Assembly (NCBI GenBank): GCA_020629635.1 | Contig: JAHDCX010000002.1 | Span: forward strand, 221,726-285,725 | Direction: 5' to 3' | Length of the DNA: 64,000 bases | Source: Acidimicrobiales bacterium | GTDB lineage: Bacteria > Actinomycetota > Acidimicrobiia > Acidimicrobiales > SHLQ01 | In this document: positions 1-64,000 of the stretch, piece by piece | Layout of the letters: each line of letters opens with the position of its first letter | Position numbering within the stretch: the stretch's first letter is position 1 | The notes under the pieces: generated by a model | Told to the model about the DNA's origin: nothing | The model's input: only the letters and a program-made list of their open reading frames with translations | Databases searched by the model: none | Position numbers and translations under genes: made by a program

Positions 1-465
1 GCGGCGGGCGCGGGCACTCAACTCGAGCGGTGTGCCTGCGGTCGGGATGCCTTCGGGGAAGATGATCGGTTCGAAGAGGAACAGCGACGTGAACGATCCG
101 GGCAAGGAGCGTTCTGCGCCGACGAGCGCCGCGCCACCCATCGAGTGCCCGAAGCCATGTACCACGCCGTCGTGCCGCCGGCCGAGCTCGGCGCGGATGG
201 TCGCCACGTCGGAGGCCATGTGCATCCAGTCGAAGCCGTCGTCGGTGGTCGGCGCGTCGGCTTCGCCGTGGGCCCGGAAGTCCATCGCGTAGACCCTGAA
301 GTGGTCCGTGAGTTCGTTGGCGAACGCACGGTAGACCCGACCGAGAAATCCCGTCGCGTGCGCGATGAGGAGCACATCGCCGGTGCCGCCAAAGTCGTGG
401 AGGGCGAGGGAGAGGTCGCCGTTGTCGACTCGTGTCGTGTGGGGCGAGGCGGGGGACGGGGTCAC
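1..465 (-). CDS. Alpha/beta hydrolase (3' end beyond window)
   Basis: The visible 155 codons show the N-terminal half of an alpha/beta-hydrolase. There is an early strand region with an oxyanion-like HATGF stretch near residue 36, and the nucleophile elbow GHSMGG at about 106-111 with the presumed catalytic Ser108. The acid and His of the triad lie beyond the left edge. A GTG start is chosen because its GTGA overlaps the stop of the upstream Nudix gene, which implies translational coupling. It is the last visible gene of the minus-strand run that begins at the TPP riboswitch. The substrate cannot be predicted; esterase, lipase and other activities share this fold. Confidence 0.8.
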   Translation of the reverse strand, partial: MTPSPASPHTTRVDNGDLSLALHDFGGTGDVLLIAHATGFLGRVYRAFANELTDHFRVYAMDFRAHGEADAPTTDDGFDWMHMASDVATIRAELGRRHDGVVHGFGHSMGGAALVGAERSLPGSFTSLFLFEPIIFPEGIPTAGTPLELSARARR

Positions 466-992
466 AGTCGCTCCCAGGTCCAGCGGAGGGGACGGTCGCC
501 GTCGTAGGGCATCGTGCCGTGGAACGTACGTGGGTCGCCGTCGAAGACCATCGGGACGAACCATCGATCACCTTCCCACATCGGGAGTTCGGCACTCGCG
601 CGCACGGCGGGGTCCTCATCACAGGCCTCGAGAAGCCGCCCCCGGTCGATCCACACGAGCGAGCCTTCGGGGTTTCTGTCGGGCGGCGTTCCCTCCCAGG
701 TCGTCGCCAAGAAGACGAAGCCGAGCCACTCCTCGTTGCGGGGTCCGAAGTTGGACCACGTGATCGTGCCACGGAGCGACAGATCGGTGAGTTCGAGCTC
801 GGCTTCTTCACGGACCTCACGGCGCACGCCTTCGCTGACGCCTTCGTCGACCTCGAGCTTGCCGCCGAGCCCGTTCACCTTGCCGTAGTGGTCGTCGTCG
901 GGCCGAGCGTCGCGGCGAATCATCAGCACTCGGTCGGATTCGGTGTCCCAGAGATAGGCGAGGGTGCCGACGATCGGGGTGTATCGGGTCAC
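462..992 (-). CDS. Nudix hydrolase
   Basis: This 176-residue protein carries a Nudix box at about residues 44-66: G44, E50, R58-E59 and the metal-binding pair E62-E63. The usual Gly near the end of the box is Glu65. Nudix enzymes hydrolyse nucleoside diphosphates linked to another moiety; the short N-terminal lead suggests a MutT-like cytosolic enzyme. The GTG start follows the stop of the HD gene directly, and the gene overlaps the hydrolase downstream, so the three form one transcription unit. Some Nudix enzymes act on thiamine-precursor pyrophosphates, and that idea is only suggested by the TPP riboswitch upstream of the run. Confidence 0.85.
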   Translation of the reverse strand: MTRYTPIVGTLAYLWDTESDRVLMIRRDARPDDDHYGKVNGLGGKLEVDEGVSEGVRREVREEAELELTDLSLRGTITWSNFGPRNEEWLGFVFLATTWEGTPPDRNPEGSLVWIDRGRLLEACDEDPAVRASAELPMWEGDRWFVPMVFDGDPRTFHGTMPYDGDRPLRWTWERL

Positions 993-1592
993 TCAGTTCA
1001 CCGCGATGTCGGTGGTCATGCCGATCGGCGCGACACCGTGCACACGGCTCGGCCGCGCGAAGAGTTCTTCCATCATCGGGACGAAGTCTTCGATTGGCAG
1101 CGTGTCGTAGTCGGGGTCGAAGCAGTTCTGGTCGTACTCGGCGCAGAACTTCACGCAGGCGTCGTAGTGCTCGTGGTCGCCGTAGACGTCGCGGGCGTTG
1201 CGGTCGCCGCCCATGTGGTGGAAGTAGTAGTAGCCCTGGAACAGGCCGTGGTGTTGCACGACCCAGTGCGTTTCGTCGTCGACGTAGGGCCGCAGCATCG
1301 CCGCGGCGGTGGCGCTGTGATTCTCCGGAGCGATCGCGTCGCCGACGTCGTGGAGCAGCGCGGCGACCACGAGGTCGAGCGACTCGTCGGCCCGAAGCGC
1401 CCGCGTCGCCGACTGGAGGGAGTGTTGGTACCGGTCGATCTGATAGCCGAGCTTGGGGCCCTCCATCACCTTCAGCAGGTTGACCATGTTCTCGACGAGC
1501 TCACCCTGCGAGTGGGCGGTGTAGTGGGCACCGAGGAACTCGTAGTCCTCCTTGGTGCCGTCTTCCATGCGGGTCCAGCTCACGTGCTCCAT
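993..1592 (-). CDS. HD-domain protein (PhnZ/MIOX-like subgroup possible)
   Basis: This 199-residue protein has His57 in a QHSLQ context and the paired His81-Asp82 in ALLHDVGD, with further His near 92 and 114-115 as in HD metal sites. The QHSLQ helix followed by the ALLHD motif resembles PhnZ-type mixed-valence diiron oxygenases as well as HD phosphohydrolases. That likeness is from memory and not from an alignment. It starts 43 bases after thiP and is followed immediately by the Nudix gene, so it probably shares the thiB promoter. Oxygenase and phosphohydrolase roles both remain open. Confidence 0.75.
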   Translation of the reverse strand: MEHVSWTRMEDGTKEDYEFLGAHYTAHSQGELVENMVNLLKVMEGPKLGYQIDRYQHSLQSATRALRADESLDLVVAALLHDVGDAIAPENHSATAAAMLRPYVDDETHWVVQHHGLFQGYYYFHHMGGDRNARDVYGDHEHYDACVKFCAEYDQNCFDPDYDTLPIEDFVPMMEELFARPSRVHGVAPIGMTTDIAVN

Positions 1593-1635
1593 GCGGCCAG
1601 AGGATCCGCGATGCGGCGGGCCGTGTCAAGGCCGG

Positions 1636-3246
1636 TCAGAGTCCGGCCCGCTGGTCGCGGTCGACAGCGAACACGGCTGCCACCGTCACGACGGTCAGCA
1701 CGCAGCTCAACGCCATGGCTTGTCCCTGCAGAACGTCGCCCGGTTGGCTGAGGAGTCGCTCGATGGCGAGGGGCACCGTCATGTGGTCGGGGTCGCGGCC
1801 GACGAACGAGGTCGCGCCGAACTCTCCGAGCCCGACCGCCAACGCGAAGCCGGCGCCAGACAGCACCGCCGATCGTGCGATCGGCGCGTCGACGGTTCGG
1901 CGGATCGTCGCGGCATCGGCGCCAAGCGTGGCGGCCGCCTCGCGCATCGCGGGATCGATGGCTCGCAGCACCGGGACGACGGCTCGCACCACGAACGGCG
2001 CACCGATCAACGCTTGTGCGAGGGGGATGATCAACCACGAGCTGCGGAGTTCGATCACGTCGTCGTCGAATGCGAGCAGCATGCCGAAACCGAGCGTGAC
2101 CGCCGAGGTGCCGAGCGGCAACATCGACGCGAGGTCGGTGAGTCGGCGGCTACGGCGTGGCCCGAAGACGATCGCCATCGCCGCGCCCGCACCGATCACG
2201 GTCGCGAAGACCATGGCGAGGAGCCCGAAGGCGAGCGAGTTGAGGATCGCCCGGGCCGGGGTGACGGTGAGGAACGGCGGCCGATCCGTCAGGGATTCGA
2301 GGTGGTCGAGCCCCCACCCGTCCCCGGTCCTGAAGGCGCCTTCGAGCAGAGCGAGCATCGGCACGCACAAGAACGTGAGCGTGCCGCCGACGACGACGAG
2401 GCCGACGATTCGCTCTCTGGTCGACGCAAACGGAATCGCACGGTCGATCGCGAGGTCGTCGGGTCGATTGAGCCGTTGTCGGAGTCGCGCGTCCACCACG
2501 ACGAGCGCGGCCACGGTGACGAGTTGGATGATGGACAATGCCGCAGCCGTGCCGAAGTCGGTTCGAGAAACGGCGTGGCGGAAGATCTCGGTCTCGATCG
2601 TGCGGAATCGTGTGCCGCCGAGGATGAGCACCACGCCGAAGCTCGTGAAGCTGAACAGAAACACGATGACCGTTGCCGCCGCCAGGGCCGGGCGCAGGCG
2701 GGGGAGGGTGACCCGCCACATCGCCGTGGCCGCGCCGTCGCCGAGCATGCGAGCGGCGCGTTCCTGATCGGCAGCGAGTCCGGACCAGAAGCCGCCCACG
2801 GTTCGGACCACCACCGCAACGTTGAAGAAGACGTGTGCGGCAACGATCGCGGTCAACGAGCCCTGCAGGGCGAACGGCCCGTCGGTGAGCCCGGTCCGTT
2901 CGGCGGTGGCCAACATCGCGCTGGCGACGACGATGGTCGGCAGCACGAACGGGACGGTCACGAAGGCGCGGATCGCGCGACGTCCACGAAATCTGCGGTT
3001 GGCCAGCAGGGCGGACAACGGCAGGGCGAGGAACAGTGTCGCCATCGTCGAGAGGACGGCCTGGGTGATCGTGAACGTGATGGCGCGGCGGGTCGCTCGG
3101 GTCGTCAGCGGCCCGTCGGCCAGATCGATGCCTTCACGAATGCCCCGAACGAGGAGTTCGAGGACCGGCCATCCGTAGAGAACGAGGAGCGCGGCGAGCG
3201 GTGCGTACCACGCCCAGCGGGTCAGCCGAGCACGATGTCGTTCCAC
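1636..3246 (-). CDS. thiP: Thiamine ABC transporter permease
   Basis: This is a 536-residue inner-membrane permease with two fused permease halves, the layout and length of ThiP. The second cytoplasmic coupling loop is clear (EAAATLGADAATIRR, about 436-450), and a degenerate equivalent RMLGDGAATAMWRV lies in the first half. The GTG start at 3246 gives a normal N-terminus leading into the first membrane helix and overlaps thiB by 25 bases. A later CTG is less likely. Thiamine specificity rests on the TPP riboswitch upstream of thiB. The ATPase ThiQ is not visible between this gene and the window edge, so it must be encoded elsewhere or beyond 1. Confidence 0.88.
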   Translation of the reverse strand: MERHRARLTRWAWYAPLAALLVLYGWPVLELLVRGIREGIDLADGPLTTRATRRAITFTITQAVLSTMATLFLALPLSALLANRRFRGRRAIRAFVTVPFVLPTIVVASAMLATAERTGLTDGPFALQGSLTAIVAAHVFFNVAVVVRTVGGFWSGLAADQERAARMLGDGAATAMWRVTLPRLRPALAAATVIVFLFSFTSFGVVLILGGTRFRTIETEIFRHAVSRTDFGTAAALSIIQLVTVAALVVVDARLRQRLNRPDDLAIDRAIPFASTRERIVGLVVVGGTLTFLCVPMLALLEGAFRTGDGWGLDHLESLTDRPPFLTVTPARAILNSLAFGLLAMVFATVIGAGAAMAIVFGPRRSRRLTDLASMLPLGTSAVTLGFGMLLAFDDDVIELRSSWLIIPLAQALIGAPFVVRAVVPVLRAIDPAMREAAATLGADAATIRRTVDAPIARSAVLSGAGFALAVGLGEFGATSFVGRDPDHMTVPLAIERLLSQPGDVLQGQAMALSCVLTVVTVAAVFAVDRDQRAGL

Positions 3247-4331
3247 CGCTGGGTCCAGTCGTCGCGGTTCGCTTCGATCACGGCCGGATCCATCGTGAGG
3301 GCGTCGTCGACCAGTGGCCCGAATTCGACGAATGCCTCGGGGAGCTCGGCATCTCCGTTGGCGGGGTACACGAACATGTTGAGCGGAATGTCCTCTTGGA
3401 AGGTCGTGCCCAACATGAAGTCGATCAGCGCTGCTGCGGCTTCGGGGTGTTCGGTGCCTCGCAGGATCCCGGCGAATTCGATCTGTCGGAAGCAGCTCTC
3501 GTCGAGCACCCCGGTCGGGGGCGCGTCGACCGGGGGGTCGGCGAACAAGAATTCGGCCGGAGGACTGGAGGCATAGGACGTCACGATCGAACGGGCCCCG
3601 CCGCCCGCCGTGAATTCGCCGTAGTAGGCATCGCTCCAACCAGCGGTGATCGCCACGTCGTTGGCCACGAGGTCACGCCAGTAGTCCTCCCAGCCGTCCT
3701 CGCCGAACGTCGCGATCGACGCGAGCAGGAAGGCAAAGCCGGGCGAGGACGTCTCGGGATTCATCGTGGCGAACTGGCCGGCGTTCGAGCTGTCGGCCAG
3801 GTCGGCGAGCGAGGTCGGTGCCGAGCCGGGCAGCGCGTCGGTCCAGTAGTTCACGCACACGTCGCCGAAGTCGATCGGCGTCACCCGGTGGTGGGGGTCG
3901 AGTTCGAGGGCGTCGTCGACCGAGTCGAGGAGTCCGGATTCATAGGGAGTGAACAGGTCGGCCTCGAGACCTCGGCACAAGAAGGCGTTGTCGATTCCGA
4001 AGAGCACGTCGGCCGTCGGGTTTCCTGCCGTGAGCACGGCGGAGCTCACGACCTGGCCGGCGTCGCCTGCGGCGACCTGTTCGACCGTGATCCCGGTCTC
4101 GGCAGTGAAGGCTTCGAGGGTGCCTTCGGAGACGAAAAACGAGTCGTGGGTGGCGAGACGAAGCGTCGTGCCAGAGAGATCGGCATCGCCGGCTTCGACG
4201 GCGTCGAGGTTCGGGTCGTCGAAACACGCCTCCGACGCGGCGAAGTCATCGCCGGAACCGCAGGCTGCGGCGAGCAGCGCGACGACGAGGACGATCAACG
4301 CCGAACGACGTCGCGAATGAGTGGTGTGCAT
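3222..4331 (-). CDS. thiB: Thiamine ABC transporter substrate-binding lipoprotein
   Basis: This 369-residue extracellular binding protein has a lipoprotein signal peptide with a lipobox ending at Cys24 (LLAAAC). The mature part has the type 2 periplasmic-binding features of ThiB, including the early segment LATHDSFFVSEGTLEAF and the later Tyr/Trp-rich DAYYGEF region. The ATG is set by a GGAGG Shine-Dalgarno that lies inside the last bases of the TPP riboswitch, so ligand binding could mask initiation. It overlaps thiP. Other PBP2 ligands would be possible from the protein alone; the riboswitch makes thiamine or its phosphates by far the best call. Confidence 0.92.
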   Translation of the reverse strand: MHTTHSRRRSALIVLVVALLAAACGSGDDFAASEACFDDPNLDAVEAGDADLSGTTLRLATHDSFFVSEGTLEAFTAETGITVEQVAAGDAGQVVSSAVLTAGNPTADVLFGIDNAFLCRGLEADLFTPYESGLLDSVDDALELDPHHRVTPIDFGDVCVNYWTDALPGSAPTSLADLADSSNAGQFATMNPETSSPGFAFLLASIATFGEDGWEDYWRDLVANDVAITAGWSDAYYGEFTAGGGARSIVTSYASSPPAEFLFADPPVDAPPTGVLDESCFRQIEFAGILRGTEHPEAAAALIDFMLGTTFQEDIPLNMFVYPANGDAELPEAFVEFGPLVDDALTMDPAVIEANRDDWTQRWNDIVLG

Positions 4332-4334
4332 GGT

Positions 4335-4432
4335 GGCTCCCTCCGCTGGCATTACCCAGATCAGGTTCGGTCGGGTCGGTGGGCGGGCCCACCCTCTCAG
4401 CCCGTCCATCACACGAGCTCCCCGGGGTTGTG
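4335..4432 (-). ncRNA. TPP (THI-box) riboswitch
   Basis: Read on the minus strand, the element shows the conserved thi-box pieces in order: GGGGAGCTC at the start, GGGCTGAGAGGG, and the 3' half CCTGATCTGGGTAATGCC followed by AGCGGAGGGA. These are the invariant TPP-binding segments. The final GGAGGGA is also the ribosome-binding site of thiB four bases before its ATG, which suggests translational control with high TPP sequestering the site. No clear intrinsic terminator lies between aptamer and gene. Confidence 0.96.
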
Positions 4433-4505
4433 GGGTCGATGTTATCGCTACAGATGTGGGGCGCATTGCCGACGTCACAACCATGACTTCGATCGAGGAT
4501 CGATA

Positions 4506-5810
4506 GTGGGAAGACGGATCCGGATCGGCCTGTTGCCGGTCGGTGCGACGGCCATCGTCGGCTTCTTCGCGATCTTCCATGCCCGGAACACGGCGATCCC
4601 CTACGACCCGTTCGGGACCGAACGGGTGTGGTGGACCGCGGCGTATCTGCTCGTGTTCGTGGCGGCGGCGTACGGCTTTGGTCTGCCGGACATGGCCCGC
4701 ACCCGGCTCGGTGCGGCGGGTGCGGCGGTGGCGTCGGTCGCGGCCGCGACGGTGTTCGTGTCGCTCGCGCAGCTCGCGCTCTCTTCGCCTCTGCTGCCCC
4801 GCATGGTGGTGGGCGGATCGTCGCTGGCGCTGATCCCCTTTGCCCTGTTGTGCTGGCGGATCCAGGTCGACGTGAATGCGGCGGTGACACCGAACGTCTA
4901 TGTGGTCGCCGATCCCGATGCCGCCGCGGCACTGCACACGGATCTCGACGACGCCGGCGCGGCGGTGCTCGTTGGACGGACCACTCCTGACGACCTCGTC
5001 GATCTCGGCGTGGGCGGCCTGCGCCGGGCCTTCGACGCCGCAGGCGCGGACATGTTGGTCATCGATGCACACGCGCTCGCCCGCGAAGCGATCCTCGAGC
5101 AGATTTGGGCGTTGCACGCCGACGGCGTCCGGATCCGCACGCTGTCGTCCTTCTCTGAAGAGCGGTTGGGCAAGATCCCGGTGCTCGAGATGCAGGCGCT
5201 GTCGCTGCTCTTCGACGTGGGCGAGCTGCACCGTCGGCGGTATGCCCGGATGTCTCGATTGCTCGACCTCGCCGCAGCGATCGTGCTGCTTCCCCTGCTG
5301 GGTGTGTGTGCCGTGCTGATCTGGACGGTCAACCACGTCGGCAACAAGGGGCCGCTCTTCTACACCCAACCGCGCATCGGCAAGGGTGGCGAGGAGTTTC
5401 GGATCATCAAGTTTCGCTCGATGGTGGAGGGCAAGCCGTCGGTGTGGACCGCCGAGGGCGACGACCGCATCACCCCGGTGGGGCAGCTGCTCCGCCGCTC
5501 CCACCTCGACGAGCTCCCGCAGGTGTGGAACATCGTCCGTGGCGACTGCTCGATCGTCGGGCCGCGACCCGAGCAACCGATGTACGTCGAACAGCTCCGA
5601 GACAAGATTCCGTTCTACGACGTGCGGCATCGAATCCGCCCGGGCCTGACCGGGTGGGCGCAGACCAACTACGGCTACGGCGCCGACGAGGCGGATGCGC
5701 TCGAGAAGCTCCAGTACGACCTGTACTACCTGCGCCACCAGTCGCTGTCGCTCGACATCCGGATCCTGGTCCGAACCATCCGAACGCTCATCTTGTCGCC
5801 GGGTCGCTGA
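4506..5810 (+). CDS. Polyprenyl-phosphate sugar-1-phosphate transferase
   Basis: This 434-residue membrane protein has about four N-terminal helices (residues 5-120), a CoA/NAD-binding-like middle domain and a C-terminal bacterial sugar transferase domain. The last begins at a membrane helix (LDLAAAIVLLPLLG) and contains GPLFYTQPRIGKGG, FRIIKFRSM, the catalytic Asp-Glu in SHLDELPQ, and SIVGPRPEQP. Such WbaP/PssY-type enzymes start exopolysaccharide or O-antigen repeat units by moving a sugar phosphate to undecaprenyl phosphate. GTG at 4506 is used with GAGG about seven bases upstream. It is followed head-on by two minus-strand membrane genes. Confidence 0.9.
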   Translation: MGRRIRIGLLPVGATAIVGFFAIFHARNTAIPYDPFGTERVWWTAAYLLVFVAAAYGFGLPDMARTRLGAAGAAVASVAAATVFVSLAQLALSSPLLPRMVVGGSSLALIPFALLCWRIQVDVNAAVTPNVYVVADPDAAAALHTDLDDAGAAVLVGRTTPDDLVDLGVGGLRRAFDAAGADMLVIDAHALAREAILEQIWALHADGVRIRTLSSFSEERLGKIPVLEMQALSLLFDVGELHRRRYARMSRLLDLAAAIVLLPLLGVCAVLIWTVNHVGNKGPLFYTQPRIGKGGEEFRIIKFRSMVEGKPSVWTAEGDDRITPVGQLLRRSHLDELPQVWNIVRGDCSIVGPRPEQPMYVEQLRDKIPFYDVRHRIRPGLTGWAQTNYGYGADEADALEKLQYDLYYLRHQSLSLDIRILVRTIRTLILSPGR

Positions 5811-5817
5811 CCGATCC

Positions 5818-7464
5818 TCAGCGGTCGCGCACGAACTTGACCATCGTCGCTTCGAAGACCTCGAGATCGGCCAACACCACCGTCGGTCGATAGCCGTCCA
5901 GATGCCCGTCGATACTCGTATGTGAGATCCACACGAGGCGTTCGACATCGTGTTGGGCGAGGAGCTCGGCGAGCGCCGCCTGGTCATCACGGGGGCCCGC
6001 GCTGAGCCACTTCCGTTCGAGCGCCAGCTCTCCGAGCTCGCGGGCACGTGACGAGTTGTGCCAGACGACGATGTCGTCGGGCGAGGTGCGTTCTTCGATC
6101 GTGGCGGCGACCTCGCCGATGGCGTTCGTGCGTTCGACCGTGTTCCAGACGCCGACGCCGGTCACGCCGACCGCACACGCCACGACGAGGACCGTGATCG
6201 ACCTCGACCGAGACGACAGCCACGACAGGCCGAGCACGGTCAGCACCAGGCCGGTCGGGAGGAGGTATCGCCCTCCCCATTGGGGAAGCGCTCCGGAGGG
6301 AAACGCGGTCGCCAGCACCAGCGGAAGGGGCGCCACCCCGAGCCCGAGGATCAGCCATCGGGACTGATGAAGGCCACCGACGAGACCGAAGACTGCGGCG
6401 GGTGCAGCGATGGCGAGTCCGGGCACGAAACCGGGTCCGGTGAAGACGAACAGGACGCCGAAGACGAACCAGACCGCGCCCATGGTGAGCGCAGGTCGTT
6501 CGACGTCAGCGTCTCGGACGAGCGCGACCGCGACGACGGTCGCGGTCGAGACGAGCGCGACTGCCATGACGAGGACGACGGTGGCCCACGACGCTCGTGG
6601 GATCACGGTCGTCGCGATGGCCGAAAGGAGCCGGTCGACCGGTGCCGTTCCGCTCTCACTGATCGTTCCGCTGCCACGGTCGAGTCGAGCGATTCCTCCG
6701 AGCTGAGCCACCTCCGCTGCGGTGTGTGCGGCGAGGGGGACGACGGTCGCCGCGAGCATGGCCAGGCCCCGCCCCGCGGCCGCCGAGATCTCCCGTCGAG
6801 GTGCGAGCACGCTGACCAGCACGATTCCGGCAACGAAGCCATACACGAGGGCTTCTTGGCGCATCGTCGCGGCGAGCCCGTACGCAAGACCGGCCACGAT
6901 CGGCCCAGACCATGGTCGGGTCTGATCGAGGGAGTCGTGCACGCCGAGCATCCCGGCCACCATCAGCGCGAGCCCCCAAGAGTGCTCCCAGAAGTCGAGG
7001 GCGTAGATCGTGGCCGGGGAGGCCAACCCGACCACCCACGTCGACAGCGCGCCCGATGACGTCGGGTCGAGGCGTCGATGCAATGCGCCGGCCATCAGTG
7101 CCGCGGTGACCGATCCGAGCATCGGGATCAGCAGCGCCAGTCGTGGCCCGCCGAGCGCCCAGAGGGGCCGGGCCGCGTGCAGCATCGTCAACGACGTCGA
7201 GTTGATCCACGTGCCGTTCGAGGTGTTGGACGTGAACGAGAACGGGTGATGTCGCCCCGTCGGATCATGTTCCTCGAACCAGTAGCCGATGTCGGGATCC
7301 CAATCGCCGCCGTCGACCATCGCCGCGACGCTGATCGTCTTTCCGCCGACGTCGGTCGACAGATGGCCCGCCGGGTCGAGGAGCATCGACACGAGTCCGT
7401 AGGCCGCGAGCAGCACCAGCGCGATGACGGCCGGCCGCTCGAGAGCGCCGCCGGGTTCACCCAT
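5818..7464 (-). CDS. Multi-pass membrane protein, GT-C-like (paralogue B)
   Basis: This 548-residue protein has roughly ten hydrophobic helices and a soluble C-terminal tail. It is a clear paralogue of the gene upstream: both share TDVGGKT, WDPDIGYWFE, NGTWIN-TSLTML, DFWEHS, ATMRQEAL-GFVAG and QWGGRYLL in the same order. An acidic extracytoplasmic first loop followed by many helices is the pattern of GT-C glycosyltransferases (PMT/ArnT class), although no catalytic residue can be proved. Its start overlaps the end of the paralogue by eight bases. The location between a polyprenyl sugar transferase and glycogen synthase fits glycan assembly. Confidence 0.8.
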   Translation of the reverse strand: MGEPGGALERPAVIALVLLAAYGLVSMLLDPAGHLSTDVGGKTISVAAMVDGGDWDPDIGYWFEEHDPTGRHHPFSFTSNTSNGTWINSTSLTMLHAARPLWALGGPRLALLIPMLGSVTAALMAGALHRRLDPTSSGALSTWVVGLASPATIYALDFWEHSWGLALMVAGMLGVHDSLDQTRPWSGPIVAGLAYGLAATMRQEALVYGFVAGIVLVSVLAPRREISAAAGRGLAMLAATVVPLAAHTAAEVAQLGGIARLDRGSGTISESGTAPVDRLLSAIATTVIPRASWATVVLVMAVALVSTATVVAVALVRDADVERPALTMGAVWFVFGVLFVFTGPGFVPGLAIAAPAAVFGLVGGLHQSRWLILGLGVAPLPLVLATAFPSGALPQWGGRYLLPTGLVLTVLGLSWLSSRSRSITVLVVACAVGVTGVGVWNTVERTNAIGEVAATIEERTSPDDIVVWHNSSRARELGELALERKWLSAGPRDDQAALAELLAQHDVERLVWISHTSIDGHLDGYRPTVVLADLEVFEATMVKFVRDR

Positions 7465-9193
7465 GTTCGGATCCGCGGTCTTCGGACGTGGCGAGTCGAT
7501 GCACGGTGCGTCCCCGTGACTCGAAGCCCTCGTCGAGCTGCTCGATCTCGATGTAGCCGGGGAACGTTCGGTGCTCCGACGACTGGTTCGTCACGAGAAA
7601 GAACTCGTCGACCCCCTCAGCCCGGAGCAGGTCGCCGAGCACTCGCCGGTCCTCGTCGGTTCCGGCGCTCAGCCAACGCTGGTCGAGCGACCGTTCGCCG
7701 AACTCGCGGCTGAAATGGGGGTTCCGCCAAACGACGACGGAGTCGTTCGATGCCTCGAGGAACGCGTCGAGCTCGGCCCCGGCGCTCCGCGACCGATCGA
7801 CGACGAACACGGCACCGACGAGCGTCACCATGACGGCGATTGCCGCGACCGCCCGGAAGAGTTGTGGCGACCGCGCCCGAAGCCACGCATGGCCGAGGAC
7901 GGTGAGGATGATGCCCGGCGTCAGGAGGTAGCGGCCGCCCCATTGCACGAGCAACCCGTCGGTGAAGGCGGTGGCGAGGACGAGCGGGATCGGGGCGAGA
8001 CCGAGCGCCAGAACGAGCCATCTCCGCTGGTCGAGTCCGCCGACGATGCCGAAGAGGGCAAAGGGCATTGCGACGAAGAGCCCCGGCACGAACGTGAAGC
8101 CGAGTTGGAGACTCAGCAGCCACCAGAGTGCCCAGCTCGCCGCGAGGCCGATCAGGATCGGCCGAATCGTCTCGTCGCCACGATCCGGCGACCGACGGGC
8201 CCACAGCGCAGCTGCACCGAAGGCGAGGACGATTGCCCCGCTCGAGACGACGGCGATCGGATGAAGGCTGCCGAAGGCGCTCGCAAGCTGGGTGAATGCC
8301 GCGACCAGCCGCTCGCTCGCGCCGGACCCTGCCGTCTCGAGCGTGGCCGTACTCCGCGCTGTCCGACCGAGCTCACCGAGCACGTGTTGTTCGAGGATCG
8401 TGTGGGCGCCGATCGGCGCGAGGGCGCCCACGATCATCGCTACGCCCGACGGGACGAGCGCACCCAAAGTTTGGCGCCCGCGCCATCCGACGACCGCGAG
8501 CGCGCAGCCGGCGACGAAGCCGGAGATCAGTGCTTCTTGTCGCATCGTTGCGGCCAGGCCGAAGCACAGGCCGGCGAGGAGCGGTTCTCGGAGCCGCCAC
8601 CGCTTCGTACTATCGAGTGTCAGGACTGCTCCGGCCGTCATCGCAGCGGCGGCGATCGAGTGCTCCCAGAAGTCGAGCCCGTACAGGAGCAGCGGCGAGC
8701 CGACACCGACGAGGAGGATGACCTCGTGTGCGCGGTCGGGACCGGCGATACGCCGATGCAACGCGGCCGCGGCGAGCGCCGCCAGCAGCGTCCCGATCAG
8801 CGGAAGCAGGATTGCCGCTCGGACGCCGCCGATCGCCCACAGAGGCCGTGCGGCGTACAACATCGTGAGCGACGTCGTATTGATCCACGTGCCGTTCGTG
8901 GTTTGGCGAGATTTCGCAATCGGATGAAACCGGCCCTCGGGATCCTGGGCCTCGAACCAGTACCCGATGTCGGGGTCCCAGCCGCCACCGGCGTCCATTG
9001 CGGCCATGCTGGCGGTCTTGCCGCCGACGTCGGTCAGAAGATGGGCCTGAGGGTTGATCGTGAGGAGTCCAATCACCAGCACCACCAGGACGGCGCCGAT
9101 CGACTGCACCACACGGCTCGGGGCTCTCGACAGCTCCGACGGAGGCGACGCGGCGGAGTCGGGGCGCGGCTCCACACGCGAATCGAGCGACAT
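7457..9193 (-). CDS. Multi-pass membrane protein, GT-C-like (paralogue A)
   Basis: This 578-residue integral membrane protein is the first of a tandem pair arising by gene duplication. It starts with a cytoplasmic tail, then a helix near residues 30-45, the conserved loop TDVGGKT...WDPDIGYWFE, and about ten more helices before a soluble end. The internal ATG at 9193 (MSLDSRV) is preferred because farther upstream starts run into the divergent glgA promoter. The position of the conserved Asp-rich loop after helix 1 recalls GT-C enzymes that use lipid-linked sugar donors. The donor and acceptor are unknown. Confidence 0.8.
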   Translation of the reverse strand: MSLDSRVEPRPDSAASPPSELSRAPSRVVQSIGAVLVVLVIGLLTINPQAHLLTDVGGKTASMAAMDAGGGWDPDIGYWFEAQDPEGRFHPIAKSRQTTNGTWINTTSLTMLYAARPLWAIGGVRAAILLPLIGTLLAALAAAALHRRIAGPDRAHEVILLVGVGSPLLLYGLDFWEHSIAAAAMTAGAVLTLDSTKRWRLREPLLAGLCFGLAATMRQEALISGFVAGCALAVVGWRGRQTLGALVPSGVAMIVGALAPIGAHTILEQHVLGELGRTARSTATLETAGSGASERLVAAFTQLASAFGSLHPIAVVSSGAIVLAFGAAALWARRSPDRGDETIRPILIGLAASWALWWLLSLQLGFTFVPGLFVAMPFALFGIVGGLDQRRWLVLALGLAPIPLVLATAFTDGLLVQWGGRYLLTPGIILTVLGHAWLRARSPQLFRAVAAIAVMVTLVGAVFVVDRSRSAGAELDAFLEASNDSVVVWRNPHFSREFGERSLDQRWLSAGTDEDRRVLGDLLRAEGVDEFFLVTNQSSEHRTFPGYIEIEQLDEGFESRGRTVHRLATSEDRGSEHG

Positions 9194-9251
9194 CGTTGCC
9201 AATCGGCCCGCATGTGCGGAGTGTGAGAGGCACGAGACGCAATACTCGTGC

Positions 9252-10691
9252 ATGGCCCGCGCCAAAAAACCCGCAACCACCTCGCTCGCATCCGACCCGG
9301 TGCACGTGCTGTTCGCCTCGGCCGAGGCGGCTCCGGTGGCCCGCGTCGGCGGTCTCGCCGAGGCTTCGGCAGGGCTGATCCGATCGCTTCGGACGCGCGA
9401 CGACGTTCGCCTCGATGTCGTGCTCCCCGACTACGGCGACGTCGTCTTGGACGACGAGTCGACGTCCACGTTGCCGGGCGTGTCGTGGACCGGTCCGTTG
9501 ACGGTCCGAACGGGCCAGGCGGACCAGCTTGGCCGGGTGTCGCTGATCGGCTGGGAAGCAATGCATCGGCCGCATCCCTACGTCGACGAGACCGGACTGG
9601 GGTGGGAGGACAACGCCGATCGCTTCTTCGGCTTCTCGGCCGGCGTCGCCCAACTCGCCGAAGCGCTCGATCCCCACGTGGTCCACTGCAACGACTGGCA
9701 CACGGCGATGACCCTGGCGTGGAGCGAGCGACCCTCGGTCTACACGATCCACACGCTCGGCTACCAGGGTCAGGCCGACATCGGCTGGCTTCGGGAGATC
9801 ACCACCGACCGGGCATCCGCGTTCGATCGCTGGGGAGAACTGAACCCTGCTGCGGGTGCGATACGACTCGCCGACCGGGTGATCGCGGTCAGTCCGAACT
9901 ACGCGCAGGAGATCCTCGACCCGGCCCGGTCGGCGGGCCTTCACGGCGTCCTGTCGGGACGTGGCGAGGACCTTGTGGGGATTCGCAACGGCATCGACGT
10001 CTCGCTTTGGAATCCCGCCGACGACCCCCATCTGCACGTCGGCTACGGACCCACCTCCCTCGCCGACAAAGCGGAGGCCAAGCACGAGTTGTGCGCCGAG
10101 CTCGGCTGGGAGGACGTGGAGTCGCCCGTCATCGGCGTGGTCACCCGTCTCGTCGAACAAAAAGGGCTCGACCTGTTGCTCGGGCTGATTCCGTATCTCG
10201 ACCGGGCTGGGGCTCGGATCGCGCTGCTGGGATCGGGGGAGGAGCGGCTGTCACTCTGGGCCCGGGACCTGTCGACCCGATCGCCGGAGCAGCTCGCGTT
10301 CGTCGAGGGTTACGACGTCGCGCTCGCCCATCGGATCTTCGCTGGCGCCGACCTCTTCGCCATGCCGAGCCGCTTCGAACCGTGCGGCCTCGCCCAGATG
10401 CAGTCGATGGCCTACGGAACGATCCCGGTGGTCACCCCCGTCGGTGGTCTGGTCGACACCGTCATCGACGCCGACGCTGACCCCGATGCGGGCAACGGTT
10501 TCGTGGCCGTCACCGTGGACGGCGTCGGCATGCTCGACGCGATCCACCGTGCGCTGCGAGCGTGGCACGACACGCGTCGGCGGGCTCGCCTGCAGAAGCG
10601 AGGGATGAAGACGGATTGGTCGTGGGATCAGCCCACCGAGCAGCACGTCGAGATCTATCGGAGCGTTCGTTCAGATTCGGCCGTCGAGTAG
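9252..10691 (+). CDS. glgA: Glycogen synthase, GT5 family
   Basis: This 479-residue protein has the GT-B fold signatures of GlgA. The donor-binding loop near residue 31 is RVGGLAE in place of the usual KTGGLAD. HCNDWHTAM follows in the N-terminal domain, and PSRFEPCGLAQMQSMAYGTIPVV near 372-394 carries the E-x7-E motif. The length equals classical GlgA. It would extend alpha-1,4-glucan from ADP- or UDP-glucose in the cytoplasm. No glgC, glgB or glgP is next to it. Its last 21 bases overlap the convergent GT2 gene. The changed donor loop is the one reason to allow another sugar nucleotide. Confidence 0.9.
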   Translation: MARAKKPATTSLASDPVHVLFASAEAAPVARVGGLAEASAGLIRSLRTRDDVRLDVVLPDYGDVVLDDESTSTLPGVSWTGPLTVRTGQADQLGRVSLIGWEAMHRPHPYVDETGLGWEDNADRFFGFSAGVAQLAEALDPHVVHCNDWHTAMTLAWSERPSVYTIHTLGYQGQADIGWLREITTDRASAFDRWGELNPAAGAIRLADRVIAVSPNYAQEILDPARSAGLHGVLSGRGEDLVGIRNGIDVSLWNPADDPHLHVGYGPTSLADKAEAKHELCAELGWEDVESPVIGVVTRLVEQKGLDLLLGLIPYLDRAGARIALLGSGEERLSLWARDLSTRSPEQLAFVEGYDVALAHRIFAGADLFAMPSRFEPCGLAQMQSMAYGTIPVVTPVGGLVDTVIDADADPDAGNGFVAVTVDGVGMLDAIHRALRAWHDTRRRARLQKRGMKTDWSWDQPTEQHVEIYRSVRSDSAVE

Positions 10692-12962
10692 CTCGTCGCC
10701 GCGCGGCGCATCCGGGTCTGACCACGGCGGGACGAGCCGTGGCTCTCGAGCGGTGGTGAAACTGTCTCGATCGAGGGCGAGGTTGGGCGAATAGGCCGGA
10801 TCATCGCCGAGCACGGGAGCCCAGCGTTCGAGGCAGCGGTCGACCTCGGCGTTGAATCGAGCGACCTTTGCGGGGTCGTCCTCGCTGCCGCGGCTCACGC
10901 TTTCGTGGTGATACAGCAGTGCGTGTGGTGTCCACAGGATCCGCTGCCCGAGTTCGTGGCGCACCCGCAGGCAGTAGTCGATGTCGTTGAACGCGACGGC
11001 GAGCTCCTCGTCGAGTCCACCGAGCTGATCCCAGGTGTCGCGTCGGGTCAAGAGGCAGGCGCCCGTGACCGCGCCGACTTCGTGGGTCATGGTGAGCCGC
11101 GAGAAGTAGCCGTACTCGTCTCGTCCGAGCAGATGGTGGCCGTGCCCCGCGAAGCCGCCAAGACCGAGGACGACTCCTGCGTGCTGGATCGTGTCGTCGG
11201 GGTAGAGGAGCTTCGCACCGACGGCACCGATTCCGGGTTGCCCGATCCAGCGAACCATCTCGGTCAACCAGCGAGGGTCGATGACTTCGGTGTCGTTGTT
11301 CAACAGCAGCAGAAGATCGCCGTGCGCCGCGGCCGCGCCGGTGTTGTTGATTGTCGAGTAGTTGAACGCGCCGGGCGCACGGATCACGCGGTGATCGAGG
11401 CCGTTGTCGAACGCGTCGAACCACTCCAGCGTCTCGGGGTTCTCCGAGTCGTTATCGATGATGAGGATCTCGAACGCCGGCCACGTGGTGCGGAGAACGC
11501 TCTCGACGCATTGTTGGACGAGATCCAGTCGGTCGCGGGTTGGGATCAGGATCGACACCATCGGGACGTCGTCGAGCGGGGGAGTGCATCGATACGTCGT
11601 CGGAGCCGCGGCGACGTCGATCTCCCATCCCGGGCCGAGTCGATCTCGGAGCGCCTCGATCGACGCTGTCTCGGTGTAGGTCTTCTCCCCCGGAGCGAGC
11701 GCGGTCGACCCCGCGGTGGCCCGCCAGTGGTAGAGCACGTGCGGGACGTGCACGATCCGGTCGGCGTCCACGAGCGCGGTGACCCGCAGGAGGAGATCGT
11801 GGTCCTGCGAGCCGTCGGTGCCGGGGCGCATCCGTCCGACGTCGTCGACGAGTCGTCGACGAATCGCCGTCAGGTGGGAGCAATAGTTCTGGCCCAAGAG
11901 CAGCTCGGGGTTCCACGACGGCTTGAAGTGCGGGTCGAAGTGCCGTCCGAGGGCATCGACCTTGTCCTCGTCGGTGTAGAGGACGTCGGCATCGGGCGCG
12001 TCGAGCGCAAGGAGCGCCAGAGCATGGGGTGCGAGCAGGTCGTCGTGATCCATGAACGCCACCCACTCGCCGCTCGCGAGTTCGAGGGCGTCATTGGTGG
12101 CCGCAACGATGTGTCCGTTGGTGGGCCGGCGTCGGACGATGACGCGCGGATCTCGCGCCGCCGCGTCGAGAACGGCGTGCACCGCCGGATCCTCCGACCC
12201 ATCATCGACGATGCAGAGCTGCCAGCGACCGTGGATCTGGGTCTGAACCGACTCGATCGCCTCCTGAAGTCCGGTCGGTTCTGGATCGTGGACCGGCATC
12301 ACGATCGAGAACGACGGTCCTCCGCCCGGGAGCGCGTCGAGGGCCGCTCGGAGTCGAGCGATGTCCTCGTCGTAGAGGATCGCGTTGCGGGCCCGCCACG
12401 TCGGGTAGTCCACGGCATCGCCAGCCCGCCGCTGCTGAAGGTGGTCGTAGGCCACCGCGATCTCTTCGATCGCCGCACGCGCCCCCCGGGCGTTCGTTGC
12501 TCCTCGGAGCCGGCCGAGCAGATCCCGTCCGTCGGTGGTGCCGCCAACGCTCGACGCGGCGACATCCGCTGCCATCATCGACGCCGCGATCGCCTGCGGA
12601 AGAGGCCGGAGATTGATCGCCTCGCATCGGACGGTTCCTGACCATGGCGACAGTTCGACTTCGATCCGTGCGGTTCCCTCAGGGACGTGCACGACCCGCG
12701 CCCGGCGGCCGCCGATCCGCGGAAGGCTGCGGCGGCTCAGCGCCGTCGATCCCGATTCCGGCAGAAACCGTACGGCGACGGCGTCATCGCCTCCCGAGTC
12801 GGCCGGCTCCACCTCGACGGGCCGGAGGTCCAGGTGCACGAGATACCAGCCCGATTCGGGGGCGGGTCCGACGACCGCCAGCATGGGCCGCCCGCCGGTG
12901 ATCCGCCAGACCGCCGGCGTTTCGGGCACGACATCGCGCCGACCCTCCAACACGAACTGCAC
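10671..12962 (-). CDS. Two-domain GT2 glycosyltransferase
   Basis: This 763-residue protein has an N-terminal beta-rich region (about 1-125, possibly carbohydrate-binding) and a helical linker. Two GT2 domains follow. The first begins near 217 (SIVMPVHD; later MDHDD and a DxD-like LYTDED) and the second near 470 (SILIPTRDR; LLLLNNDTE; GLDEELAVAFNDIDYCLR). This layout matches large O-antigen or rhamnan-type glycosyltransferases that add sugars in alternation. It is divergent from the HtrA gene across about 215 bases and convergent with glgA. It probably acts on the glycan begun by the sugar transferase at 4.5 kb, but the sugars are not predictable. Confidence 0.88.
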   Translation of the reverse strand: MQFVLEGRRDVVPETPAVWRITGGRPMLAVVGPAPESGWYLVHLDLRPVEVEPADSGGDDAVAVRFLPESGSTALSRRSLPRIGGRRARVVHVPEGTARIEVELSPWSGTVRCEAINLRPLPQAIAASMMAADVAASSVGGTTDGRDLLGRLRGATNARGARAAIEEIAVAYDHLQQRRAGDAVDYPTWRARNAILYDEDIARLRAALDALPGGGPSFSIVMPVHDPEPTGLQEAIESVQTQIHGRWQLCIVDDGSEDPAVHAVLDAAARDPRVIVRRRPTNGHIVAATNDALELASGEWVAFMDHDDLLAPHALALLALDAPDADVLYTDEDKVDALGRHFDPHFKPSWNPELLLGQNYCSHLTAIRRRLVDDVGRMRPGTDGSQDHDLLLRVTALVDADRIVHVPHVLYHWRATAGSTALAPGEKTYTETASIEALRDRLGPGWEIDVAAAPTTYRCTPPLDDVPMVSILIPTRDRLDLVQQCVESVLRTTWPAFEILIIDNDSENPETLEWFDAFDNGLDHRVIRAPGAFNYSTINNTGAAAAHGDLLLLLNNDTEVIDPRWLTEMVRWIGQPGIGAVGAKLLYPDDTIQHAGVVLGLGGFAGHGHHLLGRDEYGYFSRLTMTHEVGAVTGACLLTRRDTWDQLGGLDEELAVAFNDIDYCLRVRHELGQRILWTPHALLYHHESVSRGSEDDPAKVARFNAEVDRCLERWAPVLGDDPAYSPNLALDRDSFTTAREPRLVPPWSDPDAPRGDELLDGRI

Positions 12963-13176
12963 GATTCGATCGTACGCGGTCCTTCAGGACACGGCTGCGT
13001 CCGCCGACGATGCCCAAGACGAAGTCACTATGGAGGACACGGGAATCCGTCACCATCTCGCCCGGTTCTCCAAACCACTTCACATCACTCTCACCCCGCC
13101 CTTACGAATCGGCGCAATACTCACGACCAGTCACCACTCGGTGGCATCGGAGGGACGGACGAGGAAGGAACCCCCC

Positions 13177-14733
13177 ATGTGGGACAAGCCCACCGAATCG
13201 GATGACATCGCCGGACCCGGACCGAGCGCGTCGCCCGAGAACCCATTCGAGGTGCCGTCGGCGCCTGCACCCGCGCCGGTCGCCCGGCCGGCTGCACCGA
13301 CCTTTCCGGCAGCGGCGGAGCCCGCGCCGGACCCGACCGAACGCCTCTCGATCGCCCGTCCCGCACCGGCGCCGCCAGCGGCCCCGGAAACGACGCCGAT
13401 CACACGGGCGATGCCGGCTCCACGGACATCGCCGCAGTCGCAGCCCGCGCCATCGCCGTCACCCTTTGCCCTGCGGACCGAGGCGCCCCGGCTTCCCCCG
13501 GCGCTGCCCTCCTCGGTCGTCGCCCCGCCGGCCACGAAGCCGTTGCTGAGTCCACCATCGGCTTCGCCGACTCCGGCCGGTGATCGGCGCCCGACGCCGT
13601 CACTCACCGGGCCTGCCTCTGCGACGGCTGCCTCGACACCTCCGGAACCGGCCAAACGACCCCGTCGGTGGCCATGGCTGATGCTTGCGCTCGCGACGGT
13701 TGCGGCATCGGGGTTGACGGCCTGGCTGGTGGCCACCAACGTCCAGAACGATGGAGCCGGCGAGGTCGCTGCGGTCACGGTGGACGATCCGACCTCGGCT
13801 GCCGCCCCGCAAACGGCAGAGATCACCTCGGACTCGGTTGCGAGCGCCCCTGTGGACACCGCGTTGTCGGCCGAGATCTTCGAGAACGAACCCTTTGCGG
13901 TCGCTGCTGCCAAGATCCGGCCCTCGGTCGTGCAGTTGCAGCTCGCCAACGGCCTCGGCACCGGGGTCATCATCGATGCAGACGGCACAATTCTCACCGC
14001 GGCGCATGTCGTGGGGAACGCGTCAGATGTCCGGGTCACCTTCTTTGACGGGTCATCGGTGGACGGCGTGGTCGTCGGCACCCACGAGCCGACCGACGTT
14101 GCCGTCGTCCGGGTCGATCCGGGCGGCCGCCAGCTCGTTCCCGCACCGCTCGCAGACGGCGACAACGTGCAGGTGGGCCAGTTCGCCGTGGCTGTCGGCT
14201 CCCCGTTCGGCTTCGACCAGACGGTCACGGCGGGGATCATCAGTGCCGTCGATCGTGTGGTCAACACGGTCTCGATGGTGCAGACCGACGCTCCGATCAA
14301 CCCCGGCAACTCGGGTGGGCCCCTCATCAACCTGCAGGGTGAGGTCGTCGGAATCAACGATCTGATCTTCACCGAAGACGGCGACAGCTCCGGCGTCGGC
14401 TTCGCCATCTCGATCGATCTGGCGATGATCGTCGCCGACCAGCTGATCAGCGGCGAAGACGTGCAACTCGCCCGGCTTGGAGTCGAGACCACGCAGCCGT
14501 CCAACGGCTCGGCAGGAGCACAGATCTCCCAGGTCTTCGCCAACACCGCAGCCGAATCATCGGGTCTCGAGGTCGGCGACATCGTCACGAGCGTGAACGG
14601 TGACGCCACTCGAGGCTCCGGCGAGTTGCGGGCGCAGGTGATCGACAATCCGCCGGGTACGCCGCTCACCCTGACCGTCGTTCGTGACGGTCAGCCGATC
14701 AGCATCGACGTCACGCTCGGCGCCACCGGCTGA
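13177..14733 (+). CDS. HtrA/DegP-type membrane-anchored serine protease
   Basis: This 518-residue protein has a long Pro/Ala-rich cytoplasmic N-terminus (1-160), one membrane helix (about 166-186) and a trypsin-like domain with His277 (TAAHVV), Asp307 (TDVAVV) and Ser379 (NPGNSGGPL). One PDZ domain follows (about 425-515). The protease therefore faces the outside and likely handles misfolded envelope proteins. ATG at 13177 has GAGGAAGG ten bases upstream. The Pro-rich cytoplasmic tail resembles that of mycobacterial and other actinobacterial HtrA homologues. The paralogue class (HtrA, PepD or similar) cannot be fixed from sequence alone. Confidence 0.93.
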   Translation: MWDKPTESDDIAGPGPSASPENPFEVPSAPAPAPVARPAAPTFPAAAEPAPDPTERLSIARPAPAPPAAPETTPITRAMPAPRTSPQSQPAPSPSPFALRTEAPRLPPALPSSVVAPPATKPLLSPPSASPTPAGDRRPTPSLTGPASATAASTPPEPAKRPRRWPWLMLALATVAASGLTAWLVATNVQNDGAGEVAAVTVDDPTSAAAPQTAEITSDSVASAPVDTALSAEIFENEPFAVAAAKIRPSVVQLQLANGLGTGVIIDADGTILTAAHVVGNASDVRVTFFDGSSVDGVVVGTHEPTDVAVVRVDPGGRQLVPAPLADGDNVQVGQFAVAVGSPFGFDQTVTAGIISAVDRVVNTVSMVQTDAPINPGNSGGPLINLQGEVVGINDLIFTEDGDSSGVGFAISIDLAMIVADQLISGEDVQLARLGVETTQPSNGSAGAQISQVFANTAAESSGLEVGDIVTSVNGDATRGSGELRAQVIDNPPGTPLTLTVVRDGQPISIDVTLGATG

Positions 14734-14775
14734 TCGCCGGGTTCTTCTCCGAGAACTCCCCGGAGGTCGGGTCGG

Positions 14776-15744
14776 TCAGGTGATTGGCCCGGTCTTCGCG
14801 AGTTCTTCCAGGCGTGACCAGATCTCGTCGAGCTTGCCGTCGGCGTCCTTCGTCTTCGGCAGCCGATGCTCGGGCCGTCGGCCACGGTCGAGCCAGAAGC
14901 CGCCATTGCCGAGTTCGCTCGTCGGCTCGGTGGCGAGCCACGCCAGGGTGTCGGCCCCTTCCTCGGGCGTACGCAACAATGGCGCCATCACCGTGTCGAA
15001 CGCGGGGAGCGCGTCCGCAACACCTGGAGTCGCTGCCCAGCCGGGATGCATCGTGAAGATCGAGATGCCCTGGGGTTCGAGGATCTCCTGCCAGCGTCGA
15101 CTCGTCACGAGCTGGATGCGCTTCGCCCGGGCGTAGGCCTTCGTGCCGGTGTAGTCCTTCTCGTTCTGGAGGTCGGAGAGCGAGATGCCCTGCGAGTAGA
15201 GACCGCCAGAGGCCATCGTGATGATTCGGGGGTCTGATCCCTTCGCCAGCGATGGCCGAAGCGCCTCGGTGAGCGCAAACGGGCCGACGACATGGGTGGC
15301 AAGGGTGATCTCGATGCCGTCGACGGACTCCTGTCGCTCCTCCAGGAGCGCGCCAGCGTTGTGAACGAGCACGTCGATCGGGGGTCCGGCGAGAAGCCGT
15401 TCGGCAAGCGCCGCCACCGACTCCAAGGACGACATGTCGCCGATTTCGAGCGTCGCCGAGCCCGACGCATCGAGTGCATTGAGCTCGTCGACAGCTGCCT
15501 GGCCGCGTGCCTCGTTGCGGGCCACCACGACGACGTCGGCGCCGGCAACAACCAGGAGCTCAGCTCCGGCGCGACCGAGGCCCGAGTTCGCCCCGGTGAT
15601 CACGATGCGCCGCCCGGAGGCGTCGGCGATCGGGGCCCAATCGAAGAGTCTGCGCCGGACGGCGGGTCCGATGCGGCTGAAGCTCGGCAGCACCAGCGCC
15701 TCCAACGCCGTGTCGGTGACGGAACGAAGCGTGTCGACGACCAT
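14776..15744 (-). CDS. Short-chain dehydrogenase/reductase
   Basis: This 322-residue classical SDR has the cofactor loop TGANSGLG at 50-57, a likely NADP-type R/N after strand 2 (VARNEAR), the HNAG motif near 128, and Ser179 with Tyr204-x3-Lys208 as catalytic residues. An extra N-terminal helix of about 40 residues precedes the Rossmann fold, as in WW-oxidoreductase/retinol-dehydrogenase-like SDRs. ATG at 15744 gives the natural start; the open frame extends upstream only through sequence without coding character. It stands alone between the HtrA gene and rpmB. The substrate is unknown. Confidence 0.9.
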
Positions 15745-15878
15745 GCACCCGAGTATCGATGGCGTGCCGCGTGGGCGTCGGCCCCATCGAGCAGATCGCG
15801 CGATGTTTGTTCGTCGATGTGGAGTCCCACGCGACCAGCGGTAGATTGGGATGCTGCTCATCGACGAGGATCGAACCC

Positions 15879-16115
15879 ATGTCACGCGTCTGCCAAGTCA
15901 CCGGAAAGAAGCCGTCGTTCGGTAAGAACGTGTCGCACTCGCACCGTCGCACGAACCGACGCTGGGATCCCAACATTCAGAAGAAGCGGTACTACCTGCC
16001 GTCTGAGAAGAAGTGGATCACCCTCACCGTCTCGACGAAGGGCATCAAGACGATCGACAAGCGCGGCATCGAGAGCGTCGTTGCCGACATGCGTCGGAAG
16101 GGACAGCGGATCTGA
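15879..16115 (+). CDS. rpmB: 50S ribosomal protein L28
   Basis: This 78-residue protein opens with [17 protein letters not shown] and contains [16 protein letters not shown], the L28 signature. It has only Cys5 and lacks the CxxC zinc pairs seen in many actinobacterial L28 proteins, so it is the zinc-free type. ATG is preceded by GAGG. The stop overlaps the ATG of rpmG by one base, so the two are co-translated. In several actinobacteria zinc-free L28/L33 copies are Zur-regulated spares, but no convincing Zur palindrome is visible upstream. Confidence 0.97.
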
Positions 16116-16276
16116 TGGCCAGCGACAAGCGCCCAATCATCAAGCTGCGGTCGACTGCCGGTACCGGCTACCAGTACTGGACGACCAAGAACAAGACAAA
16201 CACCCGCGAGCGGATCGAGCTCAAGAAGTACGATCCCGTCGCTCGCAAGCACGTCGTCTTCCGCGAAGAGCGCTGA
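16115..16276 (+). CDS. rpmG: 50S ribosomal protein L33
   Basis: This 53-residue protein is L33, with [18 protein letters not shown] and [12 protein letters not shown] as recognisable blocks. It has no Cys at all, so it is the zinc-independent form. It starts one base inside the end of rpmB. A perfect 8-bp hairpin follows within ten bases of the stop, and the convergent neighbour is an OmpA-family gene. Whether a second zinc-binding L33 exists elsewhere in the genome cannot be seen here. Confidence 0.97.
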
Positions 16277-16281
16277 TCTCA

Positions 16282-16302
16282 CGGCCGGTCCCAAACCGGC
16301 CG
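16282..16302 (+). terminator. Hairpin after rpmG
   Basis: An 8-bp perfect stem (CGGCCGGT / ACCGGCCG) with a 5-base loop lies directly after rpmG. There is no T-run after it, so it would be a weak intrinsic terminator or an RNA-end protecting hairpin. Confidence 0.5.
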
Positions 16303-16427
16303 CTACCCGCCCCCAAGCCACCTCAGGCCGCAATCTGACGCGTCCTCGCAGCCGCGTTGCTCCCAGCGAAGCTGCAGCACGAGTCGGTTCTCACACCTGA
16401 GTGACGCTGAGGCGACTGGTCGATCGG

Positions 16428-16462
16428 TCAGTCACGTTGGTGTCTGACCCCAACGTGACTGA
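16428..16462. repeat. 13-bp inverted repeat, dispersed hairpin copy 1
   Basis: A perfect 13-bp stem (TCAGTCACGTTGG / CCAACGTGACTGA) encloses the loop TGTCTGACC. It lies between the convergent rpmG and OmpA-family genes. A second, less perfect copy with the same loop and outer stem sits at 30,861-30,891 between another convergent pair. The shared core GGTGTCTGACCCC marks it as a dispersed element, probably a bidirectional terminator or REP-like sequence. Confidence 0.7.
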
Positions 16463-16469
16463 GGGTTTG

Positions 16470-17288
16470 TCAGCCGCTGATCAGGAACTCGATGCGGCGG
16501 TTGAGCGCCTTGCCTTCACGGGTCTCGTTGCTCGCAACCGGGAGGTCGGCCCCGTAGCCGACAGCCTCGAGGCGATCCGGCTCGACCCCGACCGTGACGA
16601 GAGCGGCCTTCACGGCATCGGCTCTCGCCTGCGACAGCAGCGTGTTGGCTTCGGGGTCACCGTCGGAGTCGGTGTGTCCACCGATCTCGATCTCGATCAG
16701 CGGGTTGTCGATGAGCATGGTGCCCACATCGACGATCGTGCTCTGGGACCCCTCGGTCAGGTCCGGACTACCCGTCTCGAACGTGATCGGGTTTCGGGCG
16801 GCGATCGAGGACAGCTGTGCCTGCAAGAGCAGGTCGTTTCGTGAAACCGCCGAACCGCCGACCGGACCAGACGCAACGGTCTCTTCGCCTTCGAACTCGG
16901 GGAACTCCGGCTCACCGACATAGGTGAGGTTGTTGACCACGAAGGCCACGTCGGCGATCGAGTTGGCGACCGCATTCGCAGCGACGACGTCGGCACGGGT
17001 GGGGAGCTCGCCGGTCAGCGTGACGGTCCGCCCATCGCTCGTCACGACGACTTCGCTGTAGCCGGCCCGGGTCAACGCGGGGCTCACGATGGCGGTCAGA
17101 TCGCTTCGGGTCTCATCGGCGGAGACCTCGTCGGTGCTCGCTCCCTGCCCGATCACCCAGAGCAGAACGAGTACGGCAAGTACGACCCCGGCGATGGCGA
17201 TGGTGCCGATCGGGAGGTCGGGCCCCCGCCGGGAGGGACCACTTGTTTGGTAGCGCGGCGAGTATCCGAGAGAAGGGCGGGCGTTCAT
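16470..17288 (-). CDS. BON plus OmpA-family protein
   Basis: This 272-residue protein has a short cytoplasmic N-terminus, one membrane helix (about 28-47), a BON-like domain (about 57-122, with VTLTGELPTRAD) and a C-terminal OmpA/MotB peptidoglycan-binding domain. The last contains IEIGGHTDSDGD, LSQARADAVKAAL and GKALNRRIEFLI. It would be anchored in the cytoplasmic membrane with its domains outside, touching the wall. The architecture recalls mycobacterial ArfA. It ends close to a dispersed hairpin and is divergent from a small membrane protein gene. Confidence 0.88.
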   Translation of the reverse strand: MNARPSLGYSPRYQTSGPSRRGPDLPIGTIAIAGVVLAVLVLLWVIGQGASTDEVSADETRSDLTAIVSPALTRAGYSEVVVTSDGRTVTLTGELPTRADVVAANAVANSIADVAFVVNNLTYVGEPEFPEFEGEETVASGPVGGSAVSRNDLLLQAQLSSIAARNPITFETGSPDLTEGSQSTIVDVGTMLIDNPLIEIEIGGHTDSDGDPEANTLLSQARADAVKAALVTVGVEPDRLEAVGYGADLPVASNETREGKALNRRIEFLISG

Positions 17289-17339
17289 CGTTCGATCAGG
17301 GGTGGCACCAGCGGCTGGGCCGCAGATGAGAGACTGTAA

Positions 17340-17690
17340 ATGATGGCCCAGATCGCACAGTCAGACGAATCGACAGACATCGAAGATCTCGACCCCGAGG
17401 TCCTCGAGGCGCTGCCCGATGACATCCGCCAAGAAATCATCGACGGCGTCCGGGACCAGATCCCCACCGACGTGGTCGAACAGCTCCCCGACTCGGTCGC
17501 AGACAAGGTGCCCGACACCCTCGTCGAGGCCGCGTCGATGAGCCCCGGATTGACCGCAGTCGTCGTGCTGATCGGACTCGCCGCGCTCGGCGGAGCGGTC
17601 TGGGGAGCCATCAAGGGGTTCCTCAAGGTCGCGGTCATCCTCGGCGTCGTCGCCGCCGTCGCCTGGTTTTTCTTTTTCAGCGGTCGCTGA
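17340..17690 (+). CDS. Small two-helix membrane protein, unknown
   Basis: This 116-residue protein has an acidic N-terminal half (about 1-65, runs of Asp/Glu with repeated LPD and IPTDVVEQLPD phrases) and two hydrophobic helices (about 70-88 and 92-112). The start is ATGATG; either codon would do. It is divergent from the OmpA-family gene with about 50 bases between them and converges on the CAP-RTX gene. I do not recognise a family. The acidic domain may be cytoplasmic. Confidence 0.65.
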   Translation: MMAQIAQSDESTDIEDLDPEVLEALPDDIRQEIIDGVRDQIPTDVVEQLPDSVADKVPDTLVEAASMSPGLTAVVVLIGLAALGGAVWGAIKGFLKVAVILGVVAAVAWFFFFSGR

Positions 17691-17691
17691 G

Positions 17692-19086
17692 TCAGCGGCG
17701 AATGCCTTCGCACGACTCGTACGTGTCGTCGTAGGCGCTCGAGGCGGTCACCGCCTCGCCGAAGCAAACGTCTCGACCGCCGCCGCCCAGAAGGGTGTCG
17801 AGACGATCGCCGCCGATGAGCGTGTCTCGACCGGCATTGCCGACCACCGCGTCGCGGCCGGTCTCTCCCATGATCGTGTCGTCTCCGGGACCGCCCCGCA
17901 GCCGATCCCGATTGGCCCCACCGGCGATCGCGTCGTCGCCCCGGCCGCCGTTGACGATGTCGTCGCCACCACCGGCGCAGATGACGTCGTTGCCGCCCAA
18001 AGCGTTGATCAGGTCGTCACCGCCGAGCGACACGATGACATCGTCACCGTTCGTGCCCTGGATACGGTCCCGGCCTTCGGTGCCGACGATCGTGGCGGTC
18101 CGGCCCATGCACTGATGGGTCACGGCGGTTGGTGAGGTGGGACGTGCGGCGTCGGCGGAGAAAGCGACGAACTCCCAGCGTCGATCGACGGCCTGCCCAT
18201 CGACGCGAATGTTTCGCACCGTCACGACATAGCGGACGTCGCTCCCGCGGTCGGGCGTGATGCCCACGGGCTCCCAGCCGAGCGTGTTGTCGCCGAATCC
18301 GTTCGAGACCGGCAGCAGGCGGACGTCGACCGCCTGACCATTCTCGGTCATCGAAACCGATGCGTTCGAGAAGTCCGCTCCGGCATGGGACAGCGACCAC
18401 CGGGGAAAGACGGCGTCTGCTGGGACATAGCCGGGCGGCGGCCAAGACACCCACTGGTTGGTGGCGGGCCGTGCGCCGATGCCGTCGAACAGTGCGATGG
18501 CCGATGCACTCGACGTGTTGCCGATACCGACACGCTCGAGCGCGGGATACAACAGCCAACGGCGATGGCCGAGGGCCACGTTCGACGCGCCGGGATCTTC
18601 GATCTGACCCATGACGCCCCGAGCGCCCGCGACGCCGAGCGTCAGATTGCTGGATCCGGCGGCGTCCGCGCCTGCCTGACTCCAACACGGCCAGGATTGG
18701 GCGGGATAGTGCGACAGCGACCAGCCCGCATGCATCATCAACGCTGCGGCTTGTGCCTCACGCGACATGGCGGGGTCCTCCGACACCGGAGCGAGCCCGG
18801 TCATTGCCCGGAACCAGTTGATCGTCTGCAAGGTTGCCGCGTCGTACGCCGCCGACGCGTCGCCAGCGATGCAACGGTCCTCGTCGCCGGTCCATCCATG
18901 GTTGACGGTCAACTGGCCAGCCACCTGGCTCTGCCAGCTCGCCTGCACGGCCGCTCGGTCGAACGTGTTGATCGACGTCGTGTTCGCTCCGACGGTCGCG
19001 CCAGAACCGAACATGACGGTCGCGGCGATGACCAGTGCGGCCATGGCGGCCATGAGACCGATCGTTCGACGAATCACCAGACTCAT
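17692..19086 (-). CDS. Secreted CAP-domain protein with C-terminal RTX repeats
   Basis: This 464-residue protein has a Sec-type signal peptide (hydrophobic stretch about 8-30) and a CAP/SCP-like domain (about 45-200: INWFRAMTGL, MSREAQAAALMMHAG, GHRRWLL). A beta-rich middle follows, then at least five RTX nonapeptide blocks (GGDDLINALGGNDVICAGGGDD and later; about 345-450) that bind calcium. Its ATGA start overlaps the stop of the M23-RTX gene, so the two are one operon. CAP proteins with the conserved His are common in bacterial walls; function here is unknown. RTX repeats on Sec-exported actinobacterial proteins probably stabilise them in seawater-level calcium. Confidence 0.85.
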   Translation of the reverse strand: MSLVIRRTIGLMAAMAALVIAATVMFGSGATVGANTTSINTFDRAAVQASWQSQVAGQLTVNHGWTGDEDRCIAGDASAAYDAATLQTINWFRAMTGLAPVSEDPAMSREAQAAALMMHAGWSLSHYPAQSWPCWSQAGADAAGSSNLTLGVAGARGVMGQIEDPGASNVALGHRRWLLYPALERVGIGNTSSASAIALFDGIGARPATNQWVSWPPPGYVPADAVFPRWSLSHAGADFSNASVSMTENGQAVDVRLLPVSNGFGDNTLGWEPVGITPDRGSDVRYVVTVRNIRVDGQAVDRRWEFVAFSADAARPTSPTAVTHQCMGRTATIVGTEGRDRIQGTNGDDVIVSLGGDDLINALGGNDVICAGGGDDIVNGGRGDDAIAGGANRDRLRGGPGDDTIMGETGRDAVVGNAGRDTLIGGDRLDTLLGGGGRDVCFGEAVTASSAYDDTYESCEGIRR

Positions 19087-20660
19087 TCGCAGTTCTCCCG
19101 CGGTTCGGACTCGACGTGAATCGAGCAACGATCGATGCCTTCGCCGCCGTCGAACGTGTCGATCGCATTGCCGCCGATCAAGCGATCGTTTCCCACCTCG
19201 CCGAACAGCTGATCCTGACGAGCTCCGCCGGAGAGGTGGTCGTCGCTCGGCCCGCCGAGAAGCACGTCTCGTCCGTCTCGCCCGAAGATGCGATCGGCAC
19301 CACCCTCGCCCCGAAGGATGTCGTGTCCGTCGTCGCCGCTGATTCGATCTCGGCCGTCGCCGCCGAAGATCTCGTCGTCGCCCGCTCCGCCGAAGATCCG
19401 GTCGTGTCCGTGCTCGCCGAACACCCGATCCGCACCGTTGCCTGCGAGTACCCGGTCACGGCCGGCCCCCGCAGCGATCTCGTCGTCGCCGTCGCCACCG
19501 AACAGACGATCGTGGCCGTCGCCCCCGTTCACCGCGTCGTCTCCGTCGCCTGCGATCACCATGTCGTCGTCGCCGCCAGCGTCGATGTCGTCGTCTCCGT
19601 CCAGACCGCAGAGCACATCTGGGCCGGCGCCGCCACGCATTTGGTCGGCGGCCTCGGTGCCGACGAGCACGTCGGCACGATCGGTCCCGATCAGGCCGTC
19701 AGCCGTCACATACAGGCGGTCACACGTGGCGAGCAGCGGCCGGTCTTCGAGAGCCTGGAGTGTGGGCGCCCCCCACGGTTGGACGACGTCGCCGCCGACT
19801 CGACGGACCCGCACCGTCACCATCGCCGCATCGCCGACTTCGTGTCGCACGAGGCCCGTTGCCGCGAAGAGGACCACCTCGGGCTCCCCGTCGTCCACCC
19901 GGAACTCGGCTTCGTACAGTTCGGGCGGCATGGGGTCGTCTTCGACGACAACGCCGATCGAACCTTGTCCGGCAAGAACACGGGCGGCCGGTCCGGCGCC
20001 GAACGTGGTCCGGAGACAGTCGTAGCCGTCGTTGCGCACGACCGAGCCGAACTCGACGAGATTCCAGTCGGTGGTTCCGAAGACGTCGGGATAGACGACC
20101 GGCTCGTCGTCGACACAGCCGATCCATTGCCCGAACGGGATACGGGTCCCGATCGGGAACTGCTCGTCGTAGTGAAGATGCGGAGAGCTCGATTGCCCGG
20201 TCACACCGGACGTGCCGACGAGCGCACCAATTTCGACCACCTGATCAACGGCGACGAACACATCGGTGAGATGCAGGTACCTGCTGAAGGTGCCGTCGCT
20301 GTGCTCGATCACGACCTTGTTGCCGGCTCCGCCGTTGCACCAGCCCGTTCCGACGCACATCGAATCGGCGTCGACGACCACCCCGCCGCCCGAGGCTCGA
20401 ACCTCGGTGCCCGGGTCCATGCCGAAATCGATCGCCGGAGTCGAATGGTGGTTGCGGCACAGCGTCCCCGGCGCGGGATTGCGGCTCGTGCACCAGACGT
20501 CGTACGAACCAATGAACGGCACACCGATCGCCGTGGACAGTTCGGGCGGGTCGGCCGTCTCGGCGGTCTGTGCGCCCGCGGCGGGACTCAAGAACCACAC
20601 GCCGGCAATGACGGCGAGGGAAGCGAGGAGACGGGCGGCGGGTTCGAAACGGCGAGACAT
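19083..20660 (-). CDS. M23 peptidase with C-terminal RTX repeats
   Basis: This 525-residue secreted protein has a signal peptide (about 10-30), then a LytM/M23 domain with zinc ligands His72, Asp78 (HHSTPAIDFG) and the HLH pair at 161-163. About 300 residues later come a long series of RTX nonapeptides (GGDGDDEIAAGAGRDRVLAGNG and similar; about 325-505), at least ten repeats. The enzyme likely cuts cross-bridge peptides of the wall, with folding dependent on calcium. It is the first gene of the RTX pair and divergent from osmC. Confidence 0.9.
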   Translation of the reverse strand: MSRRFEPAARLLASLAVIAGVWFLSPAAGAQTAETADPPELSTAIGVPFIGSYDVWCTSRNPAPGTLCRNHHSTPAIDFGMDPGTEVRASGGGVVVDADSMCVGTGWCNGGAGNKVVIEHSDGTFSRYLHLTDVFVAVDQVVEIGALVGTSGVTGQSSSPHLHYDEQFPIGTRIPFGQWIGCVDDEPVVYPDVFGTTDWNLVEFGSVVRNDGYDCLRTTFGAGPAARVLAGQGSIGVVVEDDPMPPELYEAEFRVDDGEPEVVLFAATGLVRHEVGDAAMVTVRVRRVGGDVVQPWGAPTLQALEDRPLLATCDRLYVTADGLIGTDRADVLVGTEAADQMRGGAGPDVLCGLDGDDDIDAGGDDDMVIAGDGDDAVNGGDGHDRLFGGDGDDEIAAGAGRDRVLAGNGADRVFGEHGHDRIFGGAGDDEIFGGDGRDRISGDDGHDILRGEGGADRIFGRDGRDVLLGGPSDDHLSGGARQDQLFGEVGNDRLIGGNAIDTFDGGEGIDRCSIHVESEPRENCE

Positions 20661-20785
20661 GGGCGGGCGACGCTGGAAAACAGCTGGATGAAGATTGTTA
20701 CAGATTCGTCATCTTGTGTCTTGTCGGATGCCGACGTTTTTCGGCGTCCCCGCCCTATCGACGAGCTCGATGAAAGACTTCAGTC

Positions 20786-21211
20786 ATGACCACCATCACC
20801 GCAGATCTGACCAGCGGCGCCGTTGTGGAGATCCGCAACGGGCGTCACGTATGGACCGCCGACGAGCCACCGGAACTCAACGGCACCGACACCGGCCCAA
20901 ACCCCTACGAGATGCTGTTGGGCGCGCTGGGCGCCTGCACGTGCATCACCTTGTCCTACTACTGCGCCCGAAAAGGCTGGACACTGCACTCCGTCAGCGC
21001 CAGCTACACCTATGAACGAATTCACGCCGACGACTGCCAACACTGCGACGACGACGCCACCGGATTCCTCCACAACGTCGAGGCCGAGATCTTCATCGAC
21101 GGCGACCTCGACGACGAGCAGCGGGCCCGTCTCGCCGAGATCGCCAAGAAGTGTCCAGTCCATCGCACCCTCGAGCAGGGCATGGTCTTCGACGAGACCG
21201 TCACGTTCTGA
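20786..21211 (+). CDS. OsmC family protein
   Basis: This 141-residue protein is an OsmC/Ohr-like fold member with the conserved NPYEMLLGALGACTC segment, where the Cys of GACTC is one reactive thiol, and a second Cys in KKCPVHRTLE near residue 127. Such proteins reduce organic peroxides with a thiol partner. Start is the ATG at 20786; the Shine-Dalgarno is weak. Its TGA is the first three bases of a tandem repeat array. It is convergent with a small unknown gene. Confidence 0.9.
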   Translation: MTTITADLTSGAVVEIRNGRHVWTADEPPELNGTDTGPNPYEMLLGALGACTCITLSYYCARKGWTLHSVSASYTYERIHADDCQHCDDDATGFLHNVEAEIFIDGDLDDEQRARLAEIAKKCPVHRTLEQGMVFDETVTF

Positions 21212-21325
21212 TCGCTGCGAGTTCGCGCCCTGCGGGCGCTCATGCGCAGATTGATCGCTGCGAGTTCGCGCCCTGCGGGCGCTCATGCGCAGATTGATCG
21301 CTGCGAGTTCGCGCCCTGCGGGCGC
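21209..21325. repeat. 43-bp tandem repeat with GCGCCC/GGGCGC hairpins (3 units)
   Basis: Two perfect 43-bp units (from 21209 and 21252) and a partial third (from 21295) each contain the hairpin GCGCCC-TGC-GGGCGC. The first unit supplies the TGA stop of osmC. The array fills the gap between convergent genes, which suggests a multiple terminator. It shares the phrase CTGCGAGT with the array at 23.9 kb. Confidence 0.9.
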
Positions 21326-21338
21326 CCGGCAGCGCGAG

Positions 21339-21683
21339 CTAGGGGACGAGCGCCTTCGCGAGGCCGGCGAGTTCGGGAAGCGCATAGCCCACGGCGGGGT
21401 CGGTGATCCGCGCGCTGATGATCACCCCACCGAGCACCCGTGACTCCTCGATGTCGATCTCGAGCGTCCAGCGGCTTCCCCACGCGGTGAGATGCACCGT
21501 GCGATGTCCGTCGTCGGCCACGACCTCGACCCGATCGCGCATGCCCCAATCGTCACCGGCGAGGATGCCGTTGAACCAGGCCAGTGCCCGATCCATGTCC
21601 ATCGGGCGATGCAATTCGTTCACGACGAGATGACGTGCAGCGACGTCAGGCGTCGTCGCGTTCTGGGTGGTCAGTGTCTCCAT
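21339..21683 (-). CDS. Conserved-looking hypothetical protein
   Basis: This 114-residue soluble protein has no signal or membrane segment. It has a polar N-terminus, then alternating strands (VEVVADDGHRTVHLTAWGS, WTLEIDIEESRVLGGVIISARI) and a C-terminal helix. I do not recognise the family. It ends with TAG ten bases beyond the tandem repeat array. Codon use is in line with neighbours, which supports it as a real gene. Confidence 0.55.
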   Translation of the reverse strand: METLTTQNATTPDVAARHLVVNELHRPMDMDRALAWFNGILAGDDWGMRDRVEVVADDGHRTVHLTAWGSRWTLEIDIEESRVLGGVIISARITDPAVGYALPELAGLAKALVP

Positions 21684-21774
21684 GGAGGCCCCGCTGATCA
21701 GGGCCCCTGCTCCGCACCGCAGCGGTCACCCTAGGGCACGCCTCCTCGAGCGACCAAAAGCGAATTTGCCCTCG

Positions 21775-22386
21775 CTACGGACAGCTGGTGATGACACGAA
21801 TCTGATCGAGATGCGGGCCGAACCGCATCGACCAGCTCAGCGCGTGGGCACCGGGGGTCAGGGTGAGCGACATGTTGTCGTTCCCTTCCATCGGACCGTA
21901 CTCGTAGGTCACGCCGGACCGCTCGAGAAACGACGACGCGTTCATCGTTCCGTTCCGGTAGATCAAGCCGATGATGTTCTGGTTGCTGAAGGTCATCGCG
22001 CCAGTCAGGGTTCCGCCATCGTCGAGGCGATCGCCATGCACGAAATAGGAGCAGATCCAGGTTCCAGCGGCGATCTGTTGGTTCTCGTTCGAGCTGCCGC
22101 TGAAGTTGCCAGCGGTGACGCGGTCGACGTCGAGCGCCTGGGTGAGCTCGACCGGTCCCTGCTCGTGCCACACGAACGTGTTGGTGTTCGAGTCGAGTGG
22201 GCCGCCCTCCGCGAGCGAGGCGGGCGGATTGTCCTCCCACACGGCACCGTTCGACAAGGCGGGTTGTTCACAGTCCTCTGAGGCCGACGCGGCCGCTGCC
22301 CGGTCGAGGGAGAGCACGCTTGGCGCGACCCACGCCGTCGCAGAGAGCGCCGCGCCGGTTTTGAGCATGGTGCGTCGATCGGACAT
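21775..22386 (-). CDS. Tat-exported secreted protein, unknown
   Basis: This 203-residue protein starts MSDRRTMLKTGAALSATAW, a twin-arginine signal (RR followed by a hydrophobic stretch and an Ala-rich cleavage region near residue 34). The mature part is beta-rich with only two Cys far apart (about 39 and 202) that could form a disulphide, and reads like a jelly-roll or adhesin module. No catalytic motif is visible. Its relation to the DUF4190-like gene upstream is only positional; both are on the minus strand with a 43-base gap. Confidence 0.7.
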   Translation of the reverse strand: MSDRRTMLKTGAALSATAWVAPSVLSLDRAAAASASEDCEQPALSNGAVWEDNPPASLAEGGPLDSNTNTFVWHEQGPVELTQALDVDRVTAGNFSGSSNENQQIAAGTWICSYFVHGDRLDDGGTLTGAMTFSNQNIIGLIYRNGTMNASSFLERSGVTYEYGPMEGNDNMSLTLTPGAHALSWSMRFGPHLDQIRVITSCP

Positions 22387-22429
22387 GCAGTCCCATCGGC
22401 GGCGTTCGCTCGTGGGTGAGGGCCGGCGG

Positions 22430-23089
22430 TCAATTGAAGAAGGGCAATCCTGACCGCTCGATCCTCGTGACCCGGCAGCTGTCCGGCTCGCCGCGGCCGG
22501 TCAGTTCGAGCGCATCGAGCTCGATCGTCTCGTCGCTGTCGACGAATTCGCTCGACACCAACGTCTCGATTCGGCCGTCTGGCGAGTCCCACGCCACCGT
22601 CACTTCGTAGATCGAGGGACCGGTGGAGCGGTTGGTGAGCGTGACGAAGGCACGAGCGATCGCCCCCGACCGGGATGTCTCACATTGCACGTCGTCGAGA
22701 TCGGATTGCGGCGGGTAGCGGGTGTTCGACGAGGTCGTGGCGATGCCGTCGACCACGGTGTCCTCGCCTCGGATGGCCGAGAGGATCATGAGCAGGGCGA
22801 CGATCGACATCGCGATCGCCAACAGCGAAAGGACGATCCCGCCGATCGCGACGCCCCGGCCCCGAGCGCCGAGTCGGGCCCTCCGCAGTCCGATCGCCGA
22901 CAGCGCGAAGGAGACGACTCCGATGACGCCGCCGATCACGATCGCCGCACAGATGAGCGCCAGAACCGAACACACCAAGCCGGCGATGGCGATCGGGTTC
23001 TCCGGACGGGCCGACCCGTCGCCGGGAACGGACGGATCGGTCGACACGGGTGGGGCGGACGGCGGCGGTGGTCCGGCGGGGTCGGTCAC
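22430..23089 (-). CDS. DUF4190-like membrane protein
   Basis: This 219-residue protein has a Pro-rich cytoplasmic N-terminus (PAGPPPPSAPPV), two close membrane helices (about 45-75 and 90-115, with the intervening GLRRARLGARGRG loop typical of DUF4190), and an extracytoplasmic beta domain. The GTG at 23089 begins exactly before VTDPAG; the open frame continues upstream but overlaps the divergent HD gene. The C-terminal domain resembles the small FxLYD-type modules found after DUF4190. Function unknown. Confidence 0.75.
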   Translation of the reverse strand: MTDPAGPPPPSAPPVSTDPSVPGDGSARPENPIAIAGLVCSVLALICAAIVIGGVIGVVSFALSAIGLRRARLGARGRGVAIGGIVLSLLAIAMSIVALLMILSAIRGEDTVVDGIATTSSNTRYPPQSDLDDVQCETSRSGAIARAFVTLTNRSTGPSIYEVTVAWDSPDGRIETLVSSEFVDSDETIELDALELTGRGEPDSCRVTRIERSGLPFFN

Positions 23090-23126
23090 CTCAACACGAT
23101 AGGTCGCCTCGGTATCCTTGCTTGCC

Positions 23127-23903
23127 GTGACTGTGAGCACCGAGGGCCAAGAACTACTCGACGTTCTTCGACCAGACGATCCAACGGATTCGCTGTGGGC
23201 GGCGTTCGATTCGGGGCGGATGGACACCATCGCGCCCGAACTGCCCTTGCTGCGGATGGAACAGGATCCGATCCATCGCCACAAGGACGTCCTGGCGCAC
23301 ACGGTGGCGGTCGTGTCGAAGACCCGCCCGGACGCTCGAATCCGCCTGGCGGCGCTCTTCCATGACGTGGGCAAGCCCAGAACTCGTCGAATCGGCGACG
23401 GAGGCGTCACGTTCCGGCATCACGAAGCCGTTGGGGCGCGCATGACCACGAAACGCCTCGGTGCACTCGGTTTCGACGACGACGTCGTCGAGCCAGTCAG
23501 CGAGCTGGTCCGTCTGAGCGGTCGGTTCAAGGGCTACAGCGATGGGTGGTCGGATTCGGCGGTGCGGCGCTACGCCCGAGAAGCGGGGCCGCTCCTCGGT
23601 GATCTCAACCACCTGATCCGATGCGATTGCACGACCCGCAACAAGCGCAAGGCGCAGGGCATTCAGGATGCGATGGACGACCTCGAACGTCGAATCGCCG
23701 AGCTCGCCGAGGCGGATCGGCGTGCGGCAGAACGTCCCGACATGGATGGCAATGCCGTCATGGAGTATCTCGGGATGCCACCCGGGCCGGCCGTCGGTGA
23801 GGCGGTCCGGATGCTGCTCGAACTCAAGCGAACCGAGGGTGCACTGTCGCGCGAGGAGTTGGAGCGTCGTCTCGACGCGTGGTGGGCAGACCGAAGCGGG
23901 TGA
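23127..23903 (+). CDS. HD-domain protein matching the C-terminal part of CCA tRNA nucleotidyltransferase
   Basis: This 258-residue protein looks like the C-terminal two thirds of actinobacterial PcnB/CCA-adding enzyme. It has DPIHRHKDVLAHT, the HD site His79-Asp80 (LFHDVGKPRTRRI), FRHHEAVGARM, and further on CDCTTRNKRKA. The N-terminal nucleotidyltransferase domain with its GxGxxxR and DxD residues is absent; upstream DNA belongs to a divergent gene. So it cannot add CCA by itself. It may keep the phosphohydrolase activity and RNA binding. GTG at 23127 is the likely start, with a TTG nine bases earlier as alternative. Confidence 0.82.
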   Translation: MTVSTEGQELLDVLRPDDPTDSLWAAFDSGRMDTIAPELPLLRMEQDPIHRHKDVLAHTVAVVSKTRPDARIRLAALFHDVGKPRTRRIGDGGVTFRHHEAVGARMTTKRLGALGFDDDVVEPVSELVRLSGRFKGYSDGWSDSAVRRYAREAGPLLGDLNHLIRCDCTTRNKRKAQGIQDAMDDLERRIAELAEADRRAAERPDMDGNAVMEYLGMPPGPAVGEAVRMLLELKRTEGALSREELERRLDAWWADRSG

Positions 23904-24030
23904 CTGAGCCGAGAAGGCTCAGCGAGTAATCGAGCCGAGAAGGCTCTGCGGGTGACTGAGCCGAGAAGGCTCTGCGAGTGACTGAGCCGAGAAGGCTCTG
24001 CGAGTGACTGAGCCGAGAAGGCTCAGCGAG
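23901..24030. repeat. 26-bp tandem hairpin array (5 units)
   Basis: Five 26-bp units start at 23901, 23927, 23953, 23979 and 24005. Each forms a GAGCC-GAGAA-GGCTC hairpin, joined by the linker GCGAGTGACT (TAATC in unit 2). The TGA stop of the HD gene is in unit 1 and the stop of the minus-strand OmpA gene is in the stem of unit 5. The stem of the 57.8 kb array differs but its linker is the same. Probable bidirectional terminator. Confidence 0.92.
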
Positions 24031-24940
24031 TAATCGCGAATTCGACGCGGCGGTTGGCGAGGCGGCCGGCCTCGCTGCCGTTGTCGGCGATGGGCTGTTC
24101 TTCGCCACGTCCCACCACCGTGATCCGTCCCGAGCTCACGCCTTGGGCCACGAGACGGTTGGCTGCCGATTGTGCCCGACCCTCACTCAACCGTTGGTTG
24201 CCATCGGATGGACCGGTGTCGTCGGTGTGTCCCGAGACTTCCACGCTCCACTCGTCCGCGGCCACCATGGCCGCCGCGATCTGGTCGATGAGTGGCAGGT
24301 AGGCCGCATTGAGCTGATCCGAGTTGTATCCGAAGAGGTCGGGAGCCGAGAGCCGGAAGGTCACGACATCGGGGGTCGAGAACGACGGGTCGACGATCTG
24401 TTCGTCAACGATCTCGGCGTCGGGGAACATCGCTGCCGCGAGCGTGACGGTTTCGTCGGCGACGGCATCGTTCGGGAGCCCACCCACGAGTCGGACCTGC
24501 GACGTCGTGAGCTGAATGACCGCGCCCGCCTCAGTGGAGGCCACCGTCTCGGCGTCCGCGAGCCGCGGCGAGACCGTCGTGGTCGTGGTGGACGTCGACG
24601 TTGTCGCTGGTGCTTCAGTGGTGGTTGTTGGAGCTTCGGTGGTGGATGTCGTGGTGGATGCCGTGTCTCCGGGGTCGTCGTCGGTTGCGGGGTCGTCCGC
24701 GAGGGGCACCCCCGAGTCGAGTCCGGTCGGATCGGTGTTTGCGTCGTCGACCTGGTCGGCGGTTTCGGTGGAGGAGGAATCGTCGCGAGTCGTGACGAAG
24801 TAGATGGCCCCGGCACCCACGAGCAGCGCGAGTGCAGCGACGAAGAGCTTGGCGCGATGGAGGGCCCAAAGGTCCTCTGCAGCGTCCGCGACCTTCCATC
24901 GAAGGGGGTAATACTCAGGGGGCGTCCCGTCGGCACTCAT
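24023..24940 (-). CDS. OmpA-family membrane-anchored protein
   Basis: This 305-residue protein has a cytoplasmic tail, one membrane helix (about 34-52), a long acidic and Thr/Ser-rich linker (about 55-125) and a C-terminal OmpA/MotB domain with VEVSGHTDDTGPSDGNQRLSEGRAQ and RLANRRVEFAI. The linker would cross the wall so that the OmpA domain can bind peptidoglycan. ATG at 24940 is selected because earlier codons have no coding character. It is divergent from the repeat-rich gene at 25.1 kb and ends inside the hairpin array. Confidence 0.87.
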   Translation of the reverse strand: MSADGTPPEYYPLRWKVADAAEDLWALHRAKLFVAALALLVGAGAIYFVTTRDDSSSTETADQVDDANTDPTGLDSGVPLADDPATDDDPGDTASTTTSTTEAPTTTTEAPATTSTSTTTTTVSPRLADAETVASTEAGAVIQLTTSQVRLVGGLPNDAVADETVTLAAAMFPDAEIVDEQIVDPSFSTPDVVTFRLSAPDLFGYNSDQLNAAYLPLIDQIAAAMVAADEWSVEVSGHTDDTGPSDGNQRLSEGRAQSAANRLVAQGVSSGRITVVGRGEEQPIADNGSEAGRLANRRVEFAITR

Positions 24941-25112
24941 TGCTGGTCCATTCGGTTCGATCGCGGCGGAGATGAGCGTTTGCCGCGTCGAGCCCATTTT
25001 GCCCCGATTCGGTGGGGTCACCACGGCCACGTCGAGAGAACCGACGGTGGACATTGAGTGGCGCGCCCGCCACCCGTACACTCAGTCCGTCGGAGTAGGA
25101 GGACACGCGGGC

Positions 25113-26762
25113 ATGACGGACACGTCGCGCCGCCATGTGGCGGGATTCACCACGGAGAGTGATCTCGAGTCGGTGCGCGCGTGGCGAGTTCTCCGCAAGG
25201 CGATCACGGCCCCAGAAGAGTCTGATGCCAACGGGACTTCTCGGGTCGCAGCGCTGGTGCTCAGTGACGAACGATCGTTGCGCCACGTGATTGGCGATCT
25301 CCCGATCCAGGTTCGAGCGACGCCACGCTTTCTGTCGGTACGCGATCAGCTGGGTTTGGCGCAGCAGGCTGCCCTCGTCGCACAGCGTGCGGGCGTCGAT
25401 GCACTTGGGGCACGGATCGAGCACGATGTCGACGCGCTGCGCTCCATCAGCCGGCGGGCCTATGAGAGCATCGACGCGGCGATCGACGCCCTGCTCGAAG
25501 GCCAGCGGCTCCTCATCGACGCCCTCGATTCAGTCGGGGAGGCGTTGCCCGTCGCTCCGTCAGCCGACGGCACGATCGACCTTCGAGACCGGGAGATCGC
25601 CCCACCAACGGACGCGCTCTCGGCGGCAGACGATCGCCTCGCCCGCCTGGCCGAGCGGCGGACGGAGTTGCTTCGTCGAGCCTCCGAGCTTCGGGCCGGA
25701 CAGGTGGTGACTCCCACGCCACCGGTCGCCGCGATCGAGGAATCCACGGTGGTCGATGAACCACCCACCGAGCTCGACGAGACCACCGGGCTCGATGAGA
25801 CCACCGAATCCGACGTAGCCACCGAGCTCGACGAAATCACCGAGCTCGTCGAGACCACCGAATCCGAGGTAGCCACCGAGCTCGACGAAATCACCGAGCT
25901 CGTCGAGACCACCGAATCCGTCGAAGCCACCGAGCCCGTCGAGACCACCGAATCCGACGTAGCCACGCTTCTCGATCCGGAAGTCGCGGAGCCGGCGGTT
26001 CCCGTCGATGGCGAGACCGTCCGCACCGTCGATGACCCAGACCTTGTCGACGCAGGTCTGGTACAGGAGGAGCCAGCCTCGCTCGTGCTGCCGCCGCCGG
26101 TGATTCCCGTCGAAGATGACACGCTGCTCGATCAGGACGAGTACGAGACCCACGCGTGGCCAACCCTCGTCGTCGGTGACGTCGATGAGGTGACCGACGC
26201 GCCGTCCGGAGCAGATCTCGTCCCGATCGATCCGGCGACCGAGCCAGACCCATGGCCGGTCTGGAGCGGCGGGGTCATCGATCTGCGCAACACCGAGTCG
26301 GAGTCTCCGGCCTCGACCCCACCTCCCGTTCCCCCGTCGTTCAGCGTGGTAGTCGACCCCCCGCCGACGATCGACGCAGAACTGGTCCGCGGGCCAACCC
26401 GCAAAACGACCGAAGAGATTGCGGCGGAAGCTCGTCAACTGATCGTGCGACAACAGATGCGGGAAGAATTCCGCGTCGCGGAGTCGACGGGTCGCGCCGG
26501 ACGCAAGATGCGACGCAAGCAGGCTCGCAGCGAGTGGACCTCGGCTCGGACGACGACGCGTCGACGTCGTGATCGACGCCGGTCGCAGCTCGCAGAGGAA
26601 CGTGAGCTCCTCCGTGTGAGCCGCGAAGCGCACCCGACCATGAAGACAGGTCTGCCGACGTGGGTCGGTCAGCTCGCCTACCTGTTGATCGTGTTCACGC
26701 TGCTCGGCCTCGTGGCCGTCGGAGCATGGCTCCTGTTCGCTGCAGACCCCGGGCTGTTCTGA
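25113..26762 (+). CDS. Acidic repeat protein with C-terminal membrane anchor
   Basis: This 549-residue protein has a helical N-terminal half (about 1-200), then a low-complexity acidic region (about 210-290) built from ELDEITELVETTESE-type units. At DNA level a 54-base unit is duplicated near 25,830-25,940. A Pro/Glu-rich middle, a very basic segment (RRKQARSEWTSARTTTRRRRDRRR, about 465-510) and one C-terminal helix (about 520-545) follow. It is probably a tail-anchored cytoplasmic protein. ATG at 25113 has GGAGG at a good distance. No family is recognised; the gene is followed closely by prmA on the other strand. Confidence 0.72.
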   Translation: MTDTSRRHVAGFTTESDLESVRAWRVLRKAITAPEESDANGTSRVAALVLSDERSLRHVIGDLPIQVRATPRFLSVRDQLGLAQQAALVAQRAGVDALGARIEHDVDALRSISRRAYESIDAAIDALLEGQRLLIDALDSVGEALPVAPSADGTIDLRDREIAPPTDALSAADDRLARLAERRTELLRRASELRAGQVVTPTPPVAAIEESTVVDEPPTELDETTGLDETTESDVATELDEITELVETTESEVATELDEITELVETTESVEATEPVETTESDVATLLDPEVAEPAVPVDGETVRTVDDPDLVDAGLVQEEPASLVLPPPVIPVEDDTLLDQDEYETHAWPTLVVGDVDEVTDAPSGADLVPIDPATEPDPWPVWSGGVIDLRNTESESPASTPPPVPPSFSVVVDPPPTIDAELVRGPTRKTTEEIAAEARQLIVRQQMREEFRVAESTGRAGRKMRRKQARSEWTSARTTTRRRRDRRRSQLAEERELLRVSREAHPTMKTGLPTWVGQLAYLLIVFTLLGLVAVGAWLLFAADPGLF

Positions 26763-26765
26763 GTC

Positions 26766-27593
26766 TCAACCGGACGCGGCGGTTCGCAGCGTCACCGCTG
26801 CCCAATCGCCCTCGCTGAGGATCTCGCACAGGTCGTGCTGTGGGTAGAGGTCCACGACAGATCGAACTTGTCGACACAGCAGGCCGCTGAGGACGATGAT
26901 CGGTTCGGTGCGTGCCGGTGTGTCGGCGACGATCCGTTGGCCGGACAGGGTCATATTGGCGACCATCACGTCGTGTTCGTCGAAGCCAATCGTGGCGTCT
27001 GACTCGACGCAGTTCACCCGCTCGCCGACGTCGTTCTGAGCGATGTTCGCTGCGGCCACCGAGATCGCAGACGGGTCGTTGTCGACCGCGGTCACGGTTG
27101 CGCCGCGCTTCGCCGCAGCGATCGCCAGGACTCCAGTGCCGGTACCGAGATCCAGCACCTTGCGACCGTCGAGCTCGAGTCGGTCGAGTGCACGAAGTGC
27201 GAGTTTGGTGGACGGATGCCCGCCGTGCCCAAAGGCGGGTCCTGCGTCGATCTCGACTCGGGTCAACTCGTCGGTTGCATCGTCGGCCGTTCCGACCGGG
27301 ACGATCCGGAAGCCGTCGGCGATGGTCTCGGCCACCAGGGGGGCACGTCCCGAGCGGTCGTCTGCCGAGACGGTGAGTGCCTCCAGCTGGCATCGGACCA
27401 ACATGGGCAGTGCCCCCGCAAGAGCATCGGCTGCTGCGGTGCTGTCGAGCCCGACCGTCAGTTCGACGACGTCTCCCACCCGCTGCTCGCCGATCGCGGT
27501 AGCCCCCAACTCGAAGCAATGGAAGACCGTCAGTTCTGCCTCTTTCGGGTCGACGGTGACACGAAGCGCGGCCGCCGGGTGATCGTCGGGCAT
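26766..27593 (-). CDS. prmA: Ribosomal protein L11 methyltransferase
   Basis: This 275-residue protein has an N-terminal alpha/beta domain followed by a class I SAM methyltransferase fold. It shows AFGHGGHPST (about 120-128), which is the PrmA FGTGxHxTT region, the SAM loop DLGTGTGVLAIAA (about 148-160) and VDNDPSAISVA. The NxLA(N) equivalent is VANMTLSG. The start at 27593 (MPDDHP) is chosen over an upstream ATG because gnd begins only 100 bases away in the opposite direction. PrmA trimethylates L11 in the cytoplasm; the slightly divergent motifs leave room for another protein substrate. Confidence 0.82.
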   Translation of the reverse strand: MPDDHPAAALRVTVDPKEAELTVFHCFELGATAIGEQRVGDVVELTVGLDSTAAADALAGALPMLVRCQLEALTVSADDRSGRAPLVAETIADGFRIVPVGTADDATDELTRVEIDAGPAFGHGGHPSTKLALRALDRLELDGRKVLDLGTGTGVLAIAAAKRGATVTAVDNDPSAISVAAANIAQNDVGERVNCVESDATIGFDEHDVMVANMTLSGQRIVADTPARTEPIIVLSGLLCRQVRSVVDLYPQHDLCEILSEGDWAAVTLRTAASG

Positions 27594-27693
27594 GAACGCA
27601 GCTTGGCACGGGTTTGCAAATTCCACGGAGTTTCCGGGCGCCGCCGGCGTCCGGGCGTCAAGATGGTCGTCGTAGGCGACGAAGGAGACAGCA

Positions 27694-28716
27694 ATGCAGT
27701 TCGGGATGGTCGGCATCGGCCGAATGGGCTCCGGTTTGGTGCAGCGAGCAATGCGCGACGGACATCATGCGGTCGCCTACGACATCAACGCGGAAGCCGT
27801 CGACGAAGTGGTCGCGCTGACGGGCGCGACCCCGGCCTACGACCTGGCCGAGTTTGCCGCGGCACTCGAGGCGCCCCGAGTCGCGTGGGTCATGGTGCCC
27901 GCGGCCTTTGCCGGACAGACCGTCGACGCCGTTGCGGAGCACTTCGAGGCGGGTGACATCATCATCGACGGCGGCAACTCGATGTGGCAGGACGACGTCG
28001 ACAAGGCAGAGGAGCTCGCCGACAAGGGCATCCACTTCGTCGACATCGGCACGTCCGGTGGCGTGTACGGCCTCGAGCGGGGCTTCTCACTGATGATCGG
28101 AGGCGAGCCCGAAGCCGTCTCCGTGCTCGAGCCGCTCTTCGACACGCTGGCACCAGGCGTCGACGTCGCCGAACGAACGCTCGACGACGGCGCGCCGCTC
28201 CGCCCCGGAGAGAAGGGTTGGCTGCACTGCGGCCCGAACGGGGCCGGACACTTCGTGAAGATGGTTCACAACGGGATCGAGTACGGGATGATGGCCGCGA
28301 TGGCCGAAGGACTCGGGATCCTCGAGGCGGCAGACGCCGGAACCGAAGAACGCATCAAGGACGCCGAGACCACGCCGCTTCGTGATCCGAAGTACTACCG
28401 CTACGACATCGACACCGCAGCGGTCGCCGAGGTCTGGCGCCGCGGGTCGGTGATCAGCTCGTGGCTGGTCGATCTCACCGCCCACGCCTTGGCCGTCGAC
28501 CCGAACCTCGACGCGTTTCAGGGGCGAGTGTCCGATTCGGGTGAGGGCCGTTGGACCGTGCAGGCCGCGGTCGAACTCGGCGTCCCGGCAGCCACGATCA
28601 CGTCGTCGCTGTTCGACCGCTTCTCGAGCCGCGGGAACGCCGACTTCACCAACAAGGTCGTCTCGGCGATGCGCAAGGAGTTTGGCGGACACCACGAGAA
28701 GAAGGCCGACTCGTGA
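27694..28716 (+). CDS. gnd: 6-phosphogluconate dehydrogenase (short form)
   Basis: This 340-residue enzyme oxidatively decarboxylates 6-phosphogluconate to ribulose-5-phosphate. It has the Rossmann loop GMVGIGRMGSGL (4-15), GGNSMW (93-98), GTSGGVYG (119-126), catalytic Lys189 and Glu196 in KMVHNGIEYG. It is about 130 residues shorter than the E. coli type and belongs to the short, often NAD-preferring GndA/YqeC-like class. Its stop overlaps the GTG of zwf, so the two are coupled. It heads the oxidative pentose-phosphate operon. Confidence 0.96.
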   Translation: MQFGMVGIGRMGSGLVQRAMRDGHHAVAYDINAEAVDEVVALTGATPAYDLAEFAAALEAPRVAWVMVPAAFAGQTVDAVAEHFEAGDIIIDGGNSMWQDDVDKAEELADKGIHFVDIGTSGGVYGLERGFSLMIGGEPEAVSVLEPLFDTLAPGVDVAERTLDDGAPLRPGEKGWLHCGPNGAGHFVKMVHNGIEYGMMAAMAEGLGILEAADAGTEERIKDAETTPLRDPKYYRYDIDTAAVAEVWRRGSVISSWLVDLTAHALAVDPNLDAFQGRVSDSGEGRWTVQAAVELGVPAATITSSLFDRFSSRGNADFTNKVVSAMRKEFGGHHEKKADS

Positions 28717-30101
28717 CCGAGCCGGCATCCGCCGACGCCTTTCTGCTGTTCGGTGCCTCCGGCGATCTGGCACGCAAGAAGCTCTTCCCAGCGCTCTACG
28801 AGCTGACGCTCGAAGGGCGCGCCGACATGCCGATCGTCGGCATCGCTCGGAGCCAATGGTCCGACGACGACCTCCGCGACCGCGCCCGTGAGTCGATTCG
28901 AGCCAAGGTCACTGACGTCGACGAGGATGCGCTCGAGCGCCTTTGTGCACGGCTCCGCTATCTCTCCGGTGACTACACCGATGCAACGACCTGGGGGAGA
29001 GTGGCAGAGCTGACGGAGGGCGCTCAGGTGCCGGTGTCGTTCCTTGCCATCCCTCCGTTCCTGTTCGACGACGTCGTCGAGGGCATGGCGTCGGTCGGCA
29101 TGACCGAGCGAGGCCGAGTCGTCGTCGAGAAACCGTTTGGCCGAGACGTCGCGACCGCAAAGGAACTCAACGCCACGCTGCACAAGCACCTCGATGAGTC
29201 CCAGATCTTCCGGATCGATCACTTTCTCGGCAAGGAGCCGGTGCAGAACCTGATGGTGTACCGGTTCGCCAATTCGATGCTCGAACCGGTCTGGAATCGC
29301 AACCACGTGGCCTCGGTGTCGATCCTGATGACCGAGGCATTCGGAATCGAGGGGCGGGGTGCCTTCTACGACGAGGTCGGCGCGATCCGTGACGTGGTGC
29401 AGAACCACCTCCTCCAAATGGTGGCCCTGATGGCGATGGAGCCACCGGCGAGCAAGGACCCCGCCGCGATGCGCGACGAGAAGGTCAAGGTGTTCAAGGC
29501 GATGAAACCGCTCGACCCGGCCAAGGTGGTCCGAGGCCAGGTCGAGGGCTACCTCGACGAGGAAGGTGTCGCCGAGGGGTCCGACACCGAAACGTTTGCG
29601 GCGATGACCCTCGAGATCGACTCGTGGCGATGGGCGGGTGTGCCCTTCCACATCCGTGCCGGCAAGTCCATGACCAGCACGATCACCGAGGCGGTCGTCG
29701 AGTTCAAGCAACCGCCGAGCATGCTCTTCGCCGACGAGGACACGTGTCCGGCCCCCAACGTGCTGCGATTCCGCATGAAGCCGGACGACAACATCACGAT
29801 GACGATGCAGGCCAAGGTGCCCGGCCTCGAGATGATCAGCCGGGCGATCGACATGACCGTCGACTACGAAGAGCAGCTCGGAGGAGACGGGCCCGACGCG
29901 TACGAGCGACTGATCGCCGACGCGCTGGTGGGAGATGAGCGACTCTTCGCCCGACAAGATGGTGTCGAGGAGGCGTGGCGCATCGTCGAACCGATGCTCG
30001 AGCCGGCCGCGCCGGTGCTGCCGTATCCGTCGGGGTCATGGGGTCCGGCCGAAGCCGACGCCGTCGCCCCGCTCCCCTCAGGCTTGGAGACGCGCTGCTA
30101 G
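28713..30101 (+). CDS. zwf: Glucose-6-phosphate 1-dehydrogenase
   Basis: This 462-residue enzyme makes 6-phosphogluconolactone from glucose-6-phosphate. Seen are the cofactor loop GASGDLA (14-20), EKPFG (139-143) and the active-site signature RIDHFLGKE (167-175), then the NxMLEPVWNRN region. GTG start is fixed by the GTGA overlap with gnd. It lies between gnd and pgl, so the three reaction steps of the oxidative branch are encoded together. Confidence 0.97.
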   Translation: MTEPASADAFLLFGASGDLARKKLFPALYELTLEGRADMPIVGIARSQWSDDDLRDRARESIRAKVTDVDEDALERLCARLRYLSGDYTDATTWGRVAELTEGAQVPVSFLAIPPFLFDDVVEGMASVGMTERGRVVVEKPFGRDVATAKELNATLHKHLDESQIFRIDHFLGKEPVQNLMVYRFANSMLEPVWNRNHVASVSILMTEAFGIEGRGAFYDEVGAIRDVVQNHLLQMVALMAMEPPASKDPAAMRDEKVKVFKAMKPLDPAKVVRGQVEGYLDEEGVAEGSDTETFAAMTLEIDSWRWAGVPFHIRAGKSMTSTITEAVVEFKQPPSMLFADEDTCPAPNVLRFRMKPDDNITMTMQAKVPGLEMISRAIDMTVDYEEQLGGDGPDAYERLIADALVGDERLFARQDGVEEAWRIVEPMLEPAAPVLPYPSGSWGPAEADAVAPLPSGLETRC

Positions 30102-30165
30102 CGCTTCCATGATCGACCGTATCGCTCGATTCGTGGGCGAGACTGGGGTCGCCCAAGGAGGAGAC

Positions 30166-30858
30166 ATGCAGGTCGAAGTCCTCGACGATCCCGAAGCCAC
30201 CGCCCGTCGCGCCGTCGACGCCATCGTGGAGGCATCGGCCCGTGCCATCGCCGAACGAGGACAGTTTGTCTGGGCGGTATCTGGCGGATCGACGCCGCGG
30301 CGGATGCTTGAGTTGCTTGCCGAGCGCAACGACATCGACTGGGGCCGGATGCACCTGTTCCAGGTCGACGAGCGGCTCGCGCCCGATGGCGACGCTGATC
30401 GCAACGCCACGATGCTCGACGAGACCATCCTCGCCAATCCCGCGGTGGCAGAGAGGATTGGCCGACTCGCGCTCATGCCGGTCACGGCCGAAGATCCGGT
30501 TGCGGCGGCCGCCGAGTACGCCGCACTCATTGACGAGGTCACGGGCTCGCCAGCCGTCTTCGATCTCGTGCAGCTCGGCATGGGTTCAGACGGTCACACC
30601 GCGTCGCTCATTCCGGGTGACGACGTCCTCGGCGTCGACGACGTCGACGTGGCGCTCACCGGCCTCTACAACGGGCGACGCCGAATGACCCTGACCTGGC
30701 CGGTCCTCGACCGGGCGAAAGAACTCCTTTGGGTCATCACGGGCGAGTCCAAGCAGGGCGCCCTCCAGCAGTTCTTCGACAACGACCCGTCGATTCCGGC
30801 GACGCTGCCCACCCAAGCCCGCGCGCTCGTCCTCACCGACAGCGCCGCCAACGCCTGA
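30166..30858 (+). CDS. pgl: 6-phosphogluconolactonase
   Basis: This 230-residue enzyme hydrolyses the lactone between Zwf and Gnd. It shows SGGSTPRRML, QVDERL and GMGSDGHTASLIPG, the three sugar-phosphate isomerase-like motifs of DevB/Pgl. The start at 30166 has a near-perfect AAGGAGGA site, which excludes the longer upstream reading. It sits 64 bases after zwf. A dispersed hairpin follows the stop, before the convergent aminotransferase gene. Confidence 0.96.
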   Translation: MQVEVLDDPEATARRAVDAIVEASARAIAERGQFVWAVSGGSTPRRMLELLAERNDIDWGRMHLFQVDERLAPDGDADRNATMLDETILANPAVAERIGRLALMPVTAEDPVAAAAEYAALIDEVTGSPAVFDLVQLGMGSDGHTASLIPGDDVLGVDDVDVALTGLYNGRRRMTLTWPVLDRAKELLWVITGESKQGALQQFFDNDPSIPATLPTQARALVLTDSAANA

Positions 30859-30860
30859 CC

Positions 30861-30891
30861 AGTCACATTGGTGTCTGACCCCGAAGTGACT
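30861..30891. repeat. Dispersed hairpin copy 2 (GGTGTCTGACCCC core)
   Basis: AGTCACATTGG and CCGAAGTGACT flank the same loop as the 16.4 kb element. Two positions of the stem are not complementary, so the outer 6 bp carry the pairing. It lies between the pgl and aminotransferase 3' ends and overlaps the last bases of the latter, as expected of a two-way terminator. Confidence 0.65.
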
Positions 30892-32104
30892 CGAGAGCGT
30901 CGATGAGTTGGGCGATCTCGGCCGGGCTCGTCGTGTGCACGAAGCTCAGTCGCAAGACGCCAGGGTCGGGGTCGACTCCCATGGCCTCGAGGCAGCGGAC
31001 GGCGTAGAAGTCGCCTGCGCCCGCCATGATCCGTCGATCGGCCAGGCGCTTTGCCACCGACACCGGTTCGGGCACAGCAACGGCCACGGTCGGCACTCGC
31101 TCGTCGTGGTGCTCCGGTCCAAGGATCCGGACGTCGCTGCGGCCGCGCAGATACTCGAGCAGAGGAGCCAGCGTGGAGGTTTCGTGTGCTCGCATCAGAT
31201 CGTGCACGCGGCGACCGCGCTCGGCGGACGGAGCGCCGTCGTCGAAGTGATGCTCATGGAGGAGATCGATGTAATCGCACACGCCACCCAGGGCCGCTAC
31301 CTGCGCATGATCCGGACCCGCCGGCACGAGACGCTTGCGAATCGATCGGTCGTTGAAGAAGTGGCTCTGGTTCGCAAGCGAGTCGCACACCGAGCGCCGA
31401 ACCGTCATGACGCCCTGGTGCGGCCCCCACGTCTTGTATGAGCTGAAGAGATAGACATCAGCCCCGAGCGCGCCGACGTCGGGGAGACCGTGCGGGGCAG
31501 CAGACACCCCGTCCACGACCGACACGATCCCTGCGGCCGAGAGCGTTGCGCAGATCTCGGCGACCGGGTTCTCGTGGCCGACGATGTTGGACACGTGAGG
31601 GAAGGCAACGAGGCGGGTGCGGTCGCTGAGGAGATCGGCGAGATCGCTCGGATCGAGGCGGCCCGAGCCCGGGTCGATCCTCCATTCGCGCACGACGATG
31701 CCCTCTTCTTGAAGGCGGCGCCACGCTCCCGTGTTCGCCTCGTGATCCTGGTTCGTGACGACGATTTCGTCACCGTCTGACCAGCCCGTCCGGAATGCCC
31801 GCGCCAACACGTAGGTGTTCTGCGAGGTCGATGGTCCGATGTGGACCTCGTCATCGCCGACATTCATCAGCCCCGCAAGACGAACATACGCATCGTCCAT
31901 CTGTTGTCCCGCGGTCGTTGCCGCGGGATAGGGGGCGTAAGGCTGCACCTTGGTGCGCCGATAGAACCCGTCGAGCCGTTCGATGGTCTGACGGCATGCG
32001 TAGGAGCCGCCCGCATTCTCGAAGAACGCCCATCCCTCGAGCGACGGCTCGGAGAAGGCCGGAAACTGCGATCGGGCGAAGTCGAGATCGAGGGTCGGGC
32101 TCAT
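30863..32104 (-). CDS. PLP-dependent aminotransferase class V (NifS/SufS-like)
   Basis: This 413-residue protein has the class V fold. Signs are a substrate-entry FFENAGGSYACRQ segment (28-38), IGPSTSQNTYVLARA (89-103), QDHEANTGAWRRL with His121, the PLP-binding Asp198 (VVDGVSAAPHG) and Lys224 in SSYKTWGPHQG. Family members are cysteine desulfurases, selenocysteine lyases or isopenicillin epimerase-like enzymes. The usual desulfurase active-site Cys loop is not obvious here, so sulphur transfer is uncertain. It overlaps the mycothiol-type gene by four bases (ATGA). Confidence 0.85.
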   Translation of the reverse strand: MSPTLDLDFARSQFPAFSEPSLEGWAFFENAGGSYACRQTIERLDGFYRRTKVQPYAPYPAATTAGQQMDDAYVRLAGLMNVGDDEVHIGPSTSQNTYVLARAFRTGWSDGDEIVVTNQDHEANTGAWRRLQEEGIVVREWRIDPGSGRLDPSDLADLLSDRTRLVAFPHVSNIVGHENPVAEICATLSAAGIVSVVDGVSAAPHGLPDVGALGADVYLFSSYKTWGPHQGVMTVRRSVCDSLANQSHFFNDRSIRKRLVPAGPDHAQVAALGGVCDYIDLLHEHHFDDGAPSAERGRRVHDLMRAHETSTLAPLLEYLRGRSDVRILGPEHHDERVPTVAVAVPEPVSVAKRLADRRIMAGAGDFYAVRCLEAMGVDPDPGVLRLSFVHTTSPAEIAQLIDALESLRGQTPM

Positions 32105-32814
32105 GGTGCGAGCTCACGCCAGGTGTGCGCCACGGACTCGTCACCGAAGAACTGCACGTCGCCGCCGTTCCGCCCCCAGATCCACAAGAGCAGGGCCTCA
32201 GCCGTACCGCGAGCGGCCGCGTCGCCCTTTGCGTGCTCGCGAGTGACCGTGAGGTTTGGACCGTCATCGCCGACCAGTGTCCACTCGCCCTCCACGTCGG
32301 TGCAGTGCAGATGGAATGACGCCGACGGATAGATCCGATTCGGGCGTCGCATCGACCAGCGCAGGCCGACCATCGTGTACTCGTCGATGCCATCAGAGGC
32401 GACCATCGGGTCGATTGGCGAGGTCTCGCCGTGTGCGGATTCTGCATCCCAGCGGTGCACGACGGTCTCGTGGGCCATTCGCCGCAGCCAGAACGCACCG
32501 GTCTGTTGGTCCGCAGCGAACGACCACGCCGGTGCGTCAGGATCAGCCGCGGCCAGCGCCTCGAGGATGCGGGCACGGGTGTCCTGCAGCCACGGAAACA
32601 ACCCGTCCCTTTCCCGCTCGTTCCACGGGTCCGCCGGCGGCGACTGCGCACCACCCCCAACCACGTTGGCGGTCGCGACCTGCCACACGCTCCCCACGTG
32701 CACGCCGAGATCGAAGATCGTCCAGTCCCCACACTGGGGCACCGGCGCGTCGAGATCGACGAGGGCGTTGATGAAGGCCGAGCTCTCCGTGGTCACGATG
32801 TCCAGGTAATCCAT
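32101..32814 (-). CDS. Mycothiol-dependent maleylpyruvate isomerase-family protein
   Basis: This 237-residue protein has the DinB-like N-terminal helical bundle of the MDMPI family: VPQCGDWTIFDLGVHVGSVW near 25-44, HETVVHRWDAE near 114-124, and a C-terminal SCP2-like part. The His residues of those segments (about 38, 114 and 118) match the expected metal triad. Members use mycothiol as a cofactor or act as thiol transferases. It is the first gene of a two-gene operon with the PLP enzyme. Confidence 0.85.
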   Translation of the reverse strand: MDYLDIVTTESSAFINALVDLDAPVPQCGDWTIFDLGVHVGSVWQVATANVVGGGAQSPPADPWNERERDGLFPWLQDTRARILEALAAADPDAPAWSFAADQQTGAFWLRRMAHETVVHRWDAESAHGETSPIDPMVASDGIDEYTMVGLRWSMRRPNRIYPSASFHLHCTDVEGEWTLVGDDGPNLTVTREHAKGDAAARGTAEALLLWIWGRNGGDVQFFGDESVAHTWRELAP

Positions 32815-32891
32815 GGCCCAGCAACCTATCTCGGAGTCGCCTCCGGGTTGTCCCCGATGGACTTCTTCTCGTCCTCTGTCACCGTGGACGC

Positions 32892-33689
32892 GTGACTACT
32901 GCCACCGCCAGCTCGCGTCGAGCGGTCCGATCCCATCGCAACATCCGGGCTGTGGCCTTCGTCCTTGCGGCCTCGACGGTCGTGACCACCGGTGCGGAGC
33001 GAGTCTTCTGGTATTGGACGACGAGTCCGATCGCTCACCTCGAGGTGATCGCCTACTACGCGACCAGCGTCGTGGCGTTCTTCTGGGTGCTTCACCGGTT
33101 CGCGGTGGATGATGTGGCATCGCTCGTACTCGCGCTTCCGGTCTTTGCGTACATGACGGAAGGTGTCCTTACGCCGGTGCTGTACTCGGGCGGACCGTTT
33201 GTGCCGGTGTTTCCGCTGTGGTTCACGGCTTGGCATGGCCTCTTCGCAACCGGCGCGGCGCTTTTCGGGGTTCGTTGGATGTTGCTGTCTCGACGGATGG
33301 GGATGTTGTGGTCGACGATGATCGCGTTGGGGGTCTTCTGGGGGCTTTGGTCGACGACGTTGTGGATCCCGGAGAACGCCCAAGACCCCGAGTTGCTCGC
33401 GCAACACGAAACACTCGAGCTTCTCAGCGCCACGGAGTTCGCGTTCTACGCAATCGGTTTTTCGTTGCTCTTCGCTCTGGGGCACCTCGTCCTGGACCGA
33501 ACGTGGCAGACCTCATTCGATCTCCCGCGTTGGCTCCGTGTCGTCGGGGTGCTGTGGGTCGCAATGTTCCTGATCTCCTGGAGCTTTGCCTACCTCTGGG
33601 CGATCCCAAATGTTCATCAGCTACATCGCACTGCAGATCTGGCTCATGCGACGGCGCCGAGTCATGAGCGGATCCCCGACGATTCTTGA
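32892..33689 (+). CDS. Multi-pass membrane protein, apparently frameshifted 3' end
   Basis: This 265-residue reading has seven or so hydrophobic helices, then loses membrane character after FAYLWAIPN (about residue 236) and ends in a polar tail. The +1 frame from the same point continues with a credible helix and further membrane segments (33,610-33,924). Dropping one base near 33,613 would join the two readings as a protein of about 343 residues. The GTG start at 32892 is supported by the good N-terminal tail. Family not recognised. Confidence 0.6.
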   Translation: MTTATASSRRAVRSHRNIRAVAFVLAASTVVTTGAERVFWYWTTSPIAHLEVIAYYATSVVAFFWVLHRFAVDDVASLVLALPVFAYMTEGVLTPVLYSGGPFVPVFPLWFTAWHGLFATGAALFGVRWMLLSRRMGMLWSTMIALGVFWGLWSTTLWIPENAQDPELLAQHETLELLSATEFAFYAIGFSLLFALGHLVLDRTWQTSFDLPRWLRVVGVLWVAMFLISWSFAYLWAIPNVHQLHRTADLAHATAPSHERIPDDS

Positions 33690-33924
33690 TCGACTCTCCG
33701 GACGCATCGAGCCACACGCGCTTCTACCGCTCGTGACGGCACTGCCGTTCGCGGCAGCAGTCACCTACGCCCTGGCCTGGGAATGGCAGCCCGACTATGC
33801 CGTCCCCCGGACGTTCATGTGGGTCACGATCGCCGCGCAGACCGTCGGCGCCGCGGTTGCGCTCACGTGGGCGGTCCGTGCTTCGAGCACGTCCGCGACG
33901 AAAAACACAGAAGGGCTGGCGTGA
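33610..33924 (+). CDS. Membrane protein fragment or overlapping gene (+1 frame)
   Basis: This reading of 104 residues starts with an ATG inside the upstream gene (MFISYIALQIWLM) and has two further hydrophobic helices (about 42-62 and 72-92). It overlaps the upstream gene by 80 bases in the +1 frame. It is most simply the true C-terminus of that gene after an indel; a separate overlapping gene is the alternative. Its TGA lies inside a 12-bp hairpin stem. Confidence 0.55.
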   Translation: MFISYIALQIWLMRRRRVMSGSPTILDRLSGRIEPHALLPLVTALPFAAAVTYALAWEWQPDYAVPRTFMWVTIAAQTVGAAVALTWAVRASSTSATKNTEGLA

Positions 33925-33946
33925 ACCCCCCGGATCACGCCAGCCC
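33913..33946. terminator. 12-bp hairpin containing the stop codon
   Basis: GGGCTGGCGTGA pairs perfectly with TCACGCCAGCCC across a 10-base loop. The TGA in the left arm is the stop of the membrane gene. On the minus strand the hairpin is followed by a T-rich run (TTCTGTGTTTTTCG), so it is a good terminator for the coxS-L-M operon. Confidence 0.85.
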
Positions 33947-33980
33947 CGCTGAAGTGTCAGCTGGCGTACCAGCCGACGAT

Positions 33981-34010
33981 CATCACCGTCCCCCCAAGTC
34001 GACGGTGATG
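33981..34010. terminator. 10-bp hairpin
   Basis: CATCACCGTC and GACGGTGATG pair perfectly around a 10-base loop, 17 bases before the coxM stop on the minus strand. Together with the hairpin at 33.9 kb it forms a double terminator between convergent genes. Confidence 0.75.
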
Positions 34011-34026
34011 GAGAGAGGCACCTTGT

Positions 34027-34842
34027 TTACCCGTTCGCGGCCTCCAGCGCACGTTGGGTGAGTACACGTGCCAGATGCGCGCGGTACTCGCCGTCGGCGT
34101 TGAGGTCTTCGGGCGGGTCGGTGTCCTGGGCCGCAAGCGCTGCTGCGTCTGCGATCGAGGCACCGCCGGCGAGGGCTTCCTCGGCGGCGGTGGCTCGAAT
34201 CGGAGTGGATCCCATATTGACCAGGCTGATGCCAGCACCGCCGTCTGCGACGGCCACGCCGACGATCGCCCAGTCCTGGGCCCGCCGATTGAACTTCTGG
34301 TAGTTCCATCCCGCCGTACCCGCCGGCACCTTGACTTCGACGATCATCTCGTCTTCGGCGAGGACCGATTCGAAGTACCCGGTGAAGAACTCGCTCGAGG
34401 CGATCTCGCGTTGTCCGTTGGGCCCCTTGGCGACGATCGTGCCGCCGAGGGCGAGCACCGCGGCCGGGAGGTCCGACGCGGGGTCGGAGTGGGCGAGCGT
34501 GCCGCCCAACGTGCCTCGATGGCGAACCGACGGGTCGCCGACGAGCGCCGCCACGTGCTGAAGCATCGGACAATCGGCGGCGAGCACGTCGCTCGTCTCC
34601 AACTGGGCGTGCTTCGTCATGGCGCCGATGGCGATGTGGCCGTTGTCGCGACGGATGTACGACAGGTCGTCGAGACGACCCACGTCGATCAGCTGGGTCG
34701 GCGTGGCGAGCCGGTACTTCATCATCGGGATCAGCGAGTGGCCGCCAGCGAGCAGCTTTGCTTCGTCGCCGTACTCGCCGAGGAGTTGGATGGCATGGTC
34801 GGCCGATTCGGCCACGGTGTAGTCGAATGCTGCGGGAATCAC
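34027..34842 (-). CDS. coxM: FAD-binding medium subunit of a CODH-like molybdenum hydroxylase
   Basis: This 271-residue protein is the flavin subunit of the xanthine-oxidase family. It has AGGHSLIPMMKYRLA (about 33-46) and RHRGTLGGTLAHSDPASDLPA (about 108-127), both FAD contacts. The GTG start overlaps the coxL stop as GTGA, and GGAGGT lies seven bases upstream. It passes electrons from the iron-sulphur subunit to an acceptor. The order on the minus strand is S-L-M, which differs from the M-S-L order of classical CO dehydrogenase operons. Confidence 0.9.
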   Translation of the reverse strand: MIPAAFDYTVAESADHAIQLLGEYGDEAKLLAGGHSLIPMMKYRLATPTQLIDVGRLDDLSYIRRDNGHIAIGAMTKHAQLETSDVLAADCPMLQHVAALVGDPSVRHRGTLGGTLAHSDPASDLPAAVLALGGTIVAKGPNGQREIASSEFFTGYFESVLAEDEMIVEVKVPAGTAGWNYQKFNRRAQDWAIVGVAVADGGAGISLVNMGSTPIRATAAEEALAGGASIADAAALAAQDTDPPEDLNADGEYRAHLARVLTQRALEAANG

Positions 34843-37211
34843 GCGGCACCTCCATTCGAGTTGTTGATGGCTTGCCACACCCGTTGGGGGGTGGCTGGCA
34901 TCTCCATGTCGGTGACGCCGTACGGGCTGAGGCCGTCGCAGATCGCGTTGATCACGGCGGCGGCGGATCCGATCGTGCCGGCTTCGCCGACGCCCTTCAC
35001 GCCGAGCGGGTTGCTCGTGCTGGGGGTGACGGTCGAGTCCAACTGAATCGAGGGCATCTCGGCCGCGGAGGGCACGAGGTAGTCCATGAACGACGGGTTC
35101 GTGATGTTGCCGTCCTCGTCGTAGTTGGCGACTTCGAAGAGCGCCTGCGCGGCGCCCTGCACGATGCCACCGTGGACCTGTCCTTCGACGATCAACGGGT
35201 TGACCTGCGTGCCGCAGTCATCCACTGCCACGTAGTCGATCAGCTCGACGCCACCGGTGCCGGTGTCGATCTCGACGACGGCGACGTGGGTGCCGAAGGG
35301 GAACGCGAAGTTCGGCGGATCGAAGCTCACCTGCTCTTGCAGGTTGGGCTCCATCCCATCGGGCAGGTCGTGTGCGGCAAAGGCGGCGAAGCCGAGCTCC
35401 TGAATGTGCACGCTCTTCGCGGGAGTGCCGGCGACCGAGAACGAACCGCTCTCGAATTCGACGTCTTCGGGAGCCGCCTCGAACTGATGCGCAGCGATCA
35501 GCTTGGCCTTCTCGATCACTTTGTCGGCGGCCATCGCGATCGCGACGCCGCCAACAGCGAGTGAACGCGAACCGTAGGTGTCGAGGCCGAGGGGACTCTT
35601 GGCCGTGTCGGAGTGCAGCACCTCGACGTCGTTGGGATCGACTCCCATCTTGTCGGCGATGATCTGGCTCCACGCCGTTTCGTGGCCTTGACCGTGTGGG
35701 GTCGAACCCGAGACGACTTCGACCTTGCCGGTCGGCAGCAGCCGCACGGTGGCGTGCTCCCAGCCTCCGGCTCCGTAGTTGAGGCCACCGAGGGCCCTCG
35801 ACGGCGCGAGACCGCAGATCTCGACATAGGTGCACATGCCGATGCCGAGCTGCTTTGCTTCGCCAGCATCGCGGCGACGTGCCTGCTCGGCACGGAGATC
35901 GGCGACCTTGGCCATCTCGAGCGCCCGGTCGTGTGCCGGACGGTAGTGGCCCGAGTCGAAGACCAGCGTCGAGGCGGCGTCATAGTTCTCGAACTTCTCG
36001 CCGCCGGCGATGTAGTTGCGAGCCCGAATTTCTTCGGGAGTGATGCCGACCTCGAGCGCCATCATGTCCATGATCCGCTCGATCGCGTAGCTGGCCTCAG
36101 GGCGCCCGGCACCGCGATAGGCGTCGGTCGGCGTCATGTTCGTGAACCAACCGTCGCAGGTGAACGACAGGTTCGGGATGTCGTACACACCCGTGTAGAG
36201 GAAGCTGCCAAGCAGCGGAACTCCCGGCGTGATCAGCATCATGTAGGCGCCCATGTCGGCGTCGAGATGCACCTTGACGGAGGTGATCTTGCCATCCGCA
36301 TCGGCGGCGGCCTCGATGTGCTGGATCTGGCCGCGTCCTTGATGTGACGAACCCGCGGCTTCGGTGCGGGACTCGGTCCACCGGACCGGGAGGCCGAGAT
36401 GATTCGCGAGCGAGCAGGAGAGAATCGCATCGGCGTCGACGTTGAGCTTTCCGCCGAATCCGCCACCAACGGCGGGAGCGATCACCCGAATCTTCGACTC
36501 GGCGATGCCCGTCGTGGCCGCGATCATCACCTTGAGGATGTGCGGAACCTGGGTGGCCGAGTAGAAGGTCACCTCGCCACCCGCCGGCGAGGGAATCGCC
36601 ATGCAACCGCGCGGCTCCATCGGTGCCGGAATCAAACGCTGCTGGACGAACTTCGCCGACACGGTATGCGCGGCCTCGGCGAACGCCTTCTCGGTTCCCT
36701 CGGGATCGGGGATGAGGGGCCAGTGGAATGCCTTGTTGCTGCCGAGGTCGCTGTGCGCCATCACCTCATCGGCGACGGCTGCTTCGAGCGAACCGACCGC
36801 CGGAAGCGGCTCGTAGTCGACGATGACCTTCTCGGCGGCGTCCGCGGCGCCGTAGCGGCTGTCGGCGAGAACGACGGCGACGATGTCGCCCACGTGCTTG
36901 GCCTCGCTGACGGCGACCGGAAGGTGCGCCGGGTTGACCATGTCTTCGGTGACCGGCCACGCGCAGGGGAGCGGAGCGGCGCACAGGCCGGCTTCAGTCA
37001 GCGATGCTCCGGTCCACACCGAGTGCACGCCCGGCATCTGTTCGGCCTCGGAGGTATCGATCGAGGCGATCGTCGCGTGCCCCATCGTGGAGCGAACCAT
37101 GCCCATCCACAGCTCGCCCGGCGCATGGATGTCGTCGATGTATTTGCCTTCTCCGGTGAGAAGCTTCGGATCCTCCTTGCGGAGCATCCGGGATCCGATG
37201 GTTGCCGTCAT
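34839..37211 (-). CDS. coxL: Molybdopterin-binding large subunit, form II CODH type
   Basis: This 790-residue protein has the a/b-hammerhead followed by the molybdopterin-binding domain. Seen are VGGGFGGK (248-255) and the active-site loop AYRGAGR at 364-370. That loop is the form II signature; form I CO dehydrogenases have AYxCSFR with the Cu-binding Cys. So CO oxidation is not supported, and the substrate may be another carbonyl or heterocycle. ATG at 37211 overlaps the coxS stop. No accessory coxD/E/F genes are adjacent. Confidence 0.92.
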
Positions 37212-37699
37212 GAGGCACCTCCGGCGACGCTCTCCACAGCCTTCACGATGTTGTGGTAGCCGGTACAACGGCAGAGGTTGCCTTCGAGGCCCTCACGGAT
37301 CTGGGCTTCGGTCGGGTTGGGGTTCTCCTTCAAGAACGAGACCGACGCCATCACCATGCCCGGCGTGCAGTAGCCGCACTGCAGGGCATGGCACTGCTGG
37401 AAGGCCTCCTGCATCGGGTGCCAATCCATGTCACCAGTCGACGAACCATCGGCGCGAGCCGTGTCGGCCAATCCCTCGATCGTGGTGATGTCCTGACCGT
37501 CCGCCTGTACCGCAAGCACCGTGCACGACTTCACCGACTCACCGTTCATGTGGACCGTGCATGCTCCACACGACGAACTGTCGCAACCAATGTTGGTGCC
37601 GGTCAGGCCCAACCCGTCCCGCAGATGGTGGACCAACAAGGTCCGGGGTTCGACGTCACTCGAGTGTGTCGAACCGTTGACGGTCATGGATACATCCAT
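37208..37699 (-). CDS. coxS: [2Fe-2S] small subunit of a CODH-like molybdenum hydroxylase
   Basis: This 163-residue protein has the plant-ferredoxin-type cluster motif [11 protein letters not shown] (Cys39, Cys44, Cys47 plus Cys59) and the second C-terminal cluster CGYC with CRC. It starts the operon that continues into coxL and coxM with ATGA overlaps. The upstream 300 bases are filled by a tandem hairpin repeat. Confidence 0.93.
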
Positions 37700-37796
37700 A
37701 TGGTCCCCTCAATTGTTTCTGGCGTGTGACCAGAGTCTCGCGGATAGATGTGACGCGCGCCACTGTCGGACTGACCTGCCGGTCAGTCCTTACACA

Positions 37797-37975
37797 GTTC
37801 GGCTGCGCCGAACTGCCGTCGTGGGGGACCTTTGGTCGGTGCTTCCACCGTTCGGCTGTGGCGAACTGCCGTCGTGGGGGACCTTTGGTCGGTGCTTCCA
37901 CCGTTCGGCTGTGCCGAACTGCCGTCGTGGTGGACCTACCGGTCAGTCCTTGCGCCCGTTCGGTGGTGACCGAAC
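37797..37975. repeat. 53-55-bp tandem hairpin repeat (4 units)
   Basis: Units begin at 37797, 37850, 37903 and 37958. Each starts with a hairpin GTTCGGC-TG(C/T)-GCCGAAC followed by TGCCGTCG. Unit 4 has GTTCGGT-GGTG-ACCGAAC, a matched change on both arms. Unit 2 has one mismatch. A phrase CCGGTCAGTCCTT occurs before unit 1 and again before unit 4. It fills the gap between the coxS promoter and the methyltransferase 3' end. Confidence 0.88.
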
Positions 37976-37996
37976 TGCCGTCGGGCGAGCCTGCGC

Positions 37997-38740
37997 TCAG
38001 GTCTTCGTCCACACGCTCACATGGGCAGTCGAGCCGCTGGTGAACGGAGCCTTGTCCCAGGTCGCCCAGCGATGCTCGAGGTGGAGTCCTGCGAGCTGGG
38101 CCATGAGGTCGAGTTCGCTCGGCCACACGTAGCGCATCGGCACCGACGTGCGTCTCGCCGTGCCATCCTCGCCGACCGACAGGTGGTGAGAGATGAGGGT
38201 TTGCCGGGCGCGGTCCGGGTACTCGTCGATGCCGAGATGCGTGTCGCTCAGGGCGAACGGGACCTGTGTTCCGGATGTTCCGAGGAGATGCACCTCCGGC
38301 ACCATCACCTCGATCACGAACCGGCCGCCAGGACGCAGGTGCGCGCCAGCGTTCGCGAAGCACCGCACTTGATCGTCCTGCGTCTGCAGATTCATGACCG
38401 TGTTGAACAGCAGAAACACGACGCCGTGATCGGTGCCGCACCGTGTCGAGATCATGTCGCCGTGCGACGTGTGGATGTGTTCGGAACCAGGCTTGGCATG
38501 AAGCTGATCGAGCATCGGAGCAGAATGGTCGATTCCGCTGACGTCGACACCGCGTTCGGCGAGGGGCAAGGCGACCCTGCCCGTTCCGATCGCGAACTCG
38601 AGCGCCGACCCGCCGGCGGCCGCCTCGGCCAACACGTCCACGATCGGGTTCACCCGGAGCGGCTCGAAGGCGTCGCGATGGGCATCGTCGTAGCGCGCCG
38701 CCACCGAGGGGTCGAGATGTGGATCGGTCAGCTCACGCAT
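37997..38740 (-). CDS. Class I SAM-dependent methyltransferase
   Basis: This 247-residue protein has the SAM loop EFAIGTGRVALPLAERGVDV near 48-66, the acidic IDHSA after strand 2, and a LNLxT-like strand 4. It resembles the broad Methyltransf_25/11 group. No substrate-specific feature is seen. It is separated from the cox operon by the hairpin repeat and from a secreted protein gene by 81 bases, so it is probably its own unit. Confidence 0.88.
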   Translation of the reverse strand: MRELTDPHLDPSVAARYDDAHRDAFEPLRVNPIVDVLAEAAAGGSALEFAIGTGRVALPLAERGVDVSGIDHSAPMLDQLHAKPGSEHIHTSHGDMISTRCGTDHGVVFLLFNTVMNLQTQDDQVRCFANAGAHLRPGGRFVIEVMVPEVHLLGTSGTQVPFALSDTHLGIDEYPDRARQTLISHHLSVGEDGTARRTSVPMRYVWPSELDLMAQLAGLHLEHRWATWDKAPFTSGSTAHVSVWTKT

Positions 38741-38821
38741 CGCGCCGATCGTAGAGTCGAGCCCGGCGCGACACCGACCGGTCGGTGGTCGAGGGTCGCG
38801 CCGGTTCTCGAACGTTCGAGG

Positions 38822-40918
38822 TCAGACGCAGGGTGTGTTCGTCGTGACGCCGCCCTGGCGGCTGCGAATCACGTAGCTCGGCGCCGCGAGGCCGTCGGTG
38901 TCGGTGTAGGTGAGCACCGCGCCGGGGGAGGCCAGCCAACCGCCGTTGCGGCGCACCTGGTACGAGGTTTCGCCAGCGATCGCCGTCCAGTCGAGGGTCA
39001 CCGAGCCGTCGGCGTTGTTGGTCACGGTGCACGTTTGCGGTGCGGGACCCTGCGGGTCGATCACGACCGTCGGCGAACACGTCGTGTTCGTCTGCAAGCC
39101 ATTGATCTGGGATCGAACGACGTAGGTGTAGGTGCCGGGACCGGGGTCTTCGGTGTAGGTCAAGGCCCCGGTCGTGGTGACCCATCCGCCGTTTCGGCGC
39201 ACGCTGTAGGTGTCTTCGCCGGCGATCGGCGTCCACGAGACGGTGATCGACTCGTCGGCATTCAGGGTCGCGGTGCACGTCTGTGTGGTCGCCGTGACGG
39301 TCACGGTCGGCGTGCACTCGGTGTCGAACCGGACGCCGTCGAGGAACGTGCGGACGTAGTAGGTGTGCGTCGCCGGCGGCGGCGTGTCGACGTAGCTCAA
39401 GACGTTGCCGGGCGAGGCGACCCAGCCGGCGTTGCGGCGCACGACGTAGTCGTCGATACCTTCGACGGCCGTCCAGCTGATGGTGACCTCACCGGGAGCC
39501 GTCACCTGCGCCGTGCAGGTCTGGTCGAGTCGAGGGTCGGTCGGGGCGCCGAAGTCGAAGAAGGCGGTCGTGCCGACTCGGACGTCGTTGGTTCGATCAC
39601 CGTCGTACCCGATCAGGAGGCCGCGGCTCACGACGGTCACGGCCGTTGCGCCGCGCTTGGCGTTGTTGCCCGGGTTCCAGTCGAGGGGGGTTCCGTCGGT
39701 GAGGCTCAGCGCGGCCGCCTGGGTGCGGAAGACCCCACTGGGAAGGGGATTGCCGTTCGGGTCGGTGGAGATGAGGATTCCGGTACAGGTGCCCGGCCCG
39801 CCGTTCGGCTCATCGACCACGCTCGCACCGGGACCGCCGTCGATGAAGCAGAAGTGGCCGGCCACGTAGACGGCGTTGTTGGAGATGTCGACGCCGAAGG
39901 TGGTGTCACGCATGTACTTCTGCCAGCGGAACTGGTTCGGCGACTCGCCGCTGTTGATGAAGTACACGTAGTCGGCGCTGGTCGCTGGCCCCATCGCGAT
40001 GGCGAAGCCAGAGAAGTCCGGAGCGACGGCCCCGTCCTGAATCTTGTCGACCCGGTCCCAGGCCTCGATGCTGCTCGTCATGCGGTGTGCGGTCAGCGAC
40101 GGGCTGTTGGCGTTGGCGATGTTGATGATTGCGGTGCCTCGCATCGTGTTGCCGTCGATGCCGTCGGCACGGAAGACCACGCCGAGACGCTGGCCGTTTG
40201 GCGACGCCTCGAGGCCGACGATCGTTCGGCTCAGCGGGTTGATGAAGTCGAAGGAGAAGTTCGGGTTGAGCGCGGCACTGTCGAGGGCGACCTCGGCCAG
40301 GTTGCCGATCGATTGGCCCTCGACCGAGGAGAAGTCACCACCGATGAAGAGGCGGTTGCCGCTGACGGCGAGCTCGGTGACCTTGCCGTTGAGGCCGCTC
40401 ACGATCCAGGACTTGTTCACCTGGCACGTCTCGAGGTTGACCATGGCGATTTTGTTGCGTGTGCGTTCGATGCCGTCGGCGCCGTTGATCTTGTCGAACC
40501 GGCCGCCGATGATCGCGGTGTTGTCGTTCGGTCCCGGCGCGATCGCCCAGACTTCGTCGTCGACGTCGAGGTCCGTGCAGACGAGGTCTCTCGTCTCGGA
40601 GTCGAAGATCGCCAGGTACGGCTGATCGACGATGGTGCCGTCACGAAGCTCGATCTGCATGAAGCTTCCGCCGTTCACGATGTACTGGCCGATCATGTCG
40701 ACGCCGATCGTCTGGCGGCCCCGACCAGCGGTGAGCAGCGGGGTGTCGAGGATGATCGGGTACCCGTTCTGTGGAGTCTCGGGAACGAGCGACGGGTGCG
40801 GCTCGAACTCACCGTCGTTGGCGGCTGCCGAGACGGGCGACGCCGACATCGCAAGCGCGTAGACAACGCCAAGCAACAGCAGCGCGATCGCGAGGAAGTG
40901 GGTGGAAGAACGGCGCAT
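38822..40918 (-). CDS. Secreted beta-propeller-like protein with three FN3-like repeats
   Basis: This 698-residue protein has a signal peptide (about 8-32), a large beta-rich region (about 40-450) with repeated GGxF and VYVAGHF phrases typical of surface beta-propellers, and three C-terminal modules of about 80 residues. Each module repeats SWT-x-I/V-x-G-D/E-x-Y-VRRN-x-GW. The modules are close to fibronectin type III domains and mutually similar. It is divergent from leuA. A wall-surface or extracellular role is likely; no catalytic motif is visible. Confidence 0.85.
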   Translation of the reverse strand: MRRSSTHFLAIALLLLGVVYALAMSASPVSAAANDGEFEPHPSLVPETPQNGYPIILDTPLLTAGRGRQTIGVDMIGQYIVNGGSFMQIELRDGTIVDQPYLAIFDSETRDLVCTDLDVDDEVWAIAPGPNDNTAIIGGRFDKINGADGIERTRNKIAMVNLETCQVNKSWIVSGLNGKVTELAVSGNRLFIGGDFSSVEGQSIGNLAEVALDSAALNPNFSFDFINPLSRTIVGLEASPNGQRLGVVFRADGIDGNTMRGTAIINIANANSPSLTAHRMTSSIEAWDRVDKIQDGAVAPDFSGFAIAMGPATSADYVYFINSGESPNQFRWQKYMRDTTFGVDISNNAVYVAGHFCFIDGGPGASVVDEPNGGPGTCTGILISTDPNGNPLPSGVFRTQAAALSLTDGTPLDWNPGNNAKRGATAVTVVSRGLLIGYDGDRTNDVRVGTTAFFDFGAPTDPRLDQTCTAQVTAPGEVTISWTAVEGIDDYVVRRNAGWVASPGNVLSYVDTPPPATHTYYVRTFLDGVRFDTECTPTVTVTATTQTCTATLNADESITVSWTPIAGEDTYSVRRNGGWVTTTGALTYTEDPGPGTYTYVVRSQINGLQTNTTCSPTVVIDPQGPAPQTCTVTNNADGSVTLDWTAIAGETSYQVRRNGGWLASPGAVLTYTDTDGLAAPSYVIRSRQGGVTTNTPCV

Positions 40919-41035
40919 GTCCAGCTCTCTTCAGGGTCGTGACGCGGCCGCGCCATGCGGCGACGCAACTCTATTCCACCACGAAAGGTGACTGGACTTT
41001 ATGGGTCGATCACCTCAGTGCCGCAGGCCGAATAG

Positions 41036-42862
<1,827 letters not shown>

Positions 42863-42875
42863 CGCGTCGGCACGA

Positions 42876-44351
42876 TCAGTCCGGAATCCGAACCAGCTCC
42901 CGCGACAGGCGGCGATCGCCGTCGTAGAGGTCGAGGGTGACGATCGACGGTCGTCCGTCGGGCAGAACCGAGATCGTCACGTCGACGGTTGTCGTACCCG
43001 CTTCGAGGTCGATCGATTGGGTGAGCTCGTCATCGAGGAGCACGTCGAGCCGGTCGGACTCGGGGCTGCGTGCTTCGCCGTCGATCACCACGGGCTCCAC
43101 CGTGTAGGTGAGGCGACGTTCCACTGGCCCGACGGTGGTGGTCGTGGTCGGTGGGATGGTGGTTGTAGTCGTGGTGACGCGTGTTGACGTGACCGGAACG
43201 GTCGTGGTCGGGCTGATCGACGTCGTCGAAGTCGACTCCGACGTTTCGTCGGTGTCGTCGAACGCGACGACGGCTGGTGTCACCTCGACGACCGGAGCGT
43301 CTGCGGTGACGACACCGACGGCGATCGAGGTCACGACCGCTGCGGCTTGGGTGGTGGAGGTGAGGGCGACCGCCCCTGCGGCGATCGAGGTGCCCGTCAG
43401 CGAGACGCTCCATCCGCGGATGTCACGCAGCTTCTCTTCGCCGATTCGCAAGAAGGCATCCACGACGTCGGAGTCGAACTGGGTCCCGCGGTTCGCGAGG
43501 AGCTCGCGCCGGGCGTGCTCGATGGGGAAGGGCTTCTTGTAGGAACGTGCATGGGTCATCACGTCGAATGCATCGGCGACGCTCACGATGCGACCGATGA
43601 TCGGAATGTCCGTGCCCGCGATGCCGTCCGGGTATCCGTTGCCGTCCCAGCGCTCGTGGTGGTGGAGGGCTCCGTCGGCGATGTCGGGCCCGAAGAACCC
43701 GTGCAGCTCGCGGAGCTTGCGGTCTGCGGCGTGCGGGTGGCGGCGGAGGATTTCCCACTCGCGAGTGTTCGGCTTGTCCGGACTGGTGAGAATGCCGGCA
43801 TCGACGTCGAGCTTTCCCACGTCGTGGAGCACGGCGGACCACGAGAGCAGCTCCATCCGCCCCTCGTCGAGCTCGAGTTCTTCGCCGATGAGCGCGGCGT
43901 ACGCTCGGACTCGTTCGGAGTGGCCGCGGGTGAGCCGCTCGTGGCGGGTGAGGTCCGAGAGGAGCCTCGAGATGATTCGGGAGACCCGTTCGACCTCGGC
44001 GAGTTGATCCTCGGGTCCGGCGATCCGCATCTTTGCGTGCCGGCGCAGCGAGTCCCGGTACCGGGAGTCGAGCGCTTCGTCGAATCGGACGGCCCGTTCG
44101 TACAGCGCCGTCCGCGGCAGGAGGCGTTCGACGACTCGAGCGGCGATGGCACTCGCGCCAATGCCGACGATGATCGCCACGACCACCCACAGCAGACGTT
44201 GGGCGTTTGACGGGAAGGGGCTGAGCGAACGCAACAACGCCCATGCCACGCCGAAGCCGACCACGGCGGGTGCGACCAGTGCGATCGCGCGCACGGTCAC
44301 GGCAGCGCGTCTGCCGTCCGAATTGCCGTCGACCCGATCCTGCTCCGTCAT
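42876..44351 (-). CDS. Membrane HD-GYP phosphodiesterase with extracytoplasmic C-terminal domain
   Basis: This 491-residue protein has two N-terminal helices (about 20-40 and 53-75), a linker, and an HD-GYP domain with HDVGK (His176-Asp177) and HHHERWDGNGYPDG (GYP at 239-241). A third hydrophobic stretch (about 315-345) is followed by a Thr-rich linker (about 365-410) and a beta-type domain to the end. The catalytic domain is cytoplasmic and would cut c-di-GMP. The outside domain after the Thr linker may be a sensor. ATG at 44351 is the best start. Confidence 0.9.
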   Translation of the reverse strand: MTEQDRVDGNSDGRRAAVTVRAIALVAPAVVGFGVAWALLRSLSPFPSNAQRLLWVVVAIIVGIGASAIAARVVERLLPRTALYERAVRFDEALDSRYRDSLRRHAKMRIAGPEDQLAEVERVSRIISRLLSDLTRHERLTRGHSERVRAYAALIGEELELDEGRMELLSWSAVLHDVGKLDVDAGILTSPDKPNTREWEILRRHPHAADRKLRELHGFFGPDIADGALHHHERWDGNGYPDGIAGTDIPIIGRIVSVADAFDVMTHARSYKKPFPIEHARRELLANRGTQFDSDVVDAFLRIGEEKLRDIRGWSVSLTGTSIAAGAVALTSTTQAAAVVTSIAVGVVTADAPVVEVTPAVVAFDDTDETSESTSTTSISPTTTVPVTSTRVTTTTTTIPPTTTTTVGPVERRLTYTVEPVVIDGEARSPESDRLDVLLDDELTQSIDLEAGTTTVDVTISVLPDGRPSIVTLDLYDGDRRLSRELVRIPD

Positions 44352-44595
44352 TGCCTGCCCGATCGGCTCGCAGACGGGTGAGATGAGAATTCGATCGACG
44401 AAGTTGATGAAGTTGTGGGATCGCGACGCGCGACACATAGACTCGGCTGCTGGCCCGGGGCAGAGCTCCGGGTCGCCGCGTGTCCGGCCTCATGTCTCCG
44501 GCCTCATGTCGAAGCACTGAAGTCGAAACACCGGACCGGGTCGGCCCGCCGAGTCCGATCCCCAGAACGCCAACTCGAAACGAAACGTCGAAACG

Positions 44596-44967
44596 ATGCC
44601 AACGATCAATCAGCTGGTCCGGAAGGGCCGCCAGTCCAAGCGCCGCAAGGAGTCCACGCCGGCGCTCAAGGGAGCGCCCCAGGCGCGTGGCGTGTGCACC
44701 CGCGTGTACACCACCACCCCGAAGAAGCCGAACTCTGCACTCCGCAAGGTCTGCCGCGTGCGCCTGACCACTGGCATCGAGGTCACGGCGTACATCCCCG
44801 GCGAAGGCCACAACCTCCAGGAGCACTCGATCGTGCTCGTGCGTGGCGGTCGTGTGAAGGATCTGCCCGGCGTTCGATACAAGGTCATCCGCGGCACGCT
44901 CGACACCTCTGGTGTTCGGGAGCGCAAGCAGGCCCGCAGCCGTTACGGCGCCAAGAAGGAAGGCTGA
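44596..44967 (+). CDS. rpsL: 30S ribosomal protein S12
   Basis: This 123-residue S12 has the [14 protein letters not shown] and [12 protein letters not shown] blocks and the Lys at the usual streptomycin site (TTPKKPNSA). It opens the str operon, with rpsG starting two bases after its stop. A 244-base gap to the divergent HD-GYP gene holds the promoter and a duplicated GGCCTCATGTC phrase. Confidence 0.98.
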
Positions 44968-44969
44968 CG

Positions 44970-45437
44970 ATGCGCAAGAACGCCGCACCACGTCGCGAGC
45001 TCACCCCGGATCCGGTCTACGACTCGGTGCTCGTCACCCAGATCGTCAACAAGGTCCTCCAGCGCGGCAAGCGCTCCACCGCTGAGCGCATCGTCTACGA
45101 AGCGATGGACACCATCGCGGAGAAGACCGGCGGCGAGGCCCTTGCTGTCGTCAAGCGTGCCGTCGACAACACCCGGCCACAGCTCGAGGTTCGTAGCCGC
45201 CGTGTCGGTGGCGCGACCTACCAGGTGCCGGTCGAGGTTCGTCCCCGCCGCGCCAACACGCTCGCCGTTCGCTGGCTCGTCAACAACGCCCGCAATCGTC
45301 GGGAGCGTTCGATGGCCCAGCGCCTCGCCAACGAGCTGCTCGATGCGTCCAATGCCGTCGGTGCGTCGGTGAAGCAGCGCGAGGACCTCCAGAAGATGGC
45401 CGAGTCCAACCGCGCGTTCGCCCATTACCGCTGGTAG
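44970..45437 (+). CDS. rpsG: 30S ribosomal protein S7
   Basis: This 155-residue S7 has [21 protein letters not shown] and [16 protein letters not shown]. It follows rpsL by two bases, as in all str operons, and binds the 3' major domain of 16S rRNA to nucleate the head. It is separated from fusA by 194 bases that hold a strong hairpin. Confidence 0.98.
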
Positions 45438-45543
45438 CGACGATGTTTGGCGTGATCCCCGCAGACCCCGGCTTCACGCCATCGCATACCTCCACCCGCA
45501 GCAATCAGCGCCTTTGGCGCGACCGCGGATAAACTTTTCCTTT

Positions 45544-45568
45544 CGACCGGGCGTTGTGCGCCCGGTCG
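45544..45568 (+). promoter_or_regulatory. 10-bp hairpin in fusA leader
   Basis: CGACCGGGCG and CGCCCGGTCG pair perfectly around TTGTG, 64 bases before the fusA ATG. The sequence just before it (AAACTTTTCCTTT) is AT-rich and may hold a promoter. There is no T-run after it, so it could be an mRNA-stabilising or S7-binding structure and not a terminator. Confidence 0.55.
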
Positions 45569-45631
45569 TGGCGTGTCCGCCCGAATCCCCCCATTTCACC
45601 CACCGAGAGCCAAGAGACACAGAGCAGAACC

Positions 45632-47728
<2,097 letters not shown>

Positions 47729-47782
47729 TCGGCGAATCAACCAATCAAAGAAGCAAGAAAGTAACCCACAGAGGAAACCGTC

Positions 47783-48970
<1,188 letters not shown>

Positions 48971-48987
48971 TCTGAGGCGACTGACCG

Positions 48988-49302
48988 ATGGCTGCATCAC
49001 AGAAGATCCGCATCCGCCTCAAGGCGTATGACCACACCCAGATCGATCAGGCAACCAAGCAGATCGTCGAGACGGTGCGTCGTACGCAGGCGGAGGTGCG
49101 GGGTCCGATCCCGCTTCCCACCGAGAAGCACCGCTACACGGTGGTTCGGGGTCCGTTCAAGGACAAGGATTCCCGCGAGCACTTCGAGATGCGCATCCAC
49201 AAGCGCCTCCTCGACATCGTCGAACCGTCGCCGAAGACCGTCGATTCGCTCCAGCGTCTCGACCTCGCGGCGGGCGTCGACATCGAGATCAAGATTCAGT
49301 GA
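48988..49302 (+). CDS. rpsJ: 30S ribosomal protein S10
   Basis: This 104-residue S10 has [25 protein letters not shown] and [10 protein letters not shown]. It starts 18 bases after tuf and appears co-transcribed. In most bacteria rpsJ opens the S10 operon and is followed by rplC; here a strong intrinsic terminator and unrelated genes follow. S10 also binds NusB in antitermination, so a separate control is conceivable. Confidence 0.98.
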
Positions 49303-49330
49303 TTCGCTGATCATTCGATCAATGGAATGG

Positions 49331-49355
49331 CCCGGGCGTCATGCCCGGGTCTTTC
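49331..49355 (+). terminator. Intrinsic terminator of the str operon
   Basis: CCCGGGC and GCCCGGG form a 7-bp stem around GTCAT, followed by TCTTTCCCGTTTTC. This is the expected end of the transcript rpsL-rpsG-fusA-tuf-rpsJ. Confidence 0.9.
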
Positions 49356-49438
49356 CCGTTTTCACGGCTCGTCCTGTTGCGAGCCGACCGTCGGGAATCG
49401 GAATGCGCTGGCAGTCGGGCGGGTTTACCCTCGACGTG

Positions 49439-49945
49439 ATGGGGACCCGAGTGGCGCTTCTGCTGGTGGCCATGCTCGCCGCTGCGTGTTCGAGCGCGCC
49501 CGGTCCGGAGCTGACGACGACGTCGATTGGCGGAGCGCCACCGTCGTCCACGGCGGTGGCGCTCCAACCAGAACCCCTACCGTCGGGTCGCGACGCCATC
49601 GCGGCAGCGGAGGGTTCGGCACACGTCCTCTGGTTCTGGGGCGCGCATTGAGGCACCTGTCGCGAAGAAGCCTCTGCGGTCGCATGGGTGACGAGACAGC
49701 CAACCGATGTGCCGATCATCGGCGTGCCGAATCCCGATGACGGTGACGACACCGATCGTCGGGAGTTCATCGAGGCGATGAGTACCCAGATCAGTCACGT
49801 GCTCGAGGACCCGGGCTCGGTCTGGGCGAACTATAAGGTCACCTCTCAGCCGACGATGGTCTTTGTGTCCGCCGACGGTTCTACCGAGGTGCACACTGGT
49901 GGGCTGGGCCCACAGGGCCTCCTGGAGCGGCTGAAAGCGCTCTGA
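49439..49945 (+). CDS. Thioredoxin-like lipoprotein, candidate selenoprotein (in-frame TGA)
   Basis: Read through one in-frame TGA (49649-49651, codon 71), this is a 168-residue lipoprotein. It has a signal peptide with lipobox LAAAC (about Cys19), a Thr/Ser-rich linker and a thioredoxin fold. The strand-and-loop LWFWGAH-U-GTCREEA takes the place of the usual LxFWAxWCxxC, so the TGA sits on the first active-site Cys and the second remains as Cys74. Further on, VTSQPTMVFV is the cis-Pro region. Frame and codon use continue unchanged to the stop at 49945. Alternative: a Cys codon mutated to TGA in a pseudogene. The start could also be GTG at 49436. Confidence 0.8.
49652..49690 (+). promoter_or_regulatory. 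Candidate bacterial SECIS hairpin
   Basis: Starting three bases after the TGA, 49654-49665 pairs with 49680-49690. The pairs are CACC/GGTG, two G-U wobbles (T58-G86, G59-T85), T-A, a bulged C61, then GCGA/TCGC. That gives 11 pairs and a 14-base apical loop ending in GG. Position and size fit bacterial selenocysteine-insertion elements, which lie within about 40 bases of the UGA. Folding was done by eye only. Confidence 0.55.
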
Positions 49946-49948
49946 GGG

Positions 49949-51151
49949 CTAGAGCTCGGGCCCGGGAGCGTCTGGCGTCTCGAGATCGTCGAGCTCGTGG
50001 ACCGGGAGCGTGTCGGGAACGACGGACGGCCGCGTTGGTTGGTCGTCAAGGCCCACCCGGGTGAGCGGGCCCTCCTCGATGGCGTAGCGCTCTCCTGTTG
50101 CGGAGATGATGCCGGTGGCGGTCGCCGCAGCGGGAAGGGCGAGGAGGGCACCGACAGGGCCGAGGACCGACGCTCCGACGAGTACCGAACCGAACGAGAC
50201 GGCCGGGTGGATTCGAAGCGTTCGAGAGTCAACGCGTGGTGCCAAGAGGTAGTTCTCGAACTGCTGATAGGCGGCCATGAACGCGAGCGCCCAGAGAGCC
50301 TTTGGCGGCGATTCCATCAAGGTCAGGATCACGGGCAGCGCACCGGCGATGTAGACGCCGACGACGGGGACGAACTGGCTAACGACGCCTACCCAGACGG
50401 CGAGAGCGAGCGGGAATGGGACGCCGATCAGCGAGAACGCAATCCAGGTGACGAGCGAGGAGATCGTGGCCAGAACCGTTCGCGACAGGATGTAGCCACC
50501 GGTCTTTTGAATGGCGAGATCCCACACACCGAGCACTCGTCGCTGACGTTCGGGCTTGAGTCTGGAGCAGATCGTGCGTCGCAGTTTGGGGCCGTCGGCG
50601 GTCAGGTAGAACGTGAACAGGGCGATCGTGAAGATCTGGAAGACGAGGCCGATCACGGTGGCGCCGATCCCGACCACGTTGTTGGCCAGGCCAGTGAGTT
50701 GCTGACCGAGGCCATCGTCGGAGAGGAACTGATCCCGAGCCCGGTCGAGCGCAATCGATTCGTCGACGTTGTCCTGCAGCCAGATCTCCAGATCGTCGAT
50801 CAGCGTCGGCGCGTCGTCGACGAAACCTGTCGTTTGCTCGGCGAGCACGCTGCCAACGAGGAAGCTGAAGCCACCGATCACGACGAGCGCAGCAAGGAAC
50901 ATCGCAAGCGTCCCGAGGCCCCGCGAGACCCCCTTTCGTTCGAGCCAGTTGACGGCGGGCTCCAACGCGAAGGAGAAGAAGAACGAGATGAGGACGGTGA
51001 CGAGAAACCCGGACAGGTCCTCGAAGAGTTGTTGGAGGATCCAGATGGCGATCAGCCCGAGCCAGAACAGGGCGATCGCCCGCGGGACCCAGCGCGGCAT
51101 ACGAGCGTCGTCGCGGGCGACGTCGGCGACGATCTCGGTGTGCTCGCTCAT
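49949..51151 (-). CDS. AI-2E family transporter
   Basis: This 400-residue membrane protein has the PF01594 layout: helices at the N-terminus (about 25-60), a long extracytoplasmic insertion with amphipathic helices (about 105-155), then six more helices with the conserved PFPLALAVWVGVVSQFVPVVGVYIAGALPVIL and YQQFENYLLAPRV segments. Members export autoinducer-2 or act as Na+/H+ antiporters. The C-terminal 50 residues are acidic and specific. It is convergent with the thioredoxin-like gene, with only three bases between the stops. Confidence 0.92.
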   Translation of the reverse strand: MSEHTEIVADVARDDARMPRWVPRAIALFWLGLIAIWILQQLFEDLSGFLVTVLISFFFSFALEPAVNWLERKGVSRGLGTLAMFLAALVVIGGFSFLVGSVLAEQTTGFVDDAPTLIDDLEIWLQDNVDESIALDRARDQFLSDDGLGQQLTGLANNVVGIGATVIGLVFQIFTIALFTFYLTADGPKLRRTICSRLKPERQRRVLGVWDLAIQKTGGYILSRTVLATISSLVTWIAFSLIGVPFPLALAVWVGVVSQFVPVVGVYIAGALPVILTLMESPPKALWALAFMAAYQQFENYLLAPRVDSRTLRIHPAVSFGSVLVGASVLGPVGALLALPAAATATGIISATGERYAIEEGPLTRVGLDDQPTRPSVVPDTLPVHELDDLETPDAPGPEL

Positions 51152-51163
51152 TGGGAAGTGACG

Positions 51164-51979
51164 CTAGTCCACGGGGTCCAGCTCGGCGGACAACGCCAGC
51201 GCCTCCGCAGCACCATCGGCATCGACATGTCCGACGATGTGGCTCGCAAGGCGGTGCACCTCGGGCTCGGCGTTGGCCATCGCCACAGGGACCCCGACGG
51301 CGTGCATCGCCGGCACATCATTGTGGCCGTCGCCGACCATCATCACCGCCGACATCGGGAGGTCCAAGAGCGCCGCAATCGCGGAGATGCCGGTGGCCTT
51401 CGTGACGTTGGCTGCGGTCACGGAGACGAATGCCGCGCCGGGCATGATCGGTGAGGTCGCGGAAGTCGCGGTGAGCCCCGTTCGGGCGACGCTCTCGATG
51501 ACCGCCGTGATCTCAGATTCTTGGACCACGAACTGGACACGCACGATGTCGTTCGAGTCGACGAAATCTCGAACGGGACGCGGTTGGTGCGCGGTGCCCA
51601 TCAGGTCGGCATGGTCAGCCGCGAGGCCCGCGGTCGAATCGACGACGTAGTCGGTGGCTGAGTAGAGCTCGGTGACCCAATCCCGAGAAACGCCGAGGTC
51701 GATCAGGTCGACGACGAGCTCGTGGTCGATCGTGGAACCCGTCGCCGATGCATCGAGTGCCGAGACCACTGCGCCTCCTGCGTGGAAGACATGGTGGCCG
51801 GTGGGGTCGAGTCGCTGGGCCATTTCCCACGATGATCCGAACGCGCCGCGGGCGGTGCACAGGGCGAGATGTTGGCCCCGATCACGCGCTGCGGAGGCCG
51901 CTGACCACACTGCGTCGGAGACTTGCCCCTCGCTTCCCACAAGAGTGCCATCGACGTCGAGACAGACCAGGGGAATCAC
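51164..51979 (-). CDS. HAD-superfamily (Cof-like) phosphatase
   Basis: This 271-residue protein has motif I LDVDGTLVG (nucleophile Asp8, acid Asp10), motif II-like CTAR, motif III Lys (VTKATG) and motif IV GDGHND. A type IIB cap lies between about 85 and 190. Such enzymes remove phosphate from small sugar phosphates or cofactors. Substrate unknown. It precedes the AI-2E gene on the same strand by 12 bases and could be co-transcribed. Confidence 0.9.
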   Translation of the reverse strand: MIPLVCLDVDGTLVGSEGQVSDAVWSAASAARDRGQHLALCTARGAFGSSWEMAQRLDPTGHHVFHAGGAVVSALDASATGSTIDHELVVDLIDLGVSRDWVTELYSATDYVVDSTAGLAADHADLMGTAHQPRPVRDFVDSNDIVRVQFVVQESEITAVIESVARTGLTATSATSPIMPGAAFVSVTAANVTKATGISAIAALLDLPMSAVMMVGDGHNDVPAMHAVGVPVAMANAEPEVHRLASHIVGHVDADGAAEALALSAELDPVD

Positions 51980-52049
51980 GCCGACACGCTAGTGATGTTT
52001 GCTAGACATCGCTTGGTAGAACTGGCTCAGCCAAGGAGAGCGAACAGAC

Positions 52050-53525
52050 GTGTCCGGGCAACTTCCCGATCTCGACGAGATGGTCTCATTCGCCGTTGAC
52101 AACGGCGCACAGGCTGGTCCCTATCCAATGCGCTCCATCATCGAGAGCATTCGTTTGGGTCAGCGTGACCCAGGCACGCTCGTGTGGTGGGCCGGTGAGG
52201 GCGACTGGGTGCCGTTCAATTCGGTTGACAGCCTCATGGAACTTCTTCAGGGGCTTCCCGCCGATGATCAGCCGCCACCTCCCGGCGATGACGCCGAGGC
52301 GATTCCGCTCGGCGAGGCGAGTGCCGATGACGGCGACATCGACGTCGAGAGTGCCGTCGAGTCGGTGGAGGATGTCGTCGAGCCCGACCTCGAGGTCGCG
52401 GACCCGGTCGCCTCCGACGAGCCGCTCGCCGAGATGGCGAACGTGGACGCCGACGCCGTCGGAACGGTGTCCGTCGATTCGGGTCTGCTCGTCGATGGTG
52501 GAGTTGGTGACGCCGCTGGGTCGGCGACCGACGCAGCCTCCGAGGTGCTCGATGACGGATGGGTCGACCACTCCTCAACCGCTGAGTCGCTCACCGACGC
52601 GGCACCGGACATGGCCGAGACCGCCTCCGACGCCAGCAACCGTTGGGGAGCGGCGGCAGCCGAGGTTGAGGACGACGTCGCGGCAACCGCCGACGAGGCT
52701 GACGGCGCAGGGATCTCCGGGTTGTTCGGTGTTGGAGCGGCGGGCGCTGCCGCAGCGGGTGCGGCGGTCGTCGGGAGCTCGATGCCTGACGCTGTCGTCG
52801 ACCCGATCCAGCCAGCGATCGCCGAGCCGATCATCGATGACGTCGCAACCTTCCCTGCCGCGCCGGCCCCGATCGCGCAGCCGGAGATTTCGGAGGAGAG
52901 TCCTTTGGACTCGGTCGGCGCTCGCATCGAAGCGTTGACGGCCGAACCCGGTGGGGACGAGGTGACCGGCATCGACTCGGCTTCGCCGGAGGTGATCATC
53001 GAGGCCGAACCCGACCCCGAATCGGCGCCACAACCGGATCCCGAACCGGACCTCGAGCCCGCCGCGGAGTCTGTCGATCTCTTCGGATCGATGGTCGCAG
53101 CGACCCGGGCGTCGTGGGGTGATCTGGATTGGGGTGCTCGTCTGGGAAGTCCAATACTCGGTTCCGGAATCTCGGCGCTCGTCGCCGATGGAGCCACGCT
53201 GCTCGACGTCCATACCGCCGGTGATGGTCATGTGGCCGTATTCGGCACCCAAGCAGGAACGCATCAGATGATGAGCGTCACCCCGGTCCCGGGCGAGGAC
53301 GGTGCCGTCGAGCTCTCCAGGGTGTCCTTTGCCGCTGGTCCGACCAACGCTGCGCCGACGGAAGGACCCTCCCAGCCAGGGGACATCCACGTGGTCGCCC
53401 ACGGCGACCATGCAGCCGCAGCGGTCGATCTCATCTGGGACGTGTCGGACTATTCGGATGGCTCGATGGTCGGCGACGCGGTTCGCACGGTGATTGCTGC
53501 ACTGGAGCAACACCGCGACCTCTGA
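52050..53525 (+). CDS. GYF_2-domain protein with acidic linker
   Basis: This 491-residue protein starts with a GYF_2-like domain (about 1-65) where GPYPMRSI, PGTLVWWAGEGDWVPF are the Trp-rich ligand surface. A very acidic low-complexity region (about 72-340) with Ala/Gly hydrophobic island GAAGAAAAGAAVVG near 230 follows, then a globular C-terminal domain (about 345-491) including IHVVAHGDHAAAAVDLIWDVSDYSDGSMVGDAV. The GTG start has AAGGAGA upstream. I do not recognise the C-terminal domain. It may be an adaptor with a disordered linker. Confidence 0.75.
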   Translation: MSGQLPDLDEMVSFAVDNGAQAGPYPMRSIIESIRLGQRDPGTLVWWAGEGDWVPFNSVDSLMELLQGLPADDQPPPPGDDAEAIPLGEASADDGDIDVESAVESVEDVVEPDLEVADPVASDEPLAEMANVDADAVGTVSVDSGLLVDGGVGDAAGSATDAASEVLDDGWVDHSSTAESLTDAAPDMAETASDASNRWGAAAAEVEDDVAATADEADGAGISGLFGVGAAGAAAAGAAVVGSSMPDAVVDPIQPAIAEPIIDDVATFPAAPAPIAQPEISEESPLDSVGARIEALTAEPGGDEVTGIDSASPEVIIEAEPDPESAPQPDPEPDLEPAAESVDLFGSMVAATRASWGDLDWGARLGSPILGSGISALVADGATLLDVHTAGDGHVAVFGTQAGTHQMMSVTPVPGEDGAVELSRVSFAAGPTNAAPTEGPSQPGDIHVVAHGDHAAAAVDLIWDVSDYSDGSMVGDAVRTVIAALEQHRDL

Positions 53526-53540
53526 GCAACGGTCAGCCGG

Positions 53541-55394
53541 TCACCAACGGCTGGATTCGTCGAGCATTCTCGAAACCAGTGATGCCTGCGTCGCTGGCTC
53601 GGCGAACAGGTAGCCCTGCGCCCACGTGACTCCGAGATTCCGGAGACCGGCGAGCTGGGAGCGTGTTTCGACGCCTTCCACGGTGGTCGACAGTCCCAAG
53701 GCGTGGGCCATCGCCACGGCAGCGGACAGCACCGGAGCGCCCGAACCGTCAGCCGCGAGTCCGACCAGAAACGCGCGGTCGACCTTCACGATCGACACCG
53801 GAAGCTGCTGGACGTAGGCCAGTGACGAGTAGCCGGTCCCGAAGTCATCGATCGCGAGACGAACGCCGAGCGACCGAAGGTCGTCCATCCGCTCGGCGAC
53901 CGTGTCATCGGCGAGCGACGATTCGGTGAGTTCGACGATGACGCGTTCTGGAGCCACGTCGTAACTGTCGAGGGCCGCGCCGAGTTGGTACTGCATGTCC
54001 GGGCGGGTCAACTGGGATGCCGAGAGGTTGATCGCGACGGAGAAGTCGGGGTCGACGTCGGCGAACGCCGCGACCTCTCGAACGGCCTGCCACACGACCC
54101 AGTCGCTCAGATCGTCGATCAGCCCGGCTCGTTCCGCCGTCGGGATGAAATCGTCGGGTCCGAGGATGCCGCGGTCTGGGTGCTCCCAGCGGACCAAGGC
54201 CTCTGCCCCGACGATTCGGCCCGTCTCCAGCCGGACTTTCGGCTGCCAGAACAGGACGAACTCGTGGTGGTCGATGCCCTCACGGAGCCGTACCTCCCGA
54301 TCGAGACGGTCACCAGCAAGTGAATCGAGCGACGAGTCGTGCACGGCGTTGGTTCCTCGGCCCGCCTGTTTGGCCCGAACGACTGCTGCGTGTCCTTCGT
54401 CGATGAGTTCGAGTGCGGTGCGGTCGCCGGTACCGATGGTGAGGCCGATCGAGACGGTGATCGTCAGGTCGGTGTCGGCAATTCGAAGTGGACGGGCAAT
54501 GGCCGTCCGGATTCGATCGGCCGTCGTCACCGCTTCGGCGATCGCGTCGATGCGTTCGAGCACCACGATGAACTCGTCGCCACCGAATCGAACGACGGTG
54601 TCCCCGACCAGGACTTGGCGTCGGATTCGGTCGGCGACCTCAGCGATCACCAGATCCCCTGTGGCATGGCCGAGGCTGTCGTTGACGAGCGTGAGATCGT
54701 CGATGTCGACGAACAGGACCGCGACGTTCCAGCCGTGGCCCCGTGCAGTGTCGAGCGCCCGCCGGAGCTTTTCTTCGAGCCCTTCACGGTTCTCGAGTCC
54801 GGTGAGCGGGTCGTGCCGGATCCGATCGAGCAGTTCCTGCCTCGACTGATCATGGATGATCGCCAGTTCGGCCAATGACGTGACTTCGTCGAACAGGTCG
54901 ACCTCGGACGGTTCGAGGACCCGTGACTGATCCAGATAGGTGACGCATGCGCCGACGACGATCCCGTGTCGACCTGTCAGCGGTACGGCGCGTGCCGCGA
55001 GCATACCGTGTTCGACGAAGGTGCCCCGGTGCTCCCGGTACAGCGAACTCGCGGCGACCTCGATGGCGAGGACTTCGCCGCGGCGTTGCATCGCCGCGTC
55101 CCAGGTGCCGAACCAGCGGCGGCGTGAGGCGCCGTGGATCAGGGTGGCGATGGCCGGTGGGAGGTTGGACGCACGGACTCGGCTCTGGTCGGCGTCATCG
55201 ATCGTGATGATTGCCGAACGTCCGCCGGAGATTCGATGGTCGAGCTCGGCGATGAGGGTCTCGAAGACGTGGTCGCTCCGACGGTCCGAGGCAATGTCGG
55301 TCGCAATCCGGGCGCGGAGACGCACGAGCGCAACGTCGGCGTCCGGGTCTGGTTCGGGCACCAGGTGCAGTGCGGTTTCCTCCACGCTTCCCAT
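53541..55394 (-). CDS. GAF-GGDEF-EAL protein
   Basis: This 617-residue cytoplasmic protein has a GAF-like sensor (about 30-180), a GGDEF domain with intact RFGGDEF (271-275) and an EAL domain with intact EAL (398-400), DDFGTGYSSL and VEGVE. No RxxD inhibitory site precedes the GGDEF, so product feedback is unlikely. Both cyclase and phosphodiesterase active sites look complete; which dominates cannot be told. With the HD-GYP and PilZ genes it gives c-di-GMP synthesis, breakdown and a receptor in one 20-kb stretch. Confidence 0.94.
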   Translation of the reverse strand: MGSVEETALHLVPEPDPDADVALVRLRARIATDIASDRRSDHVFETLIAELDHRISGGRSAIITIDDADQSRVRASNLPPAIATLIHGASRRRWFGTWDAAMQRRGEVLAIEVAASSLYREHRGTFVEHGMLAARAVPLTGRHGIVVGACVTYLDQSRVLEPSEVDLFDEVTSLAELAIIHDQSRQELLDRIRHDPLTGLENREGLEEKLRRALDTARGHGWNVAVLFVDIDDLTLVNDSLGHATGDLVIAEVADRIRRQVLVGDTVVRFGGDEFIVVLERIDAIAEAVTTADRIRTAIARPLRIADTDLTITVSIGLTIGTGDRTALELIDEGHAAVVRAKQAGRGTNAVHDSSLDSLAGDRLDREVRLREGIDHHEFVLFWQPKVRLETGRIVGAEALVRWEHPDRGILGPDDFIPTAERAGLIDDLSDWVVWQAVREVAAFADVDPDFSVAINLSASQLTRPDMQYQLGAALDSYDVAPERVIVELTESSLADDTVAERMDDLRSLGVRLAIDDFGTGYSSLAYVQQLPVSIVKVDRAFLVGLAADGSGAPVLSAAVAMAHALGLSTTVEGVETRSQLAGLRNLGVTWAQGYLFAEPATQASLVSRMLDESSRW

Positions 55395-55478
55395 GATCGG
55401 CCGAACTGGGCGCCGAGGTGAGTCAGGGCCTCACGAACCGGTCTCGATCGCCGACCCCGCTGCTAGCGTTGTGGGTCC

Positions 55479-55551
55479 GCCCGAGTAGCTCAGTCGGTAG
55501 AGCAACTCATTCGTAATGAGTAGGTCAGGAGTTCGATTCTCCTCTCGGGCT
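55479..55551 (+). tRNA. tRNA-Thr (CGT)
   Basis: The cloverleaf is complete: acceptor GCCCGAG pairs with CTCGGGC, D-arm GCTC, anticodon arm ACTCA/TGAGT with loop TTCGTAA (anticodon CGT at 55512-55514, reads ACG), and T-arm with GTTCGATTC. CCA is not encoded. Confidence 0.97.
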
Positions 55552-55661
55552 CTTCGTAGAGCAGGCACCTTGTCCGCCCCCACAGAGAGCCGCTGCCGAG
55601 AAGGTCAGGGTCGGACTTCGATGCCTGCGAGACTGGCGTCGTGGAAGTCGATCAGCCACCG

Positions 55662-55739
55662 ATGAAGCGGGCGATCGGGGTGGGGGTCCTTGTTGCGGTG
55701 GCCTGGTTCTGGTTCGAGATCGTCACGCATTCGAGCTGA
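55662..55739 (+). CDS. Small single-helix membrane peptide
   Basis: A 25-residue frame, MKRAIGVGVLVAVAWFWFE then five more residues, would form one membrane helix. It sits between tRNA-Thr and the M14 gene. A GTG 21 bases upstream in the same frame would add seven polar residues. Evidence is only the typical helix and intact frame. Confidence 0.35.
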   Translation: MKRAIGVGVLVAVAWFWFEIVTHSS

Positions 55740-55771
55740 CCGGACCGGCCAGACGACTAGGTTCGGCGTCG

Positions 55772-56689
55772 ATGGAACGCTTCTATCCGATTGGCACGCC
55801 CGGACAGCCATGGGGGACCCACGAGCGGCGAGCGTGGTTCGACGCCCAGTCGATCCAGCGCAGCTACCACGACGACGTTCTCGCCCGCATCGATGCGCTC
55901 GACAGCCGCGCCGAGGTCATCCAGTACGGAGCACTCCCGCTCGACGAGGAACGGTACCCACTGGTGGCCGTCGTTGTCGGCTGTCCAGACCCCGATGCCC
56001 CGACGGTCCTGGTCACCGGAGGAGTGCATGGATACGAGACGAGCGGGGTGATGGGCGCGCTGGCCGTGGCCGAGGCGGCAGCATCCAGCCCGCCCCGTGT
56101 GCACTTCGTCATCGCCCCCTGCGTGAGCCCGTGGGGGTACGAAGTGATCAATCGCTGGAACCCGAACGCGATCGACCCAAATCGGTCCTTTCATCGCCGC
56201 AGCCCTTCGGAGGAGGCCGCGTCGCTCATGGCCTTCGTCGAGTCACGGACCGACGAGTTCGTCATGCACCTCGATCTGCATGAGACGACCGACAGCGACG
56301 AGCTCGAGTTCCGCCCGGCGCTCGCGGCTCGAGATGGGCAGATACTCGAGCGGGGAACCATTCCCGACGGCTTCTACACCGTCGGCGACTCGAACAATCC
56401 GCAGCCGGACTTTCAGCGGGCGATCATCGACGGAGTCGAAGCCGTCACCCACATCGCACCCCCCGATGCTGCCGGCCAGATCATCGGTGCCGACGTCGCT
56501 CAGCGAGGCGTCATCAACTATCCGTTCTCCGAGCTCGGCCTGTGTGCCGGGATGACCGATGCCCGATTCACCTCGACCACAGAGGTCTACCCCGACAGCC
56601 AATCGGCAACATCCGAGCAATGTGTGGCGGCTCAAGTCGCGGCAGTCGACGCGGGCGTGGACTTCGTGCTTCGCCAGTCCGGACCCTGA
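55772..56689 (+). CDS. M14-family zinc carboxypeptidase / AstE-like
   Basis: This 305-residue protein has the M14 zinc site: VTGGVHGYETSG (His-x2-Glu, about residues 86-89) and HLDLHETTDSDE with the third ligand His near 171. PCVSPWGYEVINRWN and NRSFHR are substrate-cleft motifs. Without a signal peptide it would be cytoplasmic. Aspartoacylase, succinylglutamate desuccinylase and carboxypeptidase activities share these residues. It overlaps the EEP gene by one base. Confidence 0.88.
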   Translation: MERFYPIGTPGQPWGTHERRAWFDAQSIQRSYHDDVLARIDALDSRAEVIQYGALPLDEERYPLVAVVVGCPDPDAPTVLVTGGVHGYETSGVMGALAVAEAAASSPPRVHFVIAPCVSPWGYEVINRWNPNAIDPNRSFHRRSPSEEAASLMAFVESRTDEFVMHLDLHETTDSDELEFRPALAARDGQILERGTIPDGFYTVGDSNNPQPDFQRAIIDGVEAVTHIAPPDAAGQIIGADVAQRGVINYPFSELGLCAGMTDARFTSTTEVYPDSQSATSEQCVAAQVAAVDAGVDFVLRQSGP

Positions 56690-57483
56690 TGCGCGTCGCC
56701 ACGTGGAACGTCTGGTGGCGCTTCGGCGACTGGCGTCCGCGACAAGCGGTGATCTTCGACGAGCTTCGGTCGGTGGGCGCAGACGTGATCGCTCTGCAGG
56801 AGACCTGGCCCGCTCAGGTCGACGAGCTCGCTCAGGCCCTCGACATGGCGTCGGTGTTCTCGGGAGGAGCGCCGTCGGGGCACCCGCGCGGGGAGTTCGG
56901 AAACGCCATCCTGAGCCGGTGGCCGATCCTCTCGACGGCGGAGCAGACACTGCCTGCCAAAGACGGTCCCGACATCCGTCGAGTGCTCCACGCCCGTGTC
57001 GATGCCCCACTCGGGCCGGTCGACGTCTTCACGACGCATCTCTCGCACCGATTCGACGAGTCGGCGACACGCGTTCGCCAGCTTCAGGTCGTCTCGGAGT
57101 TCATCGAACGTCAGCGACGTTCCGACGATGCGGGTCATCCGCCGATCCTCCTCGGCGACCTCAACGCCGTTCCCGACAGCGACGAGCTTCGCCGCCTGAC
57201 CGGGCGCAGTCAGCCGTACCTCGACGGCACGGTCTGGTCAGATGCGTGGGAGCTGGTCGGTGAAGGCGACGGGATCACCTGGGACGATGCGAACGAACAC
57301 GTTGTCGATTCCGCGTGGCCGCAGCGCCGCATCGACTATGTGCTCGTCGCGTGGCCGCGGCCTCGGCCGCTCGGCAATCCACTTCGCGCTGAGCGCTTCG
57401 GCACTCCTCGCGGCAGCGGACCTCCCGGGTCTGATCACTGGGGCGTCGTCGTCGATCTCGGTGAATCCTCGCCGACGTCGTGA
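56689..57483 (+). CDS. Endonuclease/exonuclease/phosphatase-family protein
   Basis: This 264-residue protein has the EEP signatures: TWNVWW, ALQETWP (catalytic Glu near 42), HLSHRFDESATRVRQ, LLGDLNAVPDSDE and the final SDHWGVVVDL. It lacks a signal peptide. Members include Mg2+-dependent nucleases and inositol or sphingomyelin phosphatases. Co-translation with the M14 gene suggests a shared physiological role that is not predictable. Confidence 0.88.
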   Translation: MRVATWNVWWRFGDWRPRQAVIFDELRSVGADVIALQETWPAQVDELAQALDMASVFSGGAPSGHPRGEFGNAILSRWPILSTAEQTLPAKDGPDIRRVLHARVDAPLGPVDVFTTHLSHRFDESATRVRQLQVVSEFIERQRRSDDAGHPPILLGDLNAVPDSDELRRLTGRSQPYLDGTVWSDAWELVGEGDGITWDDANEHVVDSAWPQRRIDYVLVAWPRPRPLGNPLRAERFGTPRGSGPPGSDHWGVVVDLGESSPTS

Positions 57484-57529
57484 CAACGTACGGTGGCCAC
57501 CGGCCCGCGCCGTGGACTAGCGTCCACCC

Positions 57530-57778
57530 ATGGCGGCTGATTGCGGGATGGAAACAACGATGAGTGAGAACGGGCGGCAACCGGACGAGCGGGAACCCGC
57601 AACCTTTCTGGATCTGACGGGTGACGAACCGGTCATCGCCGTTGGAGCACCTCCGGTCCCGTCGTTGCCCAACGTCGACGAGGCGCCCCGTAGCCGATGG
57701 GGTGAGGGCCGATCCGCAACGACGAGTCCGCGTGCGATCCGGCGTCGACGGCTGACCGAAGAGCCGTTGAGGGACTGA
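57530..57778 (+). CDS. Small hypothetical protein
   Basis: This reading of 82 residues (or 72 from the ATG at 57560, MSENGRQ) has no membrane segment. It is Pro- and Arg-rich towards the end and probably disordered. The TGA stop lies in the first stem of the following hairpin array. Codon use fits the neighbourhood, but no family is known. It follows the EEP gene by 46 bases. Confidence 0.45.
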   Translation: MAADCGMETTMSENGRQPDEREPATFLDLTGDEPVIAVGAPPVPSLPNVDEAPRSRWGEGRSATTSPRAIRRRRLTEEPLRD

Positions 57779-57847
57779 GCGGGCGTCCGCTCAGCGAGTG
57801 ACTGAGCGGGCGTCCGCTCAGCGAGTGATTGAGCGGGCGTCCGCTCA
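57776..57847. repeat. 27-bp tandem hairpin array (3 units)
   Basis: Hairpins TGAGCGG-GCGT-CCGCTCA begin at 57776, 57803 and 57830, spaced 27 bp. They are joined by the linker GCGAGTGAC(T), as in the 23.9 kb array although the stem bases differ. The first TGA is the stop of the small gene and the last TCA is the minus-strand stop of the coiled-coil gene. Confidence 0.92.
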
Positions 57848-60262
57848 GCGACCGAAACGCTTCTTCTTCTTTTCGACGTAGGACGCCACGAACCAGTCGT
57901 CCTCGTCGACGTCATCCTCCGAGGCCATGCCGACCAGATCGCCGACCGACGCCGTCGGAGTGGTCTCGCTCTCTGGTGGCGTGACGTCACCGGCCAGCGC
58001 GGCAAGGCGAGGATCGGCGGCGGGGGAGAGATCGGCCACGTGTCGCTCGAGTTCGTCGATGCGGGCGACCGCCGCCTCGAGAAGACCGTGCAGCTTGGCC
58101 ACCTCGACGTTCGTCGCATCGACGTGTTCGTTGGTCGTGACGACCGAATCGGTCAGCTGGGCGTCGACCGAGGTCGAGCGGCCCTGCATGTCGGAGAGCT
58201 GGGACACCGTGCGGAGGGTGTCTTCGAGCTTGGACTCGGCGTCCGTGATTCGGGCGCTCTGTCCTCGAATCTCGGTCTGGATCGCCTGAACGAGCTCGGT
58301 CTGAAGTTGTCGCAGACTTTCGGAGAATTCGTGAGCTTCACTCGCCAGACCCTCGGCGCGTGCGACAGAGGCTTCGATCTCGTCGATTCGTGCATCGTCG
58401 ACGACGGAGGACTCGGCGGGGCGATCCGCGACCTGGGAGATCTGTTTGGAAAGCACCGATGCGGTCTCGGACAACTCGTCGCGGAGATCCGCCGTTGCCT
58501 GCTCCTGCTCAGCGAGTCGAGCGCGCGCTTCGTCGATGCGCTCGAGAAGCCGCTGGTCGCGGCCCTCGACGTCGTCGGTCACTGTGGCTTCGATGCCCGC
58601 GATTCGCTCGTTCTGCTCGGTCGACTGCTGTGCGAGGTCGTCGACACGCTTCTCCGCGAGAACGGCGCGCTCGGAGATGTCGTCGAGACGGATCGTGTAC
58701 TTCTCGAGTTCTGTGGCCGACGCGCTCGGTTCGTCGCCGTTCTCGAGTTGCTCGACCCGGGCAGTGATCGCCTGGTGTGCGGACTCGAGACCGTTGATGC
58801 GTTCGGTGCCGGCGTCGACGAGTCGAGACAGTTCGCCCATCTGGGCTTCGCCATCGGTGAGCCGCTGATCGACAGCGCCGAGGTGTTCGTGGGCGCCATT
58901 GACGCGCCCGACCGTCTCGTCGAGCCGTGCGGTGGTGCTGTTGACCTGCTCGGTGGTTTCGCTCAGGCGCTGGTTGGTCTCGTCGATCCGCCCCGAGGTC
59001 TCTCCGAGCCGTGAGGTGGTTTCGTCGAGCTGTGCGGAGAGCGCTTCGTGGCGCTCGTCGGTTGCCGCAGCGCGATCGAGATCGCTTGTCGATTGTTCGA
59101 TTGCGTCGATCCGGGCGTGAACGTCATCGATTCGGCCGTGGGTCTCGTTGACGCGGTTGTCGACGTGGTGGATTCGACCGTGAGACTCGTCGATTCGTTC
59201 CCCGGTCTCGTCGAGCCGGTGATGGGCGGCATCGATCCGCTCGACCGTTTCGTTGGTGGCAGCAGCGGCGCCGTCGACGCGTCCTGCGAGCTCGTCGAGC
59301 CTGCCGATCGTTCCGTCGATGCGCTCGTGCGTGTGGTCGATCCGAGTCGTGTGGTCGTGGACTTGTGAGTCGAGGGCATCGATGTTCTCGAGCGCCTCGT
59401 CGACGCGTCCCACGACTTCGCCGGTTTGGACTTCGATCTGACTGAGTGACTCGGTGGCCGCGGCGATGTGTGCGTCCTGTGCGTCGACTCGAATCGCCAC
59501 ATCGGCGACGAGGGCCACCGCATCGTTGGTCAGCTCGTTGATTTCGTCGACGCGCGGGTCCGCGTCGGGAGCGTTCTCGGCGTGCGCTTTGAGGAACGCG
59601 ATGTCGGTCGCAACGGTCTCCAGCTTCGTGTCGACGTCGTCGAGTCGCTCGGCGTGATGTTCGATGACGGCGGCGGGATCGGAAAGTGCGCCAACGTGTG
59701 CCTTGAGCTCGGTGACCTCGCCCACGAGGTCTCCCACTGTGGCGAGCAGCTCTGCGCTCGTCGTGAACTGGTCCTCGCCAATTGCGGAGATCCGAGCGTC
59801 GAGGTCCTGGATTCGACCGAGGGCCGACTCGAGGATCTCCATCACTTCGCCGACGTCATCGCCGGAGTGCAGGCGGTCGTCTTCGATCTTGGCGATCCGC
59901 TGTTCGAATCCGTCGATGGTTTGAAGCATCGACGTGGAGAGATCCTCTTCGGTGCTGGCGACGCGGTGGCTGAGTTGCTCGAACTCGGCGCGGGTTCCGC
60001 CGAGTTCGCGGCGGATGGTCGAGAACTCCGCGGTGAGCTCTTCGGCGACTTCGGCGCCGACGCGGTTGTTGAGCGCGTCCTGTTCGATGCCGTCGATCCG
60101 GATGCCGAGTTGGTCGAGCTTCCTGGTCAGGTCGATCAGGCGGCCGTCGTCAGACGCGCGAGCCGTGTCGAGCGTGATCGTCCGTGCCGCGGCGCGCGCG
60201 GAGCTGAGGTCGGTCGACATCTCGGGCCACGCCGGTGCCCCGCTCAGTGTGTTGTGGTCCAT
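57845..60262 (-). CDS. Long coiled-coil protein
   Basis: This 805-residue protein is almost wholly heptad-repeat, with no signal or membrane helix. Between about 310 and 420 the pattern RID/RLD-x4 recurs every seven residues (ERIDAAHHRLDETGERIDES), followed by Gln/Glu-rich stretches. The N-terminus (about 1-60) and the acidic C-terminus (DDVDEDDWFVASYVEKKKKRFGR) are not coiled. ATG at 60262 is the start; the longer upstream frame is antisense to the next gene. It may be a scaffold or polar-growth/cytoskeletal protein in the DivIVA or filament sense, but no family is recognised. Confidence 0.85.
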   Translation of the reverse strand: MDHNTLSGAPAWPEMSTDLSSARAAARTITLDTARASDDGRLIDLTRKLDQLGIRIDGIEQDALNNRVGAEVAEELTAEFSTIRRELGGTRAEFEQLSHRVASTEEDLSTSMLQTIDGFEQRIAKIEDDRLHSGDDVGEVMEILESALGRIQDLDARISAIGEDQFTTSAELLATVGDLVGEVTELKAHVGALSDPAAVIEHHAERLDDVDTKLETVATDIAFLKAHAENAPDADPRVDEINELTNDAVALVADVAIRVDAQDAHIAAATESLSQIEVQTGEVVGRVDEALENIDALDSQVHDHTTRIDHTHERIDGTIGRLDELAGRVDGAAAATNETVERIDAAHHRLDETGERIDESHGRIHHVDNRVNETHGRIDDVHARIDAIEQSTSDLDRAAATDERHEALSAQLDETTSRLGETSGRIDETNQRLSETTEQVNSTTARLDETVGRVNGAHEHLGAVDQRLTDGEAQMGELSRLVDAGTERINGLESAHQAITARVEQLENGDEPSASATELEKYTIRLDDISERAVLAEKRVDDLAQQSTEQNERIAGIEATVTDDVEGRDQRLLERIDEARARLAEQEQATADLRDELSETASVLSKQISQVADRPAESSVVDDARIDEIEASVARAEGLASEAHEFSESLRQLQTELVQAIQTEIRGQSARITDAESKLEDTLRTVSQLSDMQGRSTSVDAQLTDSVVTTNEHVDATNVEVAKLHGLLEAAVARIDELERHVADLSPAADPRLAALAGDVTPPESETTPTASVGDLVGMASEDDVDEDDWFVASYVEKKKKRFGR

Positions 60263-60578
60263 CTGGCCCTCATCAGGTGGTCTTGATTCCCTACGAAGAC
60301 TCGTCGGCGGCTTGCTCGTGGACATTAGGAACGAATGCAATGGCTCGGGCAGTAATCTTTCCGAAACATTTTTGTCATGTAAGTGCAAAGATGTTTGACT
60401 GGAGGTGTCGTCGTGGTCGCAGGCCGGGATTGCCACAGAGTGGGGCGGGGAAAGGACCTTTTGTTGCGATGCGGGAGCCTCAAGAGGTGAGAGTAACACG
60501 TGGAGTGTCGAAGCAGGTTCAGAACGTTCGCTACAGCGATCTTGCCCACTCCCCAGAACGCGACAACGCTTCCGCGTC
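60263..60578. other. Intergenic, AT-richer divergent promoter region
   Basis: 316 bases separate the coiled-coil gene and the DUF2510-like gene. The part at about 60,340-60,395 is clearly poorer in GC than the rest of the window and likely holds the promoters. I see no RNA gene. A short frame crosses the region, but it has no family resemblance. Confidence 0.6.
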
Positions 60579-61115
60579 GTGTTCGGAACCCTTGCCGTCG
60601 TGGACTGGATCGCACTGATCCTGGCGACGATCCTGCTGACCGCAGCTGTTGCGGCAGTTGTGGTCGCCGTCATCGCCGCGCGACACCGCAACCGCAACGT
60701 CCCGTTGGCGCATGCCAGCGTCGAGCCGACCCGCGTCGACGACCCCGGGGACGCGGCCACGACACTCGACCTCCGCGATCTCGGAACCGAAACGCCTCCT
60801 CAATCGCCGCCAGTCCGTACCGATGTCGTCGAACCGACTTCGGCTGCCTCCAGCGCCGCAGAGCGAGCACGCAAGCTCCGCGATCGGCCCGAACCGGATG
60901 CAACTCCACCGTCGAGGACCGGCGCTCCAAAGCACGCCGCGACCGCCAGCAACCCGGCGACTCCACCAATGGGAAGTCGTCGGACCGGATTCGAGCTCCG
61001 TCGGCCGGGGTTCTTCGAGGACCCCGTCGGGCGCCATGAACAGCGGTATTGGGACGGCAAACGCTGGACCGAGCACGTGAAGGAAAACGGCCGACGTTTC
61101 GTCGATCCCCTCTAG
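60579..61115 (+). CDS. Membrane protein with DUF2510-like C-terminus
   Basis: This 178-residue protein has one N-terminal helix (about 8-33), a long charged and Pro-rich linker, and a C-terminal module PGFFEDPVGRHEQRYWDGKRW, which is close to DUF2510 (PGWYxDPxG-RYWDGxxWT), a frequent actinobacterial surface or regulatory tag. A later GTG at 60600 is also possible and gives a shorter tail. The module would be on the inside if the helix is N-out. Function unknown. Confidence 0.65.
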   Translation: MFGTLAVVDWIALILATILLTAAVAAVVVAVIAARHRNRNVPLAHASVEPTRVDDPGDAATTLDLRDLGTETPPQSPPVRTDVVEPTSAASSAAERARKLRDRPEPDATPPSRTGAPKHAATASNPATPPMGSRRTGFELRRPGFFEDPVGRHEQRYWDGKRWTEHVKENGRRFVDPL

Positions 61116-61143
61116 CCGGCGTCCTGGACGACCGGTCTGCGCC

Positions 61144-61593
61144 CTACGCGGCGTCGGATTCGTTCCCGTCCTGCATCGCTTCGGCCTCGTGGACCGTTGC
61201 ATAGGCGACGCCGTGGGTCCCCGGGGCGGGCATTCGCGAGCTCCTGAACTGGGCGTTCTGCAGGGTGTCCGCGACGAGTTCCTGCAACTCCAGCCCGAGT
61301 CCCTTGAACGCAACGCCGAGTCGTACCCACTCGTCGTTGATCGGAACGATGTTGCGGATCTCGATGATCCCGGCGTGATCATCCACCCACACGCGATAGC
61401 GCTTTCGCTCCCGAATGCGGCCGTCTGGGGGGCAGAGGATGGCGGCACCACCCTGGGAGAGGTCCACAAGGACCGCGTCAACACGGTCGGGGGTTCGGAG
61501 GAAGCCGTTGCCGAACTCCATGATCATCGGGACCTCGAAGTCGTAGCGATGATTGGAACGTGGTGACACGTCCTGCTGATTCGACGAACCCAT
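61144..61593 (-). CDS. PilZ-domain c-di-GMP receptor
   Basis: This 149-residue protein is a single PilZ domain: RxxxR at Arg12-Arg16 (PRSNHRYDF) and D44-x-S46-x-G48-G49 (VDLSQGGA), the two c-di-GMP contacts. The C-terminal 35 residues are a free tail. It probably signals c-di-GMP levels from the GGDEF-EAL and HD-GYP proteins of this region to a partner not identified here. Confidence 0.9.
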   Translation of the reverse strand: MGSSNQQDVSPRSNHRYDFEVPMIMEFGNGFLRTPDRVDAVLVDLSQGGAAILCPPDGRIRERKRYRVWVDDHAGIIEIRNIVPINDEWVRLGVAFKGLGLELQELVADTLQNAQFRSSRMPAPGTHGVAYATVHEAEAMQDGNESDAA

Positions 61594-61629
61594 GCCCTTG
61601 CGGATCGACCGGAAACCGTCGTTCTTGAG

Positions 61630-62436
61630 TCAGCCCGGGCTTCCGTCGACCTCGATCGCCGAGTTTCGCAGCGCATCGGATGGGTGGGCGATGCCACGAA
61701 CGAACTCGCGGTCGTAGTTGGCGAAGAAGCGTTCGGCCTGCTTCGCGAACTCCCGCAACATCAGCCAGTTGGCGCTGCCGCCGACCGCTGCACCAACGCC
61801 AAACGGCAACAACTTGCCGACGGTTGCGGCGCCGCGACGAGTGCCCCACTTCTTCAGAACCTGACCGACGAGCGTCGTGTTGATCCGCCGGAGCGCGTCG
61901 ATCGTCGCCATCTGGCCCGCGCCACCGCCGATCGCCTCGTTCGCAATGTCGATCGCGCGCCCGTCCTCGACGTTGAGACCCATCTCTCGCGCCAAGCTCG
62001 CGAACTCCTCTGCGGCATCGTCGCCGAAGGCCAGAACGGCGAGCACCCACGCACGACGTTCCTCCGGGGTCGCGTCTTCGTGGCCGTGCGCGGCACCGAT
62101 CGCCATCACCATGTCGGTGGTCTGCAACGCAACGACGCCGAGCTCGGCGGCGAGCGTCCCGACCGCAACACTCGTTCCGACGCCCGGGGCGGCTGCGGTG
62201 GCCCCGGCAGCGGCGCCGAGGGCCGTCATGCGCTTGCGGATCGGCGACGCGATCGCCCGGCTCTTGGCCGCGGCGTCGAGCCCCGGTGCCCCTCGGGCCG
62301 TCTGCACGGCACGGTCCCATCGACTCACGACCGCTCGATCGACGCCCTCGATCAATGCCTTGCCCGCCGCATCGAGCACGGGTGTCGGGAGGCGCTCGGC
62401 CGCCTTCTTCTCCACGTACTTTCGTGCGATACCCAC
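61630..62436 (-). CDS. EcsC-family protein
   Basis: This 268-residue protein has the EcsC-like stretch with [19 protein letters not shown] and an amphipathic glycine-rich part ([24 protein letters not shown]) near the end. GTG at 62436 ([10 protein letters not shown]) is used because earlier in-frame codons extend into the sigma gene region. The family name comes from a Bacillus ABC-transporter partner, but its function is unknown. It is divergent from sigR by 59 bases. Confidence 0.75.
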
Positions 62437-62495
62437 GGGCCCAGTGTCGCAGCTCGACCGATCTTCGCCACCCGCGCGCCGGTATGCTCGCCCGA

Positions 62496-63080
62496 ATGGC
62501 AGACCAGGCCACGTTCGCCGAATCCGCAATGCCCCTCATGGACCAGCTGTATTCGGCGGCGATGCGGATGACCCGCAATGCGGCTGACGCCGAGGATCTC
62601 GTCCAAGAGACGTACATGAAGGCGTACCGCGCCTACGACCGCTTCGAAGAGGGCACGAATCTCAAGGCCTGGATGTACCGCATCCTCACCAACAGCTACA
62701 TCAATCGCTATCGCTCCAAGCAACGTCGGCCCGACGAGTCCGACATCGCGGACGTCGAAGACATGTACCTGTACCGCCGGCTCGGCGGCGAACAATCGTC
62801 CTCGCTCGGTACGAGCGCCGAAGAGGCGTTTCTGTCGTCGGTCACCGATGAGACGGTGAAGGCGGCCATCGAGGCGATCCCGGAGAACTTCCGTATTGCC
62901 GTATTGCTCGCCGATGTCGAGGGGTTTGCCTACAAAGAAATCGCCGAGATTCTCGAAATCCCGATCGGAACCGTGATGAGTCGGATCCATCGGGGAAGAA
63001 AAGCCCTCGAGAAGCAGTTGCACGATTTGGCCGAGGAACGGAACCTGCTTCCGGACCCGGAACCAACCGTGACTTCGTGA
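62496..63080 (+). CDS. sigR: ECF sigma factor, SigR/SigH type
   Basis: This 194-residue sigma factor has region 2 ([23 protein letters not shown]-, helix core D-A-E-D-L-V-Q-E-T) and region 4 ([25 protein letters not shown]), with a long linker. It matches the thiol-oxidation SigR family, because its next gene is a zinc anti-sigma factor. ATG at 62496 has an earlier in-frame ATG at 62484. A typical SigR autoregulatory GGGAAT box is not seen just upstream. Confidence 0.92.
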
Positions 63081-63105
63081 TGTCCGACGGGGAGGTCGTA
63101 TCACC

Positions 63106-63504
63106 ATGAGCAATGAAGAGCGTCCCGACGCGCTGCCGCCAGTTGACCAGTCGGCGGTCTTCGCCGCCTCCGAGCCCTTCGTCGATGCCCGGACGCAGCC
63201 GTGGCTCGGCATCGACGTCCTCGCCGACGCCGAGCCGACGCCTCGCTTCGGGGCACCGGCGGCGCTGCCGCGTGCCGTGTCGTGCATGGACATCCACACG
63301 AATCTCTCGATCTACCTCGACGGTGAGCTGACCCCGACCCAGCAGGCAGCGTTCGGCGAACATCTGGCCGCCTGCCCCGTGTGTCAGACCGCCCAGGCGT
63401 TCCAGATGCAGCTCCGGACGACGATCGCCACGAAGGCGATCGACCCGATGCCCGACGACGTCCGCGACCGGATCACCCGAGCACTCGGTTTCGACCTCGA
63501 CTGA
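63106..63504 (+). CDS. rsrA: Zinc-binding anti-sigma factor, RsrA type
   Basis: This 132-residue protein ends in a ZAS domain: Cys60, His86, Cys90 and Cys93 (HLAACPVC), the redox-sensitive zinc ligands. Oxidation would form a disulphide, release zinc and free SigR. The first 55 residues are an extra acidic tail that is not in the short RsrA. It begins 25 bases after sigR. Confidence 0.92.
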   Translation: MSNEERPDALPPVDQSAVFAASEPFVDARTQPWLGIDVLADAEPTPRFGAPAALPRAVSCMDIHTNLSIYLDGELTPTQQAAFGEHLAACPVCQTAQAFQMQLRTTIATKAIDPMPDDVRDRITRALGFDLD

Positions 63505-63519
63505 CCTACACTCGTCGTC

Positions 63520-63660
63520 ATGTTCGCCGTCGTTTGGACGTTCTGGATCGCGCCGTTCCTCGTAGCGGGCGCCATTCTCACCATCGTGGCCGTCGTTGGC
63601 GGCTATCTCTACAGCGTCACCTCCAAGCAATATCCGCCTCGAGGTCAGCGCAAGCAGTGA
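63520..63660 (+). CDS. Small membrane protein
   Basis: This 46-residue protein has one long helix (about 8-35: FWIAPFLVAGAILTIVAVV) and a basic cytoplasmic tail. It starts 15 bases after rsrA and its stop overlaps the next GTG, so it belongs to the same operon. No name is known. Confidence 0.7.
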   Translation: MFAVVWTFWIAPFLVAGAILTIVAVVGGYLYSVTSKQYPPRGQRKQ

Positions 63661-64000
63661 CGTCGGCCGTCGACTGGGACGTCGCTCGGTCGATTGCCGC
63701 CAAGGTCAATCGCGACGAGCCACAACTCGACGACGAAGCACGCGCTCGGATGAACGCGGACTTCGATGAGTTCACTGCGCTCGCCGAAGGCCTGGTCGCT
63801 GCGGAAACCGGATTGAGCTCCGCCGCCGGGGCCGCCCGAGGTCGCGTTGCCGATCGGTCGATGTGGGTCGACGCAAACATCAAGGCCTTTCAACGCCTCC
63901 TGAAGCCGATGCTCGACCAGATGGCGCAGGAGACGGGTCGGTTCTCGGTCGGGCCGAAGGTCGCTGGTGCCGAGGTTGGCATGATGCTCGGTTGGATGTC
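63657..64000 (+). CDS. Zinc metalloprotease / F420-associated family (3' end beyond window)
   Basis: The visible 114 codons start with GTG (VTSAVDWDVARSI) and show RSMWVDANIKAFQRLLKPM and SVGPKVAGAEVGMMLGW, the N-terminal blocks of the actinobacterial family annotated as zinc-dependent metalloprotease or coenzyme F420 biosynthesis-associated protein. The HExxH part lies beyond the window. The GTG overlaps the stop of the small membrane gene. Confidence 0.82.
   Translation, partial: MTSAVDWDVARSIAAKVNRDEPQLDDEARARMNADFDEFTALAEGLVAAETGLSSAAGAARGRVADRSMWVDANIKAFQRLLKPMLDQMAQETGRFSVGPKVAGAEVGMMLGWM

Follow-up and report, generated by a model that had tools for sequence, protein, structure and literature searches.

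A UGA codon at the active site of a thioredoxin-like gene from an Acidimicrobiales bacterium almost certainly encodes selenocysteine (Sec). The gene lies in a 64,000-nucleotide stretch of genomic DNA, here called the window, and its product is likely to be an extracytoplasmic UxxC disulfide-exchange lipoprotein. The locations of the gene, its functional elements, its neighbours and the related genes elsewhere in the host genome are collected in Table 1.

Table 1. Features of the Sec gene and its surroundings in the window, with Sec decoding genes and paralogues on other contigs (C) of the host genome.
Feature	Location	Strand	Details
Putative Sec-containing DsbE/DsbF-like thioredoxin lipoprotein gene	49439..49945	+	168 aa with U71
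Predicted signal sequence with lipobox LAAAC	49439..49489	+	Cys17 predicted to be lipidated, from sequence
UGA codon, probably read as Sec	49649..49651	+	U71 of U71-G-T-C74
Resolving Cys74 codon (TGT)	49658..49660	+
Putative SECIS upper stem-loop, GCCTCTGC-GGTC-GCATGGGT	49670..49689	+	+21 to +40
Pro138 of SQP	49850..49852	+	Predicted cis-Pro loop opposite the active site; role by homology
rpsJ (ribosomal protein S10)	48988..49302	+	Last gene of the str cluster; conserved neighbour on the upstream side, outside the mechanism
AI-2E family transporter	49949..51151	-	Conserved convergent neighbour, outside the mechanism
SelA	C28:65767-66822		320 bits
SelB	C28:66882 onward		Directly after selA; 281 bits
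tRNA-Sec	C28:34677-34768		Anticodon UCA
SelD	C13:133404-134318		363 bits; one in-frame TGA, SHGAGUGCK
Sec thioredoxin-like paralogues (L054, L055, L056, L142)	G000 C32:8172-8690, C31:426088-426555, C30:18444-18887, C15:331996-332484

A UGA codon at the redox position of a predicted lipoprotein gene

The reading frame opens with an ATG at 49439 and contains one internal TGA before its terminal TGA at 49943-49945. The product, MGTRVALLLVAMLAAAC...HVLWFWGAH-U-GTC...VTSQPTMVFV...LKAL, has 168 residues, with position 71 being either Sec or a stop. As proposed in the first-pass annotation, which was made from the sequence of the window, the internal TGA falls on the first Cys of the thioredoxin CxxC motif and the frame then stays open up to its terminal stop. 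The lipobox start described there is also present: Cys17 of the lipobox-like LAAAC follows a short hydrophobic stretch and is invariant in 12 aligned members, as is Q137 next to Pro138. Export of the Sec protein and its lipid anchoring at Cys17 are predicted by homology.

The gene is preceded by the str cluster (rpsL, rpsG, fusA, tuf, rpsJ), and the order of rpsJ, Sec gene and AI-2E transporter is conserved in the same-genus relatives L024, L052, L074 and L076. Within 48988-51151, the str cluster ends with rpsJ, and next come the Sec gene and the convergent transporter, so that the S10 operon stops after rpsJ, unlike in many bacteria. When the window was scanned for open frames in which a GGTC hairpin follows a TGA, two candidates came up besides the Sec gene (55663 on the plus strand and 53788 on the minus strand), and in neither does the translation around the TGA show a redox motif.

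Conservation of the codon and of Sec decoding

Homologues were identified by six-frame search in 223 of the 297 genomes of the order, and most of the best matches among those listed contain exactly one TGA. Individual reading of 114 loci gave 95 UxxC, 10 UxxU and nine CxxC genes; many of these loci were chosen for holding a TGA, so the 105:9 ratio of TGA to Cys genes does not represent a frequency. The TGA stands at the same aligned codon in all 105 homologous genes, which argues that its internal position is not due to chance. For example, a public contig from an uncultured Acidimicrobiales bacterium (L052, CAKZVC010000018.1) carries a TGA copy that is 63% identical. Downstream of the TGA, amino-acid identity to eight close homologues is 60-71%, and in the same comparison third codon positions differ about twice as frequently as first and second positions. 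This bias indicates that the downstream part is maintained as protein under purifying selection, in line with the earlier claim of an intact frame with continuing codon use. Relatives that are truncated or frameshifted after the TGA were also looked for, and the relatives were found to keep both frame and TGA.

These observations bear on two alternatives. If the gene were decaying, the TGA would be a nonsense mutation, which a lone TGA does resemble, and the downstream part would be a remnant; Cys versions do exist in some genomes. Decay is nevertheless highly improbable in view of the same TGA codon and intact frames in dozens of genera, the third-position bias and the conserved hairpin described below, and it was rejected because codon and frame are conserved across the order. 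Even less credible is a sequencing or assembly error that converted TGC or TGT to TGA. In its favour, the host genome is a multi-contig assembly, but the TGA tracks the presence of SelA, and the agreement of independent assemblies of many species, including that of L052, led to rejection of this explanation.

SelA was detected in 182 of the same 297 genomes. Among the matches listed, the TGA form is found in 83 of 93 SelA-positive genomes and in one of nine SelA-negative genomes (Fisher p = 1.6e-6, which is a guide only because the genomes share ancestry). SelA matches weaker than about 1e-20 were left out of this count, which is less selected than the set of 114 loci. The SelA-negative exception with a TGA form (L035, in G170) comes from a genome that is 83% complete, where the lack of a SelA match is probably explained by an absent contig, although loss of SelA in this lineage is also conceivable. 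Alignment with Cys homologues, which the first-pass annotation had suggested as a check, places the UGA opposite the Cys of WFWAPWCxxC in the SelA-negative relatives L036, L049, L069 and L070. An in-frame UGA aligned with the Cys of non-Sec homologues is one of the patterns by which bacterial selenoproteins are recognized.

The host genome (4.45 Mb in 37 contigs, 96.5% complete) also provides the machinery for Sec decoding. The search for selA, selB, selC and selD, likewise suggested at the outset, found all four genes in the same assembly as the window. Several weaker RF01852 matches were excluded as tRNA-Sec. At Rfam gathering scores the window itself has no SECIS match and one tRNA only, with tRNA-Sec located elsewhere in the genome. 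In the selD gene (L021 1501-2475, on G000 C13), a TGA occupies the catalytic position and is followed about 35 nt later by a GGTC in a hairpin-like stretch; a second selenoprotein, and a well-known one, thus shows signs of UGA being used for Sec in this genome.

A TGA inside a conserved frame might also arise if UGA were reassigned, for example to Trp, or were simply read through without Sec. This is very improbable, and was rejected, since TGA serves as the terminal stop of both the Sec gene and the upstream rpsJ, the codon aligns with Cys rather than Trp in SelA-negative relatives, and a complete Sec system accompanies the putative SECIS. The machinery, together with the conserved UGA and frame, supports the original preference for Sec over decay, from which we infer incorporation at this codon.

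A GGUC hairpin downstream of the UGA

The hairpin emerged once the genes were aligned at the TGA; 54-nt folds of single sequences varied. In the window gene its GGUC tetraloop occupies 49678-49681 (+29 to +32, counted from the U of the UGA). A GGTC at +29 is present in 97 of 105 TGA genes (87/95 UxxC and 10/10 UxxU) compared with one of nine Cys genes. Across 88 distinct segments, stem pairs occur in 78% of cells, as against 34-54% with a slid 3' side and a maximum of 69% over 1000 shuffles, and two-sided stem changes number 98 compared with 23-38 with the 3' side slid. Different inner stems (CTGC/GCAG, CCAC/GTGG, CTAC/GTAG, CGGC/GCCG and CCTC/GAGG) all enclose the same GGTC. Over the loop, the Val codon is GTC in 86 of 86 cases, against 39% in the rest of these genes, and for the Ala codon just before it GCG accounts for 50 of 51, against 25%; like those for the stem, these codon figures are descriptive and carry no probability, as the sequences are related and not independent. 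The distribution of the hairpin among TGA genes, its covarying stem and the frozen synonymous codons make it very likely that it is a SECIS element.

Published criteria for bacterial SECIS elements include an apical loop of 3-9 nt with a G in its first two positions, a spacing of 16-37 nt, an upper stem of 4-16 bp and a minimum free energy of at most -7.5 (PMC13188914). The window hairpin falls within these ranges for loop, spacing (26 nt from the UGA codon to the loop) and stem, where seven of eight positions pair and one C.U mismatch is present. The 20-26 nt tip folds at -6.9 to -7.4 kcal/mol and a 51-nt stretch that retains the hairpin at -17.7 kcal/mol, so the energy threshold is reached with the longer stretch only. 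In one close relative, L023, the loop reads CGTC instead. The SECIS of fdhF in E. coli, which is recognized by SelB, shares the apical GGUC loop with the window hairpin; its loop is closer to the UGA, that of the window gene being about 8 nt further out. As a separate observation, a Cys version in a SelA-negative genome (L070, in G044) retains GGTC at +29, which may be left over from an earlier SECIS.

In the mechanism proposed from what is known of Sec decoding, SelB and Sec-tRNA(UCA) would bind the GGUC hairpin (+21 to +40) and insert Sec at the UGA at 49649-49651. In the absence of selenium, the expected product would be a peptide of 70 amino acids without the thioredoxin domain. The full-length protein would be exported and lipid-anchored before acting on its substrates, with U71 attacking substrate disulfides and C74 resolving the mixed selenenyl-sulfide. 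The first-pass annotation arrived at a Sec reading that is well supported, but overlooked the downstream hairpin, the breadth of the family and the further Sec paralogues.

Fold, family and place among known selenoproteins

The closest solved structures by sequence are DsbF and DsbE of M. tuberculosis, and the same two proteins are the top PDB matches by Foldseek (1lu4, DsbE or MPT53; 3ios, DsbF). An AlphaFold2 model (pLDDT 84, with Cys modelled for Sec) predicts a thioredoxin fold with the redox motif where the active-site helix begins, helix 72-84 coming directly after residue 71. The two mycobacterial proteins, which are exported and of the thioredoxin fold, have Cys at the catalytic position in contrast to the probable Sec of the window protein. 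Both are reported to assist oxidative folding in vitro (PMC3853704). By analogy with them, the reaction is fairly likely to be thiol/selenol-disulfide exchange on exported proteins, which might serve either reduction or repair, or oxidative folding. The window protein did not pass the NCBIfam cut-offs for StoA, ResA or DsbE (best StoA, at 32.6 bits against a cut-off of 210); with no curated NCBIfam cut-off passed, it is classed as DsbE/DsbF-like only.

It is also conceivable, though rather unlikely, that this is a true selenoprotein with another redox reaction, such as peroxide or methionine-sulfoxide repair, an alternative that competes only with the assigned reaction and is compatible with Sec at position 71. 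It draws on the Pfam matches of the window protein, which are weak, below cut-off and confined to AhpC/TSA and thioredoxin, and on the structure matches to DsbE and DsbF, which do not specify the substrate. Disulfide exchange is favoured over it by the UxxC motif with its resolving Cys, by the conserved SQP loop, and by DsbE, DsbF, ResA and StoA being the nearest proteins in sequence and fold.

The host genome has five Sec copies, the window gene and four paralogues, as well as further Cys copies. Each paralogue has a TGA at the first redox position, and the one at C15:331996 has the loop CGTC instead of GGTC. TGA forms were also found outside the order, within the phylum, and the genes of a related family (f89) recovered by the phylum search have Cys in all cases. 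A sister form of the type WAPW-U-PF-U (L057-L066) has two TGAs in 10 of 10 genes read, from the relatives G258, G214, G277, G291, G113, G077, G235, G171, G027 and G145. These UxxU genes have a single GGTC hairpin, +29 from the first TGA and +20 from the second, and a QRTYV-like sequence stands in place of the SQPxxV loop, apparently with loss of the usual cis-Pro. A 144-row tree, which has few columns and many unresolved forks, places the UxxU rows together on a single supported branch (99/85). No more than 3-4 changes are required to account for the Sec and Cys labels on this tree, which suggests that Sec use changes rarely in the family.

Thioredoxin-like selenoproteins with UxxC and UxxU motifs are established kinds (PMC13188914, PMC9312934, PMC2398784). 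Those described include thiol-disulfide isomerase-like UxxC proteins (cd02966) and Prx-like thiol:disulfide oxidoreductases (PF00578, UxxC/UxxU) (PMC13188914, PMC9312934). Like the window protein, they are thioredoxin-like, sequence-predicted and have Sec at the first redox position. Compared by description, the window protein differs in belonging to a lipoprotein DsbE/DsbF-like branch with several copies per genome and a near-uniform GGUC SECIS, found in Acidimicrobiales and other Actinomycetota. Another relative in kind is the ResA-like WAxxUGC selenoprotein of NCBIfam (NF041054), which is likewise ResA-like with Sec near the motif Trp but has a UGC motif, not UxxC. This model gives weak matches to nine of 12 members, the best at E 4.4e-9, and none to the window protein at E <= 0.01.

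The first-pass annotation, which considered such a protein new for this kind of actinobacterium, missed that UxxC thioredoxin-like selenoproteins had already been described. The DsbE/DsbF-like actinobacterial branch and its expansion as UxxC lipoproteins in Acidimicrobiales were not described in the open literature searched, which is weak evidence as most subscription journals lie outside it. The groups that have been named as selenoprotein-rich are Deltaproteobacteria, Clostridia and Synergistetes, and Actinobacteria are not among them (PMC5029168).

On balance, we favour the view that Acidimicrobiales and related Actinomycetota have an expanded extracytoplasmic selenoprotein network, comprising several paralogous Sec DsbE/DsbF-like lipoproteins per genome (five in this one) and, in sister genomes, a UxxU form with an altered cis-Pro loop. 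If this is true, disulfide exchange by Sec on the cell surface would be standard in an actinobacterial group that is not counted as selenoprotein-rich in the literature searched, and Actinomycetota would have a wider range of selenoproteins than is currently known. Annotation that reads TGA only as a stop would truncate such genes, so a widespread family for selenium-dependent redox chemistry at the surface of environmental actinobacteria has probably been missed. With one enzyme occurring in Sec, Sec-Sec and Cys versions, together with the SECIS, the family would offer a natural series for understanding what Sec contributes to disulfide exchange.
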